Source: Synergistaceae bacterium
GTDB taxonomy: Bacteria > Synergistota > Synergistia > Synergistales > Aminobacteriaceae
Length of the DNA stretch: 44,854 bases
NCBI GenBank assembly: GCA_017443945.1
Contig: JAFSXS010000064.1
Span: 1-44,854 of the forward strand
Direction of reading: 5' to 3'
Positions 1 to 44,854 of the stretch are shown here, in pieces (position 1 is the first letter of the stretch; each line of letters starts with the position of its first letter). The notes beneath the pieces were generated by a model. It did not search any database. It was not told the DNA's origin and worked only from the letters and a program-made list of their open reading frames with translations. A program made the translations under genes and the position numbers.

Positions 1-854
1 AGAAGCCTCAACGCAGCAAGGATTATACATGCAGACCCTAAAATAACATCAGCTCTCGACGCAGGAAGACCTATAATATTTTGACGTTCGATTAAATTCA
101 ACGCAGCATACATTTTTATTTGAGTCATAATATCGCGCTGAGTCAAAATTTTTCCGTGAAGCCGTGAAGGTAAGAAATTCTCACAGGCAAATTTTACGCT
201 CGCCATCGCAACAAGTCCCCCGCCTACACCGATTAAATTTGCGTCATGAGTCTTGAATGATAAAATGTCATGCTCGATAAATAAATTTTTCACGAACTCA
301 AGAGCTGACTCGCAAGCACTCATTTTGACGGGTGAAGAGTTATCCGCAAAAAATTTTTCCGACAAAGTAACTGCACCGACGGGAACACTTTTTACAAGTT
401 TGACAAAATTTCCGCAGCCAGACACAAATTCAGTGCTTCCGCCTCCTGAGTCAAACATTATTACATCACCCGAAAAATTAAAGCCGTCGACAGCTCCCAG
501 CCATGAAAATTTTGCCTCGTCCTCGCCTGAAAAAATATGAACGTCAAGACCGGTAGAATCTTTTATCATGCGCACGAAATCGCCGGAATTTTTTGCAGTC
601 CTCAACGCTTGAGTCCCTACTATAAAAATTTCGTAGTCCTTGCCGGGAAATCTCGCGCTTTTTACCATTCTTGACGCAGCTTCACAAGTTATACGCATAT
701 TTTCAGGCTGTAACATTCCATTTTTTGACATGCCCCGGCCGAGCCTGACTACTTCTGTTTCATCGCGCAAAATGTGAAGACGGCCATTATAAATTTTTGC
801 ACTGCGCATTTTGATGGAGTTGCTGCCGATGTCTATAACTGTTTTAATCTTCAT
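1..854 (-). CDS. Ppx/GppA-type exopolyphosphatase/pppGpp phosphatase, 3' end outside window
   Basis: The reading frame starts at ATG 854-852 and runs off the left edge. The product begins MKIKTVIDIGSNSIKMR, the phosphate-1 motif of the ASKHA fold in Ppx/GppA enzymes. Further motifs are GTQALRTAKN, FSGEDEAKFSWLGA, DSGGGSTEF (phosphate-2) and IGVGGGLVAMA, in the order expected for the family. Members hydrolyse the terminal phosphate of polyphosphate or of pppGpp in the cytoplasm; the sequence alone does not separate the two. The frame overlaps the end of the upstream YibE/F gene by 11 bases, so the two are probably co-transcribed. About 284 residues are visible; the usual length is roughly 300 or more. 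Confidence 0.88.
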   Translation of the reverse strand, partial: MKIKTVIDIGSNSIKMRSAKIYNGRLHILRDETEVVRLGRGMSKNGMLQPENMRITCEAASRMVKSARFPGKDYEIFIVGTQALRTAKNSGDFVRMIKDSTGLDVHIFSGEDEAKFSWLGAVDGFNFSGDVIMFDSGGGSTEFVSGCGNFVKLVKSVPVGAVTLSEKFFADNSSPVKMSACESALEFVKNLFIEHDILSFKTHDANLIGVGGGLVAMASVKFACENFLPSRLHGKILTQRDIMTQIKMYAALNLIERQNIIGLPASRADVILGSACIILAALRL

Positions 855-1971
855 GCCTGCGCCTCAAAGACTCCTGAAACACGAAACAAAACGCTGTCGT
901 AGGAATCGTGAACAACAAACCCAGAGTCCCCGCGAGTCCCTGTACAATTTCCTGCGCTATGTATGGATCGTTAAGTATTCCGGAAAATTCTACACCGGCC
1001 GAACTTATTAATATCGCCATTGATAACGAGCTTCCCATATACGCAAGAATCAAAGTATTTATCATGCTGCCTAAAACCTCGCTGCCGACGTTCAAGCCCG
1101 CAAGCAAGAGTCTATCTAACGGGATGTAATTATCATAGTCTACAAATTCAGACATTGAAGCAGTAACAGAGACTCCAACGTCAAGGACTGCACCGATCGA
1201 ACCTATTAACACACTCGCAAGCAATACTCCGCGCATATTCAAATTCGGCAATGTCGACGCAAGCAACGCAGAACCTTCACCAGCTAATCCGGTCAACTGC
1301 CATAAATGCACCATAACCCAACCGCTTGCAAATCCGCACAAGACTCCGCCGAGACTTCCCAATAAAGCAACTAGCATGTAACGCAAATATCTTACAACAC
1401 ACAAAATTGTAACAGTCGAAATTATAAACACTGACGCAAGAGCAAGCAAAACAGGATCCCAGCCGAGAGTCATTAATGGGATCATCGTAAAAATTAATAC
1501 AGCAATTGAAGCACCGAGTCCCAATAACGCAAGAAAGCCGCGAGTCCCTGTCATAGCAATTAATATTACGCACACCGCAAAAATTAACGTCGCAACACTT
1601 GAGACTCTGAATCCGTCAGCTAAAGAATATTGCACGCGCCCATCGTCGAACATGTCCCAAACTAGCAAATAACGCCCGCCCGGTTTAACGTCCGGCCCTG
1701 AACCTGCGAGTCTAACTGTCTTGACCGTTAAAATATCATTCGTGCGGTTTCCAGATAAAATTTGCAAGACTGTATCACGTTCGAGAGTCTCAAAAGATTC
1801 GTTGTTCTTGTCGGCGTGTAATGTTTTTTCCGGGCCTGCTTCTATAACCTCAACGATTAAAGACTCTTTGTCGTTCCAGTTCTTGACCGCAAAATAATCT
1901 ACAGCATAAAAGAATGCAACCGGCAGTATAAGCGCAATAATTAACCTGAGCAAAAAATATTTTGACTTCAT
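844..1971 (-). CDS. YibE/F-like multi-pass membrane protein
   Basis: The 375-residue protein has an N-terminal membrane anchor (about residues 8-27), a soluble extracytoplasmic part to about residue 125, and then seven or so hydrophobic segments to the C-terminus. Blocks such as LNMRGVLLASVLIGSIGA, LDVGVSVTASM and AGLNVGSEVLGSMINTLIL match my recollection of the YibE/F family, whose biochemical role is unknown. The gene starts directly after the pseudouridine synthase gene (stop and start abut at 1971/1972) and overlaps the Ppx/GppA gene by 11 bases, giving a four-gene minus-strand operon. Function should be left as unknown. Confidence 0.8.
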   Translation of the reverse strand: MKSKYFLLRLIIALILPVAFFYAVDYFAVKNWNDKESLIVEVIEAGPEKTLHADKNNESFETLERDTVLQILSGNRTNDILTVKTVRLAGSGPDVKPGGRYLLVWDMFDDGRVQYSLADGFRVSSVATLIFAVCVILIAMTGTRGFLALLGLGASIAVLIFTMIPLMTLGWDPVLLALASVFIISTVTILCVVRYLRYMLVALLGSLGGVLCGFASGWVMVHLWQLTGLAGEGSALLASTLPNLNMRGVLLASVLIGSIGAVLDVGVSVTASMSEFVDYDNYIPLDRLLLAGLNVGSEVLGSMINTLILAYMGSSLSMAILISSAGVEFSGILNDPYIAQEIVQGLAGTLGLLFTIPTTAFCFVFQESLRRRHED

Positions 1972-2898
1972 TTATAAATCAATCTCCCATTTGCGAAAAT
2001 TTATAAATTCTCTCATATCGTCAGGAATGGGAGCAGTAAATTTTTTTCCGGCTATTTCGCTTAAAGACTCGTGCAGATTTTCGGGGAATACAAGTTCATA
2101 CGCGTGCAATAACGGCCGATTTACATTTTTTAATTTGTGATTTACTGCAAAATTTCCGTACTTCCTGTCGCCTAAAATCGAATGTTTTATATAACTCATG
2201 TGAACGCGGGCTTGATGTGTCCTTCCCGTCAATAATTCCAGCTTAACGAGTGAATAATCATTATCACCCGCAATTTTTTCGCACTTAGTCAACGCAGAGA
2301 GTCCGGACTCAGAGACCTTGACTAAATTATTTTCTGAATCCTTCAATAATGGCGCGTCAATGATAAAACTTTTTTCTACCCTGCCTGCGACTATTGCGAG
2401 ATAAAATTTTCTGACTCTTCTTTCCTTAAATAATGACTCTAACGCTCTTAATGAATCACCGTGAAGAGCTACTGCTAATACTCCTGTTGTGTTGCGGTCT
2501 AACCTGTGAACGGCGGCGGCCTGCTTAGTGTTCATCATTGCCCATACGCGTGAAATTATGCTGTCTCCGTTAGGTTCGTCAGGCTGCACGAGAATCCCGG
2601 CGGGCTTATTGACGATTAAGACATTTTCGCACTGAAATAAAATTTTTATTTTTCCCCATGAGGCTTTGTGCTGTATCTGAAAATTTTTACTCTCTTCAAG
2701 CGGCCAAGGGGTTATTATTTCGTCTCCTGCTGATAAATGCAAGCTGCCTTCACGAATTTTTTGCGAGTTCACGCGTATTAATCCTGTTCTGATAGCTTTC
2801 ATTATTTCGCCGAGACTCACATATTTAAATTTGCTGCGTAAAGTTCTATCGAGTCTGCGTCCGTCGTCGTCGCGTGAAATTTTTATAGAGTAGCTCAT
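1972..2898 (-). CDS. RluA-family RNA pseudouridine synthase with S4 domain
   Basis: The 308-residue protein has an N-terminal S4 RNA-binding domain (about residues 12-65) and a RluA/C/D catalytic domain. The catalytic motif HRLDRNTTGVL contains the Asp that attacks the target uridine. Other family blocks are VNKPAGILVQPD, TGRTHQARVHM and ILGDRKYG. It isomerises uridine to pseudouridine in rRNA or tRNA; the substrate (RluC-like 23S sites or others) cannot be assigned from sequence. The start ATG at 2898 overlaps the stop of the upstream YhaM-like gene by one base (TAATG), indicating translational coupling. Confidence 0.92.
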   Translation of the reverse strand: MSYSIKISRDDDGRRLDRTLRSKFKYVSLGEIMKAIRTGLIRVNSQKIREGSLHLSAGDEIITPWPLEESKNFQIQHKASWGKIKILFQCENVLIVNKPAGILVQPDEPNGDSIISRVWAMMNTKQAAAVHRLDRNTTGVLAVALHGDSLRALESLFKERRVRKFYLAIVAGRVEKSFIIDAPLLKDSENNLVKVSESGLSALTKCEKIAGDNDYSLVKLELLTGRTHQARVHMSYIKHSILGDRKYGNFAVNHKLKNVNRPLLHAYELVFPENLHESLSEIAGKKFTAPIPDDMREFINFRKWEIDL

Positions 2899-3938
2899 TA
2901 ATTTAACTCTATTCCGCGCCAGAGTCTGCGGTCAACGAACGATAAATAATCAGTCATTTCCGTCTGCGGGGTTAATGCGTCAATTTGAGCCTTCCAGAAA
3001 TTCATCTTGAAGTCCAAATCATCGGCGGCACTCACAATAATAGCTTCAGGAGTCGCGGGTAAAACGGGCGAACCATACTCCCTTAAACCGTGATGGCTGA
3101 TAATAATATGACCAAGTGCGCGCGTTAAATCATCGTCTAAATTTTCAAGTTCTGCAAATTTCTTGAACATGTTATAGCCTAACACAATATGATCTATCAC
3201 GTTCCCGTCAAGAGTCATTTGCGGCGTAGGATTTAAATTATATGATTCGAGCTTGCCTATGTCGTGTAATAGACCGCCTGCAATTATTAAATCATGATTA
3301 ATTTTAACTTTGAATGCGTCATAATGCTTTGCGAAATCGAGTGCTCCTATTGTCATAGAAACAGTGTGTTCAAGAAGGCCGTTCATGTAGGCGTGATGAA
3401 TCGTAATAGCTCCCGGCCAAGTTTTAAATTTTTCCCATAAATCGTGTTTAAAGAATACGGCGTAAACGAAATCATGTAATTTTTTGTGCTTAATATCGGC
3501 GACCAAATCTTTAAAAGTTTTCTCAAGGAAATTTATATCAATCGGCGAATGACGTACAAAACCTATCGGCGGAAATTTTTCTTGGTCGAGATAATATACA
3601 TCAGAAAAATTATATTGCATCAAATCGCGAAATTCTGAGACTCTGCCGCCTGCTCCGATACTTGAGCCTTCAAATTTCAGCCCGCAGTTGTCCGGATCGA
3701 TGGGGAAAATGTCTCCGCCCTGTTTGCTGTGCCAAGTTGAGTCGCTCCAAACTTTTCCGGTTAATTCGCCTGACTCGTCGCTTAATGTAATGTCCCAAAA
3801 AGTTTTATCGTTGCGGTCTTTGCGCCTTATGAGACGTGATACAACGCCCATTACGTAAAATTCTGCATTAATAGGGAGCTGCTTTACTTCCCGAATATCA
3901 AGAAGTTTTTTATTTTGCTTATTATTGTTCGTAACCAT
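2898..3938 (-). CDS. yhaM: YhaM-like 3'-5' exoribonuclease (OB fold plus HD domain)
   Basis: The protein has an N-terminal OB-fold nucleic-acid-binding domain (about residues 10-110) and an HD phosphohydrolase domain (about 155-320). Metal-binding residues appear in HHAYMNGLLEHT, LLHDIGKLESY and ISHHGLREYGSP. This architecture is that of Bacillus YhaM, which degrades single-stranded RNA or DNA 3' to 5'. An in-frame TTG lies just upstream at 3941-3939; I prefer ATG 3938 because neither has a strong Shine-Dalgarno and ATG is the more usual start. It is the first gene of the minus-strand operon that ends with Ppx/GppA. The length of about 346 residues is close to YhaM. Confidence 0.83.
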   Translation of the reverse strand: MVTNNNKQNKKLLDIREVKQLPINAEFYVMGVVSRLIRRKDRNDKTFWDITLSDESGELTGKVWSDSTWHSKQGGDIFPIDPDNCGLKFEGSSIGAGGRVSEFRDLMQYNFSDVYYLDQEKFPPIGFVRHSPIDINFLEKTFKDLVADIKHKKLHDFVYAVFFKHDLWEKFKTWPGAITIHHAYMNGLLEHTVSMTIGALDFAKHYDAFKVKINHDLIIAGGLLHDIGKLESYNLNPTPQMTLDGNVIDHIVLGYNMFKKFAELENLDDDLTRALGHIIISHHGLREYGSPVLPATPEAIIVSAADDLDFKMNFWKAQIDALTPQTEMTDYLSFVDRRLWRGIELN

Positions 3939-4062
3939 CAAGGAAAATTTTAGCCTTTCATGTAAAAATTTCGTATTATTATATCAGTGTGCGATATATA
4001 AAAGCGTCAGAGAATGATATAATTTTTCGCGTAAACCTTCCAAAATTTTCAAAGAGTGAGCG

Positions 4063-4182
4063 ATAAATTTTTTACAACTACATTTACAACTACAAAAATG
4101 TAAAAATTTTTCTGTACTTGCAATATCTCGCGAATAAAAATTTTTTGTTACATGTATAATTAATGACGAAAATATTTTTGTT
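4063..4182. promoter_or_regulatory. Divergent intergenic region with two repeated motifs
   Basis: The 277-base gap between the YhaM-like gene and the deacetylase holds two motifs seen elsewhere. Bases 4074-4098 contain ACAACTAC written twice 12 bases apart, and this block recurs at 27451-27474. Bases 4164-4182 (TGACGAAAATATTTTTGTT) match, in inverted orientation with one mismatch, the core of the 44-base element at 10351 and 27343. A TATAAT lies at 4155-4160. The second motif sits 33 bases before the deacetylase ATG, where an operator or start-site element would be. Regulation is inferred from position and repetition only. Confidence 0.4.
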
Positions 4183-4215
4183 ATAAATTTTTGCAGGGGG
4201 ACACAATTTTTTATC

Positions 4216-5151
4216 ATGAAAGCTATAAAAATTTTTCTGGCAATAATATTTATTTTCACGTGTACGGCCTCAAACGCTGATGAATGGACACGAGACTCAC
4301 TTGACTCGCGCAAAGCAATAGCAAATAATTCAAATCCTCCAGCGCGAAAAATCCCGATTAACACTCTTGCACCCATTAAGGACGAAGGCATTATCAGGCG
4401 TGTTAGACTTCCTGACGGCGTAAAATCTGTCTCGCTTACGTTTGACATGTGTGAACTTGATACGATTACGACGGGCTGTGATATGGACGTTATAAATTTT
4501 TTACGGGAAAATAATATTGCTGCTACACTTTTTATGGGCGGTAAATGGATGAGGACTCATTCACGCAGGGTCATGCAGATAATGAGCGCAAAAAATTTCG
4601 AGATAGCAAATCATAACTGGTCGCACGGAAATTGCGCGTTACTTTCTGATTCGGGGTTGAGGGCTCAAATTTTATGGACTCAATCGCAATATGAATTATT
4701 ACGCGAAGAGGCAGACGCTGAAGACATACCGCCTGCAATGGGATTATTCAGATTACCTTATGGCCGTGCAAATGATAAAGCGCTGAATATAATTAACTCA
4801 CTGGGACTGCGTATAATTCAATGGGACGTAGCAGCTGAGTCGGGCAATAACGAAAATATAAATCACGCGAGACAATCAGCACTCAAAGTCGCAAACATGA
4901 CGAGGCCGGGAAGTATTTTATTATTTCACGCGAATTTAGTTCCCAAAGGTACAATTAATTTATTGCGCGAGACCGTGAAAATTCTTCAAGAACGAGGTTA
5001 TAATTTCGTAACAGTCAGCGAGCTTTTATCAATGGGCGAACCAGAGACAACGCGAGACGGATATTTTACGAGACCGGGCGATAATGTTGCACTCGATAAG
5101 AAATTCGGCATTGACGGCACCGGAAGAAAGACTCGTTTTACTGGCGAATAA
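4216..5151 (+). CDS. Exported polysaccharide deacetylase (NodB-like)
   Basis: The 311-residue protein has a signal peptide (about residues 1-21, ending near SNADEW) and a NodB-fold carbohydrate esterase 4 domain. Visible motifs are LTFDMCELD (motif 1, Asp77), NHNWSHGN (motif 2, His133 and His137), FRLPYGRAND (motif 3) and ILLFHANL. Motif 1 is not the canonical TFDDG: the second Asp, normally a metal ligand, is replaced by Met. Variants reading TFDLC/TFDMC are known to me in a CE4 subgroup, so activity is possible but the substrate is uncertain. It would act on peptidoglycan or another N-acetylated glycan outside the inner membrane. GGGGG at 4196-4200 is the likely ribosome binding site, with a long spacer of 15 bases. 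Confidence 0.82.
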   Translation: MKAIKIFLAIIFIFTCTASNADEWTRDSLDSRKAIANNSNPPARKIPINTLAPIKDEGIIRRVRLPDGVKSVSLTFDMCELDTITTGCDMDVINFLRENNIAATLFMGGKWMRTHSRRVMQIMSAKNFEIANHNWSHGNCALLSDSGLRAQILWTQSQYELLREEADAEDIPPAMGLFRLPYGRANDKALNIINSLGLRIIQWDVAAESGNNENINHARQSALKVANMTRPGSILLFHANLVPKGTINLLRETVKILQERGYNFVTVSELLSMGEPETTRDGYFTRPGDNVALDKKFGIDGTGRKTRFTGE

Positions 5152-5249
5152 TGAAAATTTTTTGTGCAAATTAGACGCTTTAAGAGTGATTATTTATAGA
5201 CGCGATAAATTATTAATCGTCATGATATTATTTACACGGTGATAGAAAC

Positions 5250-7055
5250 ATGAATAATAACATACGAAATTTTTGCATAATTGCTCATATAGATCACGGA
5301 AAATCTACGCTTGCTGACAGATTATTGGAGGCAACCGGCACTATTGCGTCAAGAGACATGAAGGCGCAAATTTTAGACTCCCTTGCACTTGAACGCGAGC
5401 GCGGAATAACTATAAAACTTGTTCCCGTCAGAATGGATTATAAAGCTAATGACGGAAAAAATTATATATTGAATCTAATCGACACACCCGGACACGTTGA
5501 TTTTGCTTATGAAGTCTCGCGCTCTCTTGCTGCTTGTGAAGGTGCTTTACTCGTTGTTGACGCGTCGCAGGGAGTCGAAGCTCAAACCGTAGCAAATGCC
5601 TATCAAGCAATAGAACAAAATCTTGAAATTTTACCGGTCATAAATAAAATCGATCTTCCTTCAGCAAGGCCGGACAACGCAAAACAGGAAATTTCTGATG
5701 TCGTAGGACTCGACGCAAGCAACGCAGTATTAACAAGCGCAAAAACAGGCGAAGGCATAAATGAAATTCTCGAACGCATTGTAACTGACATTCCCGCACC
5801 AGAAGGCAGCGAAAATTTACCCCTTCAAGCACTGATATTTGACTCAGTCTATGATAATTATCGCGGCGTGATTTGCTATGTTAGAGTCGTCAACGGCAAA
5901 ATTAAATCAGGTCAAAATATTATGTTCATGTCAAACGGGATTATTTATCCTGTCAATGAAGTAGGAGTCTTTAAGCCCGGCTTTACTCCTGTTGATGAGC
6001 TTTTACCAGGTGAAGTTGGTTATATTACTGCGAGCATTAAGACTCTTGCTGAAGCTCAAGTCGGCGACACAATAACTGACGCTGCTAACCCCGCAAATAA
6101 AGCCCTCCCCGGTTACAAGAAAGTCAAAAGCGTAGTTTTTTGCGGATTCTATCCTGTTGAGCGCGACAATTACCCGCAATTAAGAGACGCTCTCGAAAAA
6201 TTGTGCTTAAATGACTCTGCCGTAACTTATGAGCCGGAAAGCTCGGAAGCACTTGGATTCGGATTCAGGTGCGGTTTTCTTGGTTTATTGCATATGGACG
6301 TAGTTAGAGAAAGATTGCGCGAAGAATACGGAGTCGAACTTGTTGCTACTGCTCCTAATGTTATTTATGAAATTTTAAAGACTTCCGGTGAAGTTATAGA
6401 AGCTCACAGGCCGAGTGATTTTCCCGACCCGTCAGAAATTGAAGAGATTCGCGAGCCTTATATAAAACTTTCTGTATTTGTGCCTTCAGAATTTACCGGA
6501 CGAGTCATGCAATTAATTCAGGACAAACGGGGAACTTATAAATCAATGGACTACATTACGCCCGAAAGAGTCAGAATAATTTATGAAATGCCGTTATCTG
6601 AATTTATTGTAGACTTTCACGACAAATTAAAATCTCAGACTCGCGGGTATGCGTCGCTTGATTATGAGTTAATCGGCCTTAAAGCAAGTGAGTTAGTGCG
6701 AGTTGATATTCTCGTAAATGGTGAGGCTGCCGACGCTTTCTCGTTCATATGCCATAAGGACGCAGCTTATAATCGTGGTCATGCGGTTGTTACGAAATTA
6801 AAGGAGTTAATACCGAGTCAATTATTTGAGATTCCCATACAAGCGTCAATCGGCCGGCGTGTAATAGTGCGTGTTAATGTTCGTGCGCTGAGAAAAGATG
6901 TTCTTGCAAAATGTTACGGCGGAGATATTACGAGAAAGCGCAAATTACTAGAGAAACAGAAAGAGGGCAAAAAACGTATGAAGCAGATCGGTAAAGTTTC
7001 AATCCCTCAAGAGGCGTTCTTAGCGTTTATGCAAGTTGATGGCGCAGAGAAATAG
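5250..7055 (+). CDS. lepA: Elongation factor 4 (LepA), back-translocating GTPase
   Basis: The protein is 601 residues, the typical LepA length. The G domain shows AHIDHGKST (P-loop), RGITIK (switch I), DTPGHVDF and NKID. The diagnostic LepA C-terminal domain is present ([29 protein letters not shown]), and domain IV of EF-G is absent. LepA binds the ribosome and affects translation under stress. The gene overlaps hemW by 17 bases, an arrangement (lepA-hemW) that is common in bacteria. The Shine-Dalgarno is weak (GGTGAT at 5238-5243). Confidence 0.97.
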
Positions 7056-8121
7056 AAATTTTTGCGGTTTATATGTTCATGTGCCATTTTGCGCGAGAAA
7101 GTGCTATTACTGCGCGTTCTATAGCGTGTCAGGAAAAAATTATTTTATTGACTCATGGCTTGAAGCTCTTGAACGTGAGGCAAAATTTTATACAGGTTCG
7201 CGGATAAAGACTCTTTATGTTGGCGGGGGGACTCCGAGTTTACTAAATATTTCGCAATGGCATAAATTAATGAATATAATACGTGAAAATTTTGACGTTG
7301 ATAATTTGCGTGAGGCTACTTGTGAAGCTAACCCTAATTCTTTAACGCCTGAACTCGTGAATTTCCTGCGAAAAAATTTATTTACCCGCGTAAGTTTGGG
7401 CGTGCAGAGTCTCAACGATAACGAGCTGAAAACTTTAGGCCGGCTCCATGACTCAAAGCAGGCAATAAACGCAATGCAGCTGATAAAAGATTCGGGACTG
7501 AACCTAAGCTGTGATTTAATTTTCGCTATTCCCGGACAGACTCTAAGGACATGGGCAGAGTCTTTAAAGCTCGTGATGAAATTTGCGGCTCATATTTCGA
7601 CCTATCAATTAACGTTAGAGCCTGATACGCCTTTATTTCGCGAATATGATAACGAGTTATTAAATTTTCAGGGGTATAAATTCTATCGTTACGCGCAGTA
7701 TTTATTGCCTCGAAAAAATTTTTTGCAGTATGAGATCTCAAATTTTGCCATGACAAATTATGAATGTCTGCACAATCTTTCATATTGGAATCATGATAAT
7801 ATAATTGCGTTAGGGCCTTCTGCTGTGAGTTATCTTGACGGAGTAAGAATCAAAAATTATTCGAGCCTCAATGAATACATAAACGAAAAATTTTTATACG
7901 AGCAGGAAAATTTATCACCGCGCGAAAAATTAATCGAGCTTGCAATATTATCACTGCGCACAAAATGGGGCGTAAAGAAATCTGATTTACTGCCGGAAAT
8001 TGAGTCAGCACTAAATAATATGCCTCGCGATTTATTTATTATCACTCCCGAAAGAATCGCATTATCAAAACGCGGCATGAGAATAGCAAATTCTATCTGG
8101 TCAGAATTAATTGACCTGTAG
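7039..8121 (+). CDS. hemW: HemW, radical SAM heme chaperone family
   Basis: The 360-residue radical SAM protein carries the cluster motif CARKCYYC (Cys18, Cys22, Cys25), the SAM-binding GGGTPS, and HemW blocks SLGVQSLND and [11 protein letters not shown]. The C-terminal HemW domain includes [18 protein letters not shown]. It is related to HemN but has the HemW-type motif, so it is more likely a heme-trafficking protein than coproporphyrinogen dehydrogenase. I place the start at ATG 7039; a TTG lies one codon upstream. The gene overlaps the lepA end and reads on toward the SRP RNA, whose 5' end is 13 bases downstream. Confidence 0.93.
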
Positions 8122-8133
8122 TATAATTTATTT

Positions 8134-8226
8134 GTCCGGCTCAATGCGGCGGGAGTCTGTGAATCGTGTCAGGTCTGGAAGGAAGCAGCACTAAGCAGAA
8201 TTTCTCGGGTGCCATTGAATACCGGG
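8134..8226 (+). ncRNA. ffs: Signal recognition particle RNA, small bacterial 4.5S type
   Basis: The apical hairpin has the conserved GTCAGGTCTGGAAGGAAGC followed by AGCACTAAGCAG, the Ffh-binding symmetric and asymmetric loops with a GGAA tetraloop. The ends pair: CCGG at 8136-8139 with CCGG at 8222-8225, and CTCAATG with CATTGAA, giving a hairpin of about 93 bases. TATAAT at 8122-8127 could be the -10 box, and a T-rich run after 8229 could end transcription. The RNA scaffolds Ffh and FtsY for co-translational membrane targeting. Ends are estimated from pairing. Confidence 0.93.
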
Positions 8227-8229
8227 CAA

Positions 8230-9225
8230 TTATTTTTTTCTTGCAAGATAATACAAATTCGGCATGTGAAGCAATAAGAATCCTTTGCAGAAAACTTCAA
8301 AATTTTTCACGAGAATATAAATTTTTTGCGACCTATATAAAATTTTGCGCTTCTCCTCATCATGAATAAAAGTTTTATAGCCGGTTGTGTCGTATTTCAT
8401 GATAAAAATATTTGCCTGCCTGATTATGGTTTGAGGCGTTAAGATATTTTCAGCGAGATATTTTACTTTTTCTGAGATTGCATTTTCCGCGAGATATTTT
8501 GCTGTATTAATTTGGGCGTTCGTGTTGTCTTCATAGCGTTTAATTTTTTTCTCGATTGTGTCATTATCGCGAATTGATCCCATTTGACTATGATGCATAT
8601 AAATATATAAACATTTTTCAGTGAATGAAACTTTTTCGGCCATGCAAATAGCTCTATTTATGAAATCAATATCTTCTCCGGACGTGCAGCCCTCAAGGAA
8701 CAACAAATTATATTTATCGAGAAAATTTTTATCGTAGAGACAGCACCACACAGCGGGAACAGCTTTATTAATTATAAAATCTCCGCCCGATGTCATATTA
8801 AATGCGTGTTTAACGGGATGAACGTTTTTATCCGGTTTTCCGTCCGTGAATCTGTCAACAAGCCCGCAAAAAGCAATATCGCTGTTATTTTGCGTTATAA
8901 GCTCGTGAAGGCATGAAATAAAATTTTTCGCGATCAAGTCATCAGCATCAATGAAAGCTATATATTTCCCTGATGAATTTTTCAAGCCCGTATTTCTTGA
9001 CGCGCACACACCCATATTGTGAGAGTGATTTATTATCTTGAAGTTACGCCCTGAATCTGTAAGTAATTGAGCTGAAATTTTGCCGGTCTCATCTGTTGAA
9101 GCGTCATTTATTACTATAATTTCTATGTTGTCATAGTCTTGAGCTGTTATGCTTTCAAGGGTAAATTTTATGCGTGACTCTGCGTTATAAGCCGGAATTA
9201 TTACGCTGATTAAATTATTCGTCAT
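8230..9225 (-). CDS. GT2-family glycosyltransferase
   Basis: The GT-A fold glycosyltransferase has the opening block ISVIIPAYNAESRIKFTLES, then NDASTDET, a GVCASRNTGL block and the DXD-type metal site FIDADD. A C-terminal region of about 130 residues is not diagnostic. It probably transfers a sugar to a cell-surface glycan at the cytoplasmic face of the inner membrane. In-frame starts exist up to 9261, but those codons overlap the end of the preceding glycosyltransferase; I choose ATG 9225 (an adjacent ATG is at 9228), which leaves the conserved strand at the N-terminus. It overlaps its neighbour by 11 bases, so the two form an operon. Confidence 0.85.
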   Translation of the reverse strand: MTNNLISVIIPAYNAESRIKFTLESITAQDYDNIEIIVINDASTDETGKISAQLLTDSGRNFKIINHSHNMGVCASRNTGLKNSSGKYIAFIDADDLIAKNFISCLHELITQNNSDIAFCGLVDRFTDGKPDKNVHPVKHAFNMTSGGDFIINKAVPAVWCCLYDKNFLDKYNLLFLEGCTSGEDIDFINRAICMAEKVSFTEKCLYIYMHHSQMGSIRDNDTIEKKIKRYEDNTNAQINTAKYLAENAISEKVKYLAENILTPQTIIRQANIFIMKYDTTGYKTFIHDEEKRKILYRSQKIYILVKNFEVFCKGFLLLHMPNLYYLARKK

Positions 9226-9991
9226 CATACTTATTATTATAGTGCTCATAGAATTTGGCAAATTTCAGGAATCTTAGAATCGAGACATTTACGCTGTGAA
9301 TGAATCCCCACCAGCCCAGCAGAAAGAATCGGCCAAGCACATAAAATTTCAGAAATTCAAGCGTCGAACATCCGACAAGCCGCCACGGAGAATAATTTTT
9401 TTGCTGCTTTACTGCGCGTTCTGCAAGTGAATCAGATTCAATATTATATTTCCTGATAATTTGATTAATCGATATAAACGAGTAATGATCTATGAAATTT
9501 TTGCATTTTCCGTGTGTAGCGTCCGGGCTAGCTTTAATTACGTCATCATTGCCGATTTTGCCGCTCATTGTCCAAGAGTCGCGATTGTAGAGTCTGATTT
9601 CTTTATAGTGCCTGACCCATTTATTAGCGTGTTTCATTCCCGGAAAAACTTCACCGCGCGGCAGTATATAACCGTCTTTGAGTGCGTCGCGTTTAATTGT
9701 CAAGATTTCCTGCGCTAATTCAGGTGAAATAACTTCGTCAGCGTCGAGTCTCAATACCCATTTATAATTGCATTGTTCCTCAGCAAATTTTACTTGGAAG
9801 CCGTAATTTTCCCATTTGTGATAAATAAATTTTGCCCCGAAGGATTCTGCGATTTCGCGCGTTTTGTCAGTGCTGCCGGAGTCAACTATTATAATTTCGT
9901 CAACCAAATTTTTTGCGGAATTAAGAGTCCTCGCAAGCCGTTTTTCTTCATTTAGTGTTATCAAGTAGAGCGACAATTTTTCGATTTTCAT
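9215..9991 (-). CDS. GT2-family glycosyltransferase, lipopolysaccharide-core type
   Basis: The 258-residue protein has LITLNEEKRLARTL, IIIVDSGSTDKTREIA, a WVLRLDADEVI metal-binding motif and HYKEIRLYNRD, blocks typical of WaaE/KdtX-like core glucosyltransferases. A hydrophobic stretch near residues 215-240 (LGRFFLLGWWGFIHSV) is common in this subgroup and probably lies on the membrane. The role is inferred as surface oligosaccharide assembly. CGGGAGC upstream of ATG 9991 serves as the ribosome binding site. It is co-transcribed with the GT2 gene that follows. TATACT at 10027-10032 (minus) may be its -10 box. Confidence 0.85.
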   Translation of the reverse strand: MKIEKLSLYLITLNEEKRLARTLNSAKNLVDEIIIVDSGSTDKTREIAESFGAKFIYHKWENYGFQVKFAEEQCNYKWVLRLDADEVISPELAQEILTIKRDALKDGYILPRGEVFPGMKHANKWVRHYKEIRLYNRDSWTMSGKIGNDDVIKASPDATHGKCKNFIDHYSFISINQIIRKYNIESDSLAERAVKQQKNYSPWRLVGCSTLEFLKFYVLGRFFLLGWWGFIHSVNVSILRFLKFAKFYEHYNNKYDDE

Positions 9992-10039
9992 GTTACAAAG
10001 CTCCCGTTAATATTTGCATGAATCACAGTATAGCACAAA

Positions 10040-10210
10040 TAAAAAAAGAGAGGGCTTCTGCGTCTCTCTCCTTCTTTAACTTTTTTGAGGGGGGTAAAAC
10101 TATAAAACGATCGAACAAGAACGAGGAATCTATTAATTTATTTCTCTGCATTGAGCCTCTTGCAGGTTAAGGCTCGGAGCTATTAATAATTTCGTGTTTG
10201 TTCGTTACGT
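10040..10210 (-). ncRNA. Candidate structured small RNA of about 170 nt, unassigned
   Basis: A consensus promoter (10216-10243, minus) faces a segment with no convincing ORF that ends in a GC-containing hairpin (10048-10070) followed by seven U (10041-10047). Inside the transcript, CGAACAA and CGA near the 5' end can pair with UCG and UUGUUCG near 10105-10125, enclosing GAGCC/GGCUC and CUGCA/UGCAG pairs that interleave like an H-type pseudoknot. Length and closed-end pairing recall 6S RNA, but I cannot confirm the family. An alternative is a leader or attenuator for the downstream glycosyltransferases, which start 49 bases beyond the terminator. Confidence 0.5.
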
Positions 10211-10215
10211 CAAAC

Positions 10216-10243
10216 ATTATAGACCGAAAAATTTTTATGTCAA
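10216..10243 (-). promoter_or_regulatory. Consensus sigma-70 promoter for the candidate small RNA
   Basis: On the minus strand, TTGACA (10243-10238) and TATAAT (10221-10216) are perfect consensus boxes with a 16-base spacer. It is one of the best promoters in the window and does not sit directly before a protein-coding gene. Transcription would start near 10209. Confidence 0.7.
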
Positions 10244-10350
10244 TATTTGAATCATAATCGGAGAAAAATTTTTTGATGTTCACGTAATAAAATCTTTCGA
10301 AAATGTGCATTTATAATTACAGGCGGGCCGCACACATACAACAAATTTAA

Positions 10351-10394
10351 TAGCTCAACAAAAATATTTTGTCATAGTTTTCCAGAAATGTTTA
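10351..10394 (+). repeat. 44-base intergenic element, copy A
   Basis: This segment matches 27343-27386 with three mismatches, the first 27 bases being identical. Its core ACAAAA-ATA-TTTTGT is an inverted repeat. Copy A lies just upstream of the MerR-type promoter of the hydrolase/CMD operon. A related core occurs inverted at 4164-4182. Confidence 0.6.
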
Positions 10395-10404
10395 TCTTAA
10401 GAAT

Positions 10405-10435
10405 TTGACCGGTAGTTACAACCTGTTGTTATACT
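10405..10435 (+). promoter_or_regulatory. MerR-type promoter 1 (19-bp spacer)
   Basis: TTGACC (10405-10410) and TATACT (10430-10435) are separated by 19 bases, the long spacer of promoters activated by MerR-family regulators. Boxes and spacer closely resemble promoter 2 at 14685-14715: shared blocks include TTGACCG, TAGT, AACC and TTGTTA at the same offsets. The spacer contains the perfect inverted repeat ACAAC-CT-GTTGT. The downstream gene has GGAGG at 10454-10458 and a TTG start. Confidence 0.7.
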
Positions 10436-10467
10436 CCAAAAAATTTTTAGTACGGAGGTTATTAATC

Positions 10468-11562
10468 TTGAGAATTACAATATGTGCAATAGTTATGTTA
10501 TTTTCACTTTTTGGAGCTGCGTTTGCTGACATGAAACCCGTTAAAAGTTTTGAGGAGAGAAAGCCGACACCTTATAACGCTAATCAATTTGGTTTTGTTT
10601 ACGGCGGTGCACTCACTGAGAACGTAAAAGGCAAAGTAAATGTTCACCCGATTATTTACGAGCTTAACGGAATTAAAATCGCTGCAAATGTTTATACCCC
10701 TGCTGATTATGATCCGGCGAAAAAATATCCTGCTGTTACTGTTGCTCACCCGAATGGCGGCGTAAAAGAACAGGTTGCGGGACTCTTTGCTCAGAAACTC
10801 GCTGAATTAGGATATATAACTGTTGCGGCTGATGCTGCTTATCAGGGCGAGAGCGGCGGAGAACCTAGACACACTGATATTCCATTTTTCAGGACAGAAG
10901 ATATTCACGGCATGGTTGATTTATTGACAATTTATCCCGGAGTTGACGTTAATCGAATCGGCATGTTAGGAATTTGCGGCGGAGGCGGTTACACTTTGAA
11001 CGCTGCAAAATCTGAAAAACGCGTGAAAGCTGTTGCAACTTTAAGCATGTTCAATTCGGGCCGTGTTCGTCGAGAAGGTTACATGAGCACTCAAATTAAA
11101 GACGTTCAGGAAAGACTAAAGCAGGCTAACGACGCAAGAAACGCAATAATTGCAAATGATAATGTCATAGCAGCAGGAGGAACTTTAGATCTTGACAAGC
11201 TAACGGACGAATATATTTCTTCAATAAAAAATGATTTGTACCGCGAAGGACTTTTATATTACGGCAAAACTCACAGACACCCTAACTCAACATTTGAATA
11301 CACCCAGGCGAGTTTAATCGAGTTAATGGCTTGGGACGCTACCGACAACATTAAGTTAATTAACGTGCCTTTGCTGATGATGGCAGGAAGTATCGCGGAT
11401 TCTCTTTATATGTCCGAAGACGCTATCGAGAAAGCAACAGGAACTAACGACAAAGAATTATTCTTAATTCCCGGAGCAATGCACATACAAACTTATTGGA
11501 AACCGGAATTTGTCGAGCAGGAAATTAATAAGCTCAAAGAATTTTTCGGGAGGACGCTATAA
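10468..11562 (+). CDS. Exported alpha/beta hydrolase with Cys nucleophile (dienelactone-hydrolase/YcjY-like)
   Basis: I start the gene at TTG 10468 because GGAGG lies 9 bases upstream and translation from there gives a clean signal peptide (MRITICAIVMLFSLFGAAFA). An earlier in-frame TTG at 10405 is the -35 box. The mature protein is an alpha/beta hydrolase: VAHPNGGVKEQVAG near the oxyanion region, LGICGGGGYTL at the nucleophile elbow, and AGSIADS and GAMHIQTYW as candidate Asp and His regions. The nucleophile is Cys rather than Ser, as in dienelactone hydrolases. It is followed after 3 bases by a carboxymuconolactone decarboxylase gene, which supports lactone or ester chemistry. The substrate is unknown. 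Confidence 0.8.
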   Translation: MRITICAIVMLFSLFGAAFADMKPVKSFEERKPTPYNANQFGFVYGGALTENVKGKVNVHPIIYELNGIKIAANVYTPADYDPAKKYPAVTVAHPNGGVKEQVAGLFAQKLAELGYITVAADAAYQGESGGEPRHTDIPFFRTEDIHGMVDLLTIYPGVDVNRIGMLGICGGGGYTLNAAKSEKRVKAVATLSMFNSGRVRREGYMSTQIKDVQERLKQANDARNAIIANDNVIAAGGTLDLDKLTDEYISSIKNDLYREGLLYYGKTHRHPNSTFEYTQASLIELMAWDATDNIKLINVPLLMMAGSIADSLYMSEDAIEKATGTNDKELFLIPGAMHIQTYWKPEFVEQEINKLKEFFGRTL

Positions 11563-11565
11563 ATT

Positions 11566-12399
11566 ATGAAGAGTGCAATAATTTTATTGTGCGTGATATT
11601 ATTTGCGCTCCCAGTTTCAGCAAGCACTCTTGACGGATATGACCGCGCGAAAATTGCCGATGAAAATTTTACAAGGATGCACGGAAATGAAATTTTTGAC
11701 TCGGCGAAAAATGACCCTGAATTATTCGCAGTCATGAAAAAATATATTTACGGCGATTTATCCCAGCAAATAAAGCTCACTGACACAGAACGTCAATTAA
11801 TTACAATTGTTGTGCTTACGACTAATCAGAATCATAAATTTCTGAAACGTGCTGTAGAAGGCTCGCTCGCTCTGAACGTCAAGCCCATTGAGATCCGCGA
11901 AGCATTGTATCATGTCGCACCTTATATAGGATTCCCGAAAGTTTTTGAGGCTCTTGATGTCGCAAATGAAATTTTTGCAGCAAAGGGAGTAAATTTGCCG
12001 CTCGATAATCAGGGAACTACAACAGATTCAGACAGATTCGAGAAGGGCTTAAATTTTCAGGTCAATGCGTACGGCGAAAGAATTAATCAAATGCGCGACT
12101 CGACTCCTGATTATCAGAAACATTTGCAGGATAATCTTTCAGCATTTTGTTTCGGAGACACTTACACGCGGGGAACTCTGAATTATAAAATGCGCGAAAT
12201 GTTGACAATGGCTGTAATAGGCACTCTCGGAACGGCTGAAGCGCAATATAAATCGCACGTGATCGGGACTCTTGACGCAGGAGCAACAAAAGAAGAAGTC
12301 ATCAGCGTAATAACGACAATGAATCCTTATATAGGTTTTCCACGAACGTTAAATGCTTTGAGGATTGCTAATGAAGTTTTTAACGAGCGCAAAAAATAA
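11566..12399 (+). CDS. Exported two-domain carboxymuconolactone decarboxylase-family protein
   Basis: The 277-residue protein has a signal peptide (about residues 1-19, FALPVSAS) and two CMD domains. Domain 1 holds LTDTERQLITIVVLTT and EALYHVAPYIGFPKVFEAL. Domain 2 holds LNYKMREMLTMAVIGTLG and ISVITTMNPYIGFPRTLNAL. The paired YIGFP blocks show an internal duplication. The family includes gamma-carboxymuconolactone decarboxylase of aromatic catabolism and AhpD-like peroxidase partners; the AhpD CxxC is absent here, so a redox role is unlikely. Export of a CMD protein is unusual. It is the second gene of the operon from MerR-type promoter 1 and is followed by a terminator. Confidence 0.85.
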   Translation: MKSAIILLCVILFALPVSASTLDGYDRAKIADENFTRMHGNEIFDSAKNDPELFAVMKKYIYGDLSQQIKLTDTERQLITIVVLTTNQNHKFLKRAVEGSLALNVKPIEIREALYHVAPYIGFPKVFEALDVANEIFAAKGVNLPLDNQGTTTDSDRFEKGLNFQVNAYGERINQMRDSTPDYQKHLQDNLSAFCFGDTYTRGTLNYKMREMLTMAVIGTLGTAEAQYKSHVIGTLDAGATKEEVISVITTMNPYIGFPRTLNALRIANEVFNERKK

Positions 12400-12418
12400 A
12401 TTTCCTGTGCTGCGAAAG

Positions 12419-12456
12419 AACAGTTCTCGGAAAATTTTCGGGAGCTGTTTTTTTTT
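12419..12456 (+). terminator. Rho-independent terminator of the hydrolase/CMD operon
   Basis: AACAGTTCTC pairs with GGGAGCTGTT (with G-U pairs) across a short AT-rich loop, followed by a run of T. It begins about 20 bases after the CMD stop. Confidence 0.8.
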
Positions 12457-12553
12457 GTTACACTCAGAAATAATTCCCAAGTGAACGCAGCAGATATAGC
12501 AAGTTAGACTATAATATAAATAAATTACTGAATAACAAAGTGAGGGCTTAAAC

Positions 12554-13271
12554 ATGCATTTTTCAGGAGGAATCAACCGCCCGCCATATGAGGAAGCAGA
12601 TGGATATTTACAGACAACAGAAGGATGTTCTGATGAAAACGGCGGAATTGCTGCATAAATATGTTCCGTCTATTGAGACAATCGGCGGTTATGCCCGTAT
12701 CGATAATTTTTACAACAAGACAGAAGAGCAGCTTCGGAATATGGCATCTGTTGGCTTCTCCGATCCCTACATTGGCGTAGAATCTGGTGATGATGTTGTT
12801 CTGAAACGTATCAATAAGGGTTATACTTCCGCACAAGCACGAGAGCAGTTAGAAAAAATTAATACATCAGGACTGCCCTTCATCGTCAATTTTCTGAACG
12901 GAGCAGGCGGTCATAAATATGGCCTTGTCAACGCACAGAGAACTGCAGAGCTTTATGACGGGCTTCATCCTACTATGGTTAATACTTCTATGCTGACGGT
13001 TGTACCGGGGACCCCGCTATATAGGGCAATAGAAAAAGGGCTTTATACTGAATCTACTGAGATGGAAAAACTTGAAGAAATTTATGAATTTGTACGGTGC
13101 CTGACTAACGACACTATTTTTATGAATGAACACGCTTCTAACCTGTTTCATGTGAAGTGCCGTCTACCTGAGGCAAAAGAAGAGCTGCTTGCCTATATTC
13201 GGAAGTTCATGGATGAAAGCGACGAAATTAAGCTGCGTCAATATCGTGAAATGGTTACACGAGCGTTTTAA
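12554..13271 (+). pseudogene. Radical SAM protein remnant with internal deletion and frameshift
   Basis: An N-terminal piece (MHFSGGINRPPYEEADGYL then QTTEGCS) starts at ATG 12554 in frame with an AGGAGG-free but A-rich leader, and runs to a stop at 12656. From about 12632 the homology continues in another frame (MKTAELLHKYVPSIETIGGY to the stop at 13271). Compared with the neighbouring paralogue (13292), the join removes the cluster-binding CxxxxCxFC region and roughly 75 residues. The remainder has IGVESGDDVVLKRINKGYT, a B12-type/Elp3-type radical SAM C-terminal region. Without the cluster cysteines it cannot be an active radical SAM enzyme. The region lacks the AAAATTTT runs typical of its neighbours, which suggests later acquisition. 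TATAAT at 12508-12513 may be its promoter. Confidence 0.8.
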
Positions 13272-13291
13272 TTTTGATTGGAGGAGGAAAA

Positions 13292-14191
13292 ATGAAATAT
13301 AACGGTACAATTTATCGTCCGCCGGTAGAAGCGAGTACTTTTTTGCTTCCTATTACAGAAGGCTGCACTCATAACAGCTGCACTTTCTGCAACATGTATA
13401 AGGATGTTCCTTTCCGAATGATTTCACTAGTTGAGGTAGAGGAATAAGAGGAATATCTGAAGGAAATGAAGCAAAAGTATAAAAGCTATTGTGAGAAAAT
13501 TCAACGAGTCTATCTAGTTGGCGCAGATCCCTTCGCGTTGTCTGCAAGAAAACTTTTAGGGCGTATCGATCTCATAAAAAAGTATCTGCCAAATACAAAA
13601 GTTATTACCATGTATGCCCGGACGGATAATATCGCCTCTAAATCTGATGACGATTTGAACGCCTTGAAGGAAGCCGGTGTTGACGATCTCTATATCGGGG
13701 TGGAATGCGGCCTAAATGATGTACTTGAGAATCTGAACAAAGGGTACTCAGCGAACGAAACTCGAAAACAATGCATTCGCCTGAATAATGCCGGGATTCA
13801 ACACTGTGATTTACTTATGCTTGGGACGGCTGGTAAAGGTCGCGGGCTGGAGTGTGCTAGAGTCTCCGCAGCATTGGAAAACGAGATAAAGCCCCATAAG
13901 ATTCTTATCAACACTATGTCTGCTTTCGTGGGAACACAACTTGATGAAGATATACGAACAGGTAAATTTATTCCGGCCTCAGAAAAAGAAAACCTAGAAG
14001 AAGAGCGGGAATTTCTTCTTAGACTGGATTTGCCTGAGTGTTATTTCTGGGCATTACATCCGCTTGATTCCGTGAAAATCGAAGGCGTTCTGCGTGATGA
14101 TAAGCAAAATATGCTGGATGCTTTGACGTGGAGCATTGACCATGTAAAAGAAAATGCAATTAATCGTACTTCAAGAGTCGGCACGCTGTAA
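13292..14191 (+). pseudogene. Radical SAM protein with in-frame stop codon at position 52
   Basis: ATG 13292 follows GGAGGAGG (13280-13287). The first 51 codons include the cluster motif in TEGCTHNSCTFCNMYKD (Cys30, Cys33 with Cys25 upstream, the CxxxxCxxC form). Codon 52 is TAA (13445-13447), after which the same frame stays open to 14191 with homology matching the upstream remnant (DNIASKSDDDLNALKEAG, YIGVECGLNDVLENLNKGYS). Full length would be about 299 residues. A single nonsense change or sequencing error explains it; recoding is less likely because the paralogue next door is also broken. Composition resembles that of the remnant upstream, so both probably came together. Confidence 0.8.
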
Positions 14192-14217
14192 AGTAATGGC
14201 ATTAAGTCAGAGCCCGT

Positions 14218-14649
14218 TTAGTGCTGCCGGGATTCTGACTTTTGATTCTGACATGAACACGGAAGCAAATTACTGAAATATTCACGTTCACCCGAAAGAA
14301 CTTCATCATAAAATTTTTGTTTATTGTCAATATACTCTATTGAAGCTGTTAATGCTGCGATATTTTCCTGAAGCTGTAATTTTTTACGCTCTAAAATTTT
14401 TTGCCTGTCCGGAATCGTTGAAGCTCCTTCAAGACATAATTTAGTATATTCTTTCATTTCTTGAAGACTCATCCCGCAATTTTTCAAGCAAGTTAGACTC
14501 TTAATCCATGCAATATCGCGTTCGTCAAAAATTCTCCTGTTAATATTATCTCGCTTAACATTTGGGATTAAGCCCTCGTTGCAATAAAATTTTAGTCCCT
14601 GATAAGTCATTCCCGTTTCTTTGCAAGCCTGCATCATTGTGTAAATCAT
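14218..14649 (-). CDS. MerR-family transcriptional regulator
   Basis: The 143-residue protein has an N-terminal winged helix-turn-helix (MQACKETGMTYQGLKFYCNE, NRRIFDERDIAWIKSL), a second helical segment (CGMSLQEMKEYTKLC) and a long C-terminal coiled coil (about residues 80-120) for dimerisation, the usual MerR layout. The tail has a CSC pair (LPCSCQNQ) that could bind metal or sense redox state, though its position differs from the classic MerR metal sites. The gene is divergent from the hydrolase-cupin operon, and its start is 35 bases from the -35 box of MerR-type promoter 2, a typical local-regulator placement. The matching promoter 1 suggests it also controls the CMD operon. The inducer is unknown. 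Confidence 0.9.
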   Translation of the reverse strand: MIYTMMQACKETGMTYQGLKFYCNEGLIPNVKRDNINRRIFDERDIAWIKSLTCLKNCGMSLQEMKEYTKLCLEGASTIPDRQKILERKKLQLQENIAALTASIEYIDNKQKFYDEVLSGEREYFSNLLPCSCQNQKSESRQH

Positions 14650-14684
14650 AAAATTTCTCCCCTGCCATTTTGATAAAATTACGC

Positions 14685-14715
14685 TTGACCGATAGTATGA
14701 ACCGATTGTTAGTAT
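14685..14715 (+). promoter_or_regulatory. MerR-type promoter 2 (19-bp spacer)
   Basis: TTGACC (14685-14690) and TAGTAT (14710-14715) are 19 bases apart. The spacer contains ACCGAT twice 13 bases apart (one copy overlapping the -35 box) and the short dyad AAC-CGATT-GTT. The spacer matches promoter 1 in length and in much of its sequence. It lies between the divergent MerR gene and the hydrolase-cupin gene. Confidence 0.72.
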
Positions 14716-14747
14716 TGTATCAAAAATTTTTCAGGAGGTTATTATTC

Positions 14748-16025
14748 GTGTTAAGAAAAATATTGTTGTTGAATTTGCTGCTTTTACTGTGCTTAACGGG
14801 TGCTGCAGGAGCAGAACAAAAATTATTTGCTCATAAAATTATTTCTATGAACGTTGTAAATTCTGAAAGCGGAAAAATTTTAAGAGGTCTTCTCTATATG
14901 CCCGAAACAGATTCAAAAGTTCCGCTTGTGATTACAGCACATGAACTCGGGAGCAACTATGCTAGAAGATGGCCGGCTTATGGTGAAGCACTTGCTTCTA
15001 TGGGTATAGCGGTTTATACGTTTGATTTTGCAGGAGGAGGCCCTAAGACTCGAACAGACGGAACACCGGGCAATCATAGCGACGGTGAAACTACAGAAAT
15101 GTCCGTGATGACCGAAGTAAAAGATTTAGAATCAGTTCTTGAAGCTGCTAGATCATGGGATTTTGTTGACGCTAAGAAAATTGCAATTATTGGAGGCAGT
15201 CAGGGCGGTGCTGTTTCTGTAATAACTGCGGCACGTCATGCTGATGAAATTTCCGGGCTTGTGCTCTTATATCCTGCGCTGTTGATTCAGGACGATTTAC
15301 ACAAAAAATTTGCAAATAAAGAAGATTGTCCGCCCATTTATAAATATAACGGCTGGCTTGATGTAGGCCCGGTTTATGTAAATGATATGTGGGACTATGA
15401 TATTTATTCAGACATGCCGAAATATTCAAAACCTGTTTTGATTCTGCACGGCGATAAAGATTCAATTGTTCCGATTGAGTATTCACAAAGAGCGGCGAAG
15501 ACTTATCCTGATTCAGAATTTCACGTAATTAAAAATGGTGATCACGGCTTTCAGGGCGAAACATTTGAGCAGGCCATCGGTTATATTAAGGCTTATTTCC
15601 AAAAAATTAATTTTCTTTCTGACGGCTTGAGCAAAATTATTCCCGTCGGAACTCCTAATAACATAGCTGGCGAACACTTCACGGGAAAAAGTTTTCTGCA
15701 TCCTCTTTCACTTGAGCAGGTCGGAATCTTCAACGTAACATTTGAACCCGGAAGCTATAATGAATGGCATATACACCATGCAGCAAAAGGCGGCGGACAA
15801 ATTTTAATCGCAATTTCCGGACGCGGTTATTATCAGGAAGAAGGCAAAGAAGCTCAAGAGTTAAAGCCCGGCGATGTTGTGAATATTCCCGCAAACGTCA
15901 AGCACTGGCACGGAGCAGCAAAAGATTCATGGTTTCAGCATATAGCTATAGAAGTACCCGGCGAAGACACAAAAACAACTTGGCACGGATTTTTACCGGC
16001 TGAAGAGTACGCAAAATTAAAATAA
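14748..16025 (+). CDS. Exported alpha/beta hydrolase fused to a C-terminal cupin
   Basis: I start at GTG 14748, 9 bases after AGGAGG (14733-14738); an earlier in-frame TTG lies upstream of the promoter. The N-terminus is a signal peptide (LLLNLLLLLCLTGAAGAEQ). Residues to about 310 form a serine alpha/beta hydrolase with VITAHELGSNY, the nucleophile elbow IIGGSQGGAVS, LILHGDKDSIVP (acid) and NGDHGFQGE (His). The last 110 or so residues form a cupin with a metal-binding set in WHIHHAAKGG, GYYQEEGKEA and ANVKHWHGA. Such cupins often stand beside or are fused to CMD proteins; here the partner is a hydrolase. The substrate is not known. It leads a four-gene operon from MerR-type promoter 2. Confidence 0.85.
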   Translation: MLRKILLLNLLLLLCLTGAAGAEQKLFAHKIISMNVVNSESGKILRGLLYMPETDSKVPLVITAHELGSNYARRWPAYGEALASMGIAVYTFDFAGGGPKTRTDGTPGNHSDGETTEMSVMTEVKDLESVLEAARSWDFVDAKKIAIIGGSQGGAVSVITAARHADEISGLVLLYPALLIQDDLHKKFANKEDCPPIYKYNGWLDVGPVYVNDMWDYDIYSDMPKYSKPVLILHGDKDSIVPIEYSQRAAKTYPDSEFHVIKNGDHGFQGETFEQAIGYIKAYFQKINFLSDGLSKIIPVGTPNNIAGEHFTGKSFLHPLSLEQVGIFNVTFEPGSYNEWHIHHAAKGGGQILIAISGRGYYQEEGKEAQELKPGDVVNIPANVKHWHGAAKDSWFQHIAIEVPGEDTKTTWHGFLPAEEYAKLK

Positions 16026-16038
16026 AGGAGTAGTCAGC

Positions 16039-16878
16039 ATGAGCAAAAAAAATGTAGTTGTTCTTGTAGGCACAGGCTCAATAGGTCAGGCAATAGCACG
16101 AAGAGTCGGAGCAGGTAAGCATATAATACTCGCAGATTTGAAGCAGGAAAGCGCGGAGAAAACAGCAAAAATTCTTGATGATGCAGGATTTGAGACAAGC
16201 ACAATTTCAACGGATCTAGGCTCAAGAGATTCAATCTTGAAACTTGTTGAATATGCCCAGACTTTAGGAGAAATAAAGAATTTAATTAATGCTGCAGGAG
16301 TCTCGCCTTCTCAAGCGTCAGTTGAAGATATTTTAAGAGTCGATCTTTACGGGACAGCGGTTTTGCTTGAAGAGTTCGGAAAAATTATCAGTGAGGGCGG
16401 CTCAGGAGTCATAATTTCTTCACAGTCAGGGCATCGTCTCGGAGCTTTACCCGAAGAACAAAACGAACAGCTCGCAGCTTCACCGACAGAAAAATTATTA
16501 GATCTGCCGTTCATAAAATCAATTACTGACACACTGAAGGCCTATCAATATTCGAAACGCTGTAATGTTTTGCGCGTAATGTACGAGGCCACACGATGGG
16601 GCAAACGCGGAGCAACAATAAATTCAATCAGTCCCGGAATAATTATCACACCGCTTGCAAATGATGAACTTCACGGCCCGCGTGGTGAAGGTTATCGCAA
16701 AATGCTTCGTTTATGTCCTGCAGGCAGAGCGGGAACTCCTGACGAGGTCGGGGACTTGGCAGAATTTCTTATGAGCAGCCGTGGACGTTGGATTTCTGGA
16801 AGTGATTTCTTGATTGACGGCGGAACAACAGCTTCATATTTTTATGGAGATTTGCAATATTTGAAAGCTACACATTAA
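16039..16878 (+). CDS. SDR-family NAD(P)-dependent oxidoreductase
   Basis: The 279-residue classical short-chain dehydrogenase has a Rossmann glycine motif (LVGTGSIGQAIA, residues 10-20), NAAGVSP (84-90), the catalytic Ser region IISSQSGHR and the Tyr-Lys pair YQYSK (Tyr169, Lys173). The C-terminal block AGRAGTPDEVGDLAEFL and ISGSDFLIDGG is typical. It has no signal peptide, so unlike its operon partners it works in the cytoplasm. An AAGGAG site precedes the ATG. It probably oxidises or reduces an alcohol or ketone released by the exported hydrolases. Confidence 0.92.
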   Translation: MSKKNVVVLVGTGSIGQAIARRVGAGKHIILADLKQESAEKTAKILDDAGFETSTISTDLGSRDSILKLVEYAQTLGEIKNLINAAGVSPSQASVEDILRVDLYGTAVLLEEFGKIISEGGSGVIISSQSGHRLGALPEEQNEQLAASPTEKLLDLPFIKSITDTLKAYQYSKRCNVLRVMYEATRWGKRGATINSISPGIIITPLANDELHGPRGEGYRKMLRLCPAGRAGTPDEVGDLAEFLMSSRGRWISGSDFLIDGGTTASYFYGDLQYLKATH

Positions 16879-16897
16879 ATATTTAGAGGGTGATTTC

Positions 16898-17938
16898 ATG
16901 AAAAAATTTTTAGCGTTAATAATTTGTTTGTTATGTGTCCCGGCTTTTGCGGGTGAACCGTTAATAATTCGTGAACAGGGTATTTTTTCAGCGGGCGGAA
17001 CAGTAACAGAGCCTCTACCGGGGAAATTTAATATTTCTGAAAACTGGCTTGATTTCTCACGTGCAGGAAATACGGCGCATGTTGACCACGCAAATGTTTT
17101 CTATCAAATTCCCGACGGCGAAAATAAGACTCCGATAGTTTATCTTCATGGTTACGGGCAGACTCGAACGGGCTGGCAGTCAACTCCGGACAGGCGCGAG
17201 GGCTGGAGCGATATTTTTCTGAGAAAGGGGCGCGCAGCATTTCTAGTGGATCAACCTAGACGAGGTGCAGCAGGTTCAACCGTCAAAATTGTAAATAATG
17301 AACAAGATACGCGGGCAAATGGAACAGAATTTAACCCCGGCGATCAGGCATGGTATACTCATTTCAGAATCGGGCGGGGGACTCCTAACCGTTATGAAGG
17401 AAGTCAATTCCCTGCAGGTGAAGCAGCATTAAATCAATTTTTGCGTCAAATGACTCCTAACACCGGAAATTATGACGTAGAAATTTTCGGCAAGGCTTTA
17501 AGCGCAGTGTTATATGAAGTACGATCGATGACCGGCAAAAAAGCTGTTTATCTGACTCATTCACAGGGCGGGCGCGTAGGCTGGCAGACAGACACAGAAA
17601 ATATTGCGGCAATTGTTGCGATTGAACCGGGGTTTGCTCCTGAAGTCGGCAGCGAGACATACAAAAAATTTGTTGCGGCAAAAATTCCGATGATATTTTA
17701 TTTCGGTGATTATATCGAAAACGGCCCGAATGATATAAAGAGTACAGCTTTCTGGAAAAGTGTATTAGATCAGTGCCGGGACTTTGCAAAACATTACAAC
17801 GAAGACGGCGGAGACGCGACTGTGATATATCTTCCTGACGAGGGCATAACGGGCAACAGTCATTTTATGTTTCAGGAGCTAAATAATAAAGTAATCGCCG
17901 ATCACATAGAAAAATGGCTTGAATCAAAAGGGTTATAA
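16898..17938 (+). CDS. Exported alpha/beta hydrolase
   Basis: The 346-residue protein has a signal peptide (LALIICLLCVPAFAGEP) and an alpha/beta hydrolase fold: VYLHGYGQTRTGW, LVDQPRRGAAG, the nucleophile elbow LTHSQGGRVG (Ser222) and a late His in ITGNSHFMFQEL. IPMIFYFGDYI may carry the acid residue. The overall pattern resembles esterases in which the HG motif is followed by a TGW block. The substrate is unknown. It sits 19 bases after the SDR gene and 3 bases before the carboxylesterase gene, in the MerR-controlled operon. Confidence 0.82.
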   Translation: MKKFLALIICLLCVPAFAGEPLIIREQGIFSAGGTVTEPLPGKFNISENWLDFSRAGNTAHVDHANVFYQIPDGENKTPIVYLHGYGQTRTGWQSTPDRREGWSDIFLRKGRAAFLVDQPRRGAAGSTVKIVNNEQDTRANGTEFNPGDQAWYTHFRIGRGTPNRYEGSQFPAGEAALNQFLRQMTPNTGNYDVEIFGKALSAVLYEVRSMTGKKAVYLTHSQGGRVGWQTDTENIAAIVAIEPGFAPEVGSETYKKFVAAKIPMIFYFGDYIENGPNDIKSTAFWKSVLDQCRDFAKHYNEDGGDATVIYLPDEGITGNSHFMFQELNNKVIADHIEKWLESKGL

Positions 17939-17941
17939 ATC

Positions 17942-19549
17942 ATGATGAGAAAAATTTTTGCGTGTGCTTTAATTATTGCGCTTGCTTTTACTGGTGTGTC
18001 GACTGCTGAAATTATTGCAGGTCCCGGCGTTGCAGTTGTTGATGTTGAGGGCGGAAAAATTCAAGGTTATATCAGCAATGAGATTTTCACTTATCATGGA
18101 GTGCCTTACGCTGAATCAGAAATTTTTATGCCTCCTGCAAAATTAAAATCGTGGGACGGAATAAAGCTCGCATTAAATTACGGCCCTATGTCCCCGCAAG
18201 ATATTACACCAGAAGGCGACATGTTCCCGTTTCATTATTACTGGCCGCTATGGGAAGGCAGAAATTATGCGCAAAGCAACAACTGCCAAAATCTTAATAT
18301 TTGGACGCCCGGACTCGATGATAAAAAACGTCCTGTAATGGTATGGCTTCACGGCGGAGGTTTTGAGGCTGGAAATTCTGCGGCTGAAGACGTGTACGAC
18401 GGTGAAAATCTTTCTCGCAAGGGTGATCTTGTAGTCGTGAGCATTAATCACAGGCTTAACGTTTTGGGCTTTCTTGATTTATCGGCTTACGGTGATGAAT
18501 ACAAATATTCCGGCAATCTTGGAATGCTTGATATAATTGCAGCTCTTGAATGGATTCGAGACAATATCGCAAAATTCGGAGGAGATCCCGCAAATATAAC
18601 TTTATTCGGACAATCAGGAGGCGGCGCAAAAATTCTCGCACTAATGGGAATGCCTAAGGCTGCAGGACTCTTTCACAAGGGAATCGAACAGAGCGGAGCT
18701 GTTGATCTTATGGGAATAACTTTCCCGGAACAGAAAGCAGCACGCAGAGTCGCAGCATTGACTCTCGAAAAATTAAATATTGCTCCCGAAAAAATTGCAG
18801 AAATTAAGAATGTCCCCTACTCGAAATTAAGTGAAGCAGCTAATAAGGCAATGGCTCAAGCAATCAAAGAGGGCGAAAAAATTTATTCGTGGTCTCCAGT
18901 AAAAGACGGCGATTTGATTCCTAATGATATAGGCACAGGCGGATTCATGGAACAAGTGAAAAATATTCCGCTTATTGCAGGTTCAACTCTCAACGAATGG
19001 GCGACTGTCCCGCTGCTAGTGAACATGGACAAGAATCAAGGCGACAATAAAAATTTCTGGAACGATTCACAAGTTGATGAGAAATTACGCGAAAAATACG
19101 GCGACAAGGCAGACTCTATATTATCAGCGTTCATGAAAGCCTATCCTCACAAGAAGAAAGCTGATTCATTGTACGTTGAATTTTGGCTCAGAGACGGCGC
19201 ACTAAGAATCCTTAACGCTAAAGCAGCACAAAAGGGAGCTCCTGTTTATGCGTATATTTTCACGTGGGAGACTCCTGTTATGGGAGGTTATGCGATGGCT
19301 TATCACTGTTCTGAAATTCCGTTTGTGTTCAATAATATTGCTTTGAGCGAGAAAGCTACAGGGGGCGGAAAAAGGGCGCAGGCTCTTGCTGACAAAATGA
19401 GTCAAGCATGGATTAATTTTGCGCGTACTGGTAATCCCGGATGGGAGGCCTACACACCGGATAAGGGCGCGACTATGATTTTTGACGATGAGTCTTCAGT
19501 AGGTTACAAGCATGATGACGAGTTAATGAAATTATTAGTGCATGATTAA
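17942..19549 (+). CDS. Exported type-B carboxylesterase
   Basis: The 535-residue protein has a signal peptide (about residues 1-22) and the carboxylesterase type-B signature: CQNLNIWTP, VMVWLHGGGFEAGN (oxyanion hole), LFGQSGGGAKI (Ser225; usually GESAGG), AGSTLNEW (acid) and AYHCSEIPFVF (His). WINFARTGNP is the typical C-terminal family block. It hydrolyses carboxylic esters outside the inner membrane; phenolic esters are plausible given the neighbours. It is the last gene of the operon and is followed by a strong terminator. Confidence 0.92.
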   Translation: MMRKIFACALIIALAFTGVSTAEIIAGPGVAVVDVEGGKIQGYISNEIFTYHGVPYAESEIFMPPAKLKSWDGIKLALNYGPMSPQDITPEGDMFPFHYYWPLWEGRNYAQSNNCQNLNIWTPGLDDKKRPVMVWLHGGGFEAGNSAAEDVYDGENLSRKGDLVVVSINHRLNVLGFLDLSAYGDEYKYSGNLGMLDIIAALEWIRDNIAKFGGDPANITLFGQSGGGAKILALMGMPKAAGLFHKGIEQSGAVDLMGITFPEQKAARRVAALTLEKLNIAPEKIAEIKNVPYSKLSEAANKAMAQAIKEGEKIYSWSPVKDGDLIPNDIGTGGFMEQVKNIPLIAGSTLNEWATVPLLVNMDKNQGDNKNFWNDSQVDEKLREKYGDKADSILSAFMKAYPHKKKADSLYVEFWLRDGALRILNAKAAQKGAPVYAYIFTWETPVMGGYAMAYHCSEIPFVFNNIALSEKATGGGKRAQALADKMSQAWINFARTGNPGWEAYTPDKGATMIFDDESSVGYKHDDELMKLLVHD

Positions 19550-19558
19550 AAAATTTTT

Positions 19559-19596
19559 CCTGCTTCATGTTCAAAGCGTGAGGCAGGATTTTTTTT
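19559..19596 (+). terminator. Rho-independent terminator of the carboxylesterase operon
   Basis: CCTGCTTCA (19559-19567) pairs with TGAGGCAGG (19579-19587) with one G-U pair, followed by eight T. Confidence 0.9.
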
Positions 19597-19646
19597 AGGG
19601 AGAAAGATTTTATTATGAGATTCAAAATAGTTGCCTAATTTACTAT

Positions 19647-21016
19647 TTATACCCGATAAAAATATGTATACGTCTTAATTATTGTCATTGCAGCACTAAC
19701 AAGACCAGCCGTCAAAGCAATAGCCTTCTCATGTTTGAGTCTTGGAAAATATGAAATCGCAGAGAATCCCATAACAGCAAGCGGAATTAAATATCTCCCC
19801 TGCATTCCTTCACAAATTAAAGCTCCCGGAGAATTCCAGGTAAAATATAACATGAAATCTATAGCTAAGAGAGTCGCCAAACAACCGCCTATCATAATAA
19901 GACGCTGACGGAAATAAATTTTTAGCTCGCCAAATAAACTTCCTGCCATGACTACAGACGCATAAATAAAGCAAAACCATAACGACATAGGAGCTTGAAG
20001 CCAACCCAAAGTAGCCATAAAAGATCTTGCAAAAAATGTAACATCTTTATAACTCGTGATTATTGCCTTAAAGACTTTTAACGGGTTCGCTGCAAAAAAT
20101 TTCATTTGTTCAGCCGGATTTATGTATATGCCGGAATTAAAACCTGACGCAGCATTTAATCTCGTTACACCCAAATAAAGCCATGAGAGCGACGAGATAA
20201 GACAAACAAGCAAAATAATAATCCCTAACGTAATATAATTTTTCCTGCTGCCGAGTCTCTTATACGGAATTACAAAATATAACAGCATTATAGTCCCGTA
20301 AACTTGTTTTAACAGGCCGATAATAATAGCTGATAATAGAAGAATAAAAATTTGAGAAGGCTTTAATCTTTCGTCAGTCCTTGCGAGTGATAATATATAA
20401 GCTGATACAAGAATGCTTACACTATTTATTACAGCGTCGGCAGCTATTGAAGCACTTTCGGCGAGAAACGTAGGCATCATTGCAATCAAGAATATGAGAA
20501 AACTTTTTTCGGGCAAGATCTTTATCGCTAGAAAAATACACAACGTTACGAACAATACAGCCGCAAATCTCATCGAGTAGAAGTAATGCCCCCCCCCCCC
20601 TTAGTGAAATTACGTACAAGATAAGCCGCTATTACCTGAGGAAAATATACAACAGGAGCATATGAGCCAGTATTATTTATTTGCATTGTAATTATATCGT
20701 TGAAATTAACAGGGCTTGACATAAATTCGGAAATATCGCCGAGTGAAAAACGTTTTTCAGCGTCAAAGGGATTATCAATATATTTTTTCGGGAAGAATGC
20801 AGCCGGTACGCGTGAGAGTAAATTTTTATAGCTGTCTTCTCTATTTTCTGTAGGGCTTATGAATATTGATTCTGAAATTTGCCATGCTCTTGCGAAGTGA
20901 TTCGGCTCGTCTGGAACTTGATAAACGGGCGTTAAGAATGTCAATATTGTCCCGGCAACTAGCATAAATATAACGTAAATATATTCAAGTTTTAGGCGCG
21001 TGAAAAACTTTATCAT
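19647..21016 (-). pseudogene. DUF2142-type membrane protein, split by a frameshift at a G12 tract
   Basis: Two minus-strand frames make one protein. The first (ATG 21016, AGGAG upstream at about 21026-21031) has a membrane segment, the family block TPVYQVPDEPNHFARAW and APVVYFPQVIAAYLVRN, then reads through a run of 12 G (20600-20589) into a stop at 20572-20570. The second frame continues from the tract (HYFYSMRFAAVLF) with about eight membrane segments to 19647. With 10 or 13 G the two are in frame and give about 455 residues, a plausible full length. DUF2142 proteins are polytopic and often lie near surface-glycan genes; their role is unknown. In the present state the gene is off, through phase variation, decay or a homopolymer sequencing error. 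Confidence 0.75.
20589..20600. repeat. Homopolymer of 12 C (12 G in the gene sense)
   Basis: An uninterrupted C12 run, striking in a window this AT-rich, inside the coding region of the DUF2142-type gene. A change of +1 or -2 restores the frame. Confidence 0.9.
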
Positions 21017-21040
21017 GTAATAATTTCTCCTGTATGCAAT

Positions 21041-21075
21041 AAAAAAAATTCCTCCCGATTGTGAGTCAGGAGGAA
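21041..21075 (-). terminator. Rho-independent terminator of the EF-G-like gene
   Basis: On the minus strand TTCCTCC pairs with GGAGGAA across the loop, followed by eight T (21048-21041). It ends transcription between the EF-G-like gene and the DUF2142-type gene. Confidence 0.85.
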
Positions 21076-21086
21076 ATAAAAATTTT

Positions 21087-23153
21087 TTACTCTTCGTCCT
21101 CGTCTTCCTTCTTGTGAGCGGCAATAACTTTTTTCGCAATGTCGCCGGGTACTTCTTCATAGTGTGAATATTCCATAGAGAAAGAACCTTCACCGGAAGT
21201 CATCGAACGCAAAATAATTGCATATCTGAACATTTCAGCTAACGGAGCTTGCGCCTTTACAACCTGCAATTTTCCGTGAGCTTCCATTCCCATAATACGG
21301 CCTCTGCGTGAATTGAAGTCGCCCATTACATCGCCCATAAATCTTTCAGGAACAGTAACTTCAACATCCATAACAGGCTCAAGCAAAACGGGGTTAGCGT
21401 CCATAATTCCTTTCTTGAATGACAAACGGGTCGCGAGCTTGAATGACATTTCAGAGCTGTCTACATCATGATATGAACCGTAATATAATTCTGCGCTGAA
21501 ATCAACAACGGGGAATCCTGCTAACGGGCCTGCGTTCATGTACTCGCGTAAACCTTTTTCAACGGCGGGAATAAAGTTTCTCGGCACTGCACCGCCAACA
21601 ACACTGTCAATAAATTCAAAGCCTGCGCCTCTTTCCAACGGTCTGTAACGAATATAAACATCACCGTATTGGCCGTGTCCGCCTGACTGCTTCTTGTGCT
21701 TGCCTTGAGCTTCTGACATTTTGCGTATTGTTTCACGATAAGGAACCTGCGGAGTCTTTGTGTCGAGTTCAACGCCGTAACGTTCCTTCATTTTTGCGAG
21801 AACTATATCAATATGCATGTCGCCCATTCCTGATAACACGTTGTCGCGAGTCTCTGGATTCTTCTCGAACGTCAAGCAGCAGTCTTCTTCAAGTGTGCGG
21901 GATATAGCATTTCCGAGCTTGTCTTCATCTGCGCGCGATTTTGCAATAACTGCAACACTGTAAACAGGTTTTGGAAATTCAATCGCTGAAAATTTACCGG
22001 AAAATCCGCCCTTAACCGCTAAAGTGTGGCCGACTCTCGCGCTCTGCAACTTAGGAATCGCAACTATATCACCCGCAATAACTTCTTTAACGTCTTTGCC
22101 GTCTTTGCCGGTCATTAATTTAAATGAGCTGATTCTCTCGTCCTCGCCCTGATTGACATTATAAATATTGCTGCCCTCTGATGATAAACTGCCGGAATAA
22201 ACGCGGATAAATGAAAGTTTACCGACAAAAGCGTCCGCCATAACTTTAAAGCACAACGCAGAAAACGGAGCATCAATTTTCGGCTCTGCACTCTCGACCG
22301 CGCCAATATCAACAGGAGACGGGAAATAATCCGCAGCAAAATCCATAAATTGTTGGACTCCGATATTTGTCGTAGCAGAAAGAACAGCAACAGGCATGAC
22401 TCGACGTGCTGCAATGGCCTTTTTCAGTGTGCGCGCAAAATCTTCATCGGAAATTGACTCGCCCTCTAAATATTTTTCCATTAGTGCGTCGTCCATTTCT
22501 ACAGCAGCTTCGATTAACGCCTCTTTTGATGACTCGCACTCGTCAGCAAGATCTGCAGGGACTTCAACTTCTGTAAATTTTCCGCTTCCGTCTGGCTTGT
22601 AGGTGTAGGCTTTACCCTTGAGAACGTCAACGACTCCCGTAAATTTATCTGCTGCACCAATCGGCAAAAACACGGGCAGAGCGTTATTTGTAAACTGCGA
22701 TTTGATGTCGGCTAGGACTTTCTCAAAATCTGCGTTTTCTCTGTCCATTTTCGAAATAACGAATGCAACGGGTGATTTATGGTGCTCTGAATATTCCCAT
22801 GCTTTACTTGTTTGGACTTCGATTCCTCCGACTGAACTCACGAGAATAACGGCTGTATCTGCGACTCTAATTGCTGCGCTCATTTCTCCTGTGAAATCAG
22901 CATAGCCCGGCGCGTCGAGAATATAAAAAGTTTTTCCCTTGCGCTCAAGAGTCATTAATGATGTGCTGATTGAGATATTGCGCTTTTGTTCTTCGGACTG
23001 AAAATCGCTGACTGTGTTTCCGTTCTGAACTGAACCCATACGGGTTATATTGCCGTTGTCGAAGAGCATTGCTTCAGCTAGTGTAGTTTTTCCTGCTCCT
23101 CCGTGTGCACATAATGCGAAGCTCCTTGTATCTTCCGGCTTACGTGCCCCCAT
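21087..23153 (-). CDS. EF-G-like translational GTPase
   Basis: The protein of about 688 residues has EF-G architecture: a G domain with P-loop CAHGGAGKTTLAEAM, LDAPGYADF and SKMDREN, then domains II-V (SGGHGQYGDVYIRYRP; SSEMSFKLATRLSFKKGI; the domain V block RGRIMGMEA). The G motifs differ from canonical EF-G ([21 protein letters not shown]), which places it in the EF-G2-like paralogue group found in spirochaetes, Thermotoga and many anaerobes; its role is not settled. I choose ATG 23153, 13 bases after GGAAGG; an in-frame GTG at 23165 lies too close to that site. An acidic tail (KKEDEDEE) ends the protein. Confidence 0.88.
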   Translation of the reverse strand: MGARKPEDTRSFALCAHGGAGKTTLAEAMLFDNGNITRMGSVQNGNTVSDFQSEEQKRNISISTSLMTLERKGKTFYILDAPGYADFTGEMSAAIRVADTAVILVSSVGGIEVQTSKAWEYSEHHKSPVAFVISKMDRENADFEKVLADIKSQFTNNALPVFLPIGAADKFTGVVDVLKGKAYTYKPDGSGKFTEVEVPADLADECESSKEALIEAAVEMDDALMEKYLEGESISDEDFARTLKKAIAARRVMPVAVLSATTNIGVQQFMDFAADYFPSPVDIGAVESAEPKIDAPFSALCFKVMADAFVGKLSFIRVYSGSLSSEGSNIYNVNQGEDERISSFKLMTGKDGKDVKEVIAGDIVAIPKLQSARVGHTLAVKGGFSGKFSAIEFPKPVYSVAVIAKSRADEDKLGNAISRTLEEDCCLTFEKNPETRDNVLSGMGDMHIDIVLAKMKERYGVELDTKTPQVPYRETIRKMSEAQGKHKKQSGGHGQYGDVYIRYRPLERGAGFEFIDSVVGGAVPRNFIPAVEKGLREYMNAGPLAGFPVVDFSAELYYGSYHDVDSSEMSFKLATRLSFKKGIMDANPVLLEPVMDVEVTVPERFMGDVMGDFNSRRGRIMGMEAHGKLQVVKAQAPLAEMFRYAIILRSMTSGEGSFSMEYSHYEEVPGDIAKKVIAAHKKEDEDEE

Positions 23154-23262
23154 TTGTATAAACACCTTCCCTTATTGTATGTATTAAATAAATGAATGAT
23201 GTAAATATTATATTACGCTGAGTGAAATTTTTGATGTAAAATTTTTATTCGCGTAAAATCTA

Positions 23263-23958
23263 TTATTGCCCGTCAAAAAATTTCTGAATTATCGCTTTAA
23301 TCTCTCTTAACGGGAGAGTCTTTAACATATGGCCTTCAGGTTTGAGCGCGTCAATTTTCTCAATGCTGCCAGAGTCCCCCTTTGCCGTCAAGAACATCAC
23401 CGGAATATTTGCGGTCTCCTGATTATTTCTTAGAGTCTCTAAAACTTGAGTCCCGTTCATTTCCGGCATCTCGTAATCAAGCAGTATTAAATCAGGTCTT
23501 GTGCGGGATAAAATTTTCAGCGCGTTTGCTCCCGAGTTGGCCGGCAAAACTTTATAACTTGTGCTGAGTCCGTCTCTTAACGTGCGAATCATTACTGCGT
23601 CATCGTCAACAAGTAAAATAATTTTCTGTATGCTGCTTGCTTTCTGTGCTGAAATTTCCGCTAGTTTGTCGCGAATCTCGTTAGCGTTGAAGGGCTTTGC
23701 AAATTTTTCGGCGTTATTGATGTCTATTGAATCGAGTTCTAATTTACTGCCCAGCAAAAAAATTTTCGAACCTGTACACGCTTTTATCTTGTCAGAAGTC
23801 TCAAGCCCCGCGAGATTTACAAATATTATGTCCGGCACGTGTTTAATTTCGTCTGTTGAACGCACACGCAAAATTTCGTAGTCATTGTCCAAATTTTTTA
23901 TCAACATGTCCGCACCCATTGAAGGCCGGTCGCTGACGTATAAAATTTTTTCCTTCAT
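23263..23958 (-). CDS. Response regulator with degenerate plus intact receiver domains
   Basis: The 231-residue protein has an N-terminal receiver-like domain (residues 1-100) that lacks the acidic pocket, and a complete C-terminal receiver (about 111-231) with LLVDDDAV, the phosphoacceptor Asp161 in LLDYEMPEMNG, FLTAKG and LKTLP with the conserved Lys. There is no DNA-binding output domain, so it probably acts as a phosphotransfer or protein-interaction partner. It lies 15 bases after the hybrid kinase gene in the same direction and is the likely partner of that kinase. Confidence 0.88.
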   Translation of the reverse strand: MKEKILYVSDRPSMGADMLIKNLDNDYEILRVRSTDEIKHVPDIIFVNLAGLETSDKIKACTGSKIFLLGSKLELDSIDINNAEKFAKPFNANEIRDKLAEISAQKASSIQKIILLVDDDAVMIRTLRDGLSTSYKVLPANSGANALKILSRTRPDLILLDYEMPEMNGTQVLETLRNNQETANIPVMFLTAKGDSGSIEKIDALKPEGHMLKTLPLREIKAIIQKFFDGQ

Positions 23959-23973
23959 GATATTTTCTCCTGT

Positions 23974-26900
23974 CTATAAATCTTTTAGTGCCTGCTCTAA
24001 TCCGTTCCAATCAGCAGAATCAGCACATGACGCAATAATATTGAATCTCTCTGACTCATTTTCGGGGATTCTATATTCGCGCAAACTTGCAATAATCCCA
24101 TCAATAGAGTCGCTGTCAAAAGTTGCTGCAAATTCCTTTATAGCTTCATAGGCCTCATGCAAATTTTCGGGAGTGATTAATTCTGCGTCATTATTCACGT
24201 AAAGCGGCGATAATTTTTCCCGATACGATTTATAAAGCGCAATTAATTCCGGAGTCTTTGATTTTATTTCGTCGAGATCGTTATTATTTCCGCAGTCTTC
24301 CAAGTGAGCGGCCCTGCTTGATAACTCTTCAGCCCCGATTAAACGTGCAGAACTCTTTAACGCATGAACCTTGATCGTATAATTATGAATATCTGACACG
24401 CTAAAAAATTTCTCAATGTCGCGCAAATTATTATCTATTGAGTTCCAGAATTGAGTCAAAGTTTTGCTTAAGATCGACTCATTTGCACAATTTTTAATGG
24501 CCTCGTCGTAATTAAGTCCGTCGGTGAGTGAATAAAATTTTTCAAGCTCTGAAGGCTCGTGAGATTCTGAAATTTCCTGTTCTGACTCGCCCTCCTGCAA
24601 TAAAATTTTTTCCTGCGGCAGATATTTAATTAACGCTGCTTCAAGACTCGCGCTCTCTACTGGTTTCGATAAATAATCAGTAAAGCCCTCTTCAAGATAT
24701 TTGCTTCTTGCACCTGATACAGCGTCGGCAGTAAGACATATTATCGGCGTGTCAATATTTAGTCCGTTTTCCTGCGCCCGAATGTTATTAAGAGTCTGAG
24801 TCCCGTCCATTTGCGGCATACGTTGATCCATGAGAATCAAATCATATTTTGTGCGTTGAGTGTGTGAGAGTGCTTCTAAACCGCTTGAGGCCGTGTCAAG
24901 ATTTATTTCTGTCTTGCTTAATAATCCCTCTATAACTGTTAAATTCATGTCTGTATCATCAACTACTAACAAATGAGCGTCAGGAGCCTTGAATGACTCT
25001 TTATATGCGCGTAAAGCATGAACATAACGCTCAAATTTTTCCTGGAAATTTCCGATCGGTTCGGGTGAAATAATTTTTTGCGGCAAATATATCGTAAATG
25101 TTGACCCTTTGCCGTATTCGCTGGTAACTTCGATTTTTCCGTCCATCATGCGTAAAAGATTCTGAGTGATTGAGAGTCCTAATCCGGTGCCTTCGACTGT
25201 ATTATTTTGCACGAGGTCAATGCGCTCGAATTTCTTGAACAATTTCGGTATGTCTTCTGCTCTTATGCCGATTCCTGTATCGCTAACTCTGAAGACGAGA
25301 TTAATATTTTCGCCCTGCTTTGTTCCTGTTACATCAAGTGATACGCTGCCTTCACGAGTATATTTTACTGCATTGTTGAGAACGTTTGTTACGACCTGTC
25401 TGACTCTTACTTCATCGCCGAACAAATCATCAGGCAAGGACTCATCAACATTAACTGTAAACTTTAAATCTTTCTGTCTAGCTTTGAAGACTATCATATT
25501 AGTAACGTCATTCAGCACAGAACTTAATTTATAATCACTCTCTGCGATTTCCATTTTTCCGGCTTCAATTTTCGAGAAGTCAAGAATATCGTTAATTATC
25601 GAGAGTAAATTTTTCCCGGCGCTCTCAACGTTTCGGGCATAAGTTGTTATGCGGCTTGAAGTGCTTTCGCGGATAATCATTTCATTCATGCCGAGAACAG
25701 CGTTAATGGGCGTGCGGATCTCATGAGACATATTTGCGAGAAACTCACTTTTTGCGGAATTTGCCCGGCGTGCTTGAATCGTTGCGGCCTTTGCGAGTTC
25801 TAATGCGTCTTCTAATTGTGTGCTGCGTGCTTCCTGTTCCTTGTGAAGTCTCGTCGTGTCGGATACCAGAACAATAAAGAATCCCGGATTAACGGCGTAA
25901 AAATTGAATTGCTTGTGAAAAATTTTATCGTCGATCTCACACGTAATATTTACCTCATAGAGCGCACTTCTTTGAGTCCCGAACGCAATCGAGTCAGGTG
26001 CAAGAGAATGAGCCATAGACTTTTTTTGCTCGTCTGTGCCGTGTAAAATTGGTACGATTTCTTCATTTATATATTGGCTGAAAATGTCATGTGAATTTTT
26101 CGGGAGTATGCTGCCTTCTAACTCTTCACTGACTGTAATATGATATTTTCCGGTTGCTATATATGCAATCATCTCGAACTGGCGCGCAAGAATTTTATCT
26201 ACTATAGTTTGATAAACTTTTGAGTCATTGCATTCACGCTCTGTGATAAATGCTGCGACATGGCCGTTAAGGGGATTTCTTGTCATCATCGCAGAAAATT
26301 CAACGTAGCAGATAGTACCGTTTTCGCGCTTTGACAATAACACCTGCTTAGTAGAAATTTGACCCTTTATATATGAGTCAAGCAGTGAGTCAACGTTAAA
26401 AGTTTCAAGAAATTTTTTGCGTTCCATGAAATTTATATAGTGTTTTGCGCGTGATTTGAGCATGTCAGAATAAATTTTTATGTCAGACTCGTTTATAAAA
26501 ATGTCTCTGCCCCTAATTTCTTCGAGTTCGTCAAGAGTTAAATCAGCTCTGAACATTCCGAGAGTGTGCTCGTCCTGATGATAAAAATTTTGCCCGATAG
26601 TGTCATAACTTGTGCGTATTTTTTCCTCATAATTTTTGAATCTGGTAATGTCCGAGAAAGTTATATAAATATATTTTGACTCGATAAATGCAAAATGAGC
26701 TTCACACCAGATTAAATTATTATTGGCTGTAGAGATTCTGAGCTGCAAAATTTTTGACTCGTCGGGTGAGTGCTTGTGTTCGAGCATATAATCAACGAGC
26801 GAAATATCTTCAGGGTGAATTAACTGCATAAAATTATAATCTCCTGAGTCAGCCTCAATCATTGCGAGAAATTCAGGCGATATAAAGAGTGTTTCATAAT

Positions 26901-26985
26901 TGCTGCTGTCAATTAAAATTGCTCTGTCACCGAGCTGCTTAACTGTTTCGATAAATTTTATTTCGTCCGGCAGAGAACGGCACAT
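23974..26985 (-). CDS. Hybrid sensor histidine kinase with receiver and HPt domains
   Basis: From ATG 26985 the protein is about 1003 residues. The N-terminal 390 residues look like PAS-type sensor modules (FSDITRFKNYEEKIR, VSDTTRLHKEQEA) without clear membrane segments, so sensing is probably cytoplasmic. Then come HisKA (EFLANMSHEIRTP, His421), a GHKL ATPase (NVLNNAVKYT, VSDTGIGIRAED, GTGLGLSI), a receiver (LLVVDDTDMN, ILMDQRMPQMDG) and a C-terminal HPt domain (KVHALKSSARLIGAEEL). I reject longer starts up to 27318: they cross an 81-base duplication whose unit ends in the GAAGGAGC ribosome binding site. The signal sensed is unknown. Confidence 0.9.
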   Translation of the reverse strand: MCRSLPDEIKFIETVKQLGDRAILIDSSNYETLFISPEFLAMIEADSGDYNFMQLIHPEDISLVDYMLEHKHSPDESKILQLRISTANNNLIWCEAHFAFIESKYIYITFSDITRFKNYEEKIRTSYDTIGQNFYHQDEHTLGMFRADLTLDELEEIRGRDIFINESDIKIYSDMLKSRAKHYINFMERKKFLETFNVDSLLDSYIKGQISTKQVLLSKRENGTICYVEFSAMMTRNPLNGHVAAFITERECNDSKVYQTIVDKILARQFEMIAYIATGKYHITVSEELEGSILPKNSHDIFSQYINEEIVPILHGTDEQKKSMAHSLAPDSIAFGTQRSALYEVNITCEIDDKIFHKQFNFYAVNPGFFIVLVSDTTRLHKEQEARSTQLEDALELAKAATIQARRANSAKSEFLANMSHEIRTPINAVLGMNEMIIRESTSSRITTYARNVESAGKNLLSIINDILDFSKIEAGKMEIAESDYKLSSVLNDVTNMIVFKARQKDLKFTVNVDESLPDDLFGDEVRVRQVVTNVLNNAVKYTREGSVSLDVTGTKQGENINLVFRVSDTGIGIRAEDIPKLFKKFERIDLVQNNTVEGTGLGLSITQNLLRMMDGKIEVTSEYGKGSTFTIYLPQKIISPEPIGNFQEKFERYVHALRAYKESFKAPDAHLLVVDDTDMNLTVIEGLLSKTEINLDTASSGLEALSHTQRTKYDLILMDQRMPQMDGTQTLNNIRAQENGLNIDTPIICLTADAVSGARSKYLEEGFTDYLSKPVESASLEAALIKYLPQEKILLQEGESEQEISESHEPSELEKFYSLTDGLNYDEAIKNCANESILSKTLTQFWNSIDNNLRDIEKFFSVSDIHNYTIKVHALKSSARLIGAEELSSRAAHLEDCGNNNDLDEIKSKTPELIALYKSYREKLSPLYVNNDAELITPENLHEAYEAIKEFAATFDSDSIDGIIASLREYRIPENESERFNIIASCADSADWNGLEQALKDL

Positions 26986-26992
26986 AAAAATT

Positions 26993-27073
26993 TTTTGCTC
27001 CTTCATGTTGCGAGATGTAATTATTATATTACTAGAGGGATAATTTTTCCTGAACAATTTATATTCAAGTAAA
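26993..27073 (-). repeat. 81-base direct repeat in the kinase leader, copy 1
   Basis: This segment matches 27131-27211 with two mismatches at an offset of 138 bases. On the minus strand each copy carries TAATATAAT and, at its end, ATGAAGGAGC, so the unit probably includes promoter and ribosome-binding elements of the kinase gene. Confidence 0.85.
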
Positions 27074-27130
27074 TATTTTGTGCTGCCTATATGATATTTT
27101 CCCGTAAAGATATTCAAGTGAGTCTGTAAA

Positions 27131-27211
27131 TTTTGCTCCTTCATGTTGCGAGATGTAATTATTATATTACTAGAGGGATAATTTTTTCCGAACAATTTAT
27201 ATTCAAGTAAA
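27131..27211 (-). repeat. 81-base direct repeat in the kinase leader, copy 2
   Basis: Second copy of the unit at 26993-27073. It keeps the frame of the kinase ORF open upstream by chance, giving a misleading N-terminal extension with the same peptide twice (KNYPSSNIIITSRNMKEQ). Confidence 0.85.
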
Positions 27212-27318
27212 GTCAAAATTTTATCGGCTGCTATTGTTTGCCGCAACAACGTGCGTTTATAATTAAGGGCGGGGAAAAAGAGCGCGAGAAAAACGGGTTT
27301 TAGGGGGGAGGACAACAA

Positions 27319-27748
27319 ATTTTTTATAAATATTCAAGTTTTTAGCTCAACAAAAATATTTTGTCATAGATTCCCAAAAATGTTTACTGACCTATGCTAT
27401 AATAACAAAAAATTTACCATCAAGTTACTCAAGTGAAGTTATAAATTTTGCAACTACATTTACAACTACAAAAAATTTAATTTTTCTCAATGACAGCAAG
27501 CATTCATGAAAAAATTTTTTTGCTTAAGGTGTGTATTTGCGCGAGATATTTATTTGATTGATAATTTATAGCGTGAAAATTTTTCGTCCTGTTCTCACGT
27601 TAAAAGCGAAAACTTTTTTGTATCTGAAACAATTTGTAGCGCTAACATGAAAAATTTTTTACTGATATTAAAGTCTAGCTGCCATACTTAGAAATAAACG
27701 CGAACCCGCTCGAACTCATAAAGCAGCGCGAACGGGCAAAAATTTTAT
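27319..27748. other. 430-base gap with repeated intergenic elements, no gene seen
   Basis: I see no credible ORF. Bases 27343-27386 are copy B of the 44-base element; bases 27451-27474 repeat the ACAACTAC pair found at 4074-4098. TATAAT occurs at 27399-27404 (plus). A hairpin of CCCGTTCG with CGAGCGGG (about 27690-27737, minus) after the tannase stop may serve as a weak terminator, although a clean T run does not follow it. Confidence 0.6.
27343..27386 (+). repeat. 44-base intergenic element, copy B
   Basis: Three mismatches to 10351-10394; same inverted-repeat core. It lies upstream of the hybrid kinase gene (minus strand) and downstream of the tannase gene. Confidence 0.6.
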
Positions 27749-29128
27749 TTACTTGCAAATACTATCCAGCCACGCAAATAATAAATCTAAATCGTAATTT
27801 CCGTCGTGAGGGACATTCCAAGCAGCAGAAATTTCTACGTTACAGCCGGACTCTTTTAATTTCAGCGCAAGAATAGCAGGTACAGCCATAGAAGTATCGC
27901 GATCTTTGACTCCGTGCCTTATTCGCCAGTGCTTGGCCGTGTCAGCTTTGCCGATAAAATTTAATGGGTTCATGAGTCTAATAATTTCAGAGTCGGCCAT
28001 TTTGGGATTATCTGAAGTCGAGTGTGTGAAAGAATATTGCGTGAAATGTTTATCATCAAATTCGTTATTCTCGAAAGATTTGCAATTTAACGCGTCAAAT
28101 GCCGGGGCCGCTTTCATTCTTGTAGCCCATACAGCATATTTCTGCAAGTTCATTGATTTAACTTTTCCGCCCTCAATCACAAGCCAGTCAAGCCCGATTA
28201 AATCTTCGCCGTTGTCAAGAGCTTTCTGCGCCGACTCAATGTATAAGCCTTCTACAAAATTTCTGAATGTCCCCATACCGTTAGAGTCAAGCGTGTAATC
28301 TTTAAGGCCTAACGAGTTCACATAATCGGGAAAATTTTTCTTGAGCGTCTCAGAAGCAGCCTTCATTTTTTCGTCCATTTCGCGCGCTGGTCCCATGTGA
28401 TAAATATTAACCCCGTTAAATACCCATTCATACGCCATATCAGCATGATCTAAATCTGTTATCGGACAATAAACGACTGAAGCAAAAATATTGTCTTTCT
28501 CGTCAGCTGCTCCGATTTCGCGTAAAAATTTTTCGTATTCCGGAGCATTACCCGTCGCGCCTAACAGTGAAGATAACGCACCTCCAGCGCTGAGACCGTC
28601 GGAAATAATTTTTTCTGTGTCTCCTGCAGGTAAAGAGTCTTTGTTGTGCCTCACCCACCTGACAGCAGCTTTGTAATCGACAATCAATGCCGGTGCTTTG
28701 CCGTTTGCGAGAGTTCTGCCTCTTATCGCAGGAGTAATCACTACATAACCGCGTGAAAGTGCGTAAAGTGAGACGTTAGCTCCTCCGTGCATTAAATCAT
28801 TTGCGGGGATTAATTGTTTTCCCGGCATGTAACCTCCTACACCGTTGGGCATGAAAATTGGTGCAGTTTTTGCAGTGTAGCCGTTGATAGTCTCACCGTT
28901 GAAATATTCTTCAGGTACATAAATATTTAACCGCTGATATTCAATTTCTACAGGTTTAGTTACATATGGAATATCAAGCCATGATCTGAAAGTTACGGGC
29001 TTTCCGTCTGCTAACATAGTTTGAGACACGCAGTCAATAGGCCGAGCAGAAAATTTTAAATCGTCAGCAAAAGCACCCGCACCCATAACGCAAATGAACA
29101 CGAGCGCAAATAAAATTTTTCTACACAC
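27749..29128 (-). CDS. Exported subtype-B tannase (tannin acyl hydrolase)
   Basis: The 459-residue protein has a signal peptide (FALVFICVMGAGAFADD) and matches Lactobacillus plantarum TanLp1 as I recall it: PIFMPNGVGGYMPG, IRGRTLANGKAPALIVDYKA, SDGLSAGGALSSL (Ser180), YCPITDLDHADMAYEW, FNGVNIYHMGP, KHWRIRHGVKDRDTS (Asp409 aligned with Asp419) and NVPHDGNYDLDLLFAW (His441 aligned with His451); the Asp-His spacing of 32 is the same. Tannases hydrolyse galloyl esters to gallic acid. Export is as in other secreted bacterial tannases. The start is GTG 29128, directly after the thioredoxin stop, with AGGAG 12 bases upstream, so the two genes are coupled. Confidence 0.9.
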   Translation of the reverse strand: MCRKILFALVFICVMGAGAFADDLKFSARPIDCVSQTMLADGKPVTFRSWLDIPYVTKPVEIEYQRLNIYVPEEYFNGETINGYTAKTAPIFMPNGVGGYMPGKQLIPANDLMHGGANVSLYALSRGYVVITPAIRGRTLANGKAPALIVDYKAAVRWVRHNKDSLPAGDTEKIISDGLSAGGALSSLLGATGNAPEYEKFLREIGAADEKDNIFASVVYCPITDLDHADMAYEWVFNGVNIYHMGPAREMDEKMKAASETLKKNFPDYVNSLGLKDYTLDSNGMGTFRNFVEGLYIESAQKALDNGEDLIGLDWLVIEGGKVKSMNLQKYAVWATRMKAAPAFDALNCKSFENNEFDDKHFTQYSFTHSTSDNPKMADSEIIRLMNPLNFIGKADTAKHWRIRHGVKDRDTSMAVPAILALKLKESGCNVEISAAWNVPHDGNYDLDLLFAWLDSICK

Positions 29129-29479
29129 TTAAATATTCACTCCTGCTTTCTCAAAAATTTTCAACACTTCTTCAGACGATTTATAACCGACTTCAACTGC
29201 TATTTCTTTCCCGTTTGAGTCTCTTAATATCAGAGTCGGGACGAATCTAATATTATATTTTTTCGCTATATCAGGGTTATTATCAAGATAAATATTTGTT
29301 GTAGCAATTCTCCCGCGATATTGATTATTAATCTCACGCAGGACTCCCGACATTTTTGCGCACGCAGAACACGAACGAGTCGACAGCATTATAATACTAG
29401 GCACTCCGGCAAACGCAGAACCGGCAAATATAAGAACTAATACGAGGCTCATAAAAATTTTTCTGACTTTCCCTCTCAT
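29129..29479 (-). CDS. Exported thioredoxin-like protein
   Basis: The 116-residue protein starts at ATG 29479, placed by GGAG (29489-29492) 9 bases upstream. A signal peptide (KIFMSLVLVLIFAGSAFA) precedes a thioredoxin fold with the redox motif STRSCSACAKM (CSAC), YNIRFVPTLIL (cis-Pro loop) and VGYKSSEEVLKIFE. It would act on disulfides outside the inner membrane. It is the first gene of a two-gene operon with the tannase and abuts it. It may keep tannase or other exported proteins in the right redox state, which is only an inference from position. Confidence 0.88.
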   Translation of the reverse strand: MRGKVRKIFMSLVLVLIFAGSAFAGVPSIIMLSTRSCSACAKMSGVLREINNQYRGRIATTNIYLDNNPDIAKKYNIRFVPTLILRDSNGKEIAVEVGYKSSEEVLKIFEKAGVNI

Positions 29480-29621
29480 GATAATACACTCCATTTTTGC
29501 AAATAATATAAAATTTTAAGACTTTGAGCGATAATCTTAATCCATAATAATAACTAAATTTAATTGCGCTATAATTGCATAAATACACACAAAATTTTAC
29601 GAAAAGGAGCGATGCCTAAAC

Positions 29622-30806
29622 ATGGACGAACAAGGAAAAATTATAAGTTCATACGATATAGACGAAAATTTAGCCCTTCAGATGTGGACAAGGGGAAAAA
29701 CTCCGCGTTTGTCGATATTCAACAAGAACAAGAATCAGCGCAAATTAATTCATATTGCATGGGTAGAGAAGCGCGACAGAACTTTATCAATCAACGGCAA
29801 AAAACGCGATGAAAATTTTTCGTACCAAGTGCAGGACTTCGAACCGGCAATACAAAAAATTTTAGCGGCCTTTGCTGTAAATACTAACTTTAGAGTCAAA
29901 TTTTTTCAGGTTGTAGTCGACATTGAGAAAGCTGTACACCGTCCCGAAATTGTATCGAGTGCGGGCGAAATTGCTTTAATGTCCGAAGATAAACGCTCGT
30001 CTCTATGGATTAATGACGCGTCCGGAGATCGTGAGGAGTTACCATTTGGAATTTTCCGGCCGTTTTTTCCTGTTAATGACGCTGAGTCAGATTTAATGAT
30101 TCCTGAAAAAATGCGTGTCCCTTCTCAGGCTGCAAGAAGTGTTGAAGGACTCATAAATACAGGAATCCCCGCAGCACTCAAGAAAATTAACCCTGAACGC
30201 TGGCACAACGTAATTAGAGTTACAGCAGCGGCTATGTTGTTAGGTTTCTCATATTGCGGAGCTGAAGGCACGAAAATGTCCGATTATTTATGGTCGGCAG
30301 GCGAGAGACCCAAAGCACCCGGAAATTTGCCAACAATGAAGATTCCCGTGAAAAATTTATCTCTTCACGATCCTGCATTATTTAAGCTCGGTCATAAATT
30401 GTCAGCTTATATCAGGCACTATTATTATATTGATGAAGTTATTATTAATTACGTCTCAGACAGCGAGAAGGACTCACAAGAGCGGGGCTTTACACGTTCA
30501 AGGCGGGTAGATTTCTCAAGCGGGACTCTTGGTGATGTTCCTTATCGAGTAACTTTTTTCGAGAATGAGACAATGGGATTAACTGCTTTCGGCTGCGTTC
30601 CCCGAATGAACACGACAAAACATATCGGCGATATAATGATAACGATTCCGACAGAAATTTATAAAGCTGCCTTACATAATGATACTATGGGAAGCACTGA
30701 AGACGATTTCTTTACGTTGACGCGGCTTTTATGGGCGAAACAGTTTAAACAATGGTACGAAAATATTAAGCCCTATGTAAAAAGTTTTGCAGGACTGGTG
30801 AATTAA
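29622..30806 (+). CDS. Unknown 394-residue protein, first gene of exported-protein operon
   Basis: I do not recognise a family. There is no signal peptide and no clear membrane segment except a modest hydrophobic stretch (VIRVTAAAMLLGFSYC, about residues 198-213). The C-terminal half is rich in aromatic residues (YIRHYYYIDEVIINYVSD). AAGGAG at 29602-29607 lies 14 bases before ATG 29622. TATAAT at 29570-29575 is a candidate -10 box. The gene abuts the next gene (stop at 30806, start at 30807), so it belongs to the five-gene operon. A short overlapping frame from 29579 is a shadow. Confidence 0.75.
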   Translation: MDEQGKIISSYDIDENLALQMWTRGKTPRLSIFNKNKNQRKLIHIAWVEKRDRTLSINGKKRDENFSYQVQDFEPAIQKILAAFAVNTNFRVKFFQVVVDIEKAVHRPEIVSSAGEIALMSEDKRSSLWINDASGDREELPFGIFRPFFPVNDAESDLMIPEKMRVPSQAARSVEGLINTGIPAALKKINPERWHNVIRVTAAAMLLGFSYCGAEGTKMSDYLWSAGERPKAPGNLPTMKIPVKNLSLHDPALFKLGHKLSAYIRHYYYIDEVIINYVSDSEKDSQERGFTRSRRVDFSSGTLGDVPYRVTFFENETMGLTAFGCVPRMNTTKHIGDIMITIPTEIYKAALHNDTMGSTEDDFFTLTRLLWAKQFKQWYENIKPYVKSFAGLVN

Positions 30807-31856
30807 ATGCGAGTAAAAAATTTTTTGTGCGTGATAATTTTATTGCTGTTAGTGGGAATCTCTGAAGCTGCACAACTTCCGCGCAGAATTTCAGTTGTGA
30901 TATTTCCGGCGCAAAATTCTACAGAGCTTGAGGTCTGGGAGAGCAAATTTTATCCGTATGACGTTTTGCGGCAGAAAATGAATGATTATTTAGAGTCAAT
31001 GTTCAAGCGTTCGCCCCTTGTTGATGTCAGGACTCTTGATGAAGCAGGCATGAATCAGTGGCTATCTTCTTCACGGCGCGGCGATGATATGGCCGTACAA
31101 ATTGAATTATTTAGTTCGACAATGCGTGAAAGACATGTACTCGGCAATTATGAGTCAGCAAAATTTTTGATACGAATCAGAGTCTATGACACAGCGCAGG
31201 TTAAAGAATTATCAGTCAGAAACGTTAAAGGCACCGACAGAAGATTTACGCTTGACTCGGAGTCTGATGTTTTTTTCTTTGACGCAACAATTAAGGGTTT
31301 AGGCCGCCCATTTAGAGACGGACTCGATTTGTTCGGACTCACTCAGCAGCCCTACAAAGGTCAAAGAATGAGTCGCCCGACTTGGCAGCAATTTAATACG
31401 ACTCCTTACTGGGCAGCAATAAGAAAAGCTATCGAGGAAGCACAGAAACAGGCAATGACTCAAATTCGCAACGCAATCAGGAGCAACGACCCAAGCGCGC
31501 AATTAACAGCGAACGATAATTTTTCACCGTCATACGTAACAGCAGGAAGAATCTTATCACCTACAGCAGACTCAAAGCGCATACGACGAAAATATATAAT
31601 TTCTCTGGGAGCATTTGCAAACTGTTCGCAGGATGGAGTCAGAGTCGGTGAGATTCTTGATGTTGTGAGATCCGATACATATGTAACAGTGTCGCCCGAA
31701 GAGCCTATTGCAGTAATCCCGAAAGTTATCGGCAAAGTAAAAGTTATAAAAGTTTATGAAGATAATGCAATCGTTCAAGTTATACGCGACAACCAGAAAG
31801 AGCCCATCCAGCTTAATGACTTAGTAATCAAGCGCACGACTATAACAGGAAGGTGA
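30807..31856 (+). CDS. Exported protein of unknown function, possible CsgG/LpoB-like N-domain
   Basis: The 349-residue protein has a signal peptide (LCVIILLLLVGISEAAQ). The N-terminal part (ISVVIFPAQNSTELE, a DYLESMFKRSPLVDV segment) weakly recalls the alpha/beta domain of CsgG- or LpoB-like periplasmic proteins. A helix of about residues 195-225 (KAIEEAQKQAMTQIRNAI) precedes a beta-rich C-terminal domain (VRVGEILDVVRSD, VIGKVKVIKVYEDNAIVQV), a pattern also seen in FlgT C-domains. There is no lipobox cysteine. Both resemblances are low-confidence. It sits between the 394-residue gene and the TPR/proline-rich gene, and envelope assembly is the best guess. Confidence 0.7.
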   Translation: MRVKNFLCVIILLLLVGISEAAQLPRRISVVIFPAQNSTELEVWESKFYPYDVLRQKMNDYLESMFKRSPLVDVRTLDEAGMNQWLSSSRRGDDMAVQIELFSSTMRERHVLGNYESAKFLIRIRVYDTAQVKELSVRNVKGTDRRFTLDSESDVFFFDATIKGLGRPFRDGLDLFGLTQQPYKGQRMSRPTWQQFNTTPYWAAIRKAIEEAQKQAMTQIRNAIRSNDPSAQLTANDNFSPSYVTAGRILSPTADSKRIRRKYIISLGAFANCSQDGVRVGEILDVVRSDTYVTVSPEEPIAVIPKVIGKVKVIKVYEDNAIVQVIRDNQKEPIQLNDLVIKRTTITGR

Positions 31857-31860
31857 GACA

Positions 31861-33219
31861 ATGAGAAAAATTTTTATTCTGTCAATCATAGTGCTTCTGC
31901 TGATAAATAATAATCCGGCATTTTCCGACGGAGAACCGCAAGACGACAGCACGCCTTATAACCCATATCCGGAGCAGCCCGCAAAGACTCCAACTCCCCC
32001 GACACCGCCGAAAAAATCAGTTCGACGAGTCAGAGCAAGAAAGCCCGCTCCCAAACCTGCACCCCGTCGAGCTGTTAAACCTGCACCCAAGCCCGCGCCT
32101 AATTATTTACAGCAGGCAATTAATTTATTGAATCAAGGACGTTACGAGGCAGCCAAGCCATATTTGATTAAAGCTATCCAGACGAACAAAAACGATCCTA
32201 ATGTATGGTACTGGTACGGGAAATATCATGAATATATCGGGAGCTTTTATCAGGCACAATATTATTTCACAAAAGCAGTGCAGATAGATCCGAGCTTTGA
32301 GCCTTTGTCGAGAGTCGTTTATTATCCTAATGACCCATTGAAGACTCCTTTATGGGATCCGAGACGACCCGCGAGAATTTATCCTGTTGAGACTTCCGGA
32401 CGTGGAATTACAACAGTTCCCCCGAATGCACGCGATAGAAATAGATTCCCGAATGCCCCCGCAGATCCTCAAGTCCCAAGCGTACCCGTTTATACACCTC
32501 CTGAGCCCGGCTCAACTCCTATTGATGGCGATAGATGGCAGCCTTCTATTTATGTTCCTCCGTCGCCCGATGAGTTACAGACTGAAGGAGGACGCACACC
32601 CGCATATATTCCGCCTTCTAACAGCGCAATTATTTCGACTGACAGCACAATTTATAATCAAGTTACAGCAGATCCCGTTATAAGGACTCCAGCGACACAG
32701 CCCGCGCCGCAAATTGTTCGAGCAGATAAGCCCTTATATAATCCGCCCGAACCAGGTCAAAAAATTAATGTTACAACGAGGACTCCTAGACAGCCGAGAA
32801 AACCAGCAGCGCCCGCGAAAACGACTCCGACAAAACGAGCACCGGCAAAACCCACGCGCAAACCTGCGACTCAGCCGTCAAGGACTCGCACTCCTGCAAG
32901 ACCTTCAACGACTCCAGCAACACCGACTCCGCCGACTCGACCTGCAACGCCTGCACCGACTCAACCGGCGAGACCAACGACTCCAGCACCGGCGACTCCT
33001 GCAAGACCAGCGACTCCAACGCCAACACAACCGCAAATCACGAGACCGACTCAGCCTGTTACACCTCCGCCGACTCTTCCTCCGAGAATTGAACCTGAAC
33101 CGGAACCGCAAAGAGTCCCCCAGCAGCAATATTTACCGCCTGTAGGACAATTTTCGCCTGACCCCGGTACGATTTCAGAGACTCCGATTCCTCCGGTTGG
33201 TCAGAGAAATCAAGATTAA
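31861..33219 (+). CDS. Exported TPR and proline/threonine-rich protein
   Basis: The 452-residue protein has a signal peptide (to about NPAFSDGE), a Pro/Ala/Lys-rich linker, one or two TPR-like repeats (about residues 80-145: AINLLNQGRYEAAKPYLIKA, WYWYGKYHEYIGSFYQA) and a long low-complexity C-terminus of Pro, Thr, Ala and Arg (about 285-420). The charge (many Arg and Lys in the TP repeats) suggests a spacer that crosses or binds peptidoglycan or an anionic envelope layer. The low-complexity part produces long spurious open frames on other reading frames. It lies 4 bases after the preceding gene. Confidence 0.8.
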   Translation: MRKIFILSIIVLLLINNNPAFSDGEPQDDSTPYNPYPEQPAKTPTPPTPPKKSVRRVRARKPAPKPAPRRAVKPAPKPAPNYLQQAINLLNQGRYEAAKPYLIKAIQTNKNDPNVWYWYGKYHEYIGSFYQAQYYFTKAVQIDPSFEPLSRVVYYPNDPLKTPLWDPRRPARIYPVETSGRGITTVPPNARDRNRFPNAPADPQVPSVPVYTPPEPGSTPIDGDRWQPSIYVPPSPDELQTEGGRTPAYIPPSNSAIISTDSTIYNQVTADPVIRTPATQPAPQIVRADKPLYNPPEPGQKINVTTRTPRQPRKPAAPAKTTPTKRAPAKPTRKPATQPSRTRTPARPSTTPATPTPPTRPATPAPTQPARPTTPAPATPARPATPTPTQPQITRPTQPVTPPPTLPPRIEPEPEPQRVPQQQYLPPVGQFSPDPGTISETPIPPVGQRNQD

Positions 33220-33243
33220 TTCATGGAGGCTGAAGAAAGAATC

Positions 33244-33978
33244 ATGAACGCTAAAAAATTTCTTGCGGTTATAATATGTTTGATTGCGTCGAAAACTTTT
33301 GCGGCCGATAATGCAATTAGAGTCACTCAGCCTGCATATCATTACATGAGCTTTTATGTTTATAAGCCTGCTAATTTGCCGATTGACATTTACGCGACTT
33401 TTGACGGCTATCTTGTATATAAGAATAAAGACATTTGGTATTATGCGTCATACAATAACGGTGCTGTAACAAAAACGGGCTATGTTGTAGGCTCTGTGAT
33501 TCCTCAAGTTGTGAAGCTCAAGCCCTATAACGCGCGAGTCTCGTCAGTTGCTCCCATTTTAGGCACTCAAGCAGCAGAACCCGAAGCACCGCGAATAATT
33601 GAAGTTGACAGCTCATCGCCGGTTTATTCGCCTGATTGGACAAGAGACTCAAATTTTATGTCCATAAGTAAATGGCGCGGAAGTGTTGACAGAGTCGGAG
33701 TCTTGAGCCGGCCAAAAGTCCCGGTTGCGTGGAAGGGCGATTATCCAAATGTTATTTACGTGTGGACGGGCGCAAAATGGAAGCAGATTTTTCCGCGCAG
33801 TAATTTTTCTAGTGCATTAAGTACGTTGAGGCGCGAAATTTATTCATTGACTGTCGAGACAAACAAAGCTAATTTGCTTCACTGGCAGGACATGGACTCG
33901 CACGTTTTAGCGCAATATACTAATTCATGGGGTTATGAGTGGCTCGGAGTAATAAATTTAGGGAGTGATTATCGATGA
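33244..33978 (+). CDS. Exported protein of unknown family, paralogue 1
   Basis: I place the start at ATG 33244 because it gives a signal peptide (MNAKKFLAVIICLIASKTFA); an upstream in-frame ATG at 33223 lacks a ribosome binding site. The mature protein shares ordered blocks with the next gene: FYVYKPANLP, DGYLVYKN, TGYVVGSVIP, PDWTRDSNFMS, DRVGVLSRPKVPVAWKG, VIYVWTGAKWKQI and SWGYEWLGVI. I do not recognise the family. The many aromatic residues suggest a beta-rich, surface or glycan-contacting domain, but that is speculation. It overlaps the next gene by 4 bases (ATGA). Confidence 0.8.
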   Translation: MNAKKFLAVIICLIASKTFAADNAIRVTQPAYHYMSFYVYKPANLPIDIYATFDGYLVYKNKDIWYYASYNNGAVTKTGYVVGSVIPQVVKLKPYNARVSSVAPILGTQAAEPEAPRIIEVDSSSPVYSPDWTRDSNFMSISKWRGSVDRVGVLSRPKVPVAWKGDYPNVIYVWTGAKWKQIFPRSNFSSALSTLRREIYSLTVETNKANLLHWQDMDSHVLAQYTNSWGYEWLGVINLGSDYR

Positions 33979-34727
33979 TGAAAAAATTTTTTGCTGCTGT
34001 CATTGCGTTATTGCTGTTAGAGTCAACCTCAAGCGCAAAAGTTTATGTTGCTGAACCTCTTTTAGTGCCTGAGTCGCCCTATGCCGGAATGACATTTTAC
34101 GTGTACAAGCCTTATAACATGCCTAAAGACTGGTATATAACTCTTGACGGCTACCCCGTGAAAAAAAATCCTGATGGAATGTGGGTATACGGCACGTCAG
34201 AAGGCCCGAATCTCGTTGCAACAAGTTATGTAGTCGGCTCAATTGTTCCGGAGACAGCCGGCATTACAAAATGGGTCAGTGATGCGCAGATTTCTTCAAT
34301 TAGAAGACTCCCCGGCGATGAGTTCTTAACAGTGAGACAGGGAGCTTATACGCGCTCACAAATGGCAATGGGGCAAAAAAATTCTACGTATATACCTGAT
34401 TGGGCGTTCAGGGGCGATTTTATGTCAGTCGGAAATTGGAAGGGAACAATTGACAGAATCGGAGTGCTTGACAAACCTGCTGTCCCAGTTGCATGGAAGG
34501 GAGCAAAACCGGCAGTGATTTATATATGGACTGGCCGAACATGGTATCAGATTAACAGACGAGGCAGCGAGAACCCCGCAAACGCAATCAGACGCGAATA
34601 CACCAATATTCAAAGATTCGTGAGGGGATCGGGCTTCAAATGGTACGAACAAGACACGCCTTATTTAGCGCAGCAGTCTAGAAAATGGGGTTATTATTGG
34701 CTAGGGCAGATTAGAGTCACGAAATAA
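33975..34727 (+). CDS. Exported protein of unknown family, paralogue 2
   Basis: The 250-residue protein has a signal peptide (FFAAVIALLLLESTSSA) and is a tandem paralogue of the preceding gene: FYVYKPYNMPKDWY, LDGYPVKKN, TSYVVGSIVP, PDWAFRGDFMS, DRIGVLDKPAVPVAWKG, VIYIWTGRTWYQI and KWGYYWLGQI. The duplication is old enough that only the motif skeleton is kept. GGGAGTG precedes the paired ATGATG start. It ends the operon that begins at 29622; a terminator follows. Confidence 0.82.
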   Translation: MMKKFFAAVIALLLLESTSSAKVYVAEPLLVPESPYAGMTFYVYKPYNMPKDWYITLDGYPVKKNPDGMWVYGTSEGPNLVATSYVVGSIVPETAGITKWVSDAQISSIRRLPGDEFLTVRQGAYTRSQMAMGQKNSTYIPDWAFRGDFMSVGNWKGTIDRIGVLDKPAVPVAWKGAKPAVIYIWTGRTWYQINRRGSENPANAIRREYTNIQRFVRGSGFKWYEQDTPYLAQQSRKWGYYWLGQIRVTK

Positions 34728-34748
34728 AATTTTTTGTACGAAATTATT

Positions 34749-34784
34749 TGACTCTGTGAAAATTTTTCGCGGAGTCATTTTTTT
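34749..34784 (+). terminator. Rho-independent terminator after the exported-protein operon
   Basis: TGACTC pairs with GAGTCA and the stem continues through GTGAAAA/TTTTCGC with wobble pairs, followed by seven T. Confidence 0.85.
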
Positions 34785-34833
34785 GTGCTGTATAATCATA
34801 AAAATTTTTGTGTTCAGGAGTGAAAATTTATTC

Positions 34834-35979
34834 ATGATAGATTATTGCTTGAATGCTTATAATATGCCCGATTTGAATTTATCGGCCGGGAAAATTATAG
34901 AGCTTGCCATAAAGAATAATTTTGCGTCCGGTAATGTGTGGCAGAATTATTTGACTCATTTTATTGTGAACGATGAAAATTTTTTCTCGCTTTCATGTGA
35001 GAGACGCACTCCCCCTGATGGAACGCTTGAAAGTATTGCAATTTCTGATTTTGCAGAGTTCATGAAATTTTTTAGTTTTTCCCGTAAATGGCTTGAAAAT
35101 TTCGAGAGTACTAATAATGAATCTGACTCTATAATCTGTGAACTTAGCAGGAAATTAGCTGACTCTGATTCACCCGAAAAATTTTATAATCATGTTACGA
35201 GCTTTTATGCAAATTACGGCGTAGGAGTCTTTGCGCTCAATCGTGCATTTAAATACTATGAGGGAAAAATTATCCCTGTCAAAGTTGACGAAAATATAAA
35301 ACTTGAGAATCTTGTCGGCTATGAGATTCAGAAGGCAGAACTTACGCGCAACACTGAAGCATTTATCAACGGACGGCCCGCAAATAATGTCCTGCTTTAC
35401 GGCGACGGAGGCACAGGAAAATCTACAAGCGTTAAAGCTCTGTTAAATAAATATTTTTCGCAGGGACTCAGAGTCGTTGAGGTCTACAAGCATCAATTTA
35501 GAGATATTCTCAAGATCGCCCATAAACTTAGACGCAGAAATTATAAATTTATTCTGTTCATTGATGATTTGTCATTCGAGGAAAACGAGATTGATTATAA
35601 ATTCCTCAAAGCAATTATCGAGGGCGGAATCGAGACAAAACCGGAAAATATTTTAATCTACGCAACATCAAACCGCCGTCATATAGTCCGTGAAGTGTGG
35701 AAGGATCGCGATGACATGGAACACAAAGGCGACATTCACAGATCCGACACTGTAGAAGAAAAATTGTCGTTAGCTTCAAGATTTGGAATCGCCATAAATT
35801 ATTCAAGTCCTACACGAGAAAATTATCATGATATAGTAATTGAGCTTGCAAAAGAGGCAGGACTCGAAATTGAACGCGAAAAATTATTATATGGTGCTGA
35901 CAGGTGGGAAATTCAGCACGGAGGCAAAACAGGGCGGGCAGCAAGACAATATATTGATTATCTGTTAGGGGAAAAATGA
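34834..35979 (+). CDS. DUF815-family AAA+ ATPase
   Basis: I start at ATG 34834, 13 bases after AGGAG (34816-34820); a longer frame would begin inside the terminator. The 381-residue protein has an N-terminal helical region (about 1-150) and an AAA+ module: VLLYGDGGTGKSTS (Walker A), KFILFIDDLSFEENE (Walker B), LIYATSNRRHIVREVW (sensor 1) and EKLSLASRFGIAI (arginine-finger region). These are characteristic DUF815 blocks. The family's function is unknown. Its stop overlaps the start of the DpnI-type gene (ATGA at 35976-35979), so both are translated together, and a role in the restriction unit or its mobility is possible. Confidence 0.9.
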   Translation: MIDYCLNAYNMPDLNLSAGKIIELAIKNNFASGNVWQNYLTHFIVNDENFFSLSCERRTPPDGTLESIAISDFAEFMKFFSFSRKWLENFESTNNESDSIICELSRKLADSDSPEKFYNHVTSFYANYGVGVFALNRAFKYYEGKIIPVKVDENIKLENLVGYEIQKAELTRNTEAFINGRPANNVLLYGDGGTGKSTSVKALLNKYFSQGLRVVEVYKHQFRDILKIAHKLRRRNYKFILFIDDLSFEENEIDYKFLKAIIEGGIETKPENILIYATSNRRHIVREVWKDRDDMEHKGDIHRSDTVEEKLSLASRFGIAINYSSPTRENYHDIVIELAKEAGLEIEREKLLYGADRWEIQHGGKTGRAARQYIDYLLGEK

Positions 35980-36740
35980 ATCTGGCTTTTCCCGAAATTA
36001 CCGGCTTGAAATATAAGGCACTTTCACAGCGAGTCAGAGTCATTAGTGAATCTTGGCTCTCACACGAAATGTATTGTCCTGTATGCGGTTATGATTCTCT
36101 CGTTAAGCTCCCTAATAATGCGAAAGTAGCGGATTTTATGTGCGATAATTGCGGGGAAATTTACGAACTCAAGAGTAAAAGTAATTCAATCGGCAAAAAA
36201 ATTTTAGACGGTGCTTATTATTCAGCCCTTGAACGAATTACGAGCCGGACCAACCCGAATTTATTTGTGCTGGGCTATCATGAAAATCTAGTAGAAAATT
36301 TGACTCTTGTTCCTAAATATTTTTTCACGCCCGATATTTTGCAGATTCGCAAGCCTCTATCACCTACAGCAAGAAGAGCAGGCTATATCGGATCTTATAT
36401 TCTTTACGGCAATATACCTGAAAACGGAAAAATAGCAGTCATTGAGTCCCGTCAAGAAATAGCAAAATCTGTCGTCATGCAAAATTATAGTTATTCGGCG
36501 AGACTCAGACTCGATAATATGAACTTGCGCGGATGGCTGCTTGACATTCTGAGATGTCTTGATAAGATCACTCACGAAATATTTTCACTCGACGAACTAT
36601 ATAAATTTGAGTCAGAGCTCGCAGAAAAGCACCCGGAGAATCATAATATTACTGCCAAGATTCGCCAGCAGCTGCAATTTTTGCGTGATAAAGGCTTTAT
36701 TGACTTTGTCGGGAGGGGAATATACAGAAAAATTTTTTAG
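35976..36740 (+). CDS. dpnC: DpnI-type methyl-directed restriction endonuclease
   Basis: The 254-residue protein aligns end to end with pneumococcal DpnI as I recall it. The zinc site is YCPVCG (Cys34, Cys37) with CDNCG (Cys56, Cys59). The PD-(D/E)XK residues are Asp53 in VADF and Glu64 and Lys66 in YELKSK, the same numbering as DpnI. Other shared blocks are KPLSPTARRAGYIGS, LRGWLLDILRCLDKI and the winged-helix end IRQQLQFLRDKGFIDF with GRGIYRK. DpnI cuts GATC only when the adenine is methylated, so no protective methylase is needed; none is seen here. At the position of DpnI Trp138 (RAGWIG) this protein has Tyr137. It is coupled to the DUF815 gene upstream and the DpnD-like gene 11 bases downstream. 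Confidence 0.93.
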   Translation: MNLAFPEITGLKYKALSQRVRVISESWLSHEMYCPVCGYDSLVKLPNNAKVADFMCDNCGEIYELKSKSNSIGKKILDGAYYSALERITSRTNPNLFVLGYHENLVENLTLVPKYFFTPDILQIRKPLSPTARRAGYIGSYILYGNIPENGKIAVIESRQEIAKSVVMQNYSYSARLRLDNMNLRGWLLDILRCLDKITHEIFSLDELYKFESELAEKHPENHNITAKIRQQLQFLRDKGFIDFVGRGIYRKIF

Positions 36741-36751
36741 GAGCTGATACC

Positions 36752-36967
36752 ATGCCGAAATTTGAAGTAATAATAACAGAGACATTGACAAAAAGTGTTA
36801 TTGTCGAAGCAGAAGACAAAGACGCGGCATTTTGGAAAGTACGCGAAGATTATTACGACTGTATACACGTGCTTGATGCAGAAAATTTTTGCGGTGTAGA
36901 GTTTGAGACTCTTCCAGCTGACGATAACGCAATTTTAACAGAATACAGCGATAATGATATAGAGTAA
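36752..36967 (+). CDS. dpnD: DpnD/PcfM-like small protein
   Basis: The 71-residue protein (FEVIITETLTKSVIVEAEDK, AFWKVREDYYD, VLDAENFCGVEFETL) fits the DpnD/PcfM domain. DpnD is the second protein of the pneumococcal DpnI cassette; its function is unknown. It has an AGGAGC ribosome binding site and an acidic C-terminus. It overlaps, in another frame, the first bases of the DpnII-type remnant that follows. Its presence beside the DpnI-type gene supports the assignment of both. Confidence 0.85.
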   Translation: MPKFEVIITETLTKSVIVEAEDKDAAFWKVREDYYDCIHVLDAENFCGVEFETLPADDNAILTEYSDNDIE

Positions 36968-37371
36968 AAGATTATGTAACAGGCGTTGAAACAGGTTTAG
37001 ACTCTAATAGCCGTAAAAATAGGGGAGGAAAGCAAATGGAAAAACTTGTTGCAAAATTTCTCACACAATCGGGAGTAAAATTTCAGAAGCAAGTAACAAG
37101 CCCGAAACTTGGCCTCCCATCAGATTTCAGAGGAAAAAATAAACGCTGGGACTTCGCCGTCAAGACAGAAGAACATATTTACGTAATAGAGACAAATTTT
37201 TACACTGACGGCGGTTCCAAACTCAACGAGACAGCACGCAGCTATATATTTCTTGCCAACGAGGCGCGCAAAATTCCCGGCTGTGTGTTCGTATGGATAA
37301 CTGACGGTTTCGGCTGGAAGAAGACAGAAAACGATTTTAACTCAGGTGATATTATTACAATTCTGATATAA
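36958..37371 (+). pseudogene. Truncated DpnII/MboI-type restriction endonuclease
   Basis: From ATG 37036 the frame encodes 111 residues with KRWDFAVKTEEHIYVIETNF, GGSKLNETARSY and FVWITDGFGWKK, the catalytic core of DpnII (RFDFVIK, LIEVNFY, GSKLNETARSY, WITDGQGW as I recall). The same frame extends upstream without a start to 36958 and still matches DpnII: DYVTGVETGLDSNSRKNR against DYVTGVEVGMDTNGRKNR. So about 125 N-terminal residues are missing, and the last 30 or so are also missing or unrecognisable. GGGGAGGA at 37022-37029 could let the fragment be translated. DpnII-type enzymes cut unmethylated GATC and need a methylase, which is absent. Confidence 0.85.
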
Positions 37372-37413
37372 TTCAATATATCCATAAAAAATTTTTTATC
37401 GAGGTGTCATAAA

Positions 37414-38310
37414 ATGAAAATCGGATTTATCGGACTCGGCATTATGGGCAAACCTATGGCAAAAAATTTAATCAAGGCCGGTCATGAGCTTAGAGTCTTT
37501 GACATGAACAAAGCTGTAATTGCAGACGTTGTAGAATTCGGACAAGGTAAAGCAGCCGCCGCAGAAAATGCAGTTGACGCAGCAAAAGGCGCAGAACTCG
37601 TTTTGACAATGCTCCCCAATTCCCCGCACGTAAAAAGTGTAATGCTCGAAGATGACAAAGTCGCCGATCACATGGAAAAAGGTGCAACATTTATCGACAT
37701 GTCATCAATTAACCCTATCGCAAGCCGTGAAATCGCAGAAGCCCTCGCGAAAAAAGGTATTGACATGCTTGACGCTCCTGTTTCAGGCGGTGAACCCAAA
37801 GCTATCGACGGCACATTAAGTTTCATGGTCGGCGGAAAAGAAGAAGTCTTCGCAAAATTTGAACCGGTCTTAAAGGCTATGGGCTCAAGCGTTGTTTTAT
37901 GCGGTGATATAGGCGCAGGCAATGTAACAAAACTTTGCAATCAAATCGTTGTTGCAGTAAATATCGCAGCAGTTAGTGAAGCTCTCATGCTCGGCAAGAA
38001 AGCAGGCGTTGACCCTGAAGCAATCTATCAGGCAATCAGAGGCGGACTCGCAGGCTCTACTGTTATGGACGCAAAAGCACCCATGATTATGGATAGAAAT
38101 TTTAAGCCCGGATTCAAAATCGATTTGCACATAAAAGATTTAACAAATGTAATGGACGCTGCAAAATCAGTTGACTCGCCGATTCCCTTAACTGTGCAGG
38201 TTTTCGAGATGATGAAGATTTTACACGGCGACGGCAAAGGACAGAACGATCACAGCGCATTAGCACTCGTTTATGAAAAAATGGCCAACACACAAATAAC
38301 TCGCGGTTAA
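37414..38310 (+). CDS. garR: GarR-type tartronate semialdehyde reductase / beta-hydroxyacid dehydrogenase
   Basis: The 298-residue protein has the Rossmann motif IGFIGLGIMGKPMAKNL, the substrate-binding DAPVSGGEPKAIDGTLS, the catalytic Lys region GNVTKLCNQIVVA and C-terminal KDLTNVMDAAK. These match the beta-hydroxyacid dehydrogenase family, closest to GarR/GlxR, which reduces tartronate semialdehyde to glycerate with NAD(P)H in the cytoplasm. 3-Hydroxyisobutyrate dehydrogenase is an alternative. GAGGTG precedes the ATG. No glyoxylate carboligase or glycerate kinase gene is in the window. It is followed by a strong terminator. Confidence 0.9.
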   Translation: MKIGFIGLGIMGKPMAKNLIKAGHELRVFDMNKAVIADVVEFGQGKAAAAENAVDAAKGAELVLTMLPNSPHVKSVMLEDDKVADHMEKGATFIDMSSINPIASREIAEALAKKGIDMLDAPVSGGEPKAIDGTLSFMVGGKEEVFAKFEPVLKAMGSSVVLCGDIGAGNVTKLCNQIVVAVNIAAVSEALMLGKKAGVDPEAIYQAIRGGLAGSTVMDAKAPMIMDRNFKPGFKIDLHIKDLTNVMDAAKSVDSPIPLTVQVFEMMKILHGDGKGQNDHSALALVYEKMANTQITRG

Positions 38311-38341
38311 ATCACAAATTTTTCATAAAGATTAACTATAC

Positions 38342-38391
38342 TGACTTCATGAGAGTTAATATAAAATTAATTTCATGAGGTCAATTTTTTT
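38342..38391 (+). terminator. Rho-independent terminator between garR and the TolC-like gene
   Basis: TGACTTCATGA (38342-38352) pairs with TCATGAGGTCA (38373-38383) with one G-U pair, followed by seven T (38385-38391). Transcription of the TolC operon must initiate within or after it, or read through. Confidence 0.85.
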
Positions 38392-38407
38392 ATGGGAGCG
38401 TTATTTT

Positions 38408-39694
38408 ATGCGCAGAATATTATTAGTTGTTATGTTAATTGCTTTGTCGGCAAATTTTGCAGGTGCTCAAGAGGTTACAGCTTTATCCATTGAGGAATGT
38501 TTAACGCTTGCTCTGACAAATCACCCGTCATTGAGAAAATCTCAGGCAGCAACAAGAGATTTACAAGCTCAACTTGAAGCACTCAAAGCTAAAGACAGAG
38601 TCACCGTTAATCTCAGGGGGTCAGCCTCGAACAGCGGCAATTTTCAATACTGGGACGATAACATGAACGCTGGGAGTTTATCTCTTACGGCCTCGAAAAC
38701 TATTTATGACACCGGACAAAATCGTCTCAGCAAAGAAATCAGGAATGAAAGCATACTAGGTTCACGCGAAACAGAGCGCAATACTCAAATAACAGTAGCA
38801 GCAAATGCAAAGAAAGCCTATTATGATTTAGTACTCAAAATTTTAAACAGGGACACCGAGCGCGAAAAATTAGCAAGCCTTGAGGAACATTTACGGAGCG
38901 CACAAGGTTTCTACGATGTCGGGCAAAAATCTTTAATCGACGTTACTAAAGCAAAATCAGACGTTGCAGCAGCTAGAGTCTCACTGTTAAAGGCAGAAAA
39001 TGATATTCTAGTCGCTCAAGAAACTTTACGAGTCGCAATGGGTACTGACATAGAAGGAGCATTTAATCTCGCTTTATCGTCAAAATTGTTATTGCCTGAG
39101 TCCGCAGAAAATATGAATGATTTAGTAGCTACAGCCTTGCAGGATCGTCCGGACTACAGAAAATTACTTCATGACGTGAGAGGCGGAGAACTCGCGATAA
39201 AGAGTGCAGCGCGTTCAAATTCTGCTACGATTACAGCTTCAGCCGGCGGGACTTACGGAAAACGCGAAGGAAATAACCCTTCACGCGAATACACTATAGA
39301 TTTGAGTCTCAATGTACCGGTTATAGACGGCGGAGCAGCAAAGGCAGCAGTCGAATCAGCACGGGCACAACTTGAATCACTCCTTGCAGACGTTGAGAGC
39401 GCAAAAAATACCATCACTCAATCTATAAGAAGTGCAGCTCTGACTCTCAAAGCAGCAATCAACACCGTTAAATCTTCAGAAGAGGCTATGAAATATTCAG
39501 AAGAAAATTTGACTCTTGCACGGGGACGCTATGAAGTAGGAGTCGGCGATGCACTCGAAGTAAGCGACGCAGTATCGAGTCTAGCAACTGCAAGAGCTAC
39601 ATATTACAGAGCTTTATACGACGCTCAGGCAGCAAGGACGGATTTAGACTCAGCACTCGGACATTTACCGCCGGAGATCGAGGGAAAATTTTAG
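38408..39694 (+). CDS. TolC-family outer membrane efflux protein
   Basis: I start at ATG 38408, with GGGAGCG upstream and a signal peptide (RRILLVVMLIALSANFAGA); an earlier in-frame ATG at 38375 overlaps the terminator. The 428-residue protein has two long helical repeats typical of TolC: SIEECLTLALTNHPSLRKS and LVATALQDRPDYRKLLHD, plus QGFYDVGQKSLIDVTKA and LARGRYEVGVGDALEVSDA. It forms an outer-membrane and periplasmic channel. It is the first gene of an operon with PHP, MacA-type and MacB-type ATPase genes and is direct evidence for an outer membrane. Confidence 0.93.
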   Translation: MRRILLVVMLIALSANFAGAQEVTALSIEECLTLALTNHPSLRKSQAATRDLQAQLEALKAKDRVTVNLRGSASNSGNFQYWDDNMNAGSLSLTASKTIYDTGQNRLSKEIRNESILGSRETERNTQITVAANAKKAYYDLVLKILNRDTEREKLASLEEHLRSAQGFYDVGQKSLIDVTKAKSDVAAARVSLLKAENDILVAQETLRVAMGTDIEGAFNLALSSKLLLPESAENMNDLVATALQDRPDYRKLLHDVRGGELAIKSAARSNSATITASAGGTYGKREGNNPSREYTIDLSLNVPVIDGGAAKAAVESARAQLESLLADVESAKNTITQSIRSAALTLKAAINTVKSSEEAMKYSEENLTLARGRYEVGVGDALEVSDAVSSLATARATYYRALYDAQAARTDLDSALGHLPPEIEGKF

Positions 39695-40531
39695 ATGATA
39701 GATTTGCACATTCACTCGAACGCCTCAGACGGTACAGACTCGCCTGAAGAACTGCTGCAAAAAATTTCGGAGTCAGGAATAAATATTTTTGCCCTGACTG
39801 ATCACGACACAATAACGGGCGCGCTTAAGATTCGCGAACTCATACCGGAAAATATAAAATTTGTTCAGGGTATAGAATTTTCCTGCATAACCGGAAGTAA
39901 TAGCAAGTGTCATATTTTAGGCCTTAATTACGACGAGAATAATAAATCTTTCCGTGAAGCTATCAAAACCGGCGAGGACTTGAGGCACGCAAAATTTTTC
40001 AGGCGCATTGAGTTACTTCGTGATAAGTTTGCAATTACGTTCACTGACAGCGAGATAAAAAATTTATTGTCAATTCCAAGTGTCGGCAAACCTCATATAG
40101 CAAATATGATAATAGCTAAGGGATTCGCACGCACAAGACCTGAAGCAATAGAAAATTTTATAGACAAATGCAGGACAGGAATCGACAAGATAAGCGCAGA
40201 ACTTGCAATTAATGCGATTATTGACTCTGGCGGCGTAGCAGTATGGGCGCACCCTTTAGGCGGTGAACGTGAACCGGAATTACCGCGCGAAAAATTTATT
40301 ATGACACTCGACGAGCTAATATCTTACGGGTTAAACGGGCTTGAATGCTATTATTCAAAATATGAGCTTGCAAAATGTGAATCCCTCGCAGAAATCGCAC
40401 ATGCAAGAAAATTATTTATTTCCGGAGGCAGCGACTATCACGGCAAAAATAAATCTATCCCGTTAGGCAGACTCAACGCTGAAAATATTATAGTTGATGC
40501 AAATAAAATTACGATTTTAGAAATATTATAG
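39695..40531 (+). CDS. PHP-domain phosphoesterase (nucleoside bisphosphate phosphatase/TrpH type)
   Basis: The 278-residue protein has the PHP metal-binding motifs IDLHIHSNASDGTDSP, ALTDHDTITGA, IEFSC, AVWAHPLGG and GGSDYHG. This is the YciV/RnaAM-like group that dephosphorylates 3',5'-nucleoside bisphosphates or trims RNA 5' ends. It starts directly at the TolC stop (39694/39695), so it is co-transcribed with an efflux system without an evident functional link. No signal peptide is present. Confidence 0.9.
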   Translation: MIDLHIHSNASDGTDSPEELLQKISESGINIFALTDHDTITGALKIRELIPENIKFVQGIEFSCITGSNSKCHILGLNYDENNKSFREAIKTGEDLRHAKFFRRIELLRDKFAITFTDSEIKNLLSIPSVGKPHIANMIIAKGFARTRPEAIENFIDKCRTGIDKISAELAINAIIDSGGVAVWAHPLGGEREPELPREKFIMTLDELISYGLNGLECYYSKYELAKCESLAEIAHARKLFISGGSDYHGKNKSIPLGRLNAENIIVDANKITILEIL

Positions 40532-40547
40532 AGAAGGAGTATAGAAC

Positions 40548-41861
40548 ATGATAGCAGGAATCAAAAAATTAATTTTACTGGCACTCATAGCAGCAGGAGG
40601 CTGGGGAATATATTATTATTTCTTCCACGAAGAGCCGACAGTTTACGGACTTGTAACGGCACAAATATCGCGGGGGAATATCACTTCAACAGTTACGGCA
40701 ACAGGTGAATTAAACGCAATCAGCGTAGTAGAAGTAGGGACTCAGGTCTCAGGCATAGTCAAAGAATTATACGTTGATTATAATTCAGTCGTCAAAGCAG
40801 GCCAGTTAATAGCGTTAATAGATCCTTCTGTGCAGAAATTAGCATTGAGTGAGGCGCAGGCAAATTTAGTCGGTATGCAGGCGAGTGTATCAAGCGCGCA
40901 GGCATCATTGAAGGACGCTGAAGCACAATATAAGCGCAATCAGGAATTATTACGCAGAAATTTAATCGCACGCAGTACAGTTGACACAAGCGCAGCAGAT
41001 CTCGAAGTCAGACGGGCAGCACTCAAGGACGCACGCGCAAAGGTCGAACAAGGTAAAGTCGCAGTCGAACGCGCAAAAACGAATCTCGGCTACACACGCA
41101 TAACTTCTCCGGTTAACGGCATAGTAATAGACAAAAAAGTTGAGGCAGGGCAGACAGTCGCGTCAAGTTATCAGACTCCTACATTATTCAAAATCGCGCA
41201 GGATCTCTCAAAGATGAAAATTGAGACAAAAGTTGACGAAGCCGACATCGGAACAGTTAAAGAGGGTCAAAACGTTACATTCAGAGTCGACGCTTTCCCC
41301 GACGAGACTTTTAACGGCAAAGTTGTACAGGTAAGAATCGCCCCGACAACTACGGACAATGTAGTAACTTATACAGTTATTATTCACGTCGATAATCAGG
41401 AATTAAAGCTCAAACCGGGAATGACCGCAAATGTTTCAATCGAGACAGCAAAAGCCGAAAACGTTTTGAGAATCCCTGTAGCTGCTTTGAGATTCACTCC
41501 TCCTGAAGATTTGCTGAAGACTATTTCATTTGACAGAAATATTTTAACGATGAGAAAGACTCTTAACACCGGGACTCTTTGGCCTGAACATGACGGATTT
41601 ATGATGCGTCCGATAAGAGTCGAAACGGGAGTAACTGACGGCAGATTTGTAGAACTCGTCAAAGAAATTAGCACGGGAACAAGACCGCCCAGACCAGACG
41701 GCGACACACGACCAGACAGAGGCCCGCGGGAAATTTTGCGTGAAGGCGTGAATCTTGTAGTAAATGCTCAAGCAGGAGTAACAACAGGCACAACAACAAG
41801 AGGCGGACTATTAGGACAACCGAGAGGGCCAAGACCGGACGGACGCGGGGGTCCAAGATAA
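40548..41861 (+). CDS. MacA-type periplasmic adaptor (membrane fusion protein)
   Basis: The 437-residue protein has an N-terminal membrane anchor (LILLALIAAGGWGIYYYF), a lipoyl half-motif (VEVGTQVSGIVKELYVD), a coiled-coil hairpin (about residues 95-180), the second lipoyl half (GYTRITSPVNGIVIDKKVEA), a beta-barrel domain and a Gly/Arg-rich C-terminal tail (GGLLGQPRGPRPDGRGG) not usual for MacA. It would link an inner-membrane ABC transporter to TolC. GAAGGAG precedes the ATG. Its stop overlaps the ATPase start by one base (TAATG). Confidence 0.9.
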   Translation: MIAGIKKLILLALIAAGGWGIYYYFFHEEPTVYGLVTAQISRGNITSTVTATGELNAISVVEVGTQVSGIVKELYVDYNSVVKAGQLIALIDPSVQKLALSEAQANLVGMQASVSSAQASLKDAEAQYKRNQELLRRNLIARSTVDTSAADLEVRRAALKDARAKVEQGKVAVERAKTNLGYTRITSPVNGIVIDKKVEAGQTVASSYQTPTLFKIAQDLSKMKIETKVDEADIGTVKEGQNVTFRVDAFPDETFNGKVVQVRIAPTTTDNVVTYTVIIHVDNQELKLKPGMTANVSIETAKAENVLRIPVAALRFTPPEDLLKTISFDRNILTMRKTLNTGTLWPEHDGFMMRPIRVETGVTDGRFVELVKEISTGTRPPRPDGDTRPDRGPREILREGVNLVVNAQAGVTTGTTTRGGLLGQPRGPRPDGRGGPR

Positions 41862-42586
41862 TGAGCAGCATAATAGAAGTCAAAGATCTCGTAAAAATTT
41901 ATAAGACCGGTGATGTTGAATTGCGCGCGCTTGATTCTGTATCGTTCAAAATTGAGCGTGGTGAGTTCGTGTGTGTTATGGGGCCGTCAGGTTCGGGAAA
42001 ATCTACAATGATGAATATTTTAGGCTGTCTCGATGTCCCTACTTCCGGTTATTATGAGTTGGACGGCGTGAACGTCAAGAATCAGAATAAAGCCGAGCTT
42101 GCAGACATACGCAATCAAAAATTAGGTTTCGTCTTTCAGGGATTTAATTTGCTCTCTAAGTCTGACGCTGTAGAAAATGTAGAATTGCCTTTGCTTTATC
42201 GAGGTGTAAAGGGCTCGGAACGACGTAAGGCCGCTATTAACGCGCTCGAAAAAGTCGGACTCGGTGAAAGATTACATCATAAGCCTTCACAAATGAGCGG
42301 AGGACAGCAGCAAAGAGTCGCAATCGCCCGCGCAATAGTGGGAAATGCACCGATTATTTTAGCTGACGAGCCGACCGGAAATCTTGACACAAAAACTACC
42401 GTTGAGATCATGAACATTTTTTCAGGACTTCACGAGCAGGGTATAACAGTAATTCTTGTAACTCATGAGCCGGAAATTGCAACATGGAGTCAAAGAGTTT
42501 TACGCTTCAGGGACGGGCAGTTAATTGCAGACGAGGCAGCACCGAAAAAAGATCAACTCGACACAGAAGCAAAGCCGCAGGAATAA
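41861..42586 (+). CDS. MacB/LolD-type ABC transporter ATPase subunit
   Basis: The 241-residue protein has [15 protein letters not shown] (Walker A), FVFQGFNLL (Q loop), [15 protein letters not shown] (signature), [13 protein letters not shown] (Walker B) and LVTHEPEIA (H loop). It lacks any membrane domain. In MacAB and related systems a MacB/FtsX-like permease follows or is fused, but here the gene is followed by a terminator, so the permease must lie elsewhere or be lost. The operon context (TolC, PHP, adaptor) indicates tripartite export of a drug, peptide or lipid-like substrate. Confidence 0.93.
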
Positions 42587-42592
42587 AGAAAA

Positions 42593-42625
42593 TCCCCCGT
42601 TTGAATCATTAGCGGGGGAAAATTT
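42593..42625. terminator. Terminator between the efflux operon and the phosphatase gene
   Basis: TCCCCCG (42593-42599) pairs with CGGGGGA (42613-42619), followed by AAAATTTTTT. The hairpin lies between convergent genes and may serve both strands. Confidence 0.88.
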
Positions 42626-42645
42626 TTTACTCATTCATTAAGTTG

Positions 42646-43431
42646 TCAAGGTTTTAATTTATTTCGCAACGATTCTATTTCATCAACAGTGAGACCGAGA
42701 CCGATAAAATATTTCTCTGCACATTCTTGTAAATTGGCGTTATAAATGCTCTTGACTCCGAAAGCCTTTGCAAGGAACGCGCGAATCTCGTTATCAGCGA
42801 CAAAATTATACTCTGAGTCAGGGTCAGAATCCGGCACAATCCCGAAATAATTATAAAACGAGATCAGAAAATCGCTCACGACTTCATTTGCAGAAGCACC
42901 CATCAAGCACTCAATCAATGCACACACAAAGCCGGCTCTATCTTTGCCCAAATCGCAATGAATTAAATATGGCGGTTCGTTGTTGATCATGAATCTAATA
43001 CCGCGCGCGAGAGTTTTTCTAAATTTGCCGGTGAAAAATTTTGTGCTGAGATTCAAGCAAATGATATTCTGTTTACTGTAATAACTTGCGTCAAAGTCTG
43101 GATATTCTTTAATGCTTGTTGATGAGTCAGCGAGGTTTATAAAAGTTTTGACTCCTGCTTCCTGAGCTAATTTGTCGGCGATAAGATTTCTATTTCCCCA
43201 ATTTTTTACGGGCGATGATGAGCGGTATAATTTATTGTGTCCGATTCCAGTTGTTGTTACTTCGCGGAAATTAGCAAATTCTCTGTCGGTCAAATATGAA
43301 TAATTCTGCCTGTCCCTGCCGAGTCTGCGCGATAAACTTTTATAGAAATCTTTTGCGTTCCTGACAGCCGATTCCGCCGGAAAAACTATAAACGCAAATA
43401 TAACCGCGAATAAAAAAATTTTACGTCTCAT
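42646..43431 (-). CDS. Exported tyrosine/dual-specificity phosphatase-like protein
   Basis: The 261-residue protein has a signal peptide (KIFLFAVIFAFIVFPAESA) and a Cys-phosphatase loop IHCDLGKDRAGF (CX5R; the HCxxGKDR form of bacterial tyrosine phosphatases of the Y_phosphatase3/PtpB type or phytase-like enzymes). LYRSSSPV and TFINLADSS are consistent with that fold. It would act outside the inner membrane on a phosphorylated protein, inositol phosphate or phospholipid. Its ATG overlaps the CitX stop (ATGA), so it is translated with citX. Confidence 0.85.
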   Translation of the reverse strand: MRRKIFLFAVIFAFIVFPAESAVRNAKDFYKSLSRRLGRDRQNYSYLTDREFANFREVTTTGIGHNKLYRSSSPVKNWGNRNLIADKLAQEAGVKTFINLADSSTSIKEYPDFDASYYSKQNIICLNLSTKFFTGKFRKTLARGIRFMINNEPPYLIHCDLGKDRAGFVCALIECLMGASANEVVSDFLISFYNYFGIVPDSDPDSEYNFVADNEIRAFLAKAFGVKSIYNANLQECAEKYFIGLGLTVDEIESLRNKLKP

Positions 43432-43955
43432 AAATTAGCCTCTGTCAATAAATTCATGATTGCGTCTTGCATTTCTTGAACCGTGTGAGTCCTTGAGCGC
43501 GCGCACTCTTGAGCCTGATTATCACAAATTAGACACTTTCTAAAAGTTTTTCGCGATAATTTAACCCCGTCAGAGTTTATCACGTCAATATCAAATAAAC
43601 GGCCGATTTGTGAGTTATTCTCGATTTTGAGTGCTAAAAGTTTCAAATTTTCCGGTGAAATGTTGCTGACTGACAATAAAAGCTCGTCGCCTGTGTCCGA
43701 GTGAGTCTCAAGAGAGTCATTAATTTTTGCGTTAATTTGCGCGAGGGAGTCAAGAATTAAATTTTTTCCCGTATCGAATGCTTTGCGGATTAGTAAATTT
43801 GTCTTGATCGGGCCTGGGATGTTCATATTGAATGATATTAACGGCGAGTGATATTTATCGAGAAAAATTTTTTGTTCGTGTGCGCGTTTTTCACGACGTG
43901 CCAGTATTTGAGATAAATTAATTTCACTGCCAGTCATAAAAATAGTATGGCTCAA
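43428..43955 (-). CDS. citX: CitX, apo-citrate lyase phosphoribosyl-dephospho-CoA transferase family
   Basis: The 175-residue protein has CitX blocks LISFNMNIPGPIKTN, GRLFDIDVINSDGVKLSR, KCLICDNQAQECARSRTH. CitX attaches the triphosphoribosyl-dephospho-CoA prosthetic group to the acyl carrier subunit of citrate lyase. The start is TTG 43955, 6 bases after GGAG; an ATG at 43937 lacks a nearby site. No citrate lyase subunit (CitD, CitE, CitF) or CitG is in the window, so the gene is detached from its usual operon. It is coupled to the exported phosphatase downstream and lies 1 base after the ParA-like gene. Confidence 0.88.
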   Translation of the reverse strand: MSHTIFMTGSEINLSQILARREKRAHEQKIFLDKYHSPLISFNMNIPGPIKTNLLIRKAFDTGKNLILDSLAQINAKINDSLETHSDTGDELLLSVSNISPENLKLLALKIENNSQIGRLFDIDVINSDGVKLSRKTFRKCLICDNQAQECARSRTHTVQEMQDAIMNLLTEANL

Positions 43956-43956
43956 T

Positions 43957-44643
43957 CTATTCTCCGGTTGCGTCCCAGTTTTTATTTTTGTTTCTTATTG
44001 CAGAAAGCTGGTTATAACGGTGCAAAAGCTCTGTATAAATATTTTCGAAAGGTTCGCGCTGATTAGCAGAAAGCCCTACAGACCACCATTTTCTAGGTAC
44101 ACAATATAAATTTTTTGTAATAAGTTTATAATATAACGTATTTCCTATAACAGCAGGTGCAAATCCCATGTCAATTATTATTTGATCTACATGTGTTGCA
44201 ACAGCTCCCACACCAGCTGCGCCAAAACCGATTTTGACAATAGGAAACTGTATTAATTCTTTATTTTCACCTGCAATCGTCCTAATTTTATCTAAATGCA
44301 TTACATCATTGATATTAGGGGTTACAGGTATCAACACAAAATCAGCGTTCTTTAGAGCAAATTTAGAGAGTTCATTAGCACTAGGATGGCAATCTATTAT
44401 CAGCCAGTCTGTTGAAATATTAAAATGTTCCTCTTTTAGTGGGTCAGTGCGTACAGTTAATAAATTTTTGAAGCTGACATTATCTTTCAAATGGGACATA
44501 TAGTAAGAAAAATTTTGTTGTTCGTCCTGATCAAAAGCTACGACATTTTGTTTATGCATAAGAGCAATTTGAGTCAATATTATCGCCCATGTTGTTTTGC
44601 CGACTCCGCCTTTAAGATTGAAACAAGCCACTTTTATAGCCAC
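43957..44643 (-). CDS. ParA/MinD-family ATPase, orphan
   Basis: I start at GTG 44643, 8 bases after AGGAGG (44656-44651); upstream codons are not protein-like. The 228-residue protein has the deviant Walker A NLKGGVGKTTWAI, LIIDCHPSANELSKFA (Walker B region) and VLIPVTPNINDVMHLDKI. It is a short ParA-like ATPase as found in plasmid or integrative-element partition and protein-positioning systems. No ParB gene or parS-like repeats are visible beside it. It is followed by citX; upstream lies an rRNA operon end. A relic of an integrated element or a specialised positioning factor are the two alternatives. Confidence 0.87.
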   Translation of the reverse strand: MAIKVACFNLKGGVGKTTWAIILTQIALMHKQNVVAFDQDEQQNFSYYMSHLKDNVSFKNLLTVRTDPLKEEHFNISTDWLIIDCHPSANELSKFALKNADFVLIPVTPNINDVMHLDKIRTIAGENKELIQFPIVKIGFGAAGVGAVATHVDQIIIDMGFAPAVIGNTLYYKLITKNLYCVPRKWWSVGLSANQREPFENIYTELLHRYNQLSAIRNKNKNWDATGE

Positions 44644-44758
44644 GCAAATAACCTCCTGATTGATTAATGAATTTATGAAAGTTGAATAAGTTCTTGAGAT
44701 AAAAATATTATAACATTGACTCGAAAATTTGAAAATATAAGCACAATACATACGAAAA

Positions 44759-44786
44759 GAGGAAGCCCTAATATAAAGACTTCCTC
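44759..44786 (-). terminator. Terminator of the rRNA operon
   Basis: GAGGAAG (44786-44780 minus) pairs with CTTCCTC (44765-44759), followed by TTTT, 16 bases after the 5S 3' end. Confidence 0.85.
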
Positions 44787-44801
44787 TCTGATTTAATTAT
44801 A

Positions 44802-44854
44802 AACTGGCGACGGTCTGCTCTCCCGTGTGTACCCCACACAGTACCATCGACGCT
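44802..44854 (-). rRNA. rrf: 5S ribosomal RNA, 3' part; 5' part outside window
   Basis: On the minus strand the edge reads AGCGTCGATGGTACTGTGTG, then GGGTACACACGGGAGAGCAG and ACCGTCGCCAG, the conserved 3' half of 5S rRNA (helices IV and V and the 3' closing strand). The 5' half lies beyond the right edge. It marks the end of an rRNA operon transcribed toward the window. Confidence 0.93.

Follow-up and report, generated by a model that had tools for sequence, protein, structure and literature searches.

Phase variation through simple repeats is usually explained by passive slippage on tracts that were born by chance and kept by selection. For poly-G tracts, replication slippage is the established route of frame switching (PMC6321876, PMC4235727). 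The phasome of Campylobacter jejuni has dozens of G tracts (29 of seven or more in NCTC11168; PMC4965091), mostly intragenic and in surface-structure genes, and its tracts of eight or more are known to switch (PMC6321876). Similarly, in the poly-G switches of Neisseria, such as hmbR and hpuAB, an in-frame G tract gives ON/OFF expression (PMC3786947, PMC4235727). No conserved motif or fixed spacing is described beside the Campylobacter tracts in the accessible text of the two studies (PMC4965091, PMC6321876), and the same holds for a common flanking motif at the Neisseria switches, which belong to other gene families (PMC3786947, PMC4235727). In a third arrangement, the tract lies in a promoter spacer, between the -35 and -10 elements. 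The locus that we describe here resembles the first two systems in that a long G tract interrupts or restores a coding frame, and its genome resembles that of C. jejuni in having dozens of such tracts. Unlike C. jejuni, however, this genome has MutS, its tract lengths peak at 12 G, and a motif at a species-specific distance precedes most of its tracts. Unlike promoter-spacer tracts, the tract at this locus and most others of the genome lie inside coding frames.

The window, by which we mean the whole stretch of DNA analysed (44,854 nucleotides from a Synergistaceae bacterium), had been given a sequence-only reading. That reading pointed to an uninterrupted run of 12 G inside a coding region at 19647-21016, flanked by frames that are two halves of one DUF2142-type protein and that would be rejoined by 10 or 13 G. 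The run, the two halves and the coordinates were all borne out. The features to which we refer are the following:

19647-21016, minus strand: DUF2142 (PF09913) membrane-protein gene, OFF as assembled (frames and Pfam match)
20589-20600, minus strand: G12 tract, the candidate frame switch, with 10 or 13 G giving the open frame (sequence, run-length spectrum, and ortholog L112 with G12 in frame)
20601-20603, minus strand: spacer TAA between motif and tract (sequence; species-specific spacing)
20604-20616, minus strand: upstream motif TACGTAATTTCAC (sequence, with motif and spacing statistics)
21049-21075, minus strand: terminator-like hairpin in the interval between the EF-G-like gene and the DUF2142 gene (consensus match only)
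21087-23165, minus strand: EF-G-like neighbour gene, upstream (open reading frame; function judged by eye from the sequence)

The tract reads C12 on the plus strand and G12 on the minus strand, and is the sole G/C run of at least 8 in the window, where the spectrum of G/C run lengths passes from 6 directly to 12. Overlapping G8 matches number 5 against 0.11 expected, a count reached by none of 100 shuffles of the window. The reading frame of the upstream half begins with the ATG at 21016. With 12 G it continues as ...NFTKGGGGITSTR to a stop at 20570-20572, for a product of 148 aa. Between 20588 and 19647 a different frame is open and encodes the downstream half (HYFYSMRF...). Either 10 or 13 G brings the halves into one frame, with 13 G giving a protein of 456 aa, and the joined protein matches the Pfam profile of DUF2142 from end to end (E 1.5e-51; profile positions 3-393 of 395; 175.9 bits against a cut-off of 30.1). 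The downstream half by itself covers profile positions 124-393. Because the EF-G-like gene and the terminator-like hairpin precede it, the DUF2142 gene may have its own promoter, although no convincing promoter sequence was found.

The same Pfam family includes DUF2142 proteins encoded in the polysaccharide loci of lactococci and streptococci, such as WpsI. They are polytopic membrane proteins proposed to be cell-wall polysaccharide polymerases or transferases, and the accessible parts of the reports do not describe them as phase-variable (PMC12599335, PMC9746298). Unlike them, the gene in the window lies outside any visible polysaccharide cluster. By analogy, its product probably acts as a transferase or polymerase in making a surface polysaccharide, and switching could alter a surface glycan in a way that could matter against phages or host factors. 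No solved structure related by sequence to the DUF2142 protein was found.

The sequence-only reading had taken the tract for a possible phase-variable switch of a kind frequent in surface-structure genes, and had suggested a search for other long G tracts in the genome. Comparative genomics supports the switch, through an ortholog with G12 discussed below, through the number of tracts and through an even spread of their lengths modulo 3. Across its 2.40 Mb (114 contigs) the genome contains 40 separate G runs of at least 9, and it is probable that it carries roughly 36 to 40 on/off switches of this kind. No run of exactly 8 occurs in the tract-centred stretches, and the tracts thus stand apart from ordinary short runs; A/T runs in these stretches do not exceed 9. 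The surface bias is also seen, as a tally of the switched genes with Pfam matches rather than a whole-genome statistical comparison: most of these genes make or modify surface glycans (glycosyltransferase families 2, 10, 87 and 92, LicD, FkbM methyltransferase, sugar-transfer ATP-grasp, an AlgX-like domain, DUF6625 and DUF2142), and the other matches are to TPP enzymes, dehydrogenases and a CDP-alcohol transferase. On the 3' side of the tracts there is a weak preference for A at the second base (25 of 37 in G000, 22 of 32 in G026 and 16 of 35 in G041).

Tracts of unrelated genes have similar bases directly upstream, with a motif of about TACGTAAWWTTAC. The information content upstream is 3.70 bits, compared with a maximum of 2.63 among 2000 random genomic G-site sets (500 in each of four classes), and de novo motif finding recovered a TACGTAAWWTTAC-like element in nine of ten genomes. 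Using profiles trained on other species, the motif was found at 57-94% of tracts and at 4-10% of shuffled flanks, the remaining 6-43% of tracts being below threshold. It lies upstream of the tract, mainly in G-strand orientation; it is partly palindromic and therefore gives some reverse score. The G of the GTA within the motif falls in all three codon phases, the switched proteins of four genomes (n=80) form 62 unrelated clusters, and the motif also lies 5' of tracts that are not in a clear open frame (6 of 12 in the genome of the window, 11 of 12 in G026). These observations indicate that the motif is a DNA-level element. The clusters and the codon phases rule out protein homology as its source, and a hairpin is unlikely as the motif shows no covariation.

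G063 is exceptional in that the motif is at background level despite its belonging to the same genus. This genome has 44 tracts of G9 or longer (L083-L110) with no TACGTAA motif and with a weak flanking motif of another kind; judging from this genome, the upstream motif is not necessary for every tract. Several G063 tracts begin 12-16 nt after TTGACA, a promoter-spacer-like placement. In G026, two tracts lie shortly 5' of large secreted-looking proteins, which also recalls promoter-spacer tracts: the L090 tract (1520-1532) and the L134 tract (1759-1770) are in paralogous upstream regions that share 84% identity over 231 bases, and have a motif spacing of 10 nt, not 17. One has 12 G and the other 11, which speaks for the contingency-locus reading. 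A 10-nt spacing is also found in the unit CGTAATTCAC-G10, which occurs in several copies per genome in G024, G030, G036 and G039 and may represent a repetitive element or gene family.

The distance from the G of the motif's GTA to the first G of the tract, which we call the ruler, is characteristic of each species. At the DUF2142 gene it is 13 nt (from the G at 20613), the median of its genome. The medians are 13 in this genome, G041 and G028, 14 in G039, 15 in G042 and G050, 16 in G058, and 17 in G061 and G026. Spacing is narrow within each species and differs among species, with a spread matched by none of 5000 permutations; the species are related, which makes their spacings only partly independent. 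Motif-like sites with no tract are common, and neither GGG nor short G runs are enriched beside them at the ruler distance, so the motif alone is not sufficient for a tract.

Orthologs in different species show the ruler shifting while the motif is retained. A GT92-like gene has GTACGTAATAATACGCA-G14 in the genome of the window and GTACGTAATAATACTGGCGGTA-G15 in L160, from a goat MAG; L160 and G032 are probably one genome, since the identical GT92 sequence occurs in G032. At both the GT92 and the DUF2142 loci the distance is 18 nt in G032/L160 as against 13 in the genome of the window, and the motif is conserved. A transferase common to G041 and G026 has distances of 13 and 17 nt, respectively. 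The orthologs examined keep the motif and carry the tract at the distance typical of each species. A histidine kinase with one site across the genus illustrates how the tract varies with the motif: a tract of G9 to G13 accompanies AGTAAAAT, the tract is interrupted in one sequence that has AGCAAAAT, and where GAGAAAAT or GAAAAAAT stands instead, most sequences either lack a tract or reach G7 to G8. The exception is the histidine kinase of G050, in which a long tract lies about ten bases earlier, outside the usual arrangement. In the hybrid histidine kinase L183 (G000:C93:33208-33606; orthologs L184-L212) the tract is at the very end of the gene, just 5' of the start of the next gene; a change in its length affects both the C-terminal tail and the extent to which the gene overlaps the next start codon, and this tract is possibly a switch of translational coupling.

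The combination of motif and tract has a narrow distribution. Of the 43 genomes of the genus, 31 contain the pattern CGTAA-N6-14-G9; genomes such as G055 and G056 have no motif-flanked tracts. Among the 145 other Synergistota genomes searched, 6 contain the pattern, with 1 to 3 matches each, about the frequency of a reversed control. A stricter pattern gave 15 hits in 84,980 species genomes, of which 13 were Synergistales MAGs, mostly from ruminant gut, and the pattern of motif and tract gave no hits in viral contigs. As judged from these searches, the motif with long G runs is almost confined to one uncultured, mostly ruminant-gut genus of Synergistaceae.

On this sequence evidence, the DUF2142 gene very probably belongs to a set of poly-G contingency loci spread over the genome. 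Replication slippage in the tract would shift the frame, and cells would make either the full DUF2142 membrane protein or the 148-aa stub, the assembled sequence representing the OFF state. The switch would be a composite element, made up of the motif (about TACGTAAWWTTAC), a spacer of species-specific length, and Gn. We consider it likely that the motif is a functional part of this element, and probable that the two statements, contingency locus and functional motif, hold together. Because the spacing is tight within species, different between species and shifted in orthologs with the same motif, a DNA-binding factor at the motif may be envisaged whose reach differs by species and which would set where the near edge of the tract forms or persists. 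Our proposal that a dedicated, sequence-specific trans-acting factor recognises the motif and directs formation or rapid turnover of the tract at a fixed distance downstream is a tentative one, to which we give somewhat less than an even chance. Such a factor might act as a roadblock, the polymerase stalling at the near edge of the tract and slippage being focused there; alternatively, a nuclease cut might be extended with G.

Other origins of the tracts were considered and rejected. Reverse-transcriptase-based diversification of the DGR kind finds no support, as there is no RVT_1 match in the genome of the window (96% complete) despite its 40 tracts, and in other members of the genus RVT_1 varies without relation to tract number. 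Hypermutation by loss of MutS is at odds with an intact MutS1 frame of 868 aa in the same genome. Target-site duplication around the tract showed no excess over permuted pairs.

The alternative that survives best, although we regard it as rather unlikely, is that these are ordinary slipped-strand contingency loci of the Campylobacter kind and that the motif is a passenger, reflecting a sequence bias in how tracts arise or in replication slippage and needing no dedicated factor. Phase variation requires nothing beyond slippage, G063 has as many tracts without the motif, and loose motif sites without tracts are common, all of which this alternative accommodates. It poorly explains, however, why the distance is tight within species, differs between species and shifts in orthologs, and why the arrangement is confined to one genus.

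It is improbable that the tract is fixed, whether in a decaying pseudogene or in a gene that is always ON and whose 12 G were miscounted in sequencing or assembly. The assembly is a MAG, and short-read poly-G counts are described as error-prone, with contigs often breaking at such tracts, in the accessible text of one study (PMC4235727). Four tracts of the genome (G000) are located at, or a few bases from, the ends of their contigs (C18, C32, C77 and C109). They are 10 to 21 G long, with the G facing outward and no motif, and may be assembly breaks at real tracts or poly-G sequencing artefacts. At the DUF2142 gene, however, both halves are otherwise open across the full profile, and the orthologs argue against decay. 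When the 43 genomes of the genus were searched with the joined protein, four besides that of the window proved to have homologs (G032, G050, G041 and G052). The closest, in G032 (L112; 61% identity), is from another species and has G12 at the equivalent site, in frame, in a gene of 462 aa; those of G050, G041 and G052 are intact and have no G tract. As the G032 ortholog keeps G12 in an open gene and the others are intact, assembly artefact and simple decay are unlikely, and the comparison indicates that the G12 tract is a genuine feature of the lineage. An inserted cassette as the origin of the tract is not supported, since the tract-free loop of G050 has the length of the loop in our gene at 10 G, the loop of G032 being about five residues longer.

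The frames of other tracts bear on the same question. Among 65 sense-strand intragenic tracts (from the genome of the window, G026 and G041), 22 are in frame and ON and 43 are OFF, 23 of them needing +1 and 20 needing +2, with lengths that come from short-read MAGs and are possibly off by one or more. This even split supports the view that length modulo 3 is free to vary, a behaviour expected of switching loci but not of fixed linkers or ordinary genes. Such a mixture over dozens of genes in three genomes would not arise from decay or a few errors, though unbiased errors at every tract could produce it.

Least probable of all, and very unlikely in our estimate, is recoding, in which RNA polymerase or the ribosome would slip on the G run to give some full-length protein from the G12 gene, the motif being an RNA-level stimulator: long G runs are slippery for polymerases and in nearly all tracts that are clearly intragenic the G is on the coding strand, but that strand bias is expected anyway because poly-Gly is better tolerated than poly-Pro, the motif precedes tracts outside clear open frames too and lacks hairpin covariation, and recoding as the main function would be expected to favour one frame, whereas the lengths favour none.

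In the accessible parts of the open-licence literature searched, we found neither a motif or ruler beside phase-variable homopolymers nor a report of a phasome in Synergistota. As far as this search extends, the switch at the DUF2142 gene is of a known kind, and the motif with its species-specific ruler is new. The analysis also documents a large phasome in Synergistota, in an uncultured lineage found mostly in the ruminant gut. If the proposed mechanism is true, the bacterium could place or maintain hypermutable switches at particular sites by means of a shared cis motif and a species-specific ruler, and homopolymer switches would be installed and tuned by a dedicated system, not by chance slippage alone. 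The question of whether contingency loci can be directed, which has been open, would in this way become testable.
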